Positions 1 through 64,000 of a stretch of DNA of 64,000 bases are shown piece after piece. The notes beneath the pieces were generated by a model. The model was given only the letters and a program-made list of their open reading frames with translations. It had not been told where the DNA came from and searched no databases. Position numbers and translations under genes: made by a program. This DNA comes from Myrmaecium sp. VS I D KN 1 (lineage: Eukaryota; Ascomycota; Dothideomycetes; Valsariales; Valsariaceae). The stretch's first letter is position 1. Each line of letters opens with the position of its first letter. The stretch lies in assembly GCA_019775845.1 (NCBI GenBank), contig JADQAV010000031.1, positions 248,138 through 312,137 of the forward strand, in the 5' to 3' direction.

Positions 1-812
1 CTGGCTGGTCCCAAAATCCGCAAAGACATCATTGCCGATGGGGAACGCGGCCATGGCGTTGCTCGTCACGCTCTTATCGGGGAAGTTCTGCGCCAGCGCG
101 ATGTAGGAGAGGTAGGTCAAGGATCCGCCGAGGGAGTGGCCGGTGGATTCCAAGGTGTAGGAGGGATAGAGGTCGATGAGGCGGCTGACTTCGGTGATGA
201 TCGCGTCGTGCACGGAGGACCAGGGGCTGAAGACGCCTTGCATGACTTCGGTGCCGTCCGGGAAGGTGACGCCGGAGAGCGTGGGGGTGACGGGCTCGAT
301 GTCGATGTCGTTGATGAAATCCTCGACTGGAAGTTTGTAAGCTGAATATGTACGCTGTAGTCGTTCACCCTCGACGACATACCAGCCGTTGAGCCGCGCA
401 TGACCACCGTGATCCGCTCGTACGACGTGGAGTAGCCCACATAACCCTGTGGAAATCGTCATTATGTTTCTTCCGGCAAACATAATGGAACAGAACAAAG
501 GAAGAACCATATATACCTGGGTATCAGTGGACGTATCGTCGATCTGAAGGGTGATGGTCACATCGAAGGCGGTGCCCTGGCAGTCCGAATACGCCGCCGA
601 AGACAACTGCGCGGCGCGGTGAAGCTCATCGAAGTCCGCCGTGGACGCTGGAGTAACCGTCAACACTTGCCTTGCAGGAGCCAGAGTGATCTCGGAAGCT
701 GCGCACCAATAGAGGCTCTCTTGTTGACAAGAGGAGCTGCTGAAACAACAGCGGCGAATGCTGCTAAAGCAGCGAGTATGCGGACGAAATACATATTCTG
801 AAGCCTGCTCAT
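1..812 (-). CDS. Secreted class-3 (alpha/beta-hydrolase) lipase, 3' end cut by the window edge
   Basis: This encodes an extracellular lipase or feruloyl-esterase-like hydrolase of the fungal Lipase_3 family. The nucleophile elbow GHSLGG is visible, followed by a helix (SLTYLSYIALAQNF). The N-terminus is a signal peptide (MYFVRILAALAAFAAVVSAA) followed by PLVNKR, a Kex2-type KR site. Two introns fit: 447..516 and 342..382 (short, 41 nt). They join the GYVGYSTSYERITVVMRGST segment to KLPVEDFINDIDIEP. The ATG may be at 812 or 794. The signal-peptide frame and the mature-domain frame (EITLAPARQVLTV) do not match without removing a very short segment near 690, so the first exon border is unresolved: an unusual intron, a sequence error or a damaged gene. 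The catalytic Asp and His would lie beyond base 1. The family assignment is firm; the substrate is unknown. Confidence 0.8.
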
Positions 813-1947
813 CCAAATACTTCACCGGCTGAACTCGAAACCTGTAAGCTCCGGCTGCTGCTGAAGCTGAAGTAGAGGGAACTGAAGGCCAAACTGAACG
901 TTGGAAAGTCCTGTATTTATATTCGACTGTGTAACATCCTCACGGTGAATTCCACTTCCATTTCCAAAAATGCATATAAACCCGTACCTAGCATACCCCC
1001 AGCCAAGGGCATAGATATAGTCAATACACCCACTCCGGCAATGCGTACCCAATCCCTTCATCAACGCGCGAAGTCCACATTCCGAGAGCGCCTGGCTAGA
1101 TACACTTGGGAAGGTCGGCTTCGGGAGGACCCTTCGAAAGGACGACCGTGAACAGGCCTCCCCGAGTATTTGCGGGGAACATTCAGCCCTCCACCTCCAC
1201 GTTCCGCTGGGATGCAGCATACACGGGGCCTTTTGATTCGTTCTCCCAGGCGCCGAACGGGAACTGGCAAGCCAGAAGAAACGGGAACCAGGAAGGACCT
1301 CCGGAGAAACATAAGCATGCGTGATGTCCAGCGACCTATCATGGTCAGCCATGGCTCTGGGGTAGGTAGCCTCGTGGTCAGGCGCCGGGGTGACGGCGCG
1401 ATGGGTCTACCCCGCAATCGGCAGCGTTGCATCGTCGGTAGGTACTGGTAGGTATCGACCTTAAATACTAGTACTTTGACTAACTCGATTAGGTATCACT
1501 CATCCAACGTACATCGGTGAGGAAAGGCCTGCAAGGGATGGTTGCAGCCGGATGTCTGACTACTGTGAGCATAGGAGGGCGACACTAAGACGTGAAGTCC
1601 ATGCCGCCAGTGCAGTTGCCGAGGCAGAGGATCATCGAGTGCCAAACGGAAAGCTCGTGAAGGGCCGTGGAGAAGCGCGAGCATAGGATCGCATGAAGTG
1701 CAGAGCAATGGAGCATGCAGACAAGGAGAGGGAACGCTTGAGAGAGAGGTGCGCATTGCTTCTTTGCTTGGACTGCCTTTAGACCCTGCAACCACCTTCG
1801 GAGACCAGGCCCATCGTGATCCCAACCCGAGCCATGATGCCCGCGTCCCATCGTACATAGAGGCTCATTGATTCGTGAACATCGACGAGAAAGATATGTG
1901 ACAAGAGAGCGAATATAGTGAGAGAGCGGAGGGAATGCCGGTGCCTC
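813..1947. other. Gene-free stretch: lipase 5' region and 3' region of the YMR1-like gene
   Basis: No convincing gene. Several overlapping open frames of 70-180 codons occur on both strands (for example 822..1352 on minus), but none has recognisable domains, a good start context or splicing that extends it. The stretch contains the motif TAGGTAC at 1439..1445, repeated as a near copy just after, a motif seen in several other intergenic regions here. Confidence 0.6.
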
Positions 1948-4233
1948 TCAAAGAGGTCCCGCTGACATTTCCATCCCAACCTCCTCTCGTGCTTGTCTTG
2001 GGCTCTTCGACCTGTGAGGACTTGGCGTAGACCCTCGGCCAACTGTGAGACTTGCAAATGGAGTTGCAAGGCCGGTAGCTTCCTGAGCAGGGTGAGGTAC
2101 AGACTGAGGAGGGTTTGCCGCATCTGTATCGACTTCCTGCTCTGCAGTTTCCGTTGCGGCGACCACAGGCGCGTCTGTGTTGTTCAGATGAGAAAAGCTC
2201 TCCCCTGGTGCTACGCTGTTCATCTCCTCGTCCCGACGGCCAAATGCTTCAGCCCACCACCGTACTTGTCCTTTCTTCGGGAATATGAGTCGTTCCTTGC
2301 CTTTGACGTTGTCGTCCACGGTGGGATCGTAATCTTTGTTCAGAAATTGTTCTTTCCGCGCCAAAAAGTAATCCCAGACGCTCCGCGTCCTCTCATATGC
2401 ATTCGCTTCCACCCTCTGTTTTTCGTTGTCATATAGAAATGTTCCATATTGACACGAGTACAGATGATACAGCAACCGTCTGAGAAACCGCTCATTGAAC
2501 TCGAATCTGGTGGGGTACTGATACAACAGCTGGTATGTCGCATCTAGGAATTGATGGAAGACGGGACTGATCTCCTTGATTTTAGTCTCGGTCTTCTCCT
2601 CTACTGTCGTCCTGTGAGCATGGTTTGCAAGACCTGCCCCTTGTGCAGAGTCGAAGGGTATATCCCCGTCAGACTCGACGAGAGATTCTCGACTGTCATT
2701 CTTTTTATTGAACAAGCCTTTCGCGCTCAAGAGGGCGTTCTCGAAGGCGTTACCGCCTCCCCCTGAAAGTCTTTGACCTGCTCCGTTTGTGGTACCTCGA
2801 GGGGCGCCTATGCGCTCGTTCTCAATCTCGAACCACTTTTCGCTGTTGAGAAAGCCTGACCGATGGCGAAACATGTGACCGAATGACAGCCAGTCCTTCT
2901 CCACTAGAACGATAAACCCCTCCAAAGTTCTGTAGTATGGGTCCAGACATATCTGGCTCAACGCGCTTAATTGACTTGTTCGATCCCAGCCATCTGAGCA
3001 GTGTATCAACACATGCGAATGCTGGATGCCCACTTGCCGAGCAATGAGGGCGGACCCATCCAAGAGGTTTGAAATATGGAACAGCCAACCGCTCTTAGCA
3101 AGCTGCTCTTTGTTGGGACCCAAAGGGGTCACGTCTGAATCTTTCAAGGCTTCCACGACTTTGTTGAGCGAGTTGCGCATAACATGAATGTTGTCAATGC
3201 CAAGATACGCTTTGGTAGCTCCTCTGTAGTAGTCCATATTTTCTGAGCCCAGTCCAACTGCCTGCATGGCGTACGCATTTAGAGTGGGTCGTGCGTCGAC
3301 AATGAGGTTGCGTTGCTGTGCACCATAGATCTTCGTTGCACCGACTCCAGACTCGAGAGGAGTAGTCGTGAAGCTCTCGGGATCAGGAATAGTGACTTGA
3401 CTATACGAGCTTTCACCTTCTCCAGTCACAGAGTCTGCATTGGTTATGCTTCCCTCAGGACTGGATTCCGTAACGGTGGGAGTGGTTACACCTGATGTCA
3501 TGGGAGGCTTATTCGCCGATGTAGCAAAGATAGCTGCTACTAACTTCTCATCCTGCACGCTTCTATTACCACGGAATCCTGCTTGAGGCTGAGAGCTGCG
3601 TGTGATCGAGCAGTTGTTGACCGGATGAAGATATGTGAGAACGGGTATTCGCGCTCGAGACCGATATTTTCCGGCATAGTTAAGGACGTTGTCGGATATC
3701 GTAGAAGGTACCACAAGAAGAGCTGGATACGTCGGTGAGTATGAGTAATCCTTGTTGATCTCTGATATCCTCCATCCCTTGTCGGTGTCTTTTGGACTTA
3801 TTCCCATTCGTTTCCACTCGGCACGCGGGTCGTAGATGTGCCAGCCATCGAGCGCCTTCTCCACAGCGGGTGGTTTGTAGCTAAAAGCGTAGAGCCTCTC
3901 GATCCTCCCCAGTTTGCAAGTCAAGGATCTCACGGTATCATACACCTCTCGCGCTCGGCTTTCCATGACAAAGTGGAACGCAACAAAGGTGAAGTCCCGG
4001 CATCGCAAGCGAATCGACGGAGCCTGCCGGGAAGCCGGATGCGAGGGACGGTAGGTACAGAAGGAAATCAGTGGATAGGCGATCCAGAGCTCCTTTGGGC
4101 GAGGCTTATGGTTTGGGTCTATGGGCTGTCCGTCGGATGGTGGAGGGAGGTACTGGTATATTATGTGGTGGGTGGTAAGGTGCAAAGTGCCTTCCACACG
4201 CTGGCCTTGCCTCCATAGTGTCACATCTTCCAC
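1948..4233 (-). CDS. YMR1: Myotubularin-family phosphoinositide 3-phosphatase
   Basis: Dephosphorylates PI3P (and PI(3,5)P2) on endosomal and vacuolar membranes, counteracting Vps34. It is a single exon of 761 residues. The N-terminal third of the first 120 residues reads as a PH-GRAM domain (EGTLHLTTHHIIYQYLPPP). The catalytic region follows, with the signature HCSDGWDRTSQ near residue 411, which contains the Cys-x5-Arg loop and the two Asp residues typical of active myotubularins. A low-complexity Ser/Thr-rich insert sits around residues 240-300. The C-terminus after residue 600 is acidic and Pro/Ser-rich and probably disordered. It is divergent from the ribosomal protein S3 gene, with about 515 bp between the two starts. 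It is close to the length of yeast Ymr1 and has all the active-site residues, so I read it as active. Confidence 0.95.
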   Translation of the reverse strand: MEDVTLWRQGQRVEGTLHLTTHHIIYQYLPPPSDGQPIDPNHKPRPKELWIAYPLISFCTYRPSHPASRQAPSIRLRCRDFTFVAFHFVMESRAREVYDTVRSLTCKLGRIERLYAFSYKPPAVEKALDGWHIYDPRAEWKRMGISPKDTDKGWRISEINKDYSYSPTYPALLVVPSTISDNVLNYAGKYRSRARIPVLTYLHPVNNCSITRSSQPQAGFRGNRSVQDEKLVAAIFATSANKPPMTSGVTTPTVTESSPEGSITNADSVTGEGESSYSQVTIPDPESFTTTPLESGVGATKIYGAQQRNLIVDARPTLNAYAMQAVGLGSENMDYYRGATKAYLGIDNIHVMRNSLNKVVEALKDSDVTPLGPNKEQLAKSGWLFHISNLLDGSALIARQVGIQHSHVLIHCSDGWDRTSQLSALSQICLDPYYRTLEGFIVLVEKDWLSFGHMFRHRSGFLNSEKWFEIENERIGAPRGTTNGAGQRLSGGGGNAFENALLSAKGLFNKKNDSRESLVESDGDIPFDSAQGAGLANHAHRTTVEEKTETKIKEISPVFHQFLDATYQLLYQYPTRFEFNERFLRRLLYHLYSCQYGTFLYDNEKQRVEANAYERTRSVWDYFLARKEQFLNKDYDPTVDDNVKGKERLIFPKKGQVRWWAEAFGRRDEEMNSVAPGESFSHLNNTDAPVVAATETAEQEVDTDAANPPQSVPHPAQEATGLATPFASLTVGRGSTPSPHRSKSPRQAREEVGMEMSAGPL

Positions 4234-4749
4234 CTGAGAAACTTAGTTGGCGGCCCAAGCAGTGCAGGTGGTATTCGGAGGTCTGACCTTGGACACCCGA
4301 ATTTTGTCCATGGCGAGATTCGTATGCAGTAGACGACCATGCGAGAGGCTCAATTTACGCGGCGCATTGACAGTGATGGAGAGGGAGAGGCTGTACACGG
4401 AGAGGGCAAGTGAATGTAGATACGAACGTGGCGGAGCTGCTGTTTGTGCTGTGAGATGTTGTTACAACGTATCCGTATGTACTCGCAGTTTGACCAGCCG
4501 CATGTGCCAGGGTGTCGCTCACTCGGTATATCCGGTGGTGAGCCTGAGATTGGCCTGGGCATGGGTGGCGCTTAGTCACCAATCGATAAGGTGTTTTCCA
4601 AGCGACTTGGCGCCAAGTCTACCGAGATGCCCACACGAAGCCCCCGAAATTGAATCTCGTGAAGGACAGGCGAAGACTAACCGACAAGCACCCAACGACC
4701 TCCTCCGCTCCGGAAAGCCCTTTTCATATACCCTCATCAACTCATCAAA
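4234..4749. promoter_or_regulatory. Shared promoter region of YMR1 (-) and RPS3 (+)
   Basis: A 516 bp region between two divergent starts. A CCAAT pentamer lies at about 4578 (caccaatcg), and a TATA-like cttttcatata sits about 30 bp before the RPS3 ATG. The ATG has A at -3 and G at +4. No ORF here looks real. Confidence 0.4.
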
Positions 4750-5862
4750 ATGGCCGCTGTTCAGGGTACCGCCATGTATGTTTGAATCTGCGTCCGAAAT
4801 TATCCTCGTTGCCAGAAACTAATGTCTTTTCAACAGCTCCAAGAGGAGAAAGTTCGTCGCTGGTATGCAATCACCCGCCCTTCAATCAACCCGCAAGAAG
4901 CACTGCACAGGAGGAGGAGGATCATAGTCGAAGAAAGGCAGTCGTTGTGAACCGGGGATGCGATCGGTGGTGGTTCGAAGGAGATGGGGATTCCAATGCG
5001 TGTATTGGCGCACACACTCGAGCAGGCCGCTGACGGAAATTTTACAGACGGTGTTTTCTACGCCGAGCTCAACGAGTTCTTCCAGCGCGAGCTGGCTGAG
5101 GAGGGCTACTCCGGCGTCGAGGTCCGCGTCACCCCTACCGTCACCGACATCATCATCCGGGCGACGCACACACAGGATGTTCTGGGCGAGCAGGGCCGCC
5201 GCATCCGCGAGCTCACCTCGCTCATCCAGAAGCGCTTCAAGTTCCCCGAGAACTCCGTTTCCCTCTACGCCGCCAAGGTCCAGAACCGTGGTCTTTCCGC
5301 CGTCGCTCAGTGCGAGTCCCTGCGCTACAAGCTCCTCAACGGTCTCGCCGTCCGCCGTGCCTGCTACGGTGTTCTGCGGTTCATCATGGAGTCCGGTGCT
5401 AAGGGTTGCGAGGTCGTCGTCAGCGGAAAGCTGAGGGCTGCCCGTGCCAAGTCCATGAAGTTCACTGTACGTTTGTTTCGGGGATTGTTGGTACATTGTA
5501 ACGTATACTGACTTGGAGATCAGGACGGTTTCATGATCCACTCCGGTCAACCCGCCAAGGAATTCATCGACTCCGCCACCCGCCATGTTCTCCTCCGCCA
5601 GGGTGTCCTCGGTATCAAGGTCAAGATCATGCGCGGCTCCGACCCCGAGGGCAAGGCCGGCCCCCAGAAGACTCTCCCTGACTCCGTCACCATCATCGAG
5701 CCCAAGGAGGAGCAGCCCGTCGTCCAGCCCATGTCCCAGGACTACGGCGCCAAGGCTCTTGCCGCCCAGCAGGCCGCTGAGCAGCAGAGACTGGCTGAGC
5801 AGCAGGAGGCCGAGGCTGCTGCGGCCCCCGCCGCCGAGGGAGAGTTCGCTGGTGAGCAATAG
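4750..5862 (+). CDS. RPS3: 40S ribosomal protein S3 (uS3)
   Basis: A component of the small ribosomal subunit at the mRNA entry channel. Four exons: 4750..4775, 4837..4862, 5048..5466 and 5524..5862, giving 269 residues. The first two exons are only 26 nt each. They supply [17 protein letters not shown], which joins in frame to [16 protein letters not shown]. The type-2 KH domain occupies roughly residues 20-95 ([20 protein letters not shown]), followed by the conserved C-terminal S3 domain ([40 protein letters not shown]). The tail is Ala/Gln/Glu-rich, as in other fungi. Codon choice is strongly C-ending, as expected for a highly expressed gene. Introns are 61, 185 and 57 nt; the 185-nt one shows no clear snoRNA boxes. 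Confidence 0.97.
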
Positions 5863-6670
5863 AGGAAGAAAAGTTGCATGATGATGGGTTGAGGGTTTGT
5901 CTTTTTTGCATTCTGGAATGGTCAATGATGATATATGGGTAGTCATGGAGTCACTGCTATGTACCTACTACTACTACGACAGGCCAGAAGAATCTTTTTC
6001 AAGGGAGCTTCGCGGGGCTCTTTTTGCGGGAAAGCATTTTTTGGCTGAAAATGGAAAGAAACGTCTCAAGATCATGTCAAATCGCACCCATCCTTGTTCA
6101 CTCGTACGCCAATCGACCGCGTACACCTGGGTCGGGCTTGCGCAAAACGGCGACTTTACTAACCACGTCGAATTATGGACCACACAGCACGGGACATGTC
6201 ACCCCACATGCCCTCAGCACGCCGAGTATCGTCGTTCCGCTCTCGAACAAGGACACCGAACTCACATTGTGCCTCAGCAAGCAAGCAAAGCGCCAGCCCG
6301 CTTCGCATCCGATATATGGACGACCGTTCATTCATTTCCTTTTTTTTTCTTTCACGCTCGAACGCTGCGCTAACCCGTTCTTTCTCCCTCTTTCTATTCA
6401 ATCATTATACTTTTAATCATTCATTTTCGTTTTCATCCGGTGCTAGGGAACCCGCCCACGCTCTCTCTTCTTTTTCTTTTTCGCCAAATACTAAGGGAAG
6501 TTCGTACAGTCGTGCAATCATAATTCATCCTCAATCTCGTCTTCGTCCACCTCTTCGTCCTCGGCCGCGGTGATCCAACCAAACAACTACACCTACCAAC
6601 CAAGCTAGCCAGCCAGCCAGCGAGCCTGGGATCCAGCCTCCACCCTCACGTCCACCTCGTCCCATGCGGC
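5863..6670. other. Convergent 3' regions of RPS3 and the membrane-protein gene
   Basis: No gene seen. This is the tail-to-tail space between RPS3 (+) and the gene ending at 6671 (-). It holds T-rich and TTC-rich stretches at about 6340-6480 and a short gccagccagc repeat near 6608. Small open frames lack coding character. Confidence 0.6.
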
Positions 6671-7667
6671 TTAACGACGCTTCTTACTCCCCCCGCTGGC
6701 ACCAGCAGCAGCCATATTCAAACCGCGCAAGATCTCGACGGCGAAGTGGTAGGCCATGTAGGTTGGGAAGACGATCCATGCGCCGCTGTTGGAAAGATCG
6801 AGAGTCAGTATATCATCCTTCCTTTTAGAGGGAGGAGGGGTGGTGGGATGAGGATTGAGGACTGAGTAGGTAACTGACTTCGGAATAATCCACAGCAAGA
6901 TCAAATCACGGGCGGAATTGTGGCCGACGTGCGACCAGCCGGAGAAATACTCGTTCAGACCTGCGGTGGAAAAGAGGATCAGCATGCAGAACAGATGCAC
7001 CTGAAGCGCAGCCAAACTCACCATACAACCCCGTCTTCCCCACCGTAAGCACACTCACCGCGAAACCCAACAGCACCGCCTTCGCCGCCGGGGGTCCCTC
7101 CAAGACCCTCCTTTCTCCCCTCCCCCCATCCCCAAAAACCCTCCCTCTCCCAAACCACCACACCAAAAAAACATACCCCGCATACCCCACCGTCTCCACC
7201 ACATTCCCCACGCTCTGCGCCCCCACGAACCCTTCCCGCCTTTCCTCCCACCCGTCCCACCCGTACAGCCGGTCCACGGACGCGTAGAGCGCGTAGGGGC
7301 GCCAGAGGGGGGCGTGCCAGCGGCCTGGGGGGTGGGCGGCGCTTGCGCCGGCAGGAAGCGTATGGGGGCGCAGCAGGACGTACCCGGCGTCCCACAGCAC
7401 GAGGGGGATGGCGAGGGTGAGCCAGAGAAGGGTGAGGGGGGAGGGCGTGTGGCTCCATACGCTAGGTGGAGTGGGGGCGCGGCGGCGGGAGGAAGATGGG
7501 CGGGAGCGGGAGCGGGTGCGGGTGCGTTTGCTGCTGGGCGTGGGGCGGAGGAGGTCTGGGGTGCTTCGGGTGGATGGGCTGCTATTGCTGCTGATGCTGG
7601 TTTTGGGCGTGCTGTACGTGGGTGCCGGGGAGGGGAAGTCGGAGGGGTGGTGGCGGGTTGATACCAT
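6671..7667 (-). CDS. Multi-pass membrane protein of unknown function (weakly EXPERA-like)
   Basis: Three exons, 7022..7667, 6879..6960 and 6671..6785, encode 280 residues. The first 65 or so residues are Ser/Pro/Arg-rich and probably cytosolic. They are followed by about five hydrophobic segments: PLTLLWLTLAIPLVLWDAGYVLL, TVGYAGYVFLVWWF, AKAVLLGFAVSVLTV, DLILLWIIPNGAWIVFPTYM and AYHFAVEIL. A conserved-looking loop (DRLYGWDGW, FVGAQSVGNVVE) and the block FSGWSHVGHNSARDL suggest a charged or aromatic binding site within the membrane. The protein ends in a basic tail (GGSKKRR), a possible ER-retrieval signal. The layout recalls EXPERA/EBP-type sterol-handling proteins, but I cannot confirm the family. 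Both introns restore the frame exactly, so the model is sound although the function is unknown. Confidence 0.75.
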
Positions 7668-8452
7668 TGTGATGGTGGTATGGAGGAGAGGTGGGTGTGT
7701 TTGTGTGTGTGCGCGCGTGAAGCGGGTTCTGAGGTGGGAGAGGGGAGGACTGAGGCAGGGCGGGAAGGTGGGAGGTGGGAATATATATTCGCAGAGAAAA
7801 AAAAAAAAGAGGAATGCGGCGGTGCGGGGCAGCTTGTCGTTGTTGTCGCTGTTGCGGTGTTGTCACGGTCGTTTCATCGGGTACTAAGTACCAGGTACTT
7901 TCTACTAAGCCATGTACACCATTTTTCATGGCGGTTAGTTAACTTACGCCTTGTATAAGGCGCGAGATCCGTGTTCCTACCAATCAATAGCTGTTGTTGA
8001 GCTGTCTTTCCTCTCTAGTTAATACTTAAGATGTGCATGGCGGTGGGGTTACAGGTGGAACGTGCCTCAGCTGATTGACGTGGACGTACATGGGTACTAG
8101 TACTTATGGAGGTACTTAGTCCTTCCTTCTACATGCGCGCGATTGAAATCTCTGCACTTGAAGATGGATGAATCCGAATGCTATTACATGGTGGTGGTTG
8201 CGTGCTGGTTCGAAGATTTTATGCCATCGGCGAAGAAGAAGAAGAAGAAGAAGAAGAAAAAATGCGGGGATGGAGTTCACCTCAGGGTCTTCGTGCCCGG
8301 TTCACGATCTTCGTTCAGCCTTGCGGAGGGACCAAGGGATGATCGTATCGCATCGCATCCGACATAAAAACCGTGTATATTTACAAATTTCATCCCAGCG
8401 ATCCAACAACCCCACAGGCACACCTTTCCTCTCAAGCGAACGGCCTACCAAC
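7668..8452. other. Gene-free stretch between two minus-strand genes
   Basis: Promoter side of the membrane-protein gene and 3' side of the oxidoreductase gene. It holds an A-run at about 7799-7808, paired GTAC-containing motifs (gtactaagtaccaggtac near 7880; ggtactagtacttatgg near 8095) and a (GAA)n run at 8232-8258. No gene seen. Confidence 0.6.
8232..8258 (+). repeat. (GAA)n trinucleotide microsatellite
   Basis: Nine or so uninterrupted GAA units, followed by an A-run, in the intergenic space downstream of the oxidoreductase gene. Confidence 0.9.
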
Positions 8453-9944
8453 CTACCTCAACGACCACACCCCCTCCACCCTGACAATCTCCACCGAGCG
8501 CTTCTCATCCAACGACCGACGGCCCGCCTCCATGATCGCGCCGGTCGCGATCGTATTCCGCAACGTGGGGAGGGGCCGGGCCTCCAGCTCCTCCAGCGTG
8601 ACGCGCCCTTCATTCAGCGCGACGACGGCGTCGACGAACTTCTCGAACGAGATGTATCCGTATCCGGTCTGGCCGGCGAAGTTGCCTTCCTCGTCGGGGG
8701 CGTATTTCATGTAGAAGCTAGGAAGAAGAAGAGGAGGAGCGTTAGACAGACAGCGATAGGCCTCGTCAAGTGAGGGAATGCAGAACGTACGGATTATACC
8801 ACGTCAAGCCAGACTCATCCTCCGTGACGTCGTACCCCCGCTTGGCCTGGTTGATGCGGATCTCGCCCTTGCTGGCCATGTAATGGAAGTACTGATTCGA
8901 GTGCACGCCCGCCTTCTGCGGCGCCGTCCAGCTGGCCGTGTACACGCCCGTGGCCCGCTTGCTCGGGTCGTCCCGCTTGACCCAGTCGACGAGCAGGGTG
9001 ATGGTGTCCTCGGTCTGGGGCGCGCAGCCCAGGCCGGTGGCGATGCCGGTGGAGCCGCTCGCGGTCACCTTGACGGGCGTGTAGGCCGGCACCATCGACT
9101 CGCACACGTCGATGTGGTGGGAGTTGAGGTAGTAGGAGATGTCGCTGTCCTTGCCCGCCCACGCCTTGAACGTCTCCAGCTGGCTTTTGGGCTGGCTCAT
9201 GTAGCTGTAGAAGTAGTTGAAGTCGCCCAGGTGCTGGGCCCGGTACCGGGCGTCGGCGTAGGCGGGGTCGTAGCGCTTGTGGTGCTCGACGTAGACGAAC
9301 ACGTTGTGCTTCTTCGCTTCCTCGATCAGCGTCTGGTGGTCCGCCAGCTTCTGCACGGCCGGCTTCGTGACCAGCACGTGGATGCCGCGCTGGATGGCAT
9401 AGAGGGCGATCGGGAAGTGCGTCGAGTCGGGCGTGAAGATGGTGATGGCACTGCCCGGGGCGAGAGCGTCGATGGCGGTCTTGTAGGCGTCCGGGTCGGT
9501 GGAGTTGTTGTCCGGATAGGAGTCGAAGGAGACGTCGAGGTTGTTGTAGACTTGGGAGATGTTCTTCTGGAGGTGTTCGCCTGAAGATGCTACCATGAGC
9601 GAGTGCAGCCTGATGCAGCCGTGGAGATCTTACGGATGGCCGGGAACTTCTTCCCCGACACGCCCGCCATGCTCAGCTTGCCGACCTTGCCGCGGCGGCG
9701 CAGGTCGAACATCGTCAGAGCGACCACGCCCACTTTCTTGTCGGAGTTGGACATCCCCCCACCGACGAAACCCGTTGTGTACTCGCCGGTACCTATCTGC
9801 GCAGATGGGAGTTGGTCAGCGTCACTTCCGCGTCGGATGGTCACAACAGGCGCCATGGGAGGATGAAGGCATTCGCGGGGCGTCAATCTCCTCCGCCGCG
9901 CTGCCAATAGATTGACGTACCATACAAACATCGAGCGGAGCCAT
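8453..9944 (-). CDS. Gfo/Idh/MocA-family NAD(P)-dependent oxidoreductase
   Basis: Predicted cytosolic dehydrogenase acting on a sugar or sugar-acid derivative. Four exons, 9921..9944, 9634..9796, 8791..9580 and 8453..8717, give 413 residues. The first exon is only 24 nt (MAPLDVCM). It joins to [14 protein letters not shown], which completes the glycine-rich Rossmann start. The motif VLVTKPAV holds the Lys of the family's EKP-like cofactor loop. [14 protein letters not shown] and [11 protein letters not shown] contain the conserved catalytic-region His and Lys residues. Residues after about 150 form the C-terminal alpha/beta substrate domain ([16 protein letters not shown]). All three splice junctions restore phase. 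The gene is divergent from the DHDPS-family aldolase at 10627, with a shared 682 bp promoter, which suggests a common pathway. The substrate cannot be read from sequence. Confidence 0.88.
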
Positions 9945-10626
9945 CGTTGATCGTCGAGCCTTCTGGGAAACAGGCGAAGTGAGTGGGGGGGAAAGACGTG
10001 GAGGTCAGTAAAGGAAACGTGAGAGAGGAAGAAGAAGCAGGAGAAGAGCAAGCTATGGACGGGCGCGGGTCATGAGAGGAGAGAGGTTATTCTGCCCCGG
10101 ATGATGAGGGATAATCTACCCATCGCCCAAGGGACTTCCCATCTGCCCCTCGGCCTTTGATGGCGGGACCGGGTTCGAGGGGTAAAATGGAATGATGGAC
10201 GGCTGGTCCGGGGAGGCTTTCCCCACACTCCCCACGAGCAGATCTCGCACGCCAATTGGTGGAAGAATCAAGGCCGGACGGAACGGCAACTGAACCTCAG
10301 CCGGTCGCCCCACACTTCGATTTGCCCATTACCACCTCAGGCAACCTTAGCTCATCCCCCCGCCGCCGCCGTGGGTGATGCGTGGGGGGGGGGCACGGCT
10401 GTGAGAGTCGGCCTCGGGTTAAATAGTAGTCTGACTAGTGAGCAGACAGACTATGAACACCCGTACCGGATTACCGTTGCCTCTCCTCATGTGAGTTATA
10501 TTAAGCTGACGGAGCGCTGACATTCATTCTCCAACTCACAATTCCCTTTCCCTCAACTCCTCATACATCTCTCGACACCTCCCCTCTCCTCCCCTTCCCA
10601 CCTTCACACCCTCCCAGACCACAACC
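9945..10626. promoter_or_regulatory. Shared divergent promoter of the oxidoreductase and aldolase genes
   Basis: A 682 bp region between two starts. It holds CCAATTGG (10252-10259) with an overlapping ATTGGTGGA element, C/G-rich blocks that match CreA-type SYGGRG sites, and a possible TATA-like ttaaatag near 10420. There is a G-run at about 10384-10393. No gene seen. Confidence 0.45.
10255..10263 (-). promoter_or_regulatory. Galacturonate-responsive-type element (CCACCAAT on minus strand)
   Basis: The plus strand reads ATTGGTGGA. Its complement contains CCACCAAT, matching the CCNCCAAT core of the galacturonic-acid-responsive element described in Aspergillus niger pectin-catabolism promoters. 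It lies between the divergent oxidoreductase and aldolase genes. An eight-base match can arise by chance; the call rests on position and on the neighbouring aldolase. Confidence 0.4.
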
Positions 10627-11601
10627 ATGTCCACCGACAACGGGACCCCCAAGCCCCGCACGCCGCTGCGTCACGGCATCTACGCCCCAACGATGACCTT
10701 CTTCGACCCAGACACCGAAGCCCTCGACATCCCCACCATCAAGCAGCACGCCGTGCGGCTCGCGCAAGCCGGCCTCGTCGGCCTCGTCACCCTCGGCTCC
10801 AACGGCGAAGCCGTGCACCTCTCCCGCGCCGAGAAAGCCGCCGTGACACGGGCGACCCGCGACGCCCTCGACGGCGCCGGCTTCCCGCACGTGCCCCTTA
10901 TTGTCGGCGCCAGCGAGCAGAGCATCCGGGGCACGCTCGAGCAGTGCGCCGAGGCCGCGGCGGCGGGCGGGGAGTACGTCCTCCTCGTGCCGCCGAGCTA
11001 CTACCGCTACGCGATGGACGAGGCCGCGCTGGTGGAGTACTACACCCGCGTCGCCGACGCCTCCCCGCTGCCGGTCATCCTGTACAACTACCCCGGCGCC
11101 GTGGCCGGCATCGATATGGACAGCGACCTCATCATCCGCCTCGCCCAGCACCCCAATATCGTCGGGACGAAGTTCACCTGCGGCAACACCGGCAAGCTCA
11201 CCCGCGTCGCCGCCGCCACCGACGCCGTCACCGCCGCGCGCCAGGGGAGCAGCGGCTACATGGCCTTCGGCGGCATGGCCGACTTCACCGTGCAGACGGC
11301 CGCGAGCGGCGGCTCCGGCATCATCGCCGGCGGCGCGAACGTGCTGCCGAAGCTGTGCGTGCGGGTGTGGACGCTCTGGGCGGAGGGGAAGCGCGACGAG
11401 GCGATGGAGCTGCAGAAGCTGTTGAGCCGCTGCGATTGGGTGCTCACCAAGAGTGCGATTCCGGGCACCAAGGCCGCGCTGCAGGCGTACTATGGGTATG
11501 GGGGATATCCGCGGCGCCCGCTGAAGCGATTGGGTGAGGAGCAGGTGGATGCGGTGGCGGAGGGGATTCGGGAGGCGATGGAGGTGGAGAAGACGTTGTA
11601 G
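10627..11601 (+). CDS. Dihydrodipicolinate-synthase-family aldolase (2-keto-3-deoxy sugar acid or hydroxyoxoglutarate aldolase)
   Basis: A class I (Schiff-base) aldolase of the DapA/NanA superfamily, single exon, 324 residues, cytosolic with no targeting signal. The TIM-barrel landmarks are in place: GSNGE at residues 57-61, the YNYPG motif with Tyr153, and the Schiff-base Lys182 in NIVGTKFTCGN. Further typical blocks are MAFGGMADF and SGSGIIAGGANV-like segments, then YYGYGGYPRRPL near the end. Fungal homologues with GSNGEAVHLS include GaaC/LGA1, the L-threo-3-deoxy-hexulosonate aldolase of galacturonate breakdown, which splits its substrate to pyruvate and L-glyceraldehyde. Related paralogues act on other keto-deoxy acids or 4-hydroxy-2-oxoglutarate. 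The divergent Gfo/Idh dehydrogenase and the galacturonate-type promoter element favour sugar-acid catabolism, as inference. Codons are extremely C/G-ending. Confidence 0.9.
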   Translation: MSTDNGTPKPRTPLRHGIYAPTMTFFDPDTEALDIPTIKQHAVRLAQAGLVGLVTLGSNGEAVHLSRAEKAAVTRATRDALDGAGFPHVPLIVGASEQSIRGTLEQCAEAAAAGGEYVLLVPPSYYRYAMDEAALVEYYTRVADASPLPVILYNYPGAVAGIDMDSDLIIRLAQHPNIVGTKFTCGNTGKLTRVAAATDAVTAARQGSSGYMAFGGMADFTVQTAASGGSGIIAGGANVLPKLCVRVWTLWAEGKRDEAMELQKLLSRCDWVLTKSAIPGTKAALQAYYGYGGYPRRPLKRLGEEQVDAVAEGIREAMEVEKTL

Positions 11602-12069
11602 GACGCAAGGAAACAGTTGAAAGAAGAGAAGAGAAAGTACAGAAAGAGAGATAGTGACTAGTTTCGTTCGCGTCCTGTAAATACCCTCTCTCGTGGTTGA
11701 TTGTGGTGTGCGCATCAGCGTGTTTCAGTAAGGTCTGGACATCTTTTGTACGGGCGCACCGATTGATAGAATCTCAGTTGGAATAGAAGTCAAACATCAT
11801 AGCGGAAGCCTTCCCCTCGTTTGAGTCTTCGGTCTGCACACGGCACTGCGGGGGGCGGGGCGGAGAGGCGGGGAGGTCGTTGGTCCGCCCTCCACTCACC
11901 GCCCGCCCGCCCGCCCACTCGACGTCACCTGCGGTCCCTGTCCCCCGCACCAACATCACCACCACAGCAAACAATCCCATCCCCAAATCAATCAAGGCAC
12001 ACACACACACCGTATTTACCCACCCCAAAATCCCCCACAGCATCGTCTCCAACCCAAAAAAAAAGAGAA
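11602..12069. other. Intergenic stretch between the aldolase and the small membrane-protein gene
   Basis: No gene seen. It holds the aldolase 3' region and the 5' region of the next plus-strand gene, with a gcccgcccgcccgccc run near 11905 and an (AC)n run at about 11998-12009. Confidence 0.55.
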
Positions 12070-12594
12070 ATGGCATCCTGGCACCACCTCCCCAAAACCC
12101 TCTTCAGCGCCTACGGCCTCTACAGCGCCTCCCGGAGCATCAGCCGGCTTCGCCAGTACGAAGCCAAGATGGAGACAGCCGCCGAATACTCCTCCACCGC
12201 CGCGCGGCAGCTGCACGACACGCGCACGACGCAGGGCAGCGCCGTCGTCGCCGTACGTTTCATCCCCCCCTTTCCAAAGCCCAAAAGCCCAAAGCAAAAG
12301 GCTCACCATCCCACTCACTCTCCTCAGTTCCTCACCTCCCTAACCACCTCCCTCTACCTGAGCACCGCGGCGGCGCCGGGGCCGTCGGTCAGCGTGACCG
12401 TCGCCCTCAGCGTGCTGAATATCGGTGTGGACCTGCTGGCGAGTGGATACATGGAGAGTTTCTGGAGGAAGAAGGCGGCGGTGCCCGGGTTGACGGGGTA
12501 TAATGAGGCGGTGGAGCGGACGCGCGGGATGGTCGGCCAGCTGCGGGTGCTGGCGGCGGCGTGGGGGGTGAGTTTGGTGGTGGGGCTTTGGTAG
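12070..12594 (+). CDS. Small membrane-associated protein, function unknown
   Basis: Two exons, 12070..12252 and 12328..12594 (75-nt intron), encode 149 residues. The N-terminal part (MASWHHLPKTLFSAYGLYSA, then SRSISRLRQYEAKMETAAEY) is amphipathic and basic. A hydrophobic helix follows across the splice junction (VSVTVALSVLNIGVDLLASG), and a second hydrophobic stretch closes the protein (LRVLAAAWGVSLVVGLW). There is no cleavable signal peptide and no motif I recognise. Both exons have the C/G-ending codon use of neighbouring genes, and the junction keeps frame (VVA to FLTSLTTS). It is tail-to-tail with the NDUFAF5-like gene, 255 bp apart. It is probably a fungal-specific organelle membrane protein; the compartment is a guess. 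Confidence 0.65.
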   Translation: MASWHHLPKTLFSAYGLYSASRSISRLRQYEAKMETAAEYSSTAARQLHDTRTTQGSAVVAVRFIPPFPKPKSPKQKAHHPTHSPQFLTSLTTSLYLSTAAAPGPSVSVTVALSVLNIGVDLLASGYMESFWRKKAAVPGLTGYNEAVERTRGMVGQLRVLAAAWGVSLVVGLW

Positions 12595-12849
12595 GAGATG
12601 ATGGGTGGGGTGCGGGCTGGGCGGGCTTTTGCAGCGCGGCGCGTTCGGTTTGGATGGTGGAGGAGAGGGGGAGGAGAGGGTCCTGGGGGTTGTTATTTCC
12701 TTTTTTTATTTTTCCCTTTTTCCGATGATGGGGTATTCCTCTGTATGTGGCGGACCCGTGGATGATACCCAAAAACGCCGGGGAGGTCGAGTAGCCGTAT
12801 ATGCTTTTTGAAAGACAGGAACGATCAACGTTCCCATGGGCTAAGGCCT

Positions 12850-14012
12850 CTACTTCTTATCTTTCTCCCCGTTGTTGCCGCCCTTCTCCAGGATATCTTT
12901 AATGCTGACCATGCCGCTTCCTCGCTCCAGCGGTTTGGCCTGGTTCGGACCCTCCTTCCACCCGATCATATAGATGAGTCGGAACGTCGCCGGAACGGTA
13001 CCGTCCTCGTTACCGTGCAACGCCTTGTAGATAGCGTCGGCAGCAAGCAGCACATCACGCTGGATAGGCCCCATCTCGCGTCCCAGCACCGCATTCGAAT
13101 CGCCCATCGCCTGGAGATCCTGCATGACCGCGAAGGAATCCGGGTAGTCGATGACGATATCGTCGACGTCGACGGTGAGCAGGCGGAAGCCGGCGCGCTG
13201 CAGCAAGCCGCCGACGTCCCGGACGTCGGCCAAGGGGGAGGTGTGCGTCGAGACGCCCCCGCGGCGCTCCATCTCCGCCAGCTGCAGCGAGGTGCGCAGC
13301 TCGAAGAGGCTGTCGCCGCCCAGCATGACGCCGAGAAAGGGACAATCGGGCTTCAGGATCGCGTTGATCTGCGCGAGCACGCTGGGTAGGTCGTTGATCC
13401 AGTGCATGGAGCAGCTGCTGAGCACGGCGTCGAACATGCCCGGCGTGTAGGGCAGCGTTTCTTCGGTGTCGAGCACCTGGCGCGTGAGGTGGATCTCCTG
13501 GTTGAAGGGCAGGTCGGCGTCCCGGTACAGGAGCGTGCGGGACGAGTCGGCGCAGACGAGCTCGCCGATGCGCGTGGCGAGCGGCTCGGATACGGGTTTG
13601 GCGGAGTCCGGATCGGGATCGGGCTTGGTGAGGGCGTGGGCGATGTTGCAGGCGTTCGCGCCGAGGTCGAGGACTTTGGGGAAGTGTCGGTTAATGTCCT
13701 GGAGCGTTCATGTTAGCTAGCTATACGCGGCGATCTGGGGCTAGGCGAGGGGGGAGGTTCTCTCACCAGCAATCGCTCGCATAACCGCTTCGCGACCTCG
13801 TCCCTTAGGTAGTCGACTTCTCTACTCTTCTCCACCTGTGCGGCTGCCCGCTCCTTCTGTAGCCATTTGGTGTGTCGATTGAAGACCTCGAGGGTGGGAG
13901 CTCCTGGCGCTTGGGTTGCGTAGCTGCGGACGACCCGAGACGTCGCGCGAGGACACCGCGTCGAAAGATGCTGCGGCGAGAGGAAAGGTCTGAGGATAGA
14001 TGTGCGAGTCAT
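12850..14012 (-). CDS. Mitochondrial complex I assembly factor, NDUFAF5-type methyltransferase-fold protein
   Basis: Homologue of NDUFAF5, a class I SAM-binding-fold protein that hydroxylates an arginine of the complex I subunit NDUFS7 early in assembly, in the mitochondrial matrix. Two exons, 13767..14012 and 12850..13698 (68-nt intron), give 364 residues. The chosen start gives a classic presequence (MTRTSILRPFLSPQHLSTR, then RVVRSYATQ). An in-frame ATG at 14147 would add 45 residues that hide the presequence and come close to the divergent gene. Motif I reads PKVLDLGANACNIAHAL, and FDAVLSSCSMHWINDLP is the family's signature after the fold's fourth strand. Also family-like are FLGVMLGGDSLFELRTSLQL and TFRLIYMIGWKEG at the C-terminus. 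It is divergent from dynactin p62, with 210 bp between starts. Confidence 0.92.
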
Positions 14013-14222
14013 TCTCAGGAGTCGGCCAAATCCGATGGAACTCCTCCGGTCGTGGAGAGGTTTGGAGGTTGCGGCAAAGCTCAACAGTCCGCCGGGTCTG
14101 GGGTTCATCGTGACGTCCGTCGGAGAAACAGCGGCCAAACGAGTCATCCCTGAACCCCAGATTTCGGTGGTCCGCAGCCCGCAAGACCACAGACAACACC
14201 AACGACAACAACAAGCTCAGCC

Positions 14223-16250
14223 ATGGCGCAGGACTTCCCATACACATACTACTCCTGCGACTGCTACGACAGCGTAGTCGTGCCGACAACGCTGCAGGAG
14301 AAACGCGCATCTCAGCACTCCTTGCACTCGCCCGCCGACTACGAAGAGGACGAGCGGACATTCGACCCCCGATCTCCCCGCGCCAACTACTCCCTCTACC
14401 CGCTGGAACACCTACTCTACTGCGAAGACTGCCGGCAGATCCGATGCCCACGATGCGTCAGCGAGGAAGTGATCTGCTGGTTCTGCCCCAGCTGCCTGTT
14501 CGAGGTGCCCAGCAGCATGGTCAAAAGTGACGGGAACAGGTGCGCACATATACACATCCGCCACGCCACACCGCACCGCGGGATAGCTGGGAAAGCATTT
14601 TTGCTAATGGGAGCGCCATGAAGCTGATCGTCCGACTACAGATGCGCGCGCAACTGCTACAACTGCCCCATCTGCACCTCGCCGATGATGGTCAACTCGC
14701 TCGAGGCGCCCCGACAGACGGCCGACGGGGAGGAGGAACGACATGCCGGCGGGCCGTACTATCTCGCGTGTTCGTACTGCAAGTGGACGAGTCTGGACAT
14801 CGGGGTCGAGTTCGAGAAGCACAACAACCTCACGCAGCAACTGGCACGGATCCGGAACGGCGGCAAGGTGGTGCCGTCGTTGAAGGAGAAGGAGCGGGAA
14901 AGAGACAATAGGAGGAAATCCGGGATGGTGGGGAAGCCGGCGGACGAGGCGGACGCGACGATGCAATCGGGCGGTTCGGAGGATCCTCCAACGCGCGATG
15001 AGCTCTACTTGAACTTGAGTGCCTTCTACCGAGACCAGCTGGCGCAGATCTCCCCCGCCAACCCGTTCAGTCCGCACGCGGAGCTCAACTTCGGCTCCCC
15101 CAGTTCCTTCTCGCGGATTATGAACCTATACACAACGTCCAAGAAGCTTAGACCAGACAAGCCGCAAGCCATGCGCGAGGCCATCGACGAGAGCGAAGGG
15201 CTCCAAGTCATCGACCCCGCCACCGAAGCGGAGGAAGTGTCGAAGCTGAAATACGCCGGCTTCAAGGGGACGCTCAGCCTGGCGCAGAAGTTCAACCAGC
15301 TGGACCCCACCCTGCGCTTCCTCCCGGACGTGCGGCCGGTCCCCGCGCTCCTGCGCACGAAGCGCTCCCGCCGCTGCCGCACCTGCCGTCAGATCCTCTC
15401 CCGGCCAGAGACCAAGATCACCAGCACGCGCTACAAGATCAAAGTGCTAGCGCAAAACAACATCCCCCGCCTCTCCATCCGCGCCCTCGCCGCGCCCTAC
15501 AATCCCTGGCCGGTCATGTCCCTAGGCCCGCCGAGCACGGCGACCATCCCCGGACCCGGCCCCGTGCCGTTCAATTACGACGCCCTGCCGCAGAACCACA
15601 CCATCCAGTACCTCCTCACCCTGACCAACCCCCTCTTCGACCCCATCCGCGTCACCCTGGCCACGCCCGCCATCACCCCCGGCCGCATCGCCAGCAAGGT
15701 CACCATCCTCTGCCCCCAGTTCGACGTTGGCGCCAACACCGACGTCTGGGACGAAGCTCTCAACTCGGACAGCGTCACCGGCGGCGGCGGCAGCACCGCC
15801 ACATCCTCCTCCCGTCGCAATCAACCCAGCATATCAAGCAGCATCGGCGGCAGCGGCGGCGGCAGCGGCGGCGGGGGCAGCGACTCGCGACCAGGCACCT
15901 CCGCCGGTCTCCCACAAGCCGAAGCGGGCAAGATCTGGGACCGAGGCCGGAACTGGACGGGCGTGATCATCGAGGTCGTGCCGGGCGCGCTGACCGCCGC
16001 CGCCGACGAGAACCTGAAGACCCAGCCGCTCGACGATCTCGATGAGGACGAGGACGTGCTCGAGATCCCCGTCTTCGTCCGGATCGAGTACGAGACGGAG
16101 ACGACGGGGGAGGAGAAGGCGGCGGCGGGCGGCCTGGGCGAGCACACCAGGTCCGGTGGCGGTCAGGCTGAGGCGGTTGCTAAGGGGAAGGTTCGTCGCG
16201 AAGAGGCGTTTTGGTGTGTGTTGGGTGTGGGGAGGATTGCGGCGACGTGA
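14223..16250 (+). CDS. Dynactin subunit p62 (DCTN4 family)
   Basis: A pointed-end component of dynactin, the dynein activator that drives nuclear and vesicle movement in hyphae. Two exons, 14223..14539 and 14642..16250 (102-nt intron), give 641 residues. The N-terminal zinc-binding region has the DCTN4 Cys pattern: CEDCRQIRCPRC, CWFCPSCLFEVP, then, across the splice, CARNCYNCPIC and CSYCKW. A later CRTCRQIL precedes a beta-rich C-terminal domain with LTNPLFDPIRVTLATP. Residues 520-560 contain Ser/Gly-rich low complexity encoded by an ggcggcagc-rich stretch. PGALTAAADENL through VFVRIEYETET matches the family's end. The start at 14223 (MAQDFPYTYYSCDCYD) fits other fungi. In Neurospora this subunit is known as RO-2. 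Confidence 0.92.
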
Positions 16251-17507
16251 GGAAGTAGGATTGTTGATTGGGATCGCGGCGGCGAGTGTAGCGGAAGGGT
16301 TCACTAGTGACAGATCCTCAAAGTCGAAGAGCGCGGTGCTGTAAATGCATGACCTGTATGAGAAACGAGTGTGTTGGCACAGATGCCATCTTGAGGAGAT
16401 GGAGAGGCAGGAAAAGAGATATCCATGATTTTGCACTGCGTTAGTAGCCACACAGTAGAAGAGTCTGTTGGGTTGTTATGTTCTCAATCAGAACTATCGC
16501 AGACGCCTATTCGGCTTCGACTGAGGCGGCCGAGTCGATGAGTGCTCCGCTTTTTGGATAGTACTTTTGATCCCGCTCCTCTCGTCAAGTAGGCAATGTG
16601 GTAAGTAACTGCGACGGTCTCCGTGTTTTGCGCGACCGTCATACAAGTGTCGTCGTGAAATCGTCATCTGATCCGAGAGGAGTGGCCGCTTGAAGGCATG
16701 CGAGTGTGTGCATCGACTTCTCCAGGCGCTGGCATGACGATCTGTAGATATCAGTCGCACAAAAGTAAAGCAATGCTCGTTGCGGGAGAGAAAACAGAGT
16801 CGCAGCAGAGGTAGCTGCACGCAAATTCGCATCCACAAAGAACTGACTCTCGCTTAGATGCAAGAACACAGGGCGCCGCATCACATGAGACACAAGTGAT
16901 CGCATCCTGCCACGAACCCACATGACCGAGATTCAGAAATCACCAGAACACGAAAGGTATAAGAGGAAAGGGGTATCATTTTAAGTTATCAAGAGCAGAA
17001 TAGCAAGAGACGATAACAGGTGCCACAGTAAAAGAAACGTAGACATCTGCGCACACGGAGGGGATCATCCCGAGAAAGGTGTGGCAGAAAATAATTAGGT
17101 TGGGATAGCAAAAAAGTTGAATGAGAAGCAAGGAAAGAAGAGACATGACTGCTCCATTTTCTCTTTCTGATGCAAAAAGCTCGATGGAGTGAGACTTGAC
17201 CCCCACCCATATCCAAGAATTTTCCCTCTGAGTAAAGGGCGGGATCGTGAAACGGTCCCTTGATGGCTGATGCAATGCGAAGAAGAACAGAAGGTAACAA
17301 CCTAAGCACAGCTCTATGGTAGTTTGGACCCCCCCAAAAAAAGAAGATAACACCAGACGCAGCGAAGAAAGACTGCCAAAAGTAAACCCCAAAAATCCGA
17401 GGTCAGACCGAACGTACGTAGACAGGTATATAGGGAAATCAGAGAAATAAAAGTTGACAATAGAAAGTGATGATATGTGGGGTATGACCTGACCGGAACA
17501 CCTATGG
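16251..17507. other. Convergent 3' regions of dynactin p62 and the F-box/WD40 gene
   Basis: A 1257 bp tail-to-tail gap. Both strands show open frames up to 200 codons (16976..17578 minus), but these have hydrophobic, T-rich composition typical of A-rich 3' UTR read backwards, and no domains. No gene seen. Confidence 0.6.
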
Positions 17508-19968
17508 TTAAGCGTGATGTCCAAACGCGTTGGATGGTCGGCGGGATGGAACTGGATGAGACTCAAGCAAGTCCACATCCGGGATGCGATAACCGAAGTC
17601 TAGGAGAACGGCCCGGCCGTCCTGCGATGTGCACACGACACGCCGGTAATCTGCCTTGGCGCTAAGGATCCAGCTTGTTGTCCAGTCCTTGTAGTTGGCA
17701 ATGAGCTGTCCAGTCGTAAAGTCGTAGATGCGGATGCTTTGATCATAACTGCCGCTAATTACTCTGCCGTCGAAGGCGTCCAGGAAGAGAGACCTCACGA
17801 GGCCGGTGTGGCCTTCGTACTTGTGAACGAGGTTGCCAGTATTAGCGTCGAATTTATAGACGACCTGGTCGTTCCCTCCGGCAAGCACCCATTTGCGGTC
17901 GTCACTGAACTCAACCGCAGCAAGGCCACGATCTTGGGACATGAACTCCCGGATGCAGCAGTTTTCGCCTTCCACGTCAAGGTTCCAGAGTTTTGCAAGT
18001 CCATCGCCAGAAGCCGAGACCAGCAAGTTTCCCCTCAGTTGAACAGCATTTACCGGTCCTCTGTGACCTCGTAGCACCTTCAGCAGGGCCCCGGAGTGGC
18101 GGTCCCATACGCAGATTGTACTATCTTTGCTACAAGAGATGATATACTTATCATCGAGACAAACATCGAGAACACCACCGGTGTGGTGTCGAAGTCGGTG
18201 AAGAGGTTCCCACTCGTCCATGTCCCAGACGATGCATGTGGTGTCACTTGATCCAGTCACCATGGTCGTCCCACTGTACTGCAAACAGAGGATACTAGCG
18301 GAGTGATAGTCGGACGGCTCGTGAAATATCGCGTTTCCTCGGGGAGTACCGTTGATGTTTTGACCTTCCCATACGGTATAATTGGCCTCTACCGGGTGCG
18401 GAGGCTGAGTGGGCAGGATCGGGCGCGAAGCAGGACCACCTATGACTTTGAGGCACTGGTAGGTATGGATGTCCCACACACGTATAGTACGATCACGAGA
18501 CCCTGTGATTATTTTATCCCTGCCATTGTTAGAGCCCTTTCAAACCAAAAATAGTAGAGCTACACTCACTCGTCGAACTGGCAGCAATATACTGAGTCGG
18601 TATGCCCTTGGAAATAGATTGCGCCAGGGCTCGCGGCGAGCCAACGCCGCTCAATTGTTTTGCGGATCTGATACATCTTCTTCCAATTCTGGCCTGGAGC
18701 TGGTTTTATGAAGCCGTTCGGTCCAGGCCTCCCCAGGCCCAGTCCTCCCATCTGTATTGCGGTAGGCTTTTCGTATGTCGGCGGATGATACTTCCTCAGA
18801 TAAACAACCTTCCAAATCTCGTTCTGGGTGGCTTGACGCTGCCATGTCCGGCAAACAGACTCAGCTCGACTCAATGCTACACAGTCCAAGAACGAGAAGA
18901 TTAGGTCGCAAACCTCAGCAGGTAGACGGGTCAATGGATCTGGAGTCAAGTTAGCTATGTTCATGGTAGAGCATGAGAAACAACGGGTAACAGCTCGCGC
19001 CGGGTCCAGGATAAACCACCCGACACCGCATGACAAGCTGCTGGATATCGTTGGTGGAGATGTACAGGGGTACACATACCCGTCCGCCTAGGAGCTGAGC
19101 TGCTCTCAAATGAATCGTCCGCATCATCACCATCGTCCGTTGTAACATCGATGGAGCTATCCCAATCAGCGGTACTATCCGCAGACCTCCCCAAACTTCT
19201 GTTGTCCGACCTGGCCTTTCTGGAGCCACTCGCGGACTCACGACCTGCTTGGCCCTTGGAAACATGGAAGGAGTCATCCGCAAGATATTCGGCAGGGATA
19301 TGCGCCGGACGCGGATTCCAACGACCCTCCTCCCCTGACGGTCCCGATGTCGCTGGACGACGAGAGCGCGAGAACGTAAACTTCCTTATGAGCGCATGCT
19401 TCTTTGATGTTTTGGTTGAGGCAAGGGTGAGCGGCGGCAGGTCGTGGTCGTCGCTGTTCCTAGCTCGCTTGGCCATCTGATGCAACGTGGAGAGGGACGA
19501 GGAGCGACGCATTCGGGTCATGAACGACCTTCGGCTCTCCGGTAAATCAGGCATGGTGTCTTCGCCCGGGAGGAGTTGGGCCCCCTCGGCGGTGATGCTG
19601 CTATCGGCAACGGAAGGAGAGGACAAGGCTACGGTCTCGTGGGTAGTCGAGATGAGGTCGTGGACGCGCTTAGGCATGCTCCTGCTCGTGCTGCGGCTAC
19701 GATTGCGACTGGTGGCACAGTGGCCGATGGTGTCTGCGGAGGAAGAGGACGAGGTTGGATCGGTGGAAGGTGGTGGTGGTGGACGGATCGACAGTTTGGA
19801 TCTCAGCCCGTGCTGCATGTTTGGAAGAATGTGCGGTTTAAGGTTGGGAAGAGGGTGCCGCCCGCAGCAAAGGCAAAGGAGTGAACGTGGGTGGGATGGG
19901 TCTCGTCCTCGGGCGGGATGATGAGATGATGCGGTGAGTTTCTCGGAATGCCATTGAAGGGGATCCAT
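17508..19968 (-). CDS. F-box and WD40-repeat protein (SCF ubiquitin-ligase substrate receptor)
   Basis: Substrate-recognition subunit of an SCF E3 ligase. Three exons: 19080..19968, 18570..18939 and 17508..18519, with introns of 140 and 50 nt. The F-box (PLTRLPAEVCDLIFSFLDCV) opens exon 2. The WD40 propeller follows, with repeats ending in TIRVWD, TCIVWD, TICVWD, LAKLWN and SIRIYD, about seven blades through the C-terminus. The first exon is Ser/Arg/Pro-rich and disordered, with many potential phosphosites. The longest frame starts at 19968 (756 residues). The in-frame ATG at 19818 (MQHGLRSKLSIRPPPPP, 706 residues) may be the true start, because the 50 residues before it are Cys/His/Pro-rich and look untranslated. 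The architecture is that of Met30/Cdc4/beta-TrCP relatives, but the substrate is unknown. Confidence 0.88.
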
Positions 19969-22900
19969 CGCTCGCCGGGCTCCGCCATGGGTCGTCGGGA
20001 AGTGCTCTTGCTTTTACTCAGTTCGGCCAGGCCGCCGCCTCGTGCCGCCCTAACACCCGTCAGCGCCGATTACTCTGTAGCCAAGGGAGCAAGGGGGAGT
20101 CGGTAAGGTAAGGTATGTGGTCACGTAAGGCGGATTAAGGGGCTCACTTCTTCCCCCACAGGAGGGGGTTAAGGGGGGGCGAAAAGTTACGTTAGGGGGA
20201 TTCGGATCCGAAGAACTGGCTGACTCCACCTAGCTAGCCGGCCTTGGCGCCAAAACGGCCGAAACGGATTTTCAAACACCGGTAAGCGTCTCACACCGCC
20301 CAAACCTTAACGGGCCATAGGTTTCGCGCATATGACCACATTTGGTGTTCCATACAGGTCCATCGGGGCTGGCCGCTCATCCGCACGTGCTGAGGTGCTT
20401 TCACTTGTATTCCGCCGGGATTCCTCGCGAGAGAGAAGAGACGTCGCTCTCAGCCTGGTTCAACTTTATGACCCTGTGGATGGAGAGAAGCGCACTGGCG
20501 AGAATTCCTGACATCACCATCTTCATCATTGACCTGACCCCTTTACTCCCAGTAACTAGGTGTCTATATCATCACTAAGGCGTAGAAGACTACATAGGTA
20601 CGTCCCGACGCCGGCAAACGGAGTGCTGGTTGTCGAAAAATTTCCCCGTGGGACAGTGACGCAGAACCGGACCAATATGATTGATAACATCTCCCTCTAT
20701 ACGGCATCCTGCAAGCAAACGATCGCCTCATACGAGCAATGAACCTGCTTCTCCGTAATCACGCTGATACTGGCCTGTGATTGCTACCTTACCTCAACAT
20801 CACCCAGCATCATGGGTTCTTTCTCAACACCGAAAGACACAAATGAATTGTAGGTAGGTACGTTATTTCCTTATTTGTCATCGAATAGGTACATTGTGGA
20901 AACGTACAAGTCCACGTAATCCGGATCCTTGTTGTTCGTTTCTAGAACTCCTGATGTCGGCTCCGGCTCCCTAAGGCAGAGATTATTCCCGGCCCATTCT
21001 TGACCGGGAAGGGGGGCGGGCTCCCCCACAGTTCCACCTGAAATTGAATGGGTCGGCAGCAATGGCTATTATAGCATGTATAAGGCTGTACAGGTAAGGC
21101 TTGTTTGCGAAAGCGAGAGCTCGGACAATATCCAGATATAATTCTGTATGTACATTAGCCTTGAGGATTGAATCCTGAAGAGTACTCGAAGATAATTCTC
21201 AAATTTTCATCCCATTCCCCTTTTACAAGCCACCGCCACTGAGGACTCTTTCAGACCCTGAATTCGTAGACATCTTACCCTGTTCGGGGAGAAACCCGAA
21301 CCTTCCGGCCGAAGTCTTCCCTCCCGTCAGGTACACTCGGACTTTTGTCGTGGTTTTCTAGGGCGTGCTACAAGGCTAGAAAGAAAAAAAAAATCCGCAA
21401 GCCATGGGTTACTGCTACGGCGGTGAATATTCTGAGGATTTTTATATCCGGAAGACAAAAGTAACCAGAGAGAGACGGAGATTTTAGGTAGATGTCACTG
21501 TGAATCATTATCGACCCATATCACCTGCTTTCTAAGGGGACCGGACTCTGTGAACTTGACGGCGTCTCTACCTACTCGGTAGAAGCGGACCTCGCCTATG
21601 GTAAGGCTGGCTTCTGGGAACGTTGGATGAGCTTTTCCGGGTCTCCGTGTTTCTCGTCTGCCCCAGGATAATAATAGATGGGATAAGACGCTTTCTCCGC
21701 CCTGCGAGAGAACGAACCTCTTGTGTTTTTTTGCCAGAGTCACCATTCACGATGGGAACGGTTGGCGTGATGTTACTAAATCTGTAGTGCATGCTTTCCT
21801 GCTGTGGCTGGTTTTGATGTCTGAAGAACCAATTCTCTGGCCATCTGAACCATATGCTTGCGCTAGGTACCTGATGCCGACTGGTGTTATCGCTCACAGT
21901 GTATTTCGTGGGAATGAATGACGAAAAAGGAAAAATAGAGAAGAATACAGGAAGAAAGAAGCTGAGAGTGGCTTAGAGGTGTCCAGGTTGTTCAAGATCG
22001 AGGGGGTGTAACTCATGTTTCCAGCATCCAAATCAGTCCACCTATTCCTAACATCTTCAACTTGGATCATCCTAAGCACAATAGGTGCGTGTCTATATAG
22101 ACACCCCAATATTAAGAGCAGTGGGAAGTACAGTCTTGCAAAGAGAACAACGACATAGTAAAGGCCACGAGTATAGACTCCGGGGTGATGGTACATCTAT
22201 CATGCCGCAGCGACTCTTGATTGTTCGATCCTCAGGCAACGTACGGAGTTCCACCACTCCTAGACTTATCGGAATGTTTCATGCAGTATAATAGCCGACA
22301 GTTCCACAGCGTTCAATAAGTAAGCATTACTTCTAAAATTAGCGGACGAGATACAGTAGTGGAATAAGCCCATTCTCGGTAGGAATATTGAAACACAGAC
22401 TAACAATGAAGTCCGATGAAAAAGGATAAACGAGCATGTGCAATGCTAAGGAATAGAAGTATAGATGAAAAAGCAGATATATAGATCAGACTCATCTGAT
22501 CGAGCGCAGGCGACTATAAGAGCTGGAGATGATCCAATGAGATGTTGGAAACGGTCAAATTGACAATGTTGATGAGGTGTGCTCAAGGGAACCACGGGAA
22601 GCAATGATTTGCGACAGAGGTACGGGGTCCATCTATTGCGAGGAGCAAAGGGTTAATTGAAGAGGAAGCGTTCTGCTGTCATATAGGTATCATAGATCCT
22701 GCACCCAAACAGAGGGAAGCCACCTGAAACGGTCCAAAGGTGAAATACCGGGAGCTGGTGGAATGGAATGTTCATCGATGTCCTTCGGTTACTCCAGAAG
22801 AGGGGCCACCATGTGCTGCGCCTTAAGCATGGCAATCGTAGGGTAGAATTGTGATTGTGAGGAAAGAGGAAGCAGAGAAAACCCATCCCTTGGCGTCGAT

Positions 22901-23110
22901 GACTAAGCACTGCTGGACCGCAACGCATTCTTGCAACTCCGACCTCAATGCGAATGTCTCTAGCTATCCCACCGTCAACTCCATCTCCGCATATCCTGCC
23001 CAGGTCGTCAATCCCACCGCCTCGGTACGTTGTAGTGCCAACTACTGTGTCCGGCACACCGAAACTGCAATTGGCTTGTTGCTAATACCGATCTCCGCTA
23101 CATAAAGACC
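19969..23110. other. 3.1 kb gene-free region between the F-box/WD40 gene and ATP8
   Basis: No gene found on either strand. All open frames are under 135 codons, and none has motifs or a coding-like third-position bias. Base composition drifts towards AT after about 20,800 compared with flanking genes. It includes TAGGTAC (20855-20861), a short hairpin with arms TTCGGG/CCCGAA near 21285, and a 16-bp perfect palindrome at 22089-22104. It could hold a non-coding RNA or eroded repeats that I cannot identify. Confidence 0.5.
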
Positions 23111-23507
23111 ATGTCTTCCGTCCGCCTCTTCCGCCCGCTCGCCCGCGCTGTTCAGCGCCAGCCTGCCGCCATTGCGCGCCCCGCCATGGCTGCCTTCATG
23201 AGCACTCGCCCCACCAAGATCGAGGTCCCCTCCATCCAGCAGGTCAAGGCCAAGCAGGCGCCGAAGACCCAGCTTATGGACAAGCTGGTGCGTTAGCAGC
23301 CGATCTCCGGGACTCGTTGCGGAAGCTGATATTCGTTCCTAGAGCATCCTCCAAGCCGGCATGCCCCAGCTCGTCCCCTTCTTCTGGGTCAACGAGGTCT
23401 CGTACGCTTTCGTCATCCTGCCGACCCTCATCTACCTCTGCTCCAAGTACTTCCTCCCCCAGACCCTCCGTACCCGGATGGCCCGCCTTTTCATCAGCAA
23501 GCTATAA
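23111..23507 (+). CDS. ATP8: ATP synthase F0 subunit 8, nuclear-encoded with a mitochondrial presequence
   Basis: Membrane subunit 8 (A6L) of the mitochondrial F1Fo-ATP synthase peripheral stalk, a protein normally encoded by fungal mtDNA. Two exons, 23111..23287 and 23343..23507 (55-nt intron), encode 113 residues. The last 48 residues are a complete ATP8. They begin MPQLVPFFWVNEVSYAF, cross the membrane once (VSYAFVILPTLIYLCSKYF) and end LRTRMARLFISKL. This is the same length and the same MPQLVPF...FISKL framing as mitochondrial fungal ATP8. The first 65 residues form a presequence rich in Arg, Ala and Ser (MSSVRLFRPLARAVQRQPAA) plus a linker. The intron lies just before SILQAG-M, so the old initiator Met survives inside the protein. 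Nuclear codon use shows this is a functional transfer, not a recent mtDNA fragment. Confidence 0.9.
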
Positions 23508-24849
23508 ATGGGGATTGTTGATGGTAGGGGGAACGACGGCATTAGAGCGTTATGGCTACGGTAGCTGGATCTCCATAGCGCGGCCTTTGTACAAATAATC
23601 AATTGGTTTCGCAATCCAACGAGTTCCCCAACCTGTTCAGGTACCGGCAAGAACGGTGCTGCTGTCTTGCGATCAGAACACGACTCGATCCAAATTCCCG
23701 ATCCTCTTCTTTGTTCTCCAATGTTGCTTGCCTCCTTGTTCCGGTCTAGGTAGCGGTCTCATGGTTGATCAGAGGGATCGATGCCGGTCCAACCGTAATT
23801 TTGCTTTAGCATGCAGACTCATGTGCTTGGCACGTTGGGACGATTCTTAAGCCGCACTCCCCAAATTTCAAGTATATGGCTATCACAGCTGACCCCGTGG
23901 ATTAAACAATCCTCCAAGGCTTCATAGAGGCATTCATTCAGCCCAAATCACTTGCCAGCCTCTCTATCAATTGCTTAAACTGCTGCATCAGCAGGTACTC
24001 CTGTGTCTACATGGTTTTCTGGAATCCCATCGGAGCCTAGAGAATCACTTTAGTGCCATATACCGCGATAATCCACCCAGGTAGTCCTGCGAGAGGGTGA
24101 TGGTGAAGACCACCCTATTCTTGGTGATTGCATTGGGCTTGGCCGCCGTGACCCATTCGGTAGCGGACTGTACGGTGATGGAGCTCACAGGGAGTGATAT
24201 ACGAGAGGGGATGAACCCGAATGCTCCTGCTATATCCCGAGTTTGGCTGAGGAGCAGCACCTTCGCTTTCTGAGGTGTAGGGGTAACATGAGATGGAAGG
24301 ATATTGAGATAAACCCTGTCTGTATTATCTCTTCTACTTTACTTTTACTCTTTTCATCGATTGGCAGGGTAAAGAAGTACTTTATACCCCAGAAATGCGT
24401 TTATATCGACGGCTGGCTCAAAGGAGCCGACCATTTGACCAGTCCTGAATACTTGAAAGTGTAGCCCGATGCGGCTTGCAGATAACTTATCATACAAGGC
24501 TGGTATCTCCAATCATAGGTATATTTTGTATTCCACACATATACTCTCGTAATCCCACGCAGCAGAACGAACAGCCAACGAACGTCGCTGGTCTTTGCGC
24601 GGCTGCTGGAACCGTAAGGCTACGCTTATATAGGAAATATGAATCATGAGTCATGGTGTCGCATACCCCACTACTTCATGACTAGTATTCCCGGTCATGC
24701 CATTTGTCTTCTCTCATGAAGAATCGAAGGTTGCATTTCCTACAGCATCTCAATAATCTTCTTGACCTTTTACTGAGACGAGGCCATCTATTCTTTACTT
24801 CTGCAAAAAGCTTGACCGGAGCGATAACCCGGCGCGCCGTGTGTGAATC
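23508..24849. other. Intergenic stretch downstream of ATP8 with unresolved coding-like segments
   Basis: No gene model holds together. Two short parts look coding by codon choice: 24045..24260 on minus (ends ITLSQDYLGGLSRYMALK) and about 24368..24464 on plus (ends VYIDGWLKGADHLTSPEYL). The plus part is preceded by an intron-like stretch, gtaac to ttggcag. They could be relics or exons of an unrecognised gene. Confidence 0.4.
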
Positions 24850-25962
24850 ATGACGGTCACGCCATCCGGCAGAATTGCGACTGTCCTCATTATAGGAGTG
24901 CGTGCCTAGTGCTTCCTTCTCAGTCTATATCACGTTCAGTATTTGCCTTGCGTAGAACCAGAACCTGACTGACAGAGTCAGAATGACGTCCTTTCCCACT
25001 CCATTGTGCGGGCGCTTTCTGCGCAACCCGCTCAGTATGACATTATCATATTAACCCAGCCATACCAAAGCTCAACTACGTCTACCAGTCAAGCCAAGCA
25101 TATCACCTCGGACTTCTCACCTGCATCCCTTCGCGCGGCATTCTCGACGCACAAGCCTGACTTGGTCGTCAGCACCACGCATGGTGGTGACTATGACCTA
25201 CAAATACGGATCATCAGTGCAGCCGTAGCATCTGGCGTCAAGCGCTTCATTCCGCATGAGTTCGGCCATGATACTCTCAATCCAGGCGTGCAGGAGCGCT
25301 TGCCGCCTAGCAAAGAGCGAGCGCGAGTACTTCGCTACCTTAAAGCTATGCAGAAGGACGGCACTATCTCCGCCACTGAGAAAGGTACAGACGAACATGT
25401 GGATGTGAAGCATGCACCTGGGTACGACGCGCCGTTCGAGTGGACTGGGATCGCGTGCGGCTGCTTGCTCGATGCTGGGCTGATTGATGGATCGCTTGGC
25501 TTTGACATCAAGTGGAACAGTGCGACGATCCACGGAGCAGGGACGGAGCAGTTTGCGGCATCAAGTTCGATCAGAGTCGGAGAGGTGGTCAGGAAGGTGA
25601 TCGAGCATTGGGATGAAGTCAAGGACCAGTATCTATACGCCCACGGTTGCATCACATCGGCAAACCAAGTGCTCCGTGCCTTGGAGAAGAGCACCGGCAA
25701 GACGTGGGAGGCTGGGCGGACAAGCGTGCAGGAGTGCTTGAGTGAGGCACGCAAAAGTTCCCAAAGAGGCTTTCGCAGCGCGGCAGCGGTGTTGTTTGAA
25801 CGGAGTGTGCTCTACGACGAGGACGTTGCAGATGTGAAGGCGTTTAAGAATAGTTCTCACAACGAGCTTCTTGGGTTGGAGAAGGAAAGGGTCCTAGACA
25901 TCGTAGTTCAGGCGGTGCATGACTTCAACCACTTGGGAAAGCCGGATTGCGGGTGCGCATAG
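24850..25962 (+). CDS. NmrA-like / isoflavone-reductase-family protein
   Basis: Atypical short-chain dehydrogenase-like Rossmann protein, probably a cytosolic NADPH-binding reductase or redox sensor. Two exons, 24850..24897 (16 codons) and 24982..25962 (84-nt intron), give 342 residues. The N-terminus reads RIATVLIIGNDVLSHSIVRA. This is the family's first beta-strand and helix, but with a reduced glycine motif, so dinucleotide binding may be altered. DLVVSTTHGGDYDLQIRIIS and AVASGVKRFIPHEFGHDTL match the second and third core blocks of NmrA/IFR proteins (the usual form is RFIPSEFG). The C-terminal half (YLYAHGCITSANQVLRALEK, STGKTWEAGR) is the substrate-side domain of fungal CipA/NmrA relatives. 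The Cys-Gly-Cys ending is odd. No biosynthetic cluster surrounds it. Confidence 0.87.
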
Positions 25963-26030
25963 ACTGAGGAAGAGGAGTTTAAAGGATGATTTGAGACAAT
26001 TGATGAGCTTCGAGTATGTATTATTCAATA

Positions 26031-26273
26031 TTATGAGGGCCTGAACTCACATTCGGGGATGCGTGCGTCCAAGGGTGATCTGATGTGCAGCTTGATGCCT
26101 CGGGCCACTAAATCCGGGGCTTTGAGAGGATCCAGGTCGCCAAGCTCCGCCTCCGGGATGCTGAAGTCCGAATCTCCGTGCCGTGACTGAAATCGACCCC
26201 ATCATTCAGTCAGCGCGGACAAGCCGTGAACGTGGACGTTTGCCATCTCCTCGCCGTCTGATGGTAGAGCCAT
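26031..26273 (-). CDS. Candidate small conserved-looking protein of 65 residues
   Basis: Two exons, 26232..26273 and 26031..26186, are separated by a 45-nt candidate intron whose 3' part holds gctgac (branch-site-like) and ends ttcag. The product starts MALPSDGEEMANVHSRHG and continues FSIPEAELGDLDPLKAPDLV. It is acidic then basic, with no signal peptide or membrane segment. Codons are C/G-ending throughout exon 2, which supports real coding. The reading stops at 26031. A strong donor (gtgagt) just before the stop allows a longer form whose third exon would overlap the 3' end of the NmrA-like gene on the other strand (acceptor at about 25964). It is divergent from the m-AAA protease gene, 62 bp away. 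I do not recognise the family. Weak points are the GTTCAC donor and the short length. Confidence 0.5.
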
Positions 26274-26335
26274 TCTACCAATAAAACCCCTCCACTTCTT
26301 CCATCCACCTCCGCAGCCTCTTCCCTTCCTCTACG

Positions 26336-28975
26336 ATGATTCCCATCCTGCGCCGGTCAGGCCATATAACACGATTATCGAAGAGCGCCCTTGAGGCTAC
26401 CTCCAGGCCTGCACTGCTCGCTAGAGGACCCGCGATAGCCCTTCGACATCGTTACCTTCAACCGCATACCAGAGGCTACTCTAGCGCACCGCCGGAGGAC
26501 TCGCAGTCATCGAAGGAAAGGAAAGATGGCCAACAGGACAAGGATCGCGCGGGGGGCAAGGAACCGATAAAGGACCAACGGAAGAAAGAGGATGGCAAGC
26601 CAAGTGGAAACCCCCGGCTCACGACGGAGGAGGCGCGGGCATTGGACGAGCTTGTGAGGATGGCTAAGGCCGAGATGCCTAGGTTCCTCACCAAGGATAT
26701 CGAAGCTGTGTGCAACGAGATCAAAGAGCATGGTGTGCCGCCGGAGTTCATCGAGATTCGTGACATCATCAAAAAGTCCGAGGGCATCCTGGATGTAGCG
26801 ACAGCCACGCGCCTTATCCGCCTGACACGAAAAGCTGCCTGGACCGTTGCTGAGAAGATGGCGGAGGACGAAAAAGCGGACTCATCAAGTCCGCAACAGA
26901 AAGCAGGCGCCCATGATCCGGGCCCTGGGAAGGAGGGCGATGGCAAATCCAAGAAGAGTAAAAGCAAGGGCTCCTCGAACATGCCGGAATTCCCGCAAAT
27001 GGACCTCACGATGTTGATCCTCTCCTTGTTGACTTTCTACTCGCTTTGGCGTTTGCTCAACCCGGGACAGGAATCTAGGGAGATCACTTTCCAGGAGTTC
27101 CGATCGAAGTTCCTGGACAAGGGCTTGGTGGAAAAGATTGTGGTTCTCAACCAGTCCAGGGCACGCGTCTATCTACACCGCGATGCTGTGGCATCCATGT
27201 ATCCGGATTCGCCCGCTGCTAACGGCAGTTTCTACTACTACTTCACAATTGGTTCTGTTGAGTCATTCGAACGGAGATTGGACGACGCCCAAAACGAACT
27301 AGGTATCCCGTCTTCTCAACGGATACCTGTCTCCTACCAGAACGAAATATCCTGGTTCGCCACCATACTCTCTTTCGGCCCTACCCTTCTGTTCATTGGT
27401 GCTATCTTCTGGCTTTCGAGACGAGCTGCAGCAAGCGGAGGTGGTCAAAGTGGCATCTTTGGTATGGGTCGCAGTCGCGCAAAGAAGTTCAACCACGAAA
27501 CGGATATCAAGGTCAAGTTCTCGGACGTTGCTGGTATGGATGAGGCGAAGCTGGAGATCATGGAATTCGTCAGCTTCCTCAAGGAGCCAGATGTTTACCA
27601 GAAGTTGGGCGCTAAGATCCCACGAGGTGCCATTCTGTCCGGACCCCCGGGTACGGGAAAGACGCTCCTTGCCAAGGCCACGGCCGGCGAGTCCGGTGTT
27701 CCGTTCTTCAGCGTGTCTGGTTCCGAATTCGTGGAGATGTTTGTTGGTGTAGGTCCTTCGAGAGTACGCGATCTTTTCGCCACTGCACGCAAGAATACCC
27801 CCTGTATCATCTTCATTGACGAGATCGATGCTATCGGAAAGTCGCGATCCAAGCAGAACTTCGGCGGCAACGACGAAAGAGAGAGCACCTTGAACCAGAT
27901 TCTTACTGAGATGGACGGATTCAATACGACAGAGCAGGTTGTAGTCCTTGCCGGTACTAACCGACCGGATATCCTTGACAAAGCGCTCCTTCGCCCAGGT
28001 CGGTTTGATAGGCATATCTCCATTGACGCACCGACCATGGACGGAAGGAAACAAATTTTTGCCGTTCACCTCAAGAAGATCGTCACTCACGAGGACATAG
28101 AATACCTGCAAGGACGACTTGCAGCTCTCACTCCCGGCTTCTCCGGTGCTGACATCGCTAACTGTGTTAACGAAGCGGCACTCATCGCTGCCCGACACAA
28201 GGCCGATAGTGTTACCATGGAGCATTTTGAACAAGCTATCGAGCGGGTTATCGGTGGTCTGGAGAAGAAGTCGTTGGTCCTTTCGCCAGAGGAGAAGCGG
28301 ACCGTCGCGTACCACGAAGCCGGGCATGCTATCTGCGGCTGGTACTTCAAGTATGCGGACCCGCTTCTCAAGGTGTCTATCATTCCCCGTGGACAGGGTG
28401 CCCTGGGCTATGCCCAATACCTTCCAGCCGGCGACACGTATCTGATGAACGTTAACCAGCTCATGGATCGAATGGCGATGACTCTGGGTGGACGAGTGTC
28501 GGAGGAGCTTCACTTCGATACCGTCACCTCTGGTGCTTCTGATGACTTCCGCAAGGTTACCAAGATGGCCAGCGCCATGGTGACCAAGTGGGGCATGACG
28601 AAGAAGATTGGCTTCGTCTATTACGAGGACGACAACGGGCAACAGATCCAGAAGCCGTTCTCGGAGGATACGGCCAAGAACATCGACCTCGAGGTCAAGC
28701 GTATCGTGGACGAGGCCTACAAGCAGTGCAAAGACCTGCTGACCGAAAAGAAGGCCGAGGTTGGCATCGTTGCCGAAGAGCTGCTGAAGAAGGAGATGCT
28801 GTCCCGGGACGACATGGTGAGACTCCTCGGCCCGCGACCGTTCGAGGAGAAGGGCGACTTCCACAAGTACTTCGGTAGCAAAGGAGACCGGGAAGGTTCC
28901 GATCAAGGCCTGGGACAGGAAGGGCCTTCGGGCAAGAAAGACAGCGGAGATGTGCCGCCTGCCCCGGCGATATGA
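26336..28975 (+). CDS. YTA12: Mitochondrial m-AAA protease subunit (Yta12/Afg3 family)
   Basis: ATP-dependent zinc metalloprotease of the mitochondrial inner membrane, facing the matrix. It degrades unassembled membrane proteins and matures ribosomal protein MrpL32. Single exon, 879 residues. The order is: a presequence ([20 protein letters not shown]), a charged matrix or linker region, a first membrane segment ([18 protein letters not shown]), an intermembrane FtsH-extracellular domain, a second membrane segment ([20 protein letters not shown]), then the AAA module. Its parts are Walker A GPPGTGKT, Walker [11 protein letters not shown], the pore-loop region FVEMFVGVG and the second-region-of-homology arginines RPGRFDR. 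The zinc site HEAGH precedes [30 protein letters not shown] near the end is typical. [10 protein letters not shown] and [10 protein letters not shown] look closer to Yta12 than Yta10, but the paralogue call is tentative. Confidence 0.95.
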
Positions 28976-29693
28976 GTTACCTATGACCTTGGCCGCCGGA
29001 GGTGCCTGTCCTCTGTTTCCTTCGCTCAATCAAGGCGTGTGGATTCCTTTGATCGACATACGTTCGCAAAGCATTTAGGGGGGGTTTTATTTATACGTTT
29101 TCCCGGTGCTGCAGTAGCTCCTTATTCCTTTCTTCTATATCTCGCGTCTTGCATTCTCCTTTTTTTGTTCCATCAACCTCCACTCCCGAAAGAGGACCAC
29201 TTTTGAGCCCCCTTTCCCCCTGCAAAAGGGATCAGGGGCGGATAAACATATAGATACGACGTGTGTAGTAGTGTAGTATAGGACTTCGATGTTATGTATT
29301 TATAAGTCACTGTTCATGCCTGCTGCCGTGCGTCTGCTCGTGACCCGTTGCCGCCACCATACGGACGAATGAATATACTATCTGCAGAGCGTATTCCAGT
29401 CCCGCACGGTTGAGCACGACGTTTTTGCTATGCATAAGTCAGATTGATTCGTAACAAGAGCACATGGCTGCATGTCTAGCTTAACCGCTACAGATAGAAG
29501 AGATCTTCAATATATACAAAAGACGAGCGAGGCGCATAGCCCCTCGCATCTTTATATGTTGACAGGATCGGACCAAAACCCCACATAAGCGCCTTTTTGG
29601 TGGAATACAACCCCGTGACGCCGGAGAATAGGGGGTTCGTCAGCTGCCCTAATCGTACATAGAACAAGTCATTCCTACATAGCAGTCCTCCGA
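28976..29693. other. Convergent 3' regions of the m-AAA protease and SLS1 genes
   Basis: A 718 bp tail-to-tail gap. AT-rich, UTR-like sequence with TA-rich stretches near 29250-29300. No gene seen. Confidence 0.6.
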
Positions 29694-32464
29694 TCACCGT
29701 ATTTGCACTCCTTCCAGCACGTCCAGGAGGCCCCATGCCCGCTTGACCAGGGCCTGTCTTTGCTCCTTCCGCTGCTTCAACGCGGCGCGTGGCTTCAGAC
29801 CTGGCTGGGTGTCGCCGTCGCCCAGGACGATGACCTCCATGGCCCGACTGCCCAAGCTGCCCTCCTCCAGGCCGCGGACGACGACCCTGGCCTCGCCCGG
29901 GGCGCCGCCGAGGTCCGGCAGGTGGAACTGGACGTCCTGCTTGCCGCGGACACCGCTGAACTCGTATGTGACCAGCTCTTCGTGCGCGCGCTCCCACTGC
30001 GAACCGGCCAGGGCGGCGGGCTTGGGCGCGCCGCTGCTGAGCCGGATGACGGGCTTGGGGATCTTGAGGTCGATGAAGCGGGGCGCGCGGAGGCGGCCTT
30101 TCTTCGAGATGGTTTGCTGGATCGCGCCGACGTACTCGTCGATCTGGGGATGGGCGCCGGTGGTCAGGGTGGCGGCAGGCGAATGGAGGGTTTTGACCTC
30201 GTTGAACATGATGTCCGCCACCTTCTCGGGAAGCAGAGCGTAGGCAGTCCGCGTTTTGTAGTAGAGTGTCATTCCCGCGAATGAGAGATTACCGTCGCCG
30301 CCCTCCGGGACCGCGAAGTCCATGGAAATCTGTGGAAAGATTGTGGGCGGCTGATCACTCGTAAAAGGGGTAGCACGGAGCATGAACGATAGCGTCTGGG
30401 TCGTTGTCGGTGCCGAGGAAGCCATGTTGGATATGCGCGAAAGGAAAGCAGGGAGCCTTGGGACGTTGGCGCTGAAGCGCCAGTGCTGAGTGAAAGTCTT
30501 TGTTTGCGGGAGTCGGAACGACATGGTGTTCAGCCCTTCCAGAGTCGGTTGGAGGACATGTCCTAAACGAGCCGATTCCTCGCTGCGAGCGATGTACTGC
30601 CAGTACGAGTGACTCGGAGAAGTCTCCTCCCGTGCGATTTTCTCAAAAGAATTCCGATATAATGTTGAACCATCCAGAAAGCGGCAGGCTTCCGCCTGAA
30701 GTTTAGCTGAAACCGAATCTGGTTCTTCATTACGGTTTTTTTCAGGTGCACGTTCCGCGCGCGACGGGGAAGAGCTGATGTTCTCCAATCCATCGAAAGC
30801 ATCCCTTTCCACCTGCTGTGTTTGGGGGTTAGAGGCACTTGGTGGCTCAAAGAAAGCCGAGTACTCCTCCGACTCCTCCTCTTCAGGGTTCGACTGTTTC
30901 CATCGAATTCGTTTGATGGGCAAGGTCCATCTGCCCATCGGTCGCTTGCGGTCTGCATGTCGTAAGCTCGGGGTGGGCCCTACAGGATGGAGGACCCCAA
31001 AGTGGGCAGTCTTCTCATCATCCAGTATTGCCACTGGCGTGCTATCGCTCGGCTGAGGAAGCATCGACATGAGGGCCCGCAGCGCGTCTTCCGAATCCTC
31101 CTTGTGCATACTGCGAATCCGGATCTGCTGTCATTAGCCCGCAGTCACTCCGCAGTCGTAGCGAGTGGATATTGCGACGAGCAAGATAACATACCTGCTG
31201 TTCCTTTTCATCTAAGTCAATAGACGCTCCGCTTAGTTCGGACGCTGTGAGAATGTCGCTCTCATCCCACGGCAAGTTTGCAGATTTCCTTCCGGTCATT
31301 TCATTAGGATTGTTCCCCATGAGCTTCCAGAAGGGTGCAAGTTTTATGTCCATCGCCGCAGATTCTTGTATGGCGCCCACAATATCCTTCACGGCGTATT
31401 CAGCTTTGCTTTTACTGGCACGGATGCGAATGGTCTTCTTGGGCCACGTAACTTCAATATCAACCTTCCGATCTCGCCCAATATTGTTTAGGATGGAGTT
31501 CGAGCCTGCATCCAGTCCATTAACATCCACACAAAGACGCGAAGGCGGAATACTCACGACCACTGTGCAGCCATCTCATTTGCCAATCCGTAAGTTGTAG
31601 TTCGAGCTCCCCGGGGCTCTCTACTTCTTCTTGAATTTCTACACCCCACACTCTCCTCAGTATGCACTCGATGAGGTGTCGTTTCCCTGACCTCGCCCCG
31701 ATTACAGCGCCCCGGAGCGGAGCGACGGGAGCAAGTTTCTGACGGACCGGCGTTGACCCCGGCCTCCAGCCGCTCGTGCTAATCCCAAGGTCGGCATTCA
31801 CATCCACAAGGATAGGACCGACCTCTCCCCCAACTTGGCCTCCCTGTGTTTGGATATATTGTTTTAGCTGGGAACTCGTGAAACCTCTCTCCAGCGTCTT
31901 TCCCAAGCTCGCATACTCCTTCCGGTCCAGCAATGGCCGCTTGCCGTTCGGGTCAGTTTTCGGTCTGCAATTCTCAATCTGCCGAAATACTTCCAACTCC
32001 TTTGGGGTCCGCTTCTCGCTCGTAAGAGCCTCAAGAAGGTCATCTTCCGTTGGAGCTTTTCGGTCATTGCTGCGAGGAATGGCGGAGACGGGCTGCTTTG
32101 GCTTCACCCATTCCTGTGTTTCGCGGAGGACCAAGACCTCTGCGGGCTTTCCCAAGACCCCCCGCCCGAGAGGTTCGCCTGTGGCAAGGAGCCGCTGCCC
32201 AGCTGCACCGGTGACCCGCGGGCCTCTCAAGATCCGTTTCCGCGTCACCTTCGGGGCCGCTTCTATCGGCAGATCGGCAGTTTCTGCATACTTGTCCGGC
32301 CCTGTGTCTGAAGAGTCTGGGAAGGAAGCGAAAGAAAGTGATCTGGCGCAAGGCGAAGAACCGAAGGACGGCGAAATTCGAGCGTTGTTACGGCGCGAGA
32401 GAGAAAGACGTACACGGCAGCGGAGACATACTGATGCTCCAACTGATGTACGGGTTACAAGCAT
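29694..32464 (-). CDS. SLS1: Mitochondrial inner-membrane translation regulator Sls1
   Basis: Peripheral inner-membrane protein that couples mitochondrial transcription and translation and is needed for respiratory-chain assembly. Three exons, 31558..32464, 31195..31505 and 29694..31124 (introns of 52 and 70 nt), give 882 residues. The N-terminus is a presequence (RTSVGASVCLRCRVRLSLSR). Then come the family's WQMRWLHSGRSNSILNNIGR junction, KVDIEVTWPKKTIRIRASKS and YAVKDIVGAIQES, matching fungal Sls1. The C-terminal half includes SYWQYIARSEESARLGHVLQ and TFTQHWRFSANVPRLPAFLS, also Sls1-like. The second intron ends cagcag, so one extra Gln may be inserted depending on which AG is used. The upstream region, shared with BBP/SF1, contains a RIP-mutated repeat relic. 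Confidence 0.9.
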
Positions 32465-33136
32465 TAAGGAGAAATGGGGTCAACGACGTGCAGGACAAGC
32501 CAGTTCCTGTTGCTCCAGGCTCAAGCACAAAAAAATGTAGATTAGGATTTCACGAGCTGCTTGGCCACTCACCGCCTAGCACGGGCATATCGATGTACCG
32601 CACGTGAAGAGATGGAGGCGATATACCTGGTCCGTGCCCGCTGCTTCTACTAAAATTAGGCAGAAAAATTTTAATATAATACTTCACTCTATAATAAAAG
32701 CTCATTAATAGATAGCTATATCTAAACTAAATTCTTTATATATCTTCTTTCGGCCTTTAATTCACCAGATTATAGAGCTTTTATTTAGGACTCTTACTCT
32801 AAGCTTATTTTAAGAATAGTATTAATAGCCTTTAAGTAATAAAAGTAGACTAAAGCTATATAGTAAATAGTTATAATAGCTTCTATAATATCTATCTAGA
32901 TACTATAAGTAACTCGGTATCTAGGGATATCAAAAATCAGACAAAGAAAAATTACCTTAGTCGGCCTTAGACGGGGCTTGCCGTCCGCGTGGTGGCATCG
33001 CACCGGAAAAATTTGGGGCCGTCGAGTTGCGCGCCCGGCCGTCCAGTTCAAATCACGCCTGCCCGCTCGCTCTACGCCCGCGTCCCATCTCAACTTACTC
33101 TTTCGCCTTCTGTACTGTCGCCCGTCCTCGTCAAAC
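32465..33136. promoter_or_regulatory. Shared upstream region of SLS1 (-) and MSL5 (+), interrupted by an AT-rich relic
   Basis: A 672 bp region between two divergent starts. About 290 bp in its middle is a RIP-like AT-rich island; only about 180 bp of ordinary sequence is left on each side. A (CT)-rich stretch precedes the MSL5 start, which has a good context (aaacATGT). Confidence 0.45.
32651..32940. repeat. RIP-mutated (AT-rich) repeat relic
   Basis: An island of roughly one-quarter GC inside sequence above one-half GC. I find no TG dinucleotide between 32643 and 32978, and only a handful of CA, while TA is abundant. This is the expected mark of repeat-induced point mutation, which turns CpA/TpG into TpA in duplicated DNA. 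The edges are sharp (around 32650 and 32940). It is too short and degraded to assign to a transposon family; no terminal repeats or target-site duplication are recognisable. It is an old fossil of a repeated element. Confidence 0.8.
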
Positions 33137-35286
33137 ATGTCGTGGCGCAATCAGTCCGGAATCACCGGGTCGAACAACATCCCCCTCGGCACGCGCCGCA
33201 GGTTTGGTGGTGAGGCTGCGCCTTCGAACAATGGCAATGGCGACGCCTACAATCCGTCAGAGCCGGCGAGTGGTCTTTCGGACATGAGCACCAAGCGTGG
33301 ACGCAGTCCTGTACAAGGTTCGTCGCCCTTTGGCCTTCAACAATTTCCTTGACTGACACATCAGTAGCAGAAGACGGTCCTAGGCGCCGCAAAAAGCGGA
33401 ATCGATGGGGAGATGCGCAAGAGAACAAGGCTGCCGGCCTTATGGGCCTGCCTACCGCCATCTTGGCGAACATGACCAGCGAGCAACTCGAGGCCTATAC
33501 ACTTCACCTTCGCATACAAGAAATCAGTGAGAAGCTTAGGATCAATGATGTCGTCCCGGCGGATGGGGACCGGTATGTAGAGTGCCCTGCTGCTCCAGGA
33601 CGAGATACTGATACCAAGTCCAGATCACCCTCCCCTCCCCCCCAGTACGACAACTTCGGTCGCAGGACAAACACCAGGGAAACACGCTATCGCCGACGTC
33701 TTGAGGATGAGCGCCACAAGCTCATCGAGAAGGCGATCAAAGTCATCCCTAACTACCACCCCCCGTCTGACTACAGGCGCCCAACCAAGACCCAAGAGAA
33801 GGTCTACGTGCCTGTTAATGATTACCCAGAAATCAACTTCAGTATGATTGCTAACCCTCGATCTCTAACTTCTAACCTCTGCACAAACCTCTCCTTTCTG
33901 AAGATGTTGCTTGTAGCGCTCGTGTGGAGCGACTGCATAGCTCTATCACTAACTCAGACTTCCTTCGCGCTTCCTTCGATCGTTTTCAATCTTATGAATA
34001 CTAACACATAGGTTTCCCTCTCACTAACAGTTGGACTTCTAATCGGACCTCGTGGCAACACCTTGAAGAAAATGGAATCCGAGTCTGGTGCTAAGATCGC
34101 TATCCGTGGAAAAGGCTCCGTCAAGGAAGGAAAGGGCCGCTCGGACGCCGCTCACACTAGCAACCAAGAGGAAGACCTTCATTGTCTGATCATGGCGGAC
34201 ACGGAGGAGAAAGTGAACAAGGCTAAGAAGCTTATTCACAATGTCATCGAAACGGTATGTGAACCCCTAATGAAGCTAAGATCGCTACTCACGTTGATTA
34301 TACAGGCTGCATCGATTCCCGAAGGGCAAAACGAGCTGAAGCGCAACCAGTTGCGTGAACTTGCGGCACTCAACGGTACTCTACGCGACGACGAAAACCA
34401 GGCTTGTCAGAACTGCGGTCAGATCGGGCATCGCAAGTACGACTGTCCGGAACAACGGAATTTCACAGCCAACATCATCTGCCGTGTTTGTGGTAACGCA
34501 GGTCACATGGCTCGCGATTGTCCTGATCGTCAGCGTGGAGCTAGCTGGCGCAATGATGACCGCGGTCGCGGTCCTGCTGGCCGGATTGGTCAGGGCGATG
34601 CCGTGGATCGCGAGTATGAATCGCTCATGCAGGAACTTGGTGGAGGCGGCGCGATCACTGGTGGAGCTGGCGGGCCGCAAATGCGTCTTGAGGGTGGTCC
34701 GGGTCGGTACGATGCCAACGGTGGCGAAGGTTACGAGCAACGCGATGCGAAGCCGTGGCAGCGTGGTCCGCCCAGCGGCGCCGCACCATGGCAACAGCGA
34801 GGCCACCGGGATGATCGGGATGGTGGTTCACATGCGCCCCCACCATGGGCGAGTGGCCGCAATGGCGGCGACAGCTATGGGTACGGTCATAGTGCTGGTG
34901 GCTACGGCGCTCCTCCTCCACCAGCCGGCGGGCCTGCACCTTGGCAACAGTCCAGCGCGCCTCCGCCTCCTCCTCCGGGTGGCTCGTACGGCGCCTACGG
35001 TGCATACCCAGCTCCTGGCTATGACGTCCCCGGATACGGTGCTCCTGGGGCTCCCGGGGCTCCCGGTGTCGCTGCACCCCCGCCTCCGGGCCTCGGTCCG
35101 CTCTTCGGAAACTATGCCGGAAGCCCGCCGCCTCCGCCTCCGCCGGGTGGTGTCCCTCCGCCGCCGCCCGCTGACGTTCCCCCGCCGGTAAGTTTCGTGA
35201 CAATAACGCCGTTGAAGAGACACAGACTAACGTTACCCCCCTAGCCCCCGAGCGACCAGCCTCCGCCGCCGCCTCCTGGAGCTTGA
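33137..35286 (+). CDS. MSL5: Branchpoint-bridging protein (BBP / splicing factor 1)
   Basis: A nuclear pre-mRNA splicing factor that binds the intron branch site in the commitment complex and contacts U2AF65 and Prp40. Five exons, 33137..33317, 33368..33841, 34031..34254, 34306..35187 and 35245..35286, give 600 residues. It begins MSWRNQSGITGSNNIPLGTR, followed by the U2AF-ligand-like KKRNRWGD. Next come the SF1 helix-hairpin domain (ANMTSEQLEAYTLHLRIQEI) and the KH-QUA2 domain with FIGLLIGPRGNTLKKMESES. Two CCHC zinc knuckles follow (CQNCGQIGHRKYDC and CRVCGNAGHMARDC), then a Gly/Pro-rich tail with PPPPPPG repeats. Intron 3 (33842..34030, 189 nt) is much longer than the others (50, 51 and 57 nt) and contains a perfect TACTAAC. 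Retaining it would stop translation before the KH domain. Confidence 0.95.
33999..34005 (+). promoter_or_regulatory. Perfect TACTAAC branch site inside MSL5 intron 3
   Basis: The heptamer matches the yeast-type optimal branch sequence, the target of the protein this gene encodes. It is followed by an AG at 34010-34011 (cacatag) and, 19 nt later, by the in-frame acceptor at 34030 (actaacag). Confidence 0.6.
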
Positions 35287-35965
35287 AGGGTCGAGCTTCA
35301 ACACACCACTTTGCATAAGCCATCTCTTGGTGACATCTCATTGCGGGAATAAGTAGGTCTAAGTTTTATTTCTTATGTTTCATCTCGTTTCCTTCGCTTG
35401 TCCTTATGTAAACTAGTTGACTGCGAATCCATTCGATCATTTGGCTTTGCTGTCCTCGTCTACGCACACCTTTCGCATTTTATCGGATGCCTTCCCTTCC
35501 GCTACTTGTTACTCCATGCCTATCCTCGCGTTACGTAGGCCTCATGTCTTCAGGTCTACTGCACCAGGTGGCGATTGGGAACGGTGGGCGATGGAAGTTA
35601 TGATTGTGTATACTCTAGTACACGATGTCGCTCATCAAGTATATAATGTGGCTATGGTCTGCGCCACGCCCACGAATGGTCTATGAAGCTTGCGATACAG
35701 TGATTTTATTGTCATTCCCCCTTGAGCTATAATGTACCCCTTATAGACCATATTCGACTGGCTATTTGCACCAGGACTGGCCTAGTACATGACAATACAC
35801 CCAGCCCTCTCCATACAAGCAGCATTCGCGAGTCTTCCTGGTGACATGTGGGAAAGCGACGGGTACAAAAAACAGGAAAAAAAACCGAAGGGCACGCAAC
35901 GACTTCGTGATCATCGCGTTCAAGTCCGAGGTTGGTTGGGTACGGGTGTCGCGCCTGCTCCGCGG
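35287..35965. other. Convergent 3' regions of MSL5 and SEC39
   Basis: A 679 bp tail-to-tail gap. An 89-codon open frame (35417..35686, plus) has no coding character. No gene seen. Confidence 0.6.
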
Positions 35966-38953
35966 TTAGTATGCACGCATGCGGATCAAGACTGTAAGGA
36001 CACCGGAAAATGCCAGCGCCCCTATCAATGCAAGATAGGAAGAAAACTCACCTAAAACCCAACCGATACCCGACGCCAACCCCCCCGTAACCGCACTCGC
36101 CACAAGATCGCGTTTCCGCGGTCTTCCCTCATGGTCATGCACAGAATCCAAGTGCTCATCATGACCATCAGCACCAGAGCGCGTGCGCGCATGACCAGGC
36201 TCAGCGCCGATGTGCGTCGCTTCGCCGCGGAGCGGGAATGCAGACCGACTGAACGCGGCGGCGGCGCCGCGGGCGACGTCGAAGAGGCCCATGGGGGTTT
36301 CCTCCATGGCGCCGCGGGCGGGCGCGCGGCGCGGCTGCTGCGGGCGCAGGACCGGTTCGATTTCGCCGGGCATGCGGCGGTCCAGGTGTGCGTCGAAGCG
36401 GTCTTCTTCTGCCTGTTCGTGGGCGAGCATGGTGTTGAGCTCGTGCTCGCAGTCTTGCCAGACGGCTAGGATCTCTGGGAGCGCTTCGGGCGGGGCTAGG
36501 AGGAGGGCTTGGGAGAGGAGCTCCATGCGTTGTTCTAGGCGACGGAGGGCTTTGACGTCGGTGGAGCTGGTGTGCGTTTTGGACGATGCTGAAGAGGTGC
36601 CGTGTCGGCCGGCTGAGAATGCAGCGCGCCACAGGACGTCGTCGCTGGTGCCCGGAGCAGTAGAGGAGTGCTCTTGATGGTGTCCTGGTAGGGATGACGG
36701 ATGAAGGCGGTTGACAACATAAGAATACGCCGTCTCGAAGTCATCTTCGTTGAGCGCAGCCTCGATAGCCATGCCTATCACACGTCGCTCAGCGGCATCC
36801 TTCCGTTGATCCAGATCACTAGGCGGTATTTCCACAATGGGTTCATCTTCAAGGCGCTTGTTCAGTTCAACAGCTCCAGCAACAACAAGATTCCGTCCTA
36901 CTCCGATCAGATCATCAAGGTGGGCGTAACTCCCCGGGTTCTGATCCAGGACTCTCTTGAGCAGGCTGATCGGGTCCGTACTGACACGGATGTTGACCGG
37001 CTGAAAGGGTACGCCGTGCTGGAGCTTCAGGGAGTAGAATGAGAGCGAGTGCGTTGCTGCCAGCAGGGCTTTGCATTGGACGAAGGACGGAGACGAACCG
37101 AAGTATGGCTCAAAAGCAGTCAGTCTATATGAAATGTTAGTCGGCTGCAGTTCAGCAAGGACTCGGAACAGCTAACATATCGGAGGCCTTCTTCATCCCG
37201 CCTCGTGTCTTATTACCGTTGCTAGCATTGTCGTAATTATGTAATATAGCGGATAAGACGACCTTTTCTGCATCATGCTTAGACAATCTTTGGCGTTCCG
37301 GGGAGTTCTTGAAGAGAATATCAATGGCAAGGGAATAGCCTGCAAAGTAACGTTACTAAGAGCCCATATACGAATCCTAGTTCGATCAAGCTCAGACTTA
37401 CATCCGCTTGCTATGAAGGCTTTAGCGATCTCAGTCGCGAGTTGCGATCTTCCGATCTTGCCCAGGACGCCAGGCCCTTGCTCAGCGAGGTCATCGTCGC
37501 TATCCATTCCCCAATTCCATAACCAGAGGAGTCTGCGCTGAACCAGGGCCCACTGAAGCTCATCCATTTTGGGACCGTGAACCAAGCCATGTAGCACCTT
37601 CTGGACCAGTTGCAACTGCTCTTCCTCGTCGCTCTGGAACCGCAGCTTTGCTGCGCTTGCCACAGAGATAGGATGGTGTAGGCTTGAGAGTAGATACGTA
37701 GAATACACAAACCTCTGCAAAAGGGAGAATGTCTCCAATTTGGGGGTGGTCAAAGGGTGCCCTGCCTGCAGGAGTGCCTCGGGTCGCAAGACGGCGGTCG
37801 AGGTCCCCTGTAACACAGAGGAATGAGAATCGATCCTCGGCAGTAGTTCAATGCTCGTTGCTAGGTCTGGCGGAGGCTCGAAGTCCAGCAAATCCGCGAG
37901 TCGAACCAGGATCGAATGCGCGTTCTCCACAGCAGCTGCGCTATTGTCATTAACCGCATATATTGAAGCAAACGCAGCTTGCGCGTATCGCTGTTTCAAC
38001 TTCTCCTGCACTTCTTCTGTCAGGTGATGTCGAGCATCCGCATAGCCTCCTAAATCAACGTCTCCGGGACCGTCCCACGCTTCCACGGCCGCGGCAACCA
38101 AAGTGAAATCATTGACGGCTCGCAACACCAGCCATTTGAAGAGGGAATCCCAGTCATGCTTGGCACGGTCATCCCTAAGACTGGCCTCTGCAGAACCATC
38201 AGCCTCCAACGCTTTGGCAGACACCGAGGGGCGCCGGTCTTTCCCTTCTGTGCTATCGTGCCTGGACGATCCAGCATACGCATACATCCATGGCCCCACA
38301 ACTCCCCTGATATCTCTTCCTATATTCAAATGTCCTTCGTGCTGAGGGTAAACCAGCAGGGTATCTATGGCAACCAATCCATGCAGCTTTTCGAACGATT
38401 CGAGGGTAGGTAATGTTGTGTGATTCGGGTAGTATTCATATTGCAGGCGGAGCAAGGGGAGAACGATGGAGATGAACCACGTCTTCAGAAACTCCGATCG
38501 GTCTAGGAAAGGGACGACGAGAGACGGTACGAGATCGAGGAGGCGGGTCTGCGTGTCGATTTGGTAGGATCGGTGAATGAGGAACGCCGTCAGGAGATCG
38601 AGAGATTGGCCGGCCGGGCACGAGTGGTGAACAAGCGGGAGCAGTCGTAGTTTCTGAGCACGCCTGCTTGCCTGGGCGTTGGTGAGCTCCGACACGAATG
38701 AGAGGTCCAGCGCTGGTTCATCGCGTTGCTCGAGATACAAGCTCGTTGCGGCTTCAAGCGCATACGTGGAGTAAACAGACGGCTCGAGGGTTTCGGGGAG
38801 GTATGTGAGGAGGATTCGCAGTATCTGTTCGGGCTTGAACGCGTCTGGACGGGCGAGTGTCAGGGCCCGCAAAGAATCTATGTTGGACTCGGTGGCATAG
38901 TGGGCGGCGAGCAGTGTGCAGTGCGCGGGAGAGATCGTCGTGATTGCAGCCAT
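35966..38953 (-). CDS. SEC39: Sec39-domain protein (Dsl1 tethering complex, Golgi-to-ER transport)
   Basis: Subunit of the ER-resident Dsl1/NRZ tether that captures COPI vesicles. Exons are 37402..38953, 37177..37339 and 36052..37124, with a probable last exon 35966..35991; total about 937 residues with the fourth exon. The start at 38953 (MAAITTISPAHCTLLAAHYA) resembles other fungal Sec39 proteins better than the ATG 12 codons upstream. The Sec39 alpha-solenoid covers most of the chain. AIDILFKNSPERQRLSKHDA and GGMKKASDILTAFEPYF cross the two internal introns (62 and 52 nt) in frame. The 3' end is ambiguous. The last 60 bases before 35992 have perfect intron ends (gtgagt to cttacag) and a multiple-of-three length, so spliced and unspliced mRNAs both stay open. 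Unspliced, the protein gains a hydrophobic C-terminal segment (YLALIGALAFSGVLTVLI). Confidence 0.9.
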
Positions 38954-39279
38954 CGCGAGGTCAAGGCCGCGCCGGCATAAGGAGCGCAAGCGTTATTGAA
39001 ATGCCACCTTGCTTCTTTGAGGTGTGCGCGGCCGTTAAGGCTATAGGTAGACTGTAGCCAAATATATTCTCCTCTCCCTTCGCATGCATGTATCTTGCCT
39101 GATACGACGTCAGGTAGGACGACATGAGGTGTCGGCGTAACAACGAACTTCCGCCGACGATATGAATGCCTCAGGCAAAAGCTCCGACACAATCTGGGGT
39201 AAAGTGGGGCCTGACAAACCAAAGCGCAAGGACAGATGTGAATCTAGGATGAACTCTACAATAATGAAGACAAGAAAAT
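38954..39279. other. Short intergenic stretch between SEC39 and the CaiB/BaiF gene
   Basis: A 326 bp gap between two minus-strand genes: SEC39 promoter and the 3' region of the CoA-transferase-like gene. Nothing further seen. Confidence 0.55.
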
Positions 39280-41110
39280 CTAGCAATAGTCTAGTATCAA
39301 CATGTCCTCGTCGACTTCCCAGTCACTCCACATCGCCTTGTCAAAATCATTTGGCCTCGAGTTCCGGACGAAGCCATTCCACGTGCCTTCCACTCCGACG
39401 ACCGGCTTCACGAACTTTACCGGAGCATTGAAGCCTCGACTGAAAGCTTCATGAAAATGCCTGGGATCAAAGAGTTCCGGATGGGTCATGCGCATGGTCT
39501 TCAGCGCCCGTTTCCCTACCTCATCAACAGAGTCATGATGCCTGAGCTTGAAGAAATCGGGATCATGCACGCTCCGCAGCTGCTCCATCATATCCGTCGG
39601 ATAGGTGCCGAGCTTCAGTAGGTATATATCGTATTGGCACAGGGAGGTCGTTCCCAGATACGATCCACCGTATCGTGCTCGTTTGTAAAGCCCAATGAGA
39701 GCGGCAATGGTGCCCATGCATCCGGTACCATAATCGCTCATGGGAAAAGGAGGTACGACAGGTTCGTCCAAGCCCATGCTCTCTCCTTGCAGCCATGCAA
39801 GCCCCGTGACGCAATCAGCGATCTGTTGCCAGCCTGGTCGCGAAGCCCACTCGCCAACATGGCCGAAGCAATCCTCCGCAACGTAAATGATTCCGCGTTT
39901 GCGATGTTGAGCCAGCTCCGCTAAATGCTCAGGCCCATACCCTAAGCGTTTCAAGGATCCAGGTCGATAACCGTCCAGAACCACATCGGCCTCTTGTAGC
40001 AGCTCCTCGAAAATCCGGCGCTGCTCAGGATCTTTCAGGTCCAAATCGGCTGTGTGCTTCCCCAAATTACCGTCAACCTGGAAGAATGGCACGTCGCTTA
40101 GGCTTGGAGATGTAATCTTCAGGACCTCGGCACCATACTCCGCTAACCCCCTGCCCATGGCGGGACCTGCAATGATCCGGCAAAGTTCAAGGACCTTCAC
40201 GCCGGCCAAGATTTGCGGCTTGGGAGCTCCGTTGACTGACCCAGGTAAGGGGACGCGAGGAGAAGATGATTCCAAGGTCTCGACCCGGAACGGCGGTTCC
40301 TGCACTAGAGCTTGGCCCTATGTTCACATTAAATCGCCGGACACCTGGGAGGGTGACTTGGGAAATCGTACATGCTTGGTCTTTTTGAACTGCTCCCACT
40401 TCATCGCGGTAACTCCGGCCTGGCGTTTCTCAGCATTCATTCTTTCCAGTTCCTCGGCCGTAAATTGCTTCACATGCTCCTCGATGAGCCGAATGCACTC
40501 ATGGTAGTCCGTCATATCAGGCCTCCACCCCTCCAGGCCCACCATGTTGAGGGCTGTCGTCGCCTCCAGTGACCCATGGAGATGAAAGTACTCGCCGGGA
40601 TTCTTTGTCTCGTAGAGATTGGCAGACAGACGCCGGTATAGGTTTGACTGTGCCTGGAGCAGATCCGTATCTAAGGAAGTGAGCTTCCAGTCAGAGAATC
40701 ACCCAGAAGGAGCTACCTTTCAACAGCTTCTTGACCTCAGGATACTGCTTGTTCATGCCCCCCACAGTCACAAGGTAAGCGGAAAACAAGAAGCAGGATG
40801 CTCGCTCCAGATCAACAGTACACCTCCTCTGCGTGTCAGTCGTCCCAAACTCGAGATCAGCAATTGTGGACGCTATACCAGCTTCCACAGCCTTCAACGC
40901 CCCAGCAGCCTCCGTCTCCTTGAACGGGGTCGGGAAGTATGGCAAACCGGAGTTAACTGTGCGGAATGAAACTTTCGCGATGTTCTGGCGGCATTTCTGC
41001 GGTATCTGTTCGCCTGTCAATTCCAACAATACGTTGAGAGCCTTTCGAGTCTCATCGAGCATGGAGTAGGTTTTTGTGTTGGAGCTATGGTTGGCAGGTG
41101 TAGAATCCAT
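39280..41110 (-). CDS. CaiB/BaiF (family III) CoA-transferase-like protein
   Basis: Predicted CoA-transferase or racemase-like enzyme moving CoA between carboxylic acids. Three exons, 40717..41110, 40372..40670 and 39280..40317 (introns of 46 and 54 nt), give 576 residues. The C-terminal half carries the family III core: ILAGVKVLELCRIIAGPAMG, YGAEVLKITSP, LDLKDPEQRRIFEELLQEAD, DVVLDGYRPGSLKRLGYG and MSDYGTGCMGTIAAL, the usual position of the catalytic-region Asp. The N-terminal 230 residues resemble a degenerate second copy of the fold, as in fungal fused family members. There is no peroxisomal signal (ends LDYC) or presequence, so it is probably cytosolic. No cluster of related genes is nearby, so the substrate is unknown. 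The ATG at 41110 is preferred; an in-frame ATG at 41125 adds five residues. Confidence 0.88.
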
Positions 41111-42805
41111 CCTGGGAGCAAGCAATGAGAGGTGGGTGGATTGTGAGGCTTAAGCTATAGAAGGGTGTAAAAAGGTTCTCCTCCCAGAGCAGACCGATAT
41201 GCATAACGGCCCGCCGGTACGACTATATCCGGAAGCATCAGATGGTGGCTACAGCGGATAGACCACATCATATCATGAGTAAGCCAGAGCTCAAGCATGC
41301 GGATCAGAAGCTCGGCTGTGAGGCCAGGCCTTCGGGTACGATCCGATCAGGGTCCAAGCGGAAGCTGTCCGCGTTCCCCGCTGTCACTTAGACCTCGGGT
41401 ATGTATAATACTTGAAAAGATGATATTCGAGCAAAACGTGATAACAGAAATAAGCTCCGTTTTACTCGATACGAGCGTCTCCGGCATGGCAAGCATATAC
41501 CATACATCGGACATATACCCTACGCAATCACAGGTTGTGGCTCCGCATATCACCGGATAGTCGTTGTTCGCCGTTGGTTCAACGACTGCACTCCCCGCAT
41601 CCGATGCATTCCCATATCTTCACCTCGCAGCACACTTCACGTGTGTTGATGATGAGATGACCAGGCCGAAAGTACCTCCTGATCAGGGAAAGAGGACCGC
41701 CGAGGCTTGCCTATCATACAGGAAGCGAAAGCGAAAGGTATAGTAGGAGTCCATTCAAGCTGTTCATCTATCGGGAGTGGTGTCTTGCCAAAAGGACGTC
41801 AGCAAGCATCTCAATGGGCTCTTCAACCGACGGTCGAATCTCGAGGAAACAGTCGCCCTGGTGTATCTGCTGCATTATGCAATCCTCGCGCCCTTTTGCA
41901 TGAATCCCCACGATGGATCTCTTCCTCGAAAATAAGAGCAAAGAATGGCAAGAGGCGGTTGATTCGATGACCATGTATTTCCTTTGCCAGATCAAAGGGA
42001 TCGAATCGTCCAATCCTCGGACGGACAGGCTACTTCGCAGGGCTACGCGCCTCTATCATCGGCCGTGGGACCAGCTATACAACAGCTATTGAACTTTGCT
42101 GCGGTCGTGACGTCCGCTGCGGTGATCTCCATTCAACTGGGTGGATGTCGCCTCGGAAGGACAAGTAGCTAGCCAGCCAAAGGGCCGAGGTTGACAACGC
42201 CTTCAAAAAGAAGATGGAGAAGGCAAAAGCCCAGAAAAGAAAAATCGAGGATCTGAGGTTGACATCCGAACGCAAGAGGGGAAACGTGAGAGAACACGAC
42301 CCGATATATTATTCCATATCTCCTCTTGCGCCGCCCGCGCCGTCCCGCCTGGGTCGCTTCTCAAACACCTGAGCCAAAAGAGAAGGGACCGAGATGGGAG
42401 AAAAATAAACTGGACATTCGAAGAAAAGCAAAGTTTTGGAGAATCGTGAAGGAAACCAAATGAACGAAACAAAAAGATGTCCCCATGAACTCCCTAGCGG
42501 ATGAAACAAGCCACTCTGGCTCATTTACAGAGTGACTGGCCGTCAACGCCATTCCTTCTGCCGCCGCCGCCGCTGCTAGTCTCTTGAAACCCCTCATATT
42601 TCGGCCTGGACCGCGAATCATACCTCCCTGGTTACCTTTCCCGCACAGAGAAGGGGCTCAAAAGATCAGCTGGATCCAAGCCAGTGTCGCAACATCGCCA
42701 GTTCGCACCATGTTGCCGCGGCCTCCAAACTCCCGCAACGACTCCTCTTCAGCCCACACGACCCATTTCACACAGTTCGAACCACCAGACTCTTCCACCC
42801 CCTCT
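41111..42805. other. 1.7 kb stretch between the CaiB/BaiF gene and the single-pass membrane protein gene
   Basis: No gene model holds. A short segment at 41768-41880 (minus) has coding-like codons (MQQIHQGDCFLEIRPSVEEP) but cannot be extended with clear splice sites. The rest reads as promoter and 3' UTR. Confidence 0.5.
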
Positions 42806-43713
42806 TCATCGAGCATGCACGCCCATCTCATACACCGGCTCACCTCCTCGGCGTCGACCCTGGCCCTCGGGCATCTCATGCGTCTGCTCATCCGACAGCT
42901 CGGTCAGCAGTCCACCACCTGGCTTCTCCGCCGCCGTCGTCTGGATCAAGACGGCCGCATCCCCTTCCGGATGTGAGGAGGACGGTCGACTGCCGGCCGC
43001 CGGCACTGCCGTCGGCGGCGGTGGAGACTGAAGCAACCTCTTCTTCCACCGTCTCGACTGACGAAGCAGCATACCGAGAAGGCCAAGGATGGCAAGGGCC
43101 AGGATGCCGATGACGACGCCCATACCGATGAGCGCGCCCGTGTGGTCGTCGCCCTCATCCGGGTCAGGGCAGCGCGTGGCGCTTGCGGTGCCATTTGCAA
43201 CCCGCTCGGTCGACGCCGTCCAGAGCGTGGCGGAGACGTTGGCGGCGGAGAAGATGAAGGAGCCGCTCTTGAGCTGCTTATCCTCGTTCCAGCCGGCGAC
43301 CCAGAAGGACCACCAGCACGTGCTGGCGGCGCCGTTGTCGGCCGGGGGCGGGAAGTTGAGCGGGGCGAGGTACCATAGCGTCGGACCCATGGTTAGCCAC
43401 TCCACGCTTCCCTTGGCTTGCTGTGTTGACCAGGTTTGGTTGGTCTCTGTGAGGAAGGGGGGAGCCGCGCCTCGAGCGGTTAATTCCTTGCTTCTTCTTC
43501 TTCTTTCTGCTGGATACGGAGAGACTACTCACGTCCTGAGCACCACATCGTCAGCAGGGAGTTGTACGACATGGAATCCGTGATGTTGGTGCCCGCCGGG
43601 ACCGTCCAGGAGACGTTGACAAAGTCGTTCTGATGGAAGGTGTACCGCGGGTCCGCATCGGTGGAGTTGGCGTCCGGGTAGATGAATGTGGGCAGCACCT
43701 GGGTGGTCGTCAT
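42806..43713 (-). CDS. Single-pass plasma-membrane-type protein, Ser/Thr- and Pro-rich cytosolic tail
   Basis: Two exons, 43533..43713 and 42806..43446 (86-nt intron with a TTC-rich stretch), give 273 residues. The N-terminal 170 residues carry several N-glycosylation sequons (NST, NVS, NIT, NQT, NGT) and aromatic-rich blocks (WSTQQAKGSVEWLTMGPTLW, CWWSFWVAGW), consistent with an outside domain. One strong membrane helix follows (GALIGMGVVIGILALAILGL), then Arg/Lys (RQSRRWKKR) and a 75-residue cytosolic tail. There is no obvious cleavable signal peptide, so the protein may insert by its own helix. The architecture resembles fungal cell-surface sensor-like or wall-anchoring proteins, but I do not recognise a named family and make no functional claim. 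Confidence 0.75.
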
Positions 43714-44884
43714 GGTTGCTGCTGCTGCTGCAAGTCGTCAGGGAGGCGGTGGACCAAGGATGTCAAACCTCAGAGCGAATGTGCCGTGGGAGCTCGCAGA
43801 GCGGCGAAGACGAAGCGACGACGAAGAAGAGGTTCGTGAAGATGCATCCTCGACTCTCACGTCGAGCGAGCTGAACCGCCTTCTTAGTATCGCACGAGCA
43901 CAGCTCTTTCGGCCCCCAACCAACCCTCACGCTTGGACCCCCCCGCCTCCCCGAGGGGGGGAAGGAAGATGCAAGCTTCTCAGCTTGTCTCACCGTGGCG
44001 CGGAGGGGCCAGAGCAAATGAGGCTTCCTTATAAGCTACACAAAAGGATTCGCCACCAACGCCTAGGATGGTTAAGAGGATGGCACACGGCGTTTCGGGG
44101 GCCTCCTCCAGCCGGTTCAATGCGTCGATAGGCTTTGCAGATCGTTGGGAGGATTTCAGGCAGCTAACTGGCGGCGGCGGGTGCGGATTGTCCGAGCCCC
44201 ATCCAGCTTGTTCCAGGAACCACCAATTACCTGCCCTGTCAGAGTGGCTCGGGTCGTTCGTTTGCACCAAGCATTCCACGCTCCAACCCTTCTCTTATAT
44301 ACTTGCTCTCGCCACAGGTCTCCAACTGCATTTCCGTCGTTCCCGTCCGATATTTGATATAAGCTTTCAAAGATGCCCCGCCTTCTTTCTTTCGCTCATG
44401 TGTTCAATTTTATAAAACTCGCTCATAAATGTTGCAGCCTGAGGCTTCTCGTGTAGATCATATCCCGCAGTGGGATTTATTATAGACATTACAGGCATTG
44501 CAAACGCTGCTCCATAGCGTTTCTATCGGCCATTAGCATTCATCAAGGTGCTCGAACCCGACCGGCTTTACTTGCATAGTAAGCCGGGAGTGAGCGATGC
44601 GGATGTATGTATTTATACGTGCTGTCTTTCATCCATAGGTATAGCATGTGCTTCGGATATTCACATCGGCGAAAGAGAGTAACTAGTCGTCCAGGCACAT
44701 GATGATTCAGACAAACCCACAAAACATCCGACTCTCCGCATTCATCTCTGGTATATATATTAAAAATAATCATCCCTCCCCTTCCTCTCTCTCTATCCAC
44801 CCCCCTCCTCTCCCTCCTCCTTCTCCCCATCCTTCCCCTCCCCCTTTCCCCCTCCCCCCTTTCCCCCTCCTCCAACCATCTCAC
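43714..44884. other. Gene-free stretch ending in a long pyrimidine tract
   Basis: Promoter of the membrane protein gene and 3' region of the parvulin gene. A pyrimidine-rich tract occupies its right end. Open frames up to 149 codons lack motifs. No gene seen. Confidence 0.6.
44771..44875 (+). repeat. About 105-bp polypyrimidine tract in the parvulin 3' region
   Basis: Almost pure C/T on the plus strand, with only a few purines, immediately beyond the stop codon of the minus-strand parvulin gene. The transcript would carry the purine strand (GGA/GGGA-rich). Confidence 0.85.
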
Positions 44885-45486
44885 CTACCTCCTCCCCTCA
44901 ACCATAACAACATGCCAGCCCTCCCCCGTCTTCACCTCCGCCCAGCGCGGCTTCCCCGTCGTGCTGGGCTCCAGCGCATACGCCACCTTTTCAAACTCCG
45001 GGAGTGAAGATCCGCGGGTCTTCCAGCCCAGAGATCCGCCTGAGTTGCGTTAGCAAGGGCGGGCGGGCGGGGAGGGGGGTGGGGTGGGGGGCAATGGGAA
45101 GGGAGGGGATAGAAGGGATGGGAAAGGAAGGAAGCCCACGCACCTTGCCTCGCCTTATCCTCCGACAGCGCGCGCGCGACGTCGTCGAATTTGGCGCCCG
45201 CCTGGAGCTGCGCAACCGCGTCGTCTTTGCGGCTTTGCTTCGTGCAGAGGATGTGGCGGACGTCTGGCGGAGTTAGGACAGGGGAAAATACGGGTTTTCC
45301 CCGCCGAGGGGAGGGGGGGATGGGGGGATGCAGCGTACTGATCGCGGTTGCTGGTTTGAGTTTACCTGCTGCTCCTCCTCCGGATGCTTTCTTGTCGTCG
45401 CTGGGAGTACTGCTCCCGCCGGCTTTGCCGCCTTTCGCCTTGCCTCCGCCGGCGTCGGCGGATGGTTTCTTCTTCGCTGGTGCCAT
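44885..45486 (-). CDS. PIN4: Parvulin-type peptidyl-prolyl cis-trans isomerase (Par14/PIN4 family)
   Basis: A peptidyl-prolyl isomerase of the non-phospho-specific parvulin class, linked in other eukaryotes to ribosome biogenesis and chromatin. Three exons, 45339..45486, 45144..45263 and 44885..45039 (introns of 75 and 104 nt), give 140 residues. The N-terminal 48 residues are Lys/Gly/Ser-rich ([20 protein letters not shown]), the nucleic-acid-binding tail of Par14. The PPIase domain then reads [59 protein letters not shown] and [10 protein letters not shown]. Both splice junctions restore phase, and the domain is complete. It has no WW domain, so it is not a Pin1/Ess1 orthologue. Confidence 0.93.
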
Positions 45487-46412
45487 GGGGAGGAGGTTCA
45501 GGAGGGTGTTGCGTAGGGATTTACGTTATAATGGGCAGAACTTATAAGAGCGGAAAAGTAGGTGAGAATAAAGTATCCGTAATGGAGATGTCAGGTTTGG
45601 GTTTGGGTTTAGGTTTGGCTCCCGATGTCAGAGCGCGCGGCGCGGCGCGGCGCGGGGGTGGAGAGCATCGGTGCTGTGAGGCTCTCGTCGAGTCGAGTGG
45701 GGTGCGCACGTGCCGTGGCCGTGCCTGGGATTCCTTCTGTAAACGATAATCACGTTGTATAAATAGGCAGTCTAAGGGCGAATGAAAGAACAGTAACATG
45801 CGGAAGAAGAATATGATGGAGAAAAAGGCATTCTATTTCCACCTCGACACTCGCAAACACATCCACATCCACATCCCTCCCCACCGATACCTATTCTCAA
45901 ACTCGATCGGTAAAAAGGTCGGGAGCCACCATATGAAAAAATATATGGAAGAATAGATAAGGAAAAGTAAATAAGACCATCCCACCCGCCTGCTGAGATC
46001 GCAACGAAAAAAAGAGAGAGAGAGAGAGAGAAGCACGTCCGAATCCGTCCCCTCCGCCCATAGAACCAACCAGAGTCACCCAGAACGAAAAGAAGGGATG
46101 AAAAAAGAGAAAATGGCCAGACGCTATGAATACTCCAGATCCCAAATCCCAAATCCCAAGTCCAAAGCCGTATGATCATCATGTCCATTCTCCTTCCCTC
46201 CCCTATCACAATCCTTATCCATCCGATTCATGTCTGCTCGGTGATCCCTTCGATCCGATAAGAAGATCGAAGGCGGATGATTGAGTGAGCGGGGACTGTA
46301 GGACGAGAGGGAGGAAGAATGAAGAAGAAAATTGAAGAAGTGAAACAGCATCGGCCGTGAAGCCCTCAAGCCCAAAAACGCCCTCCCAAAAAAAAGAAGA
46401 AAGCCAAACAAT
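45487..46412. other. Promoter of the parvulin gene and 3' region of the F-box/LRR gene
   Basis: No gene seen. It contains an (AG)n run at about 46011-46032. Minus-strand open frames here are T/Y-rich reading of A-rich sequence and are not credible. Confidence 0.6.
46011..46032 (+). repeat. (AG)n dinucleotide microsatellite
   Basis: About eleven AG units after a short A-run, in the space between the F-box/LRR and parvulin genes. Confidence 0.9.
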
Positions 46413-48626
46413 TCACATAACAGCACACCCCCCCGGCCCACTCCTCGCCCTCCTCCTCCTCCCCATCCCAATCCCTCCCCCCACCCCCGCAGCTCCGCCC
46501 TCCCCGCCCTCCCCACCCACCTCCTCATCCGCATGCAGCATCTGGGCCTCACGCGCACGCCTGCGGCGCCGGCGCCCCCCCGCCCCACCCGCCGCCCCCG
46601 CCTCCTCATTCAACATCATCCAATCCGCCCACTTGCGCTCGAGGCGGGCGGCCGCCGCCAGGTCGCCGCGCAGCACCCGCTTCGTGTGCTCCTCCACCGT
46701 CGGCTGCCAGTTGTAGAAGCATTTCAGCTGGATAATCTCGCGGGGGGACGTCGAGGGAAGGGCGGGGGACGCTGTTCCCGCACCGGACGCGCCGCTGGGT
46801 CGCGTGACCTCCGCGTTGCGGAAGAGCACCTCGCGCACGCCTGTCCAGGTCACGTTCGCGCAATCGTAGGCCACCAGTCGGAGGCCGATGCGGGGACGGC
46901 TGGGGTGCGGGCCGGCGGCGGCGGTGGCGGCGGCGCGGGTGGCGAGGCGGCGGTTCCGGGCGCGGATCGATGCGGCGGCCTCGGTGAGGACGAGGTCGGA
47001 GATGCGGGTGTTGTCCATGTCCAGGGTGGTCAGGTTGGGGCAGTTGCGGATGACGGGCAGCATGCCCGGGTCGCCGAGGTTCTCGCAGTAGCTGATGCTG
47101 AGGTGCACGAGCTTGCGGTGGCAGGGGGAGTTGGCGAGCGCTTGGAGCGTCGCGTTGGTGATTTGCTCGACTTCTTCGAGGTCGAGGTGGGTGAGGTTGG
47201 GTAATGTGGGGAGAAGCTTGGTCAGCGCATCGTCTGTGATCGAGCATCGGGAGAGCTGTAAGCCTTCCAGCTCCGGCACGTTGTGGGTCAGCGCCTCGAT
47301 TCCTTCGTTGGAAATGCCGCGGCAGCGGGTGAGGTCGAGATGCTTCAGTCGACGTGGAGGCACGATCGCACGGTCTGTTAGAACATCCCGTTCGCTCCCG
47401 ACGCCTTCTATCAACGCCGTCAGAGATTCGTCGTTGACGGAGTTGCAATGGTTGAGGACGAGACGCTCCAAGGTGTTGCGCTTGAACAGCTCGTTCATGA
47501 ACATCCGGTCGTCCCAGCCGCTGACTTCTCCCGCGCGGAGATCTCGCAGGTTCGGACAGCCCTGCACCACCTTGAGAATCCCCCGCGTATCGATGTTGTT
47601 GCACCACGAGACATTGAGGTACTCGAGCTTCGGACATCTTTGCCCGATAAGCTTCATGACGTTGTTGGTCGCGGCCGCGAGGCCGGAGAGGTTAATGTGG
47701 ACCAGACTGCTGTTGTTGTCCACAAAGGCGTAGATGGACGACCGATCAATCCGACATCCCTCAATCGAAACGTTCTGTAGGTTTGTACAGGCGCCCCGGA
47801 CGGCGTGCCACTGCTCCTTGATCTGCACGCAGCCGCGGAGGTTGAGATCCCGCACGAAAGGACCGGCCGACGTGATGATCTTGCTCAGGAAGCTCTCCGG
47901 GATATCCCGGTAGAAGCCCGACGTGTCCAAGCGGCTCCACAGCTGTCCATCGAAGCACATGTCGTGCCACGATCGCGACACGGCGGAGCACCGGACGACT
48001 TCCTTCGGCGTCAGATAACGGAGGATGTTGATGCGGAGCTCGGGGGGCAGGTCGCTCCAGAAGTTGAAGTTCGGGCGGCGCTTGGGCTTCGCCCGGATCG
48101 GTCGTGAAAAGTAGTCCTCTGCCGGAGCAGATCTGACGCCGTGGGGAAGGGGCGCCGTCATGGGCGTCTCGACGCCGCCGATCCGGACGCGCGGCTTGTA
48201 GCCGGCGCTGACGCTTTCCGGGCCCGGCGTGCTCGTCGCCGACGTCGGCGCGGTGGAGTAGCCGGCGGAGATCTCGGAGGAGTATGAGCTGCCGTACGAG
48301 TGGCCGTATGGGGAGCCGGAGGAGGAGAGGGAGACGCAGGAGATGGAGGCTTTTCCGGGGGCCTTGTATCCGAGCGAAGCGGCCCGCGAACGCTTCGGCA
48401 AGGCGGGGGAGGAGGACATGCGCTGCAAACCTTGCAGCAGTCGGTGGCGGCCCTTTAGCTTCTGTCGTGGCTCAGCCGCCATTGCATCGCCGCGGGGGGT
48501 GTCGGGTGTGAGGAGGTCGGGGGTGTCGAAGACGACCGAGTCGATCGAGGCAGGCTCCATGCTGAGCTCGGCGAAGTGTTGGTCACGAGCGGCCTGCGCG
48601 GTGTCGGGAGGGGGAATGGTGGACAC
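46413..48626 (-). CDS. F-box/leucine-rich-repeat protein with a C-terminal CaaX prenylation motif
   Basis: Substrate receptor of an SCF ubiquitin ligase, probably membrane-anchored. Single exon, 737 residues. A Ser-rich disordered N-terminus (residues 1-185) precedes the F-box (FWSDLPPELRINILRYLTPK). Then come about a dozen AMN1/FBXL-type cysteine-containing leucine-rich repeats, seen as CPKLEYLNVSWCNNID, LKHLDLTRCRGISNEGIEAL, LEGLQLSRCSITDDAL and LVHLSISYCENLGDPGML. A tail of Arg and Gly ([13 protein letters not shown]) ends in CAVM. The last four residues fit a CaaX box (Cys, two aliphatics, Met: farnesyl type), preceded by basic residues that aid membrane binding. This is the design of animal FBXL2 and FBXL20. 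The 3' coding end is extremely C/G-rich. Confidence 0.9.
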   Translation of the reverse strand: MSTIPPPDTAQAARDQHFAELSMEPASIDSVVFDTPDLLTPDTPRGDAMAAEPRQKLKGRHRLLQGLQRMSSSPALPKRSRAASLGYKAPGKASISCVSLSSSGSPYGHSYGSSYSSEISAGYSTAPTSATSTPGPESVSAGYKPRVRIGGVETPMTAPLPHGVRSAPAEDYFSRPIRAKPKRRPNFNFWSDLPPELRINILRYLTPKEVVRCSAVSRSWHDMCFDGQLWSRLDTSGFYRDIPESFLSKIITSAGPFVRDLNLRGCVQIKEQWHAVRGACTNLQNVSIEGCRIDRSSIYAFVDNNSSLVHINLSGLAAATNNVMKLIGQRCPKLEYLNVSWCNNIDTRGILKVVQGCPNLRDLRAGEVSGWDDRMFMNELFKRNTLERLVLNHCNSVNDESLTALIEGVGSERDVLTDRAIVPPRRLKHLDLTRCRGISNEGIEALTHNVPELEGLQLSRCSITDDALTKLLPTLPNLTHLDLEEVEQITNATLQALANSPCHRKLVHLSISYCENLGDPGMLPVIRNCPNLTTLDMDNTRISDLVLTEAAASIRARNRRLATRAAATAAAGPHPSRPRIGLRLVAYDCANVTWTGVREVLFRNAEVTRPSGASGAGTASPALPSTSPREIIQLKCFYNWQPTVEEHTKRVLRGDLAAAARLERKWADWMMLNEEAGAAGGAGGRRRRRRAREAQMLHADEEVGGEGGEGGAAGVGGGIGMGRRRRARSGPGGCAVM

Positions 48627-49786
48627 TCGAGCTGAACCGGCAGTAAAGTGTCACCGTAGTCGTGAGCAGCGGTCGGGGAAGAAGAGCTGGAACCCAGGAA
48701 GAGCGGTCGGCAGGCTACACGGATGGCAGAGGGAAGAAAGGACGCTGGGTCGCTGGAGAATGGCACCAAGGCCCGCTGTGCATCAGATGGTGAAGAGAGG
48801 TAGAAGAAGGTATGGAAAAGGAAGAGGAAGAAAAAGGCGAGGAGAAAAGTGGTGGTTGTCGTCGTCGGAGAAAGTAAGAGCGGATTGCTGACGGTGGTGG
48901 AGAGAAATGCCGCGTAGTATTGGAGGGTTGCCCTATGGCGGCCTATGGGGCTTCACGTTCTGGCTGGCGGTGGGGGCGGGGAGGGGCTCAGCAGACAGTG
49001 AACAGGTCGTCGACACCTCAGGCACTTAGTCACTATATATTATACTGTCCCACCACACCACAAAGCCAACTGGAAGTCGGCTGAACGTTTCAAGCAGTGG
49101 CCACGTTGGTCCGGTGCGAAACATGTCACGATGGAAAATGTCTGAGACTTTGGAGTGCAAGAGTGTGTGGCCTTCCAGATATTCGACCGGGATAGACGGC
49201 GCAGCTCATGCTCCGCTCTTATCGGGATAGAGGTGGGGTCTATCGATTGTGATGTGGAGCCTGTGATTCTAGGCTCTCTGCCCATCTCTCTCCATTCATA
49301 TAGTCACATAGAAAGCACATATATTTATACGGAGTACATATATACCCATCCTCTGCAAGGAAGTATGTACGCACCTTATCCGACATCCATCTGCTCACAA
49401 CCCACCACCGGCCAGATAAGAGCAAAATGACAACAGAAGCAAGGAGAGCACGTTGTTGAAGAAGAGGCTCGTCTGATCCAGCGGTGCAGGGGTTGATGGG
49501 ATCACCTGCCCTCTTCCTATCTCTCTATCTCGATTTTCTCGTGGTCAGTTGCTGCTGCTGCTCATTTGTTCCACTGTCCATCCAGCAAAGGGGAGAAACG
49601 ATGTACATCCATATATAGAAAAGTACCTAGGTATGTACCTACACATGTCGAAAATACTCTTTCTCTCCCCGAAGACCAGCGCTCTACGTAATCCAGTACC
49701 CTATCCATCCAACCCCCCATCCCTTTCTCCCCTCTCCCATCCCTTTCTCCCCTCTCCCATCCCTTTCTCCCCTCTCCCATCCCATC
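48627..49786. other. Gene-free stretch: F-box/LRR promoter and FAH 3' region
   Basis: No gene seen. It includes TACCTAGGTA at 49624-49633 and a 20-bp tandem repeat at its right end. Confidence 0.6.
49721..49780 (+). repeat. 20-bp tandem repeat, three perfect copies
   Basis: Unit ccctttctcccctctcccat, three identical copies ending 7 bp beyond the stop codon of the minus-strand FAH gene, so it lies in that gene's 3' UTR. Confidence 0.95.
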
Positions 49787-50970
49787 CTACTCATAATACA
49801 CCTCATTAATCAACGTCCCAATCCTCTCAATCTCAACCCGCATATCATCGCCATGACGCAGGACAATCTTCGGCTCACGCATAGCGCCGATGCCCGGGCC
49901 AGTACCCGTCATAATCACCGTGCCACGCTCAAGCGTGGTGCCCTGAGAGAGAAAAGCAATCGTCTTTTGAATGGTGAAGATCATCTCTCTGCAGGGAGAA
50001 AAAGGGAAGGTAAGCCAGCGTTCCTCAAGAGCGAGAGGAGAAGAGAAAGAAAGCGGTTCCCTCACCTCGTATTCGAATCCTGCACCACGCTCCCATTATG
50101 CACCCCCTTAATCCGCAACGCATGCGGATCCCCCAACGCCTCCGGCGCCACCAGCACGGGACCCAACGGACACGCCCCATCAAACCCCTTCGAAAAGCAC
50201 CACTGACTATTGCGAAACTGCAGCGCGCGCGCACTCACATCATTTCCCGCCGTGAAGCCGAGCACGTAGTCCAGCGCGGCCGCTTCGGGAATGTCCCGCC
50301 CGTCCCGCCCGATCACGAGACACAGCTCGGCTTCGTAGTCGCTCGAGCCGTCCTGGGCGAGCGGGGGCACGCGGAGCCGCGCCGGGTAAGGCCCGCTGAG
50401 CGCCGTGCGCGGTTTGATGAAGAGGATGGGTTCCCGGGGGATGGGCATGTGCGCTTCGCGCGCGTGGTCTTGGTAGTTGAGTCCCAGGCAGCGGATCAGC
50501 GGGATTTCGTGGGTGGCGATGGGGGAGAGGAGCTTGGTTGGGGGGGAGGTTGGTGTTAGTGGAGGAAGGAGGGGATGGATGGAGGATGGATGGATGGATG
50601 GATGGCTGCGGTGGGTACTACTTACTTGCTTGATATGCATCACCTTCTCCGTCACCTTGCCATCAAAAATCGAACCCGTCACCAGTCGCGCCGGCACCCG
50701 CTTGCCCTCGTACGTGGCTAACCCGACGTCCGGGAACTGCTGCGCGTCGACCTGGCCCAGATGGATCGCGCCGTCTTCTTCGGCGATGAAGCGCGCGAGG
50801 TGGGTCCAGTCGCGCGCCATGCTGAAGGCTCTTGAGGGCGAGAAGACGGGAGAGAAAGATGGAGAGGGAAAAGAAGAAGTAGTAGAGGAAGGCTGGAGAG
50901 CGCGCAAAGGAAGAGCAGAAGCGGAGAGTCGAGCAACAGAAGGCAGCGCGCGAGCGAAGGAACGAAGCAT
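49787..50970 (-). CDS. Fumarylacetoacetate-hydrolase-family protein (FAHD1-like acylpyruvase / oxaloacetate tautomerase type)
   Basis: Metal-dependent hydrolase, decarboxylase or tautomerase acting on oxaloacetate- or acylpyruvate-like keto acids. Three exons, 50626..50970, 50066..50532 and 49787..49988 (introns of 93 and 77 nt), give 337 residues. The FAH core starts HEIPLIRCLGLNYQDHAREA. The metal ligands sit in SDYEAELCLVIGRDGRDI, and DYVLGFTAGNDVSARALQ and TGTGPGIGAMREPKIVL complete the active site. The first 50 residues are a mitochondrial presequence (MLRSFARALPSVARLSASAL). A second in-frame ATG at 50820 (MARDWTHLARFIAEEDGAI) stands in a better context (A at -3, G at +4) than the first (C at -3), so leaky scanning could give both mitochondrial and cytosolic forms. 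Intron 1 contains a (GGAT)n run. Confidence 0.92.
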
Positions 50971-51924
50971 TAGCTAAGTACCAATTTACTCCTCTTCACA
51001 TAACACCCCCGCGTACTCCGGCGCGGCATTCCTCTCGTCTTATATATATGCTGACCTTTTTCAGTATGCTCCGGTGGTCGGCTGCGGGGAAGGGAGAAGG
51101 CGGGGCAGCACCCCGCAACGCAAACGCGTGCGGATCCACCCCGAGCTAATGGAGAAAAGCGAATGTACCCGCCCGGAACGTGAGGACGGCAACTAATTTA
51201 CTTTCGAACTCCGCAACTCCGCCTCGACGTATCCGTGTTCGATATTTCGATAGGTACTTCGCGAATGCACGTCGCATAGATATCCGGTACAGACCGCTAC
51301 AACTCCATGAACAGATATTGATCGATCAGCCAACTCAACGGTCCTCCGAAAAATCCCAAAACGCATCCAACCGCCGCCTTGAGCAGCGAGGACCCTTGAG
51401 GCGCAAGGGAACCGGAACGGGATGCGATGTCTCGCTTCCGGTCTTCGTAACTACTATCTGACATCCACCTTCATCTTCCTCTGTCCTCCTCGTCAGAGGG
51501 TTAATGCGCAGAAAAGCGCAAAGCGAAACTAAACGACCAACAATATGCAAGTGCACGATATCACATCCTTCTTCCCTTCTCTTTTCAAGACAAGTCTCCA
51601 GACGAACGGACAGACGTCTCAACCACTATAAACATGGCCCAGCACATCGGTGAGGGAAAAAAAAAGAACTGAAGAAGAGCAAGAGCACGAGCACGAGCAC
51701 AGTGTGCAATGAGATTGGATATATAATCGAGATCGGATACATGACACGCAACATAACCTCCTCCTCGGCGCACACAGAGCACGCCGGACGAACCTCCCCT
51801 TCTCCCCTCCGCCAACATCCAACCGACGACCAACGACACATGTACAGTACAACGTGCGCAACGTAAAAGAAAGGAAGGAAAAGATCGCCCAGCATGCGAT
51901 CAGCACCAAACGCAGCCAACCACC
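50971..51924. other. Intergenic stretch between the FAH-family gene and the sugar transporter
   Basis: No gene seen. It holds the FAH promoter and the transporter 3' region, with a (GAGCAC)n-like stretch near 51675. Confidence 0.55.
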
Positions 51925-53969
51925 CTAAACCGACGCCTTCCGCTGCACATCCTCAATAATCGCCGGATCCAGCGTGCCCTTCTCCGTGAGGCCCATATCC
52001 GCCGCAAACGTGCTGTGGGGCACCCACTTGGCCGACGTGCGCGGGGTGCTCTCCTCCATCATCCGATCGACCTGCTCGAGCGTGAGACCCTTGGTTTCGG
52101 GCACGAGGAAGTAGGCGTAGACGAAGCAGCAGCAGCACAGGCCGCCCCAGATCCAGAACACCTTCGGTCCCAGGTTGCCTTGGTCCTTGTCGACCATGTA
52201 CGGCGTGATGACCGCGATGATGCAGTTCCACAGCCAGTTGGACGCGGTGGAGAGACCGACGCCGCGGGACCGGATGGGCAGGGGGAAGATCTCGCCGATG
52301 ACGACTGTTCGGAATATGTCAATGTGCTGTTCATGTCGCGGGGTTTGCGGGTCGAAAAGACTTACCCCAGGCTCCTGGACCCCACGTGGAGGCGAAGAAG
52401 AAGATGTAGATGCAGATGAAAGCGATCTCAGCCTTGACCGGATCCGGCTTGTCGGTGATGGTGCCGATGATCGCGACCAGGAACTGGCAAATCACCATGC
52501 CGAGGGCGCCCCAGATGAGCAGCGGACGGCGGCCGAACTTCTCGATCGTCCAGAAGGAGACGGGGGTCGAGCAGACGTTCACGAGGGTGGTGATCAAGCT
52601 GATGAGGAAGGGGTTGGAGATGGTGCCGAGGTCCTGGAAGAACGTGGTTCCTGATGAAACGGTCAGAATATGGACTTAAGCGTTTGGAGACGAATGTGGT
52701 CCGTGAGGTGCGGAAGTAGGTGGGAGGTGTGGCTCGAGGGTGGTGGGGCGTGGGGAGCGGGGTGTCGGTGCGGACAGCGGGCGATCGGCGAGGCGCGACC
52801 AAAACCATCGCGACAGCAGAAGAGAAACGAAACGAAACGATGACGACAAAAACGAAGGGAAAGAAGAAAACATACCAAAGTAAAAGACAAAGTTGACACC
52901 GGTCCACTGCTGCATCATCTGAAGCGAAGTACCAAGGATAGTGCGACGAATGTTGCTCTTCTGGTCCCAAAGGCTGCCGGTGAAGCAGCTCAGCCAGGAG
53001 CCGAGGTAGCTCGTCTGCGGGATGACCTGGAGCTCGTACTCGTGGTTCGCGATGATCTCGGCCAGCTCCTGCTGGATGTACTCGGACTCGGCGGGCTGGC
53101 CGCGGAGGCGGGCGAGCACGGCGGTCGCCTGATCCAGCTTGCCGCGCTTGACGAAGTAACGGGGCGACTCGGGCAGGAAGAAGAGGCCGGTGGCGAGGAT
53201 GATGGCCCAGGCGAACTGGATGCCGATGGGGATTCTGTGACGCTGGGTGGTCAGCTTGGCTTGGCGTCTCCCAGGCTGAAGGAGGGGCTGGAGTCTCACC
53301 TGTACGACCCGCTGTCCCGGCGATCCTCGGTACCGTAATCAACGCACGACGCGAGCAGCAACCCGATCGTGATGGCGAACTGGTACAAGGAGACGAGCGC
53401 TCCTCGCACCTTCCGCGGTGCGATCTCGGACATGTACAGGATGATGATGGCGGAGACGAAACCGACACCGAAGCCGGCGATCAGCCGGCCCACCACGATG
53501 AGTGCGACGGTCGTGGAGGCGGTCTGCAGGGCGACACCGACACAGAAGATGAAGCAGCCTATGATGATGGTGATCCGGCGACCGATGAAGTCGGCCAGAT
53601 CACCGGCGATGAGCGCGCCGAAGAAGGTACCGCAAGAGAGGATGGAGGTGATCAGCGACTTTTGCCAGGAGGGGAGGACGAACGCATCCACGGCGGCGTC
53701 GTTGTTCGGATCGGGGTACGGCTCTGGCGGCATGTCATGTCAGCTGCACGGTTCGGCCCACCGCCGCGTTTTCGTGCCCACTCACTGTTGGTGAATTCGT
53801 GGATGAAGTAGTCCATGCCCATGACCCCGCTGATGTAACCGGAGTCGTAGCCGAAGAAGATACCGCCGAAGGCGGCGAAGGCACACATGAAGTAGGCCTT
53901 CACCGTCACCGGCGCCTCGATGCGGTCGACGGTCGTCGCCGCGACGAGGGTGACACCACCACCCGGCAT
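51925..53969 (-). CDS. Major-facilitator sugar transporter (HXT/monosaccharide type)
   Basis: Plasma-membrane monosaccharide transporter of the MFS sugar-porter family. Five exons, 53786..53969, 53300..53723, 52876..53234, 52366..52650 and 51925..52304, give 543 residues with 12 predicted membrane helices. Signatures in order: FGGIFFGYDSGYISGVMG (helix 1), the LADFIGRR loop, VGRLIAGFGVGFVSAIIILY, YMSEIAPRKVRGALVSLYQF, PESPRYFVKRGK, QQWTGVNFVFYFGTTFF (helix 7), EKFGRRPLL, VIGEIFPLPIRSRGVGLSTA and the PETKGLTLEQVD end motif. Intron 3 (52651..52875) is the longest in the window, 225 nt, with (AACGA)n repeats. A cluster of CreA-type sites lies about 0.6-0.8 kb upstream. Substrate specificity cannot be read from sequence; the loops look like fungal high-affinity glucose/xylose carriers. 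Confidence 0.94.
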
Positions 53970-54551
53970 GTTGATGTGTACGATACGATGAACGGTTACG
54001 ACCGACGGCGGTCAATTGGCAGCCCAGGCTGAGAGATGCGGACGGGGGAGGAAGGAAGGAAGGAAGGAGGAGGGGGGCCCCGGTGAGGTCTTAGGAGTGA
54101 AGATCTTCGTCGGGAGCGAGTGAGGATGAGGAAAGAGAGGGACAAAGCGAAAGCGAAAGCGAGAGGGGAGGGGTGTGGGCGCTGGAGGAAGATATAGTGG
54201 CAGGCAGGCAGGCAGGCAGAGCAGCTCACAAGTGTTGGCTCTTCTCCCCATCATGGGACGCCATGGGGAAAAAATCGTCAGGTCGGGCCGCTTCTGGCAT
54301 CGGCTGCGTCTCTGGTCCCCGGGGGGGGAGGGGGGGTGTGTGTGCCATGCGCACACCTCTCCATAGACGGAACCGTCGCATGGGGGGGCTCCAAGGGCCG
54401 GAGTCGCATACCAGGACCGGGTCAGCGTCGTTCGGCATGACCGCGCCCCTGATGGAAAAGAAAAAAGCCAATTCCAATCGCGCTTTTCCTTCTCAGCCCG
54501 GTCGGTAGGGTCAGGTAGGCGAGAGCTCTGTTAGGTTGTTGGTGACACGGA

Positions 54552-54742
54552 CCGGGGGAGACAGGACGTCCAACGGACTGGGGTAAGGTCGGTAGTGGGG
54601 AGCGTCGTGGAGAGCAGAGTCCTGGGGAGCGCACTAACTTACCTAGGTACTGGAAAGGCTGCCAGACAGACGCCAAGCGGGCCAAGCGACGTGGAGAACA
54701 AGGGGGGGAATGGATGGAAGGAAAGACGGCGCTAATCTGGGG
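54552..54742 (+). promoter_or_regulatory. Cluster of CreA-type (SYGGRG) sites upstream of the sugar transporter
   Basis: Five matches to SYGGRG on one strand: 54552-54557, 54579-54584, 54595-54600, 54622-54627 and 54737-54742. CreA/Cre1 represses sugar-transporter genes on glucose in related fungi. The region is G-rich, so some matches are expected by chance; the distance from the start (about 580-770 bp) is usual for fungal promoters. Confidence 0.35.
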
Positions 54743-55399
54743 GAGGGGGGGGAGGGGGGGCCGACCATGCCGTTTTCAGGCCTCCACCCCGATCACCACA
54801 TGGCAGTCACTGGCTGCGTTCAGGCGCCCCCGGGCGCCGCTAACGAACAAGCGGCCGGGCTCTGGGCTCTGGGCTCTCTCCCCAGCCCGGTGTGTGCTTG
54901 TTGCATTCCAGGTTCCTCATCCTTTCGTTGGCAAGGTTCTTCCTCCGTCCCCGGACCGCCGCCGCCCCCGGCATTTACAAGACCAGCGCAAAGCCAGCCA
55001 GCCATTCAAATCTCGGTGTGTGAGCCGTGAGCCGGCAAGCTTACAGCTTACCATCCATCCATCCTGATCATACATACCACTCCACTCAAACTCACTACTC
55101 CTTCATTTCCCTCCCCGCCATCTCCCGCTGACATTACAGTATGTAGTTAGCCTGCCGACGCGGTCGCCATGGCCACCACCACGCATCCTACTGTACATAC
55201 ATACAAGGTAAGGTAAGGTAGTCATCATCCCGTGGCGTTCACGCCAAAGGAACAGCGGGCGGGCGTCAAACCACTCTTCTGCAGAGGCGGAGACGGACGT
55301 GACGTGACATGACGGTTTCCTCCAGCTGCGGCGCCCGCCATGTAACGATGGGGCTGGCAGGGCAGCAGCAGCAGACGGGGATGCGCAGAGAAGTACCTG

Positions 55400-55425
55400 T
55401 TGGTATAGATGTATATCTATACCAA
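55400..55425. repeat. Perfect inverted repeat, 11-bp arms, 4-bp loop
   Basis: Arms TTGGTATAGAT and ATCTATACCAA flank GTAT. In RNA it would make a stable hairpin; in DNA it is a near-palindromic site. It lies alone in the gene-free region. Confidence 0.85.
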
Positions 55426-57193
55426 AGCACCTTCATTGATGCGGGTGTTGAGGTGAAGTGAAGTGAAGTTGAAATGAAGTGAAGTGCAAAGCGCAGAACG
55501 TCTAGACGCTGGAGACAACCCCACTACTGTCCCCACTGCGCCCCGCGGGGGAGTTCCCCATATTGTATGGATCTGGAGAAAAAGGACCGTGAATTTGGCC
55601 GAGCTCCCGACTCTCTCTTGAACTCTTCGCGTGCGAGGGCGGAGGGCGGGGACTCCACACACACACCACCACCACCACCACCAGAAGCACGCTAGAACAC
55701 CGCCGAGGGAGGTGGGATGGGAGTCTCAGCCCGCCGGGGCGCCAACCGCACCGACCGACTGACCATGTCACATGGCATGCCCGCCGTGGAAAAAAAGAAG
55801 AAGAACAAGAAGAACAAGAAGAAGGGAAAGAACAGAAGAAAGAAATCGCCATCTTTCGCTTCCTTTGTGGTGGGACTGGTTGGTGGGCTGGGCGAACTCA
55901 TGAACAACAACTCGTCAGCCCAGTTCAGTTCCAGCCTGGCTGAGATGCAGGCAGACTGCTATGCTTTGCTTGCTTTTGCTATGCCGTTGCCGTCTTGCCG
56001 CCCTGCCTTCTGCCTGCCGGATCAAGCGCGGTGGTGACATACAGTATGTATGTACATACAATGTACACAAATCACCGCGCCGGACGGAGGAATGATTTGA
56101 TCACGCACGAGGGCACTCCGAGAGGCACGAAGCGCAAGCACGGCCGCAACCGGTCGAAGACGAGCGAGGGGAGCGAGTAAGTGCATCGTGACTACATACA
56201 CCGAATCCATCTAGTCTCGATGGGGTAATCGACGATCGATCGCATCGTTTTTCTTCTTCTTCCCCCTCTTCCTCTCGGACTGGGACAGCGAAGGAAGGGA
56301 GAGAGCGAGAGCGGGAGCCCGCCCGATCCGTCGTAAGTTGACTAGCCAAAGAGCATCTTCCAATCCTTCTTCCCTCACCAACGCCAACGCCAACCGAACC
56401 CCCTTCCTCAGCCGCCACCACGCGACACGCGACACGGGATACGGGACTGTTCCGGGGTTGGGCGTGCTACACCTTTTTCTTCAGCCCACCACTCACCTAC
56501 CCACCCTCCCTCCATCCCTCCTTCCCTCCCTCCCCGCCCCGACGCTAGATACCACAAAGGAAGGGCGTAGCAGTAGCGTCAGCCTCCCCCCCGTCCAAAA
56601 GGCGTTCTAGAAACCTTCTGGGTTCCGTCTTCCTTTCGTTAAAAGTGCCATGCGAGCCAAGCGGGCCAAGCGGGCCAAGCAGCCAAGTCTCAAATCAGCG
56701 AGATGGAGTAAAACCCGGTGGGCATTTGCTTCTTCTGCTCCTTCGATCAAACAAACAAATGAAGGTCGCTAGGCGCGTACTGTAAGCGCCATGCGCCGCA
56801 TAGCGAAGTACATACATACCGCCGGCTTATGGAGCCGGAGGGGTTGGGGTGTGAGACTTCCAACTGTCTCTGGAATCCTACTCACAAATAACCCGGTTAA
56901 CGGCATGCCCTAGGAAATCACCTCGTCCGTTTATCGTCTTTCTGTTTCCTTGTAGTGAGTTATCTCCGTGGGGAAGGAAGGGAAGGGAGAGAAGAAAAAA
57001 AAACTTCATCTCGGCCACCCCCTAATTACCTAATAACTACCTATCAGTCTGGAAGCGAGCGGTGGTAGGTACTGCGCCGCATCAGTGGCAGCAGTAGGTA
57101 GTAGAAGTGTTCTCGCCTCGGCACCCATGTTTTGGGTCTTGCGCCCCACCCCTGTTGAAGGGTATGGAAGAGACTGAGGGATGCAGAGGTCAA

Positions 57194-57233
57194 GGGGAGA
57201 GAGGGAGAGAGGGAGAGAGGGAGAGAGGAGAGA
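57194..57233 (+). repeat. 8-bp GAGAGAGG purine tandem array
   Basis: About four to five units of a pure purine 8-mer in the gene-free region between Ku80 and the transporter. Confidence 0.85.
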
Positions 57234-58705
57234 TCTCGGTTGCAACGGTCGTGCTTCTAGCTTTTCTCCCCCGCGCCTGCAGATACGCGTGGCGCGTTGT
57301 GTTGTGTTGCAGTTGTGGAGGGTGGTGTATGTATGTAGGGTCCTGTTGTGTCCTGTCCTGTTGTGATATTGTCGGTTACCAGGGAGGAAAGGGCTGGAGG
57401 GCGGACAGGGAGAACCGGGGAGATATTGTGTGCTGCCTTTGGTCTTCATTTTCTTCTTCATTTTCCATTTTCTTCTAATCCCCCTCGAGGCCTTTTGTTT
57501 TCCTTCCTTCGTTCCTTTTTTTTCCTTCTTTTTTTCTGTTTTTGAACCTTTTATTTTCTTCGCACTGTTGGCCAGTCCGGTCCACTTCCAGTCCCAGATT
57601 CCGGTCAAGCTCCCGTCCACCCAGGTCAGGATACACGAGAGATCTGTACTGTGCTGTGTTGTCGGGAAGCCCATAACCCTTGCTGCTCGTCCCCTTTTTT
57701 CCATTTCCCTGCATATCGAACACGCTGGCGACGTTGGTTATCGTTCGATATCCGGATCGGTCCGGGGAGCTACTAGTATCCTTCCTTCCTTCCTGTCTTC
57801 CTTCCATCATCTTCACGAAAGGTCGCAGATATTCATTAACTGACTGGCTGGCTGGCAGGATGCAGCCGATAGCTGGTGGTAAGCCGGGCGGATCTTCCTT
57901 CAGGAGTCGAGGGAGAGGGGCATGGCAATTGGTCCGCTCTACCCCTCTACTTTTCTCTATAGGTAGTCCTCTTAACATCAATCCCGACGACAAGGTTCCT
58001 TCCCTCGTTCGTTTCTTTGAGAATGATAGATGCTTCATGGTATCAACCAACCCCACTCAATGTCGATATCTTTCCCCCCCTCCTCTTCCTTCCATCCCCC
58101 ATCCCCCTTCCTTCCCTCCCTTCTTCCACCCCAACCAACCAACCAATCATCCGTCTATCAAACCGTTCCAGCACACCAACCCACCTACCGTGCCCTGCTG
58201 CGACAGCACCCCCAAGTGGCGCCTCAACACCACAGCGCGGGAGGCGTCCGGAGCGATTGCGGAAGGATCTCAACTCCCCTGTTCGGAGGATCTGGTGCAT
58301 ATCGAAAGCAGGGGGAGGTTGCGAGGAAAAGGGGGGAAGGGGGGAAGGGGGTGAGCCCGGAGGCCGGCGGAGATGAATCTTTGTTTCGACTGTGGGATGG
58401 GATGGGATATGTGCGTTCATTTGTACTGTTTAGATGGGCCATGAGGGGTGAAGGGGTTGATTCGAATTGTTTGGACCTCTCTTATGAGTGTTGTTGGTTT
58501 TATTATCATTATTATTTTGCTGTGTGCCGTGCTTTCAGATACGCGCGCTTCCAGTGCGCACCTAGCTCTGGGAGAGAACCCAACACGCAAGGTCGACTTA
58601 TAGACTGCCCCGGATGCAACAGGATATACCTAACGCTTAATGAACAGCCCAACGCACCTGGCTTCTAAGAAGAAGGCAACGACAAAAGACAAACCAAGAC
58701 AAACC

Positions 58706-61229
58706 CTACACCTCCTTCCCCACCAAAAACTCCCTCGCCTCCTCCTCCCCGACCGCACTCACCGCACAAGCCCTCCGATCAATCAACCCCAACCGATTCG
58801 CCCTGATCAACCACCACATCTCGCGGCGCTCCCCGCCCAGCTCCCCCCGCAGCAACTTCCCCTTCAACCCCCTCACCAGCTCATTATACACCCCAGGCTC
58901 CTCCAGCTCCCGCAGCTCCTCGCGGAGCACGCGCAGGCACTCGATCGCGCGGCCGTACGCCAGATCGCCCACGCTGTGCCGCACCAGCTCCTCGACGATG
59001 CGGGCCATCTGCCCGGCCGCGTCGCGGACGGTGTCCAGGTCCGTGATCGCGGCCAGGACCTGCTTGAACTCCGGCACCGCGTTGGCCGGGTCGATGCGCT
59101 GGCGTTTTTCCCGCCCCAGCAGCGCGCTGACGCCGAGGCCGCTGAGGGGAGTGTCGGCGCCGGCGCGCGGTCCGCCTCGTTTGCGGCTTTGTTGTTTGGG
59201 GGGCACTTTTTTGATGTCGGCGGCGCGGATGAGGGTGTCGAGGTGGGGTTGGGCGCGGGCGAGGAGGTCGGTGGGGGGGTGGGAGTATTTGGTGAGGGAG
59301 GCGGGGGGTGGGGGGATGGGGGCGGTGGGGTCGACGGCGCGGAGGCGGATGATTTGGTTGATGCGGTGGAGGAGCGGGGAGTAGGAGTCCTCGAGGGAGA
59401 AGTACTCGACGGTGTTGCCGTCCTCGTCTTCGCGGTCGAGGGTGGTGAGGTCCATGGCGTCGACGTAGGCGTCCATGGCTCGCTTGAGGTCTTCGCTGGG
59501 CAGGTTGCGGTGCTCGGTGAGGGTCTTGCCCGACACGGTGACGACGCGGTCAAGGGGTGGGAAGCGGTAGCCGCGCATGTCTTCTGCGAACGGGAGTTCG
59601 ACGTCGATCAGGCATTCGTAGTCGGGCTCGATGGAGGGCGCGAGCATCACGATGACCGGGTGCTTGCCGTCTTTGACGACGAGCCGGGCGATGGCGAAGG
59701 ATTCTAGCTCGAATAGGGCGTGGATCATGGAGGAGAGCGCGAGGCTGGCTTTCTCGTTGGTCCGCTGGGCGATGACGATGTTCGATCGGGACATCTCTAG
59801 ATATCTCTCGAACTGCGATCCCAGATTAGTGTGGAATACATTGCATGAAACCCTGTGGCACTCACCTTGTCTTTCGGAACGAACCCAATGATGTCGAGAC
59901 CAGCAAAGGTCTCAAGATCGACCACGTTACGATCCCCTTCGCTGATGTGAACCGCAGTCCGGCCATACTCATAGCCTTTCGCCAGGTCCTCCGTGTCCAC
60001 TTCCTTCTTCCCCCCCGGTGCATTCTCATCGGGTACAAAGTAAGTTCGACTGCTCTTGACGGCGGCCAGCCCATCTCCGCTATCTTTCATCTCCGCGTTA
60101 TCGTCGCCAGCTGCTTGAGTACCTGGGCCGCCTCCGGTGTCAGAGCACACTACATACTTGCTCGCGGTGGGAGGTTTGGCTTGCATGACGCGTGGGTAGC
60201 GCTCCACGTCAATCCGCAGCGCCGAGTCATATCGTTCGGGATCGCCCAAGGTGAGGTAGCCTTTGAATGATGCGATCGGTCTGACCGGCTTGATCCGCGG
60301 GATGGTCATCTCGTCAATGGCCGCTTGCATGGTGCCGAAGGTGCCTTCGCAATCATCCGCCAACTTGCGGAGGATTTCTTCATTCGCTGCCTGTGGGAAT
60401 GTCAGTACGTAAATCTAGCAGTCCGTATGAGCGCGTAGTTACCTTAGTTTCATCCTTGTTTTCCTCCTTGAAGCCATAATCCGGGTCATCGAAATCGGGT
60501 CCTCTACGTGCGCGCGTGTCAGTAGAAATACCGTACAGCCCCATCTCAACAAAACTTACAAGATCAGAAGTTCAATGTTGTCCTCTTTGATCTTGGAAAC
60601 GATGTCATCCAGATCCGACGGGTCCCAGTTGCCACGAGCATTGGTGACGAGAACAATACGGCGGATGTACTTGAGCTTCCGGCAATGCTGGGCGATCAAC
60701 TGAATGGCGATGACCAAGGCGGATATGGCTATGCATGTCCCGATCAGTTTGATGCCAGAAAAAAAGGAACGACCGGCTTACCATCTCCCCGATTGGTCCG
60801 GCTGGGCTTGATCTCCTCTCTGAGACGGCGAATATCCGGCATCAAACATCTATCGGAGTCAGCCTTCCGCGCATGTAGTACGGTGAAGAAAGAAAAAAAG
60901 ATCGTCGCGAAACTCACTGCTGCAACGGCATCAACACCGAAATATTCTCAAACGCTTCTTCCTCGCCCAACTCATTATTTGTCTCTAACAACAGCGATTT
61001 AGCGGCATGAACACAATTTTAAGGCTGCAAGGGACCACCACTCACCCTCCGTCCGCAAACCAACCACACCCACATACGCCGTCTTGCGCCCCGTCGCAAC
61101 GGTGGTGGTGATGCGGTCCCAAACGTACTGCATGCAGAAATCGAGGTCAGACAGGTCGCGGTCGCCGCTCGGCTTGCCCATCGACTTGCCCACGTCGACA
61201 ATGTAGACGGTGGCTTCCTTGTCCGCCAT
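58706..61229 (-). CDS. KU80: Ku80 subunit of the non-homologous end-joining complex
   Basis: Half of the Ku70/Ku80 ring that binds DNA double-strand ends and starts non-homologous end joining; also a telomere factor. Seven exons, 61046..61229, 60918..60984, 60782..60849, 60560..60728, 60443..60503, 59866..60390 and 58706..59812, with six introns of 52-68 nt, give 726 residues. All phases agree. The N-terminal von Willebrand A-like domain reads [20 protein letters not shown], then [20 protein letters not shown] and [15 protein letters not shown]. The Ku core beta-barrel lies in the middle ([59 protein letters not shown]). The C-terminal helical domain ends [13 protein letters not shown]-like and REFLVGKEV. 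This is the fungal mus-52/kusB/ku80 gene. It is divergent from a TMEM205-like gene. Confidence 0.96.
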
Positions 61230-61705
61230 GGCGCTGCGGGCGGGCGATTGGGGCGCGCGTGGAGCGAGCGCGTTTGAGTAAAAGAGAGAGACTGTGGGAA
61301 GAGAGAAGATGAGGGTGCTGAGGGGGGATTGAAAGAAGGAGAGAACTTAGATCATTAGGCACGCTCGAGAAGAGAGGATTTATAGGAGAGAGCGAAAATG
61401 CGATGGAGCAGGGCAGTCATGCGCAGTTCAACAGGCACCAGCTACGGATATGTGTGGGGAGCTCTGAAGGTGTTTGGTCGGCTGTTGGCCTGAATTGGCT
61501 GCCTGACAGCCTGGAGCTTGGACCCTGGCGGTGATGGATTGACATCACCCCATCTCCTCCGCCAGCTCCGCAAACACTCTCTCCATCCTCCGACATCACC
61601 ACCTCACCAGCGACCCATCACCTTGCAAAACCACCTCGACGGCTGCAGCGCCGTCCTCCCGTTCACAAAGGACCTCTCTCAACCAGCACCACAACCAAAC
61701 AAACA
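61230..61705. promoter_or_regulatory. Shared upstream region of KU80 (-) and the TMEM205-like gene (+)
   Basis: A 476 bp region between divergent starts. No ORF of note. A pyrimidine-rich leader precedes the plus-strand ATG. Confidence 0.4.
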
Positions 61706-62227
61706 ATGCCATCCCTCCCCTCCCCCGCGCCCCTCCACCTCCTCACCTACAGCGCCCTCCTCGGCGCCGAACTCTACCAATCCTTCGTGAGCGGCATCAT
61801 CGCCTTCCGCTGCCTCCCACGCCCCCACTTCGCCCGCCTCCAAGAAAAAACCTTCCCCATCTACTTCCTGCTCCAAACCCTCCTTCCCCTGGTGCTCCTC
61901 CTCACCTACCCCGCCCCAGGGTCCCCGCACCGCTGGTCCCCCGCGCTCGCGGCGCCCAACATGGCGGGCTGGGTGTGGACGGTGGCTGCTGCCGGAGCGG
62001 TGAATGCGGTGTGCGTGGGCCCGGCGACGACGAGGGTGATGAGGGAGCGCAAGGCGCTGGAGACGAGGGAGGGGAGGAGGGCGGATGACCCGGGACCGCA
62101 GAGTGAGGGCATGCGGAGGTTGAATCGGAGGTTTGGGGTGTGGCATGGGGTGAGTAGTGTGTTGAATTTGGTGGCGGTCGGGGCGACGGTGGGGTATGGG
62201 GTTGTGTTGGCGGGGAGGTTGGGGTAG
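61706..62227 (+). CDS. TMEM205-like (DUF4149) four-helix membrane protein
   Basis: Small integral membrane protein, single exon, 173 residues. Four hydrophobic segments are visible: LHLLTYSALLGAELYQSFVS, FLLQTLLPLVLLLTYPAP, AGWVWTVAAAGAVNAVCVGP and GVSSVLNLVAVGATVGYGVV. The GAELYQSFVSGIIAFRCLPR block with ARLQEKTFPIYF matches the start of the DUF4149/TMEM205 fold, and VGPATTRVMRERKALE followed by RRFGVWHGVSSVLNLV matches its second half. Fungal members are of this length and are of unknown function, probably in the ER or secretory membranes. Codons are strongly C/G-ending. Confidence 0.85.
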   Translation: MPSLPSPAPLHLLTYSALLGAELYQSFVSGIIAFRCLPRPHFARLQEKTFPIYFLLQTLLPLVLLLTYPAPGSPHRWSPALAAPNMAGWVWTVAAAGAVNAVCVGPATTRVMRERKALETREGRRADDPGPQSEGMRRLNRRFGVWHGVSSVLNLVAVGATVGYGVVLAGRLG

Positions 62228-62770
62228 GTGTGGAAGGCCTGGGTGGAGGTGGGGATGTGTGGGTAGCGGTGGGAAGGGTTTGGTGTGCTTCGTTGGTTTG
62301 TTGATGAGTTTCTACGTTGGATTGCTGAGGAAGAGGAGTGAAGGTCAGACTTGTGACATGTTCGTGGAGGAAACATGAGGAGAACGACAGGGACGGAGAA
62401 TGGATTTTGAGAGTAAAGAAAGAAGAAGCAAAGCAGATTGTGGACTCGCTGGCTGCCTCATTAACGGTCCTAGATGTAGTAGTTCCTAAGCCTCGCTGGT
62501 TATCAAGTACCTTATATACGACTGACCTCCTCTCCACATGCCTCTCCCTCAGAGCAAATCATCCAGTCTTCGCCTTTTCCCCGTTTTCCTGCCCAGCCCA
62601 GCGTCAGAAGCCTTCGATCGCCCTTGTAAGGTACATCTCGCAAGAAGCGCCTTCCACCCCCTTCCTCACGCTGCAAAGGATGCGCACTGAGATGTACCGA
62701 TCGCGACTTTCAACTTGTACAACCGTCAGCATGCAAACCTATACCACTTCACCCTCTAACAATAGGCCCC
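62228..62770. other. Convergent 3' regions of the TMEM205-like gene and the last minus-strand gene
   Basis: A 543 bp tail-to-tail gap. No gene seen; small open frames overlap the coding end of the minus gene. Confidence 0.55.
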
Positions 62771-64000
62771 TCAATCCAACCCCCAGTCCCCCATCCCCTC
62801 CCCCATCCCCTCCCCCATCCCAACCCCCTCCTCCTCCCACGCCGCCAACCGGCGCGCCAACCCCACCGTCGCCCCCTCCCGCACCCACTCCTCCACCCGG
62901 CCCGCCACATCCCCCACCAGCCGCTCGTACGGCGGGCCCAGGAAGAACAGCCCGCAGTGCGCCCCCACCTCATCGACGCCCGGCATGAAGACCCGCACCC
63001 ACGTCCGATCGACCTCGGCGGCGCCGGAGGGGAGGACGCAGAACCGGCGGTCTTTTTTCTCTTTCTCTTTCTTCTGCTTCTCTTTCTGCTTGCCCTTCAC
63101 CTCCGACTGCACCTCCCCATCCAGGAACAGCGCAGGATGCTCACGCCTCACATCATCCATCTCGGCCCGCGCAACCGCGTCCTCCGTCGCGCGCCGTTCG
63201 AGACCGCGTTTTTCGTGCGCCTTCTCACGTTGTTCCCGCGCCTTTGCGCGCTGTCGGTCCGTCTTTTTCTGCGCTTTGGCGCGCGCGGCGAGGAGCTTTT
63301 CGCGCTCGCGGATGGCGCGCCGGTAGGCGTGTTGGGCTTGCTTGTGCGCTTTGAGCGCGGCGCTGTGGTGTTTTTCGGCGAGTTTGCGGGCGGAGGGGTG
63401 GAGGTGGGTGGTTTCTGGTGGTGGTGGGGTGGTGGGAGGGGACGGGAGTGGGGGAGGGGAGGAGTCGGGGTCGGAGTCTGGGAGGGAGGAGGGGGGTGGG
63501 GGGATGGTTGTGCTGCTGGTGAGGGTGGTGAGGGTGGTGGTGGTTTCGGTTGTGGATGGGGTTTCTGTGGTTGTGGTGGTGAGGGTGGTTGTGGAGGCGG
63601 TGAGATCGGGCGGGTCGTCCGGTTGGGAAGGATGCAGGTCCGGCGAGGGCGGTCCGGAGGAGGGCAGCGGGATCGGGTCGAGAAGGGCCATTGGTTCGGG
63701 CGATGCGGAGGTGCGGATGGAAGCCGCGGTAATACTTTCGGAACCGTCCAAGGCCTCATGAAATTCGTCCTCATCGCTGTTGTCCTCCATAGATGTGTCT
63801 GCACTTTGGAAGTGAGAAAGTTCATTCTCCGTCTGGCTGACTGAGTCGGTGCTCGTTGAGCCTAGATTCAGATCCTGCAGTCCAGACTCGACCGCTGAAG
63901 CTTCCTTGCCGTGCTCTTCTCCCGGTTCCGGCGTCGGGTCTGCTGGCGGACTAGGTGTTTTCGGTGGCTTGACCCGTCCAGTGCTTGCGGTGTAGTAGTT
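62771..64000 (-). CDS. Unknown charged coiled-coil protein, 5' end beyond the window
   Basis: The reading frame is open from the stop at 62771 to the window's last base, so the start lies beyond 64000; at least 409 residues are visible. An internal Met at 63790 (MEDNSDEDEFHEALDGSESI) is probably not the start, because the frame before it stays open and has similar acidic, Pro/Ser-rich composition. Order seen: a disordered Pro/Ser/Thr region with poly-Thr runs, then a long Lys/Arg/Glu/Ala helix (HHSAALKAHKQAQHAYRRAI, REREKLLAARAKAQKK) likely to form a coiled coil. A small folded C-terminal part follows (TWVRVFMPGVDEVGAHCGLF; ERLVGDVAGRVEEWVREGAT). It ends in a (GEGM)n repeat from a 12-bp DNA repeat. 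I do not recognise the family. Confidence 0.7.
   Translation of the reverse strand, partial: NYYTASTGRVKPPKTPSPPADPTPEPGEEHGKEASAVESGLQDLNLGSTSTDSVSQTENELSHFQSADTSMEDNSDEDEFHEALDGSESITAASIRTSASPEPMALLDPIPLPSSGPPSPDLHPSQPDDPPDLTASTTTLTTTTTETPSTTETTTTLTTLTSSTTIPPPPSSLPDSDPDSSPPPLPSPPTTPPPPETTHLHPSARKLAEKHHSAALKAHKQAQHAYRRAIREREKLLAARAKAQKKTDRQRAKAREQREKAHEKRGLERRATEDAVARAEMDDVRREHPALFLDGEVQSEVKGKQKEKQKKEKEKKDRRFCVLPSGAAEVDRTWVRVFMPGVDEVGAHCGLFFLGPPYERLVGDVAGRVEEWVREGATVGLARRLAAWEEEGVGMGEGMGEGMGDWGLD

What the first reader, a model, noticed from the sequence alone, without database searches (positions are those of the whole stretch)
23111..23507. ATP synthase subunit 8 encoded in the nucleus with an acquired presequence
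The last 48 residues are a full fungal ATP8 (MPQLVPF start, FISKL end), a protein nearly always encoded by mtDNA. It is preceded by a 65-residue Arg/Ala-rich presequence and linker, has nuclear codon use, and an intron sits six codons before the retained original initiator Met. This reads as a completed mitochondrion-to-nucleus transfer in which targeting sequence and mature part met near an intron. The membrane span contains polar residues (Asn, Glu, Ser), as expected where import selects for lower hydrophobicity. Loss of atp8 from mtDNA is known in some Dothideomycetes, but the donor of the presequence is not.
Basis: partly seen in the sequence, partly recalled or inferred. Interest (0 to 1): 0.75.

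Follow-up and report, generated by a model that had tools for sequence, protein, structure and literature searches.

The report
Nuclear gene for ATP synthase subunit 8
This fungus carries the gene for a small ATP synthase part in its nucleus instead of its mitochondrial DNA, as many related fungi do; what seems new is a proline in the membrane span that nearly every nuclear copy examined shares and no mitochondrial copy examined has.

Summary
Window 23111-23507 (+) encodes a 113-residue ATP synthase subunit 8: a 59-residue presequence/linker exon, a 55-base GT-AG intron, six junction codons, then a complete 48-residue fungal ATP8 (PF05933, E 6.6e-21).

A transfer to the nucleus is supported. 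PF05933 matches this genome only here, and the readable mtDNA (contigs C50 and C3) gives no atp8 with a profile that finds 7 of 7 mtDNA control copies. The mtDNA is only partly readable, so loss is likely, not proven.

The gene is not special to this organism. Dothideomycete relatives share its presequence, and 11 relatives' unspliced frames point to the same intron, same codon and phase. Nuclear atp8 of Stemphylium lycopersici was published in 2017 (PMC5626475). This is a new member of a known kind.

One claim fails: the span's Asn11 and Ser28 occur in 8 of 8 mtDNA copies and Glu12 in 4 of 8. The consistent difference is a mid-span proline: 97 of 99 distinct nuclear sequences, 0 of 8 mtDNA copies. 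It could favour full import and Oxa1 insertion; but yeast Atp8 without it works from the nucleus. The presequence donor stays unknown.

The parts
23111..23287 (+). exon 1: 59 codons, mitochondrial presequence (about residues 1-32) and linker
   Evidence: open frame to a GT donor; 6 basic and 0 acidic residues in 1-34, amphipathic; N-terminus conserved in relatives. The cleavage point is not determined
23288..23342 (+). spliceosomal-type intron, 55 bp, GT-AG, phase 0, six codons before the ATP8 Met
   Evidence: same place and phase indicated by 11 relatives whose unspliced frames read through it
23343..23360 (+). six junction codons (SILQAG) between intron and ATP8 Met
   Evidence: in 67 distinct relatives' rows position -1 is Ala (60) or Gly (7) and -4 is Leu in 59
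23361..23504 (+). 48-codon ATP8 proper, MPQLVPF...FISKL
   Evidence: Pfam PF05933 1-48/48, E 6.6e-21; yeast Atp8 in the PDB, E 4.2e-11
23421..23423 (+). codon CCG for Pro86 (mature position 21), middle of the membrane span
   Evidence: proline in 97 of 99 distinct nuclear-type sequences, 0 of 8 mtDNA-encoded
23505..23507 (+). stop codon TAA

Best explanation
This is the working, nucleus-encoded ATP synthase subunit 8 of a dothideomycete-type fungus, orthologous to the nuclear ATP8 genes of other Dothideomycetes and descended with them from one old transfer of atp8 from mtDNA. The transferred copy kept its own initiator Met and gained, upstream, a presequence exon, a phase-0 intron and six junction codons. 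Shown: gene structure, homology, shared presequence, single copy in the assembly, no atp8 in the readable mtDNA. Inferred: the protein is made in the cytosol, taken through TOM and TIM23 by its N-terminal presequence and trimmed by the matrix processing peptidase, probably near the F-M-S-T-R stretch at residues 29-33. Because Atp8 sits with its N-terminus in the intermembrane space and C-terminus in the matrix (recalled), it should go fully into the matrix first and be inserted by Oxa1 (conservative sorting), not be stopped in TIM23. It then joins the F0 part beside subunit 6.
For: Complete ATP8 domain. Relatives align over the whole precursor, presequence included: best P0001 Trichodelitschia bisporula, 58% identity over 100%. 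In 11 relatives the unspliced frame reads V (GTN) after exon 1 and ends in Q (CAG) exactly six residues before the Met; of 52 hits without a recognised presequence, 29 have Q at -7, 18 are too short to tell, 5 have M or L. One PF05933 match in the genome; code-4 scan of readable mtDNA, best hit 5.6 bits, E 1.1, against 63.7-77.0 bits for 7 of 7 mtDNA controls and 25.7-32.0 bits for either half of yeast Atp8. Nuclear and mtDNA copies fall on two sides of one branch, 99/87. Published precedent in Stemphylium lycopersici with predicted targeting peptides (PMC5626475, section 13).
Against: No transcript or protein evidence. The mtDNA is only partly readable: part of C50 is N, and atp6, cox3 and large-subunit rRNA were not found, so an mtDNA atp8 beside atp6 could be out of sight. 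One transfer rests on a tree of 47 columns whose bootstrap had not settled and on shared presequence and intron. P0104, from a Pyrenula MAG classed as Eurotiomycetes, has the same presequence family, which fits a single dothideomycete transfer only if that MAG is misassigned, or by gene transfer between fungi.
Confidence: 0.85

Rival explanations
1. Dual possession: the nuclear gene works, but an mtDNA atp8 is also still present in this fungus, in the part that could not be read.
For: Neither atp6 nor cox3 was found in the assembly and part of C50 is N. atp8 and atp6 are neighbours in Mycosphaerellaceae mtDNA (PMC7999263, passages).
Against: No PF05933 match elsewhere in the genome and none in readable mtDNA. 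Related Pleosporales lack atp8 in complete mtDNA (PMC5626475; PMC7225605, passages).
Confidence: 0.1
2. A decaying or silent nuclear copy (a mitochondrial DNA fragment with a chance frame).
For: No expression data here.
Against: Intact frame, nuclear codon use with GC3 0.88, all 26 columns that were invariant in alignment A1 kept by the window, which is one of its rows, conserved presequence and intron, and no mtDNA-like DNA in the window (blastn against readable mtDNA, no hit).
Confidence: 0.02
3. Several independent transfers gave similar nuclear ATP8 genes in different dothideomycete orders.
For: One phylogeny places Capnodiales, whose mtDNA keeps atp8, inside the spread of orders with nuclear copies: Venturiales, then Capnodiales, then Botryosphaeriales with Pleosporales (PMC7225605, passages; PMC7999263).
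Against: The same presequence start (M-[SN]-x-x-R-[LF]-[LF]-R-P-[LF]-A-R-A) and the same intron place and phase in Pleosporales-like, Venturiales-like and Coniosporium-like rows. Coexistence of both copies with differential loss explains the pattern more simply.
Confidence: 0.05

Closest known systems
Nuclear atp8 of Stemphylium lycopersici (TW65_04673; PMC5626475, section 13 read)
   Same: Nuclear ATP8 with an N-terminal extension predicted as a targeting peptide; atp9 nuclear as well; mtDNA lacks atp8.
   Different: Different order (Pleosporales). The section describes neither the intron, nor the presequence's spread, nor the span proline. I did not see its sequence (supplement not held).
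Nuclear ATP8 of Trichodelitschia bisporula (P0001) and Venturia inaequalis (P0002)
   Same: 58% and 55% identity over 100% of the precursor; same presequence type and six-residue junction.
   Different: Species and linker; deposited as hypothetical protein / ATP synthase protein 8.
mtDNA-encoded Atp8 of yeast and other fungi (6b2z; L032, L033, L036-L040)
   Same: 48-residue core with MPQLVPF start, Asn11 and Ser28.
   Different: No presequence or nuclear intron, AT-rich codons, no proline at position 21 in 8 of 8.
Nuclear ATP9 of Podospora anserina and its relocation into yeast (PMC3420929, passages)
   Same: Natural transfer of a small F0 subunit; import linked to lower span hydrophobicity.
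   Different: Another subunit with two spans; the paper reports that yeast Atp8 itself needs only a targeting sequence and recoding.

Membership tests
Fungal ATP synthase protein 8 (PF05933) | full-length match above Pfam's cut-off | tested here: met
   74.7 bits against a 26.1 cut-off, positions 1-48/48
Fungal ATP synthase protein 8 (PF05933) | assembly into ATP synthase | not testable with these tools
   needs proteomics or complementation
Nuclear-encoded ATP8 of Dothideomycetes | gene in the nuclear genome with nuclear codon use | tested here: met
   inside contig C23 beside ordinary nuclear genes, GC3 0.88
Nuclear-encoded ATP8 of Dothideomycetes | homologous presequence | tested here: met
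   relatives align through the presequence
Nuclear-encoded ATP8 of Dothideomycetes | phase-0 intron six codons before the ATP8 Met | tested here: met
   window DNA; in relatives inferred from 11 read-through protein frames, their DNA not seen
Nuclear-encoded ATP8 of Dothideomycetes | atp8 absent from mtDNA | tested here: inconclusive
   absent from readable C50 and C3; the mtDNA is incomplete here
Conservatively sorted (Oxa1-dependent) inner membrane protein | matrix intermediate and Oxa1 dependence | not testable with these tools
   inferred from recalled topology; less hydrophobic, proline-rich spans are typical of this route (PMC11452304, passages)

The most novel reading that the evidence does not exclude
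After the move to the nucleus, a proline was fixed in the middle of Atp8's only membrane span because it keeps TIM23 from stopping the protein there, so that it is fully imported and then inserted the right way round by Oxa1. It would be a one-residue import adaptation that records the change of genome, kept through a class and lost again in one branch (P0104 and P0127).
Probability: 0.3. Interest if true: 0.55.

Novelty: new member of a known kind. Interest (0 to 1): 0.35.

Why it matters
A recent review counts atp8 among the genes rarely transferred to the nucleus (fewer than 6 transfers; PMC10809612, passages). This gene and its relatives give that transfer dated marks: one presequence, one intron place, six junction codons. 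If the span proline proves to be an import adaptation, it links a single residue to the route an inner-membrane protein takes, which can be tested directly in yeast.

Tried and rejected
Rejected: 'polar residues in the span show import selection' (mtDNA copies have them). Rejected: presequence copied from another gene still recognisable in this genome; exon 1 finds itself (E 6.4e-31) and one chance-level match (E 0.45, 29% identity). The nuclear ATP9 found here has a presequence of its own that I could not match to this one by eye.

Led nowhere: PF00895, the animal-type ATP8 family, matched nothing, controls included. The protein search with the 48-residue core returned 11 nuclear-type hits and no recognisable mtDNA copies. 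Two repeat viral-contig scans with single mtDNA copies and one with alignment A4 gave the same two contigs. Taxonomic placement beyond 'dothideomycete type' was not attempted.

Results against my own reading: yeast Atp8, which has Ile at position 21 and a very hydrophobic span, works from the nucleus with only a targeting sequence and recoding (PMC3420929, passages), so proline is not needed for import. Two nuclear-type rows, P0104 and P0127, lack it. The mtDNA copy L032 (best 19-residue hydropathy 1.56) lies inside the nuclear range 1.35-2.04. The statistics (Fisher 1.4e-10; Mann-Whitney 3.2e-4 for best 19-residue hydropathy, 0.008 for mean span hydropathy without position 21) treat sequences of one descent as independent and overstate the case. 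The nuclear set was chosen by a profile that itself contains the proline, and only 120 of 1417 profile hits were listed. No Capnodiales mtDNA atp8 was available, so the proline could be older than the transfer.

Full report
What is there. The window holds an intact two-exon gene at 23111-23507 (+). Exon 1 (23111-23287) gives 59 residues, the intron (23288-23342, 55 bp, GT-AG, phase 0) follows, and exon 2 (23343-23507) gives six residues, SILQAG, then the 48 residues MPQLVPF...FISKL and TAA. The 48 residues are a complete fungal ATP8 (PF05933, 48 of 48 positions, E 6.6e-21; yeast Atp8 of 6b2z, E 4.2e-11). GC3 is 0.88 against 0.06-0.25 in seven mtDNA-encoded copies.

Is it the only copy? A PF05933 search of the 25.7-Mb assembly found one place, this gene. 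Mitochondrial DNA is present on contigs C50 (53,799 bp) and C3 (10,215 bp): cox1, cob, nad3 and nad5, nad1 and a further nad2 or nad4. My own ATP8 profile, run in six frames under code 4 at full sensitivity, gave nothing better than 5.6 bits, E 1.1. The same profile found 7 of 7 mtDNA control copies at 63.7-77.0 bits and either half of yeast Atp8 at 25.7-32.0 bits, so an atp8 in the readable part, even one split by an intron near its middle, should have shown. Limits: about a fifth of C50 reads N, and atp6, cox3 and large-subunit rRNA were not found. Loss of the mtDNA copy is therefore likely, not shown.

Relatives. The precursor finds 14 proteins, the best being Trichodelitschia bisporula (58% identity over the whole length; Phaeotrichales, Dothideomycetes) and Venturia inaequalis (55%). 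A profile search lists 120 of 1417 hits, among them named Pleosporales, Mytilinidiales and Botryosphaeriales (orders recalled from genus names), Bogoriella (Trypetheliales) and Coniosporium. That the window's fungus belongs to Dothideomycetes is inferred from these hits alone. Of the 127 proteins held from the three searches, 67 (and the window) made 68 full-length spliced rows, 67 of them distinct, with 47-89 residues before the Met. The presequence start is shared: Arg at positions 5, 8 and 12 in 53, 53 and 51 of the 67 distinct rows without any gap correction.

The intron is old. Eleven relatives are predicted from unspliced DNA and read through the intron: P0011, P0015, P0016, P0041, P0042, P0076, P0088, P0094, P0102, P0111 and P0119. 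In each, the residue after the end of exon 1 is V (GTN) and the last before the six junction residues is Q (CAG) (read by eye). Of 52 hits without a recognised presequence, 29 have Q at that place, 18 are too short, 4 have M and 1 has L. The rows include Pleosporales-like, Venturiales-like and Coniosporium-like sequences. I saw only proteins, so the intron's conservation is strong inference. The six junction residues are themselves constrained: Ala or Gly at -1 in 67 of 67, Leu at -4 in 59 of 67.

One transfer. A tree of 99 distinct nuclear-type cores and 8 mtDNA cores separates the two by one branch (99/87; 98% of 200 bootstrap trees), on 47 columns with an unsettled bootstrap. With shared presequence and intron, one transfer is the simplest reading. 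It has a puzzle: Mycosphaerellaceae mtDNA keeps atp8 next to atp6 (PMC7999263, passages), while one published phylogeny places Capnodiales between Venturiales and the Botryosphaeriales-Pleosporales group (PMC7225605, passages). Under that tree both copies must have coexisted for some time. I saw no Zymoseptoria, Zasmidium, Pseudocercospora or Sphaerulina among the listed hits, but names are cut and many rows have none.

The membrane span. I found seven mtDNA-encoded fungal copies, as contaminants in viral and bacterial collections, all AT-rich; an SPLxQF motif that I recall as atp6-like follows in 4 of 7, a weaker motif in 2, none in L033. With yeast that makes eight. Asn11 and Ser28 are in 8 of 8 and Glu12 in 4 of 8. 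What differs is position 21: proline in 126 of 128 nuclear-type rows, 97 of 99 distinct ones, and in 0 of 8 mtDNA copies, which have no proline anywhere in positions 8-31. In the window it is Pro86, the centre of the best-scoring 19-residue stretch. Nuclear spans are also somewhat less hydrophobic (best 19-residue mean 1.35-2.04, median 1.75, window 1.42; mtDNA 1.56-2.65), with overlap at L032. The two exceptions, P0104 and P0127, group together (100/90) inside the nuclear clade, which suggests loss rather than an early state.

How it probably works. The presequence is basic and amphipathic. Import through TOM and TIM23 and cleavage in the matrix are inferred. Atp8 lies N-out, C-in (recalled), so arrest of the span in TIM23 behind a matrix-facing presequence would leave it upside down; full import and insertion by Oxa1 is the likely route, as for nuclear-encoded Atp9 (PMC11452304, passages). 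That review says spans of such proteins are less hydrophobic and rich in proline, citing Meier et al. 2005, which is not held. The proline fits, but it is not required: yeast Atp8 without it works from the nucleus (PMC3420929, passages). A structural reason or plain descent from an unsampled mtDNA copy remains possible.

What is known. Nuclear atp8 and atp9 with predicted targeting peptides are published for Stemphylium lycopersici (PMC5626475, section 13), and loss of atp8 from mtDNA for several Pleosporales. A search for 'nuclear-encoded atp8' returned that paper alone. In the listings I saw no title or abstract about a proline in nuclear Atp8 or about this intron; I opened only passages of one paper, so this is weak evidence of absence. 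Nuclear ATP9 is here too, at G000 C24:138792-138977 (-), exons read by eye, and no PF00137 match fell on C50 or C3.

Verdict. A real, ordinary and well-kept nuclear ATP8: new member of a known kind. The proline and the shared intron are the parts worth a second look.

Noticed in passing
window 26336-28972 (+) and 29697-32464 (-): An FtsH-type AAA protease (FtsH_ext, AAA, Peptidase_M41) and an SLS1 gene (N and C domains in two frames) lie within 10 kb of ATP8; both families work at the mitochondrial inner membrane (recalled). Chance neighbourhood or conserved order was not tested.
   Followed up: partly
P0104 (MAG named Pyrenula ochraceoflavens): A nuclear-type ATP8 with the same presequence family from a MAG that NCBI classes in Eurotiomycetes; it lacks the span proline. 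Misassigned MAG or transfer between fungi.
   Followed up: partly
L036-L040 and L032-L033: AT-rich contigs with a fungal-type mtDNA atp8 sit in bacterial genome assemblies (Streptomyces, Fictibacillus, Atribacteria, Bacilli, Tolypothrix) and in IMG/VR: contamination.
   Followed up: partly
G000 C24:138792-138977 (-): Nuclear ATP9 (F-type c subunit) with its own presequence exon and an intron.
   Followed up: partly
G000 C50: mtDNA rich in LAGLIDADG reading frames and two group II intron matches.
   Followed up: no
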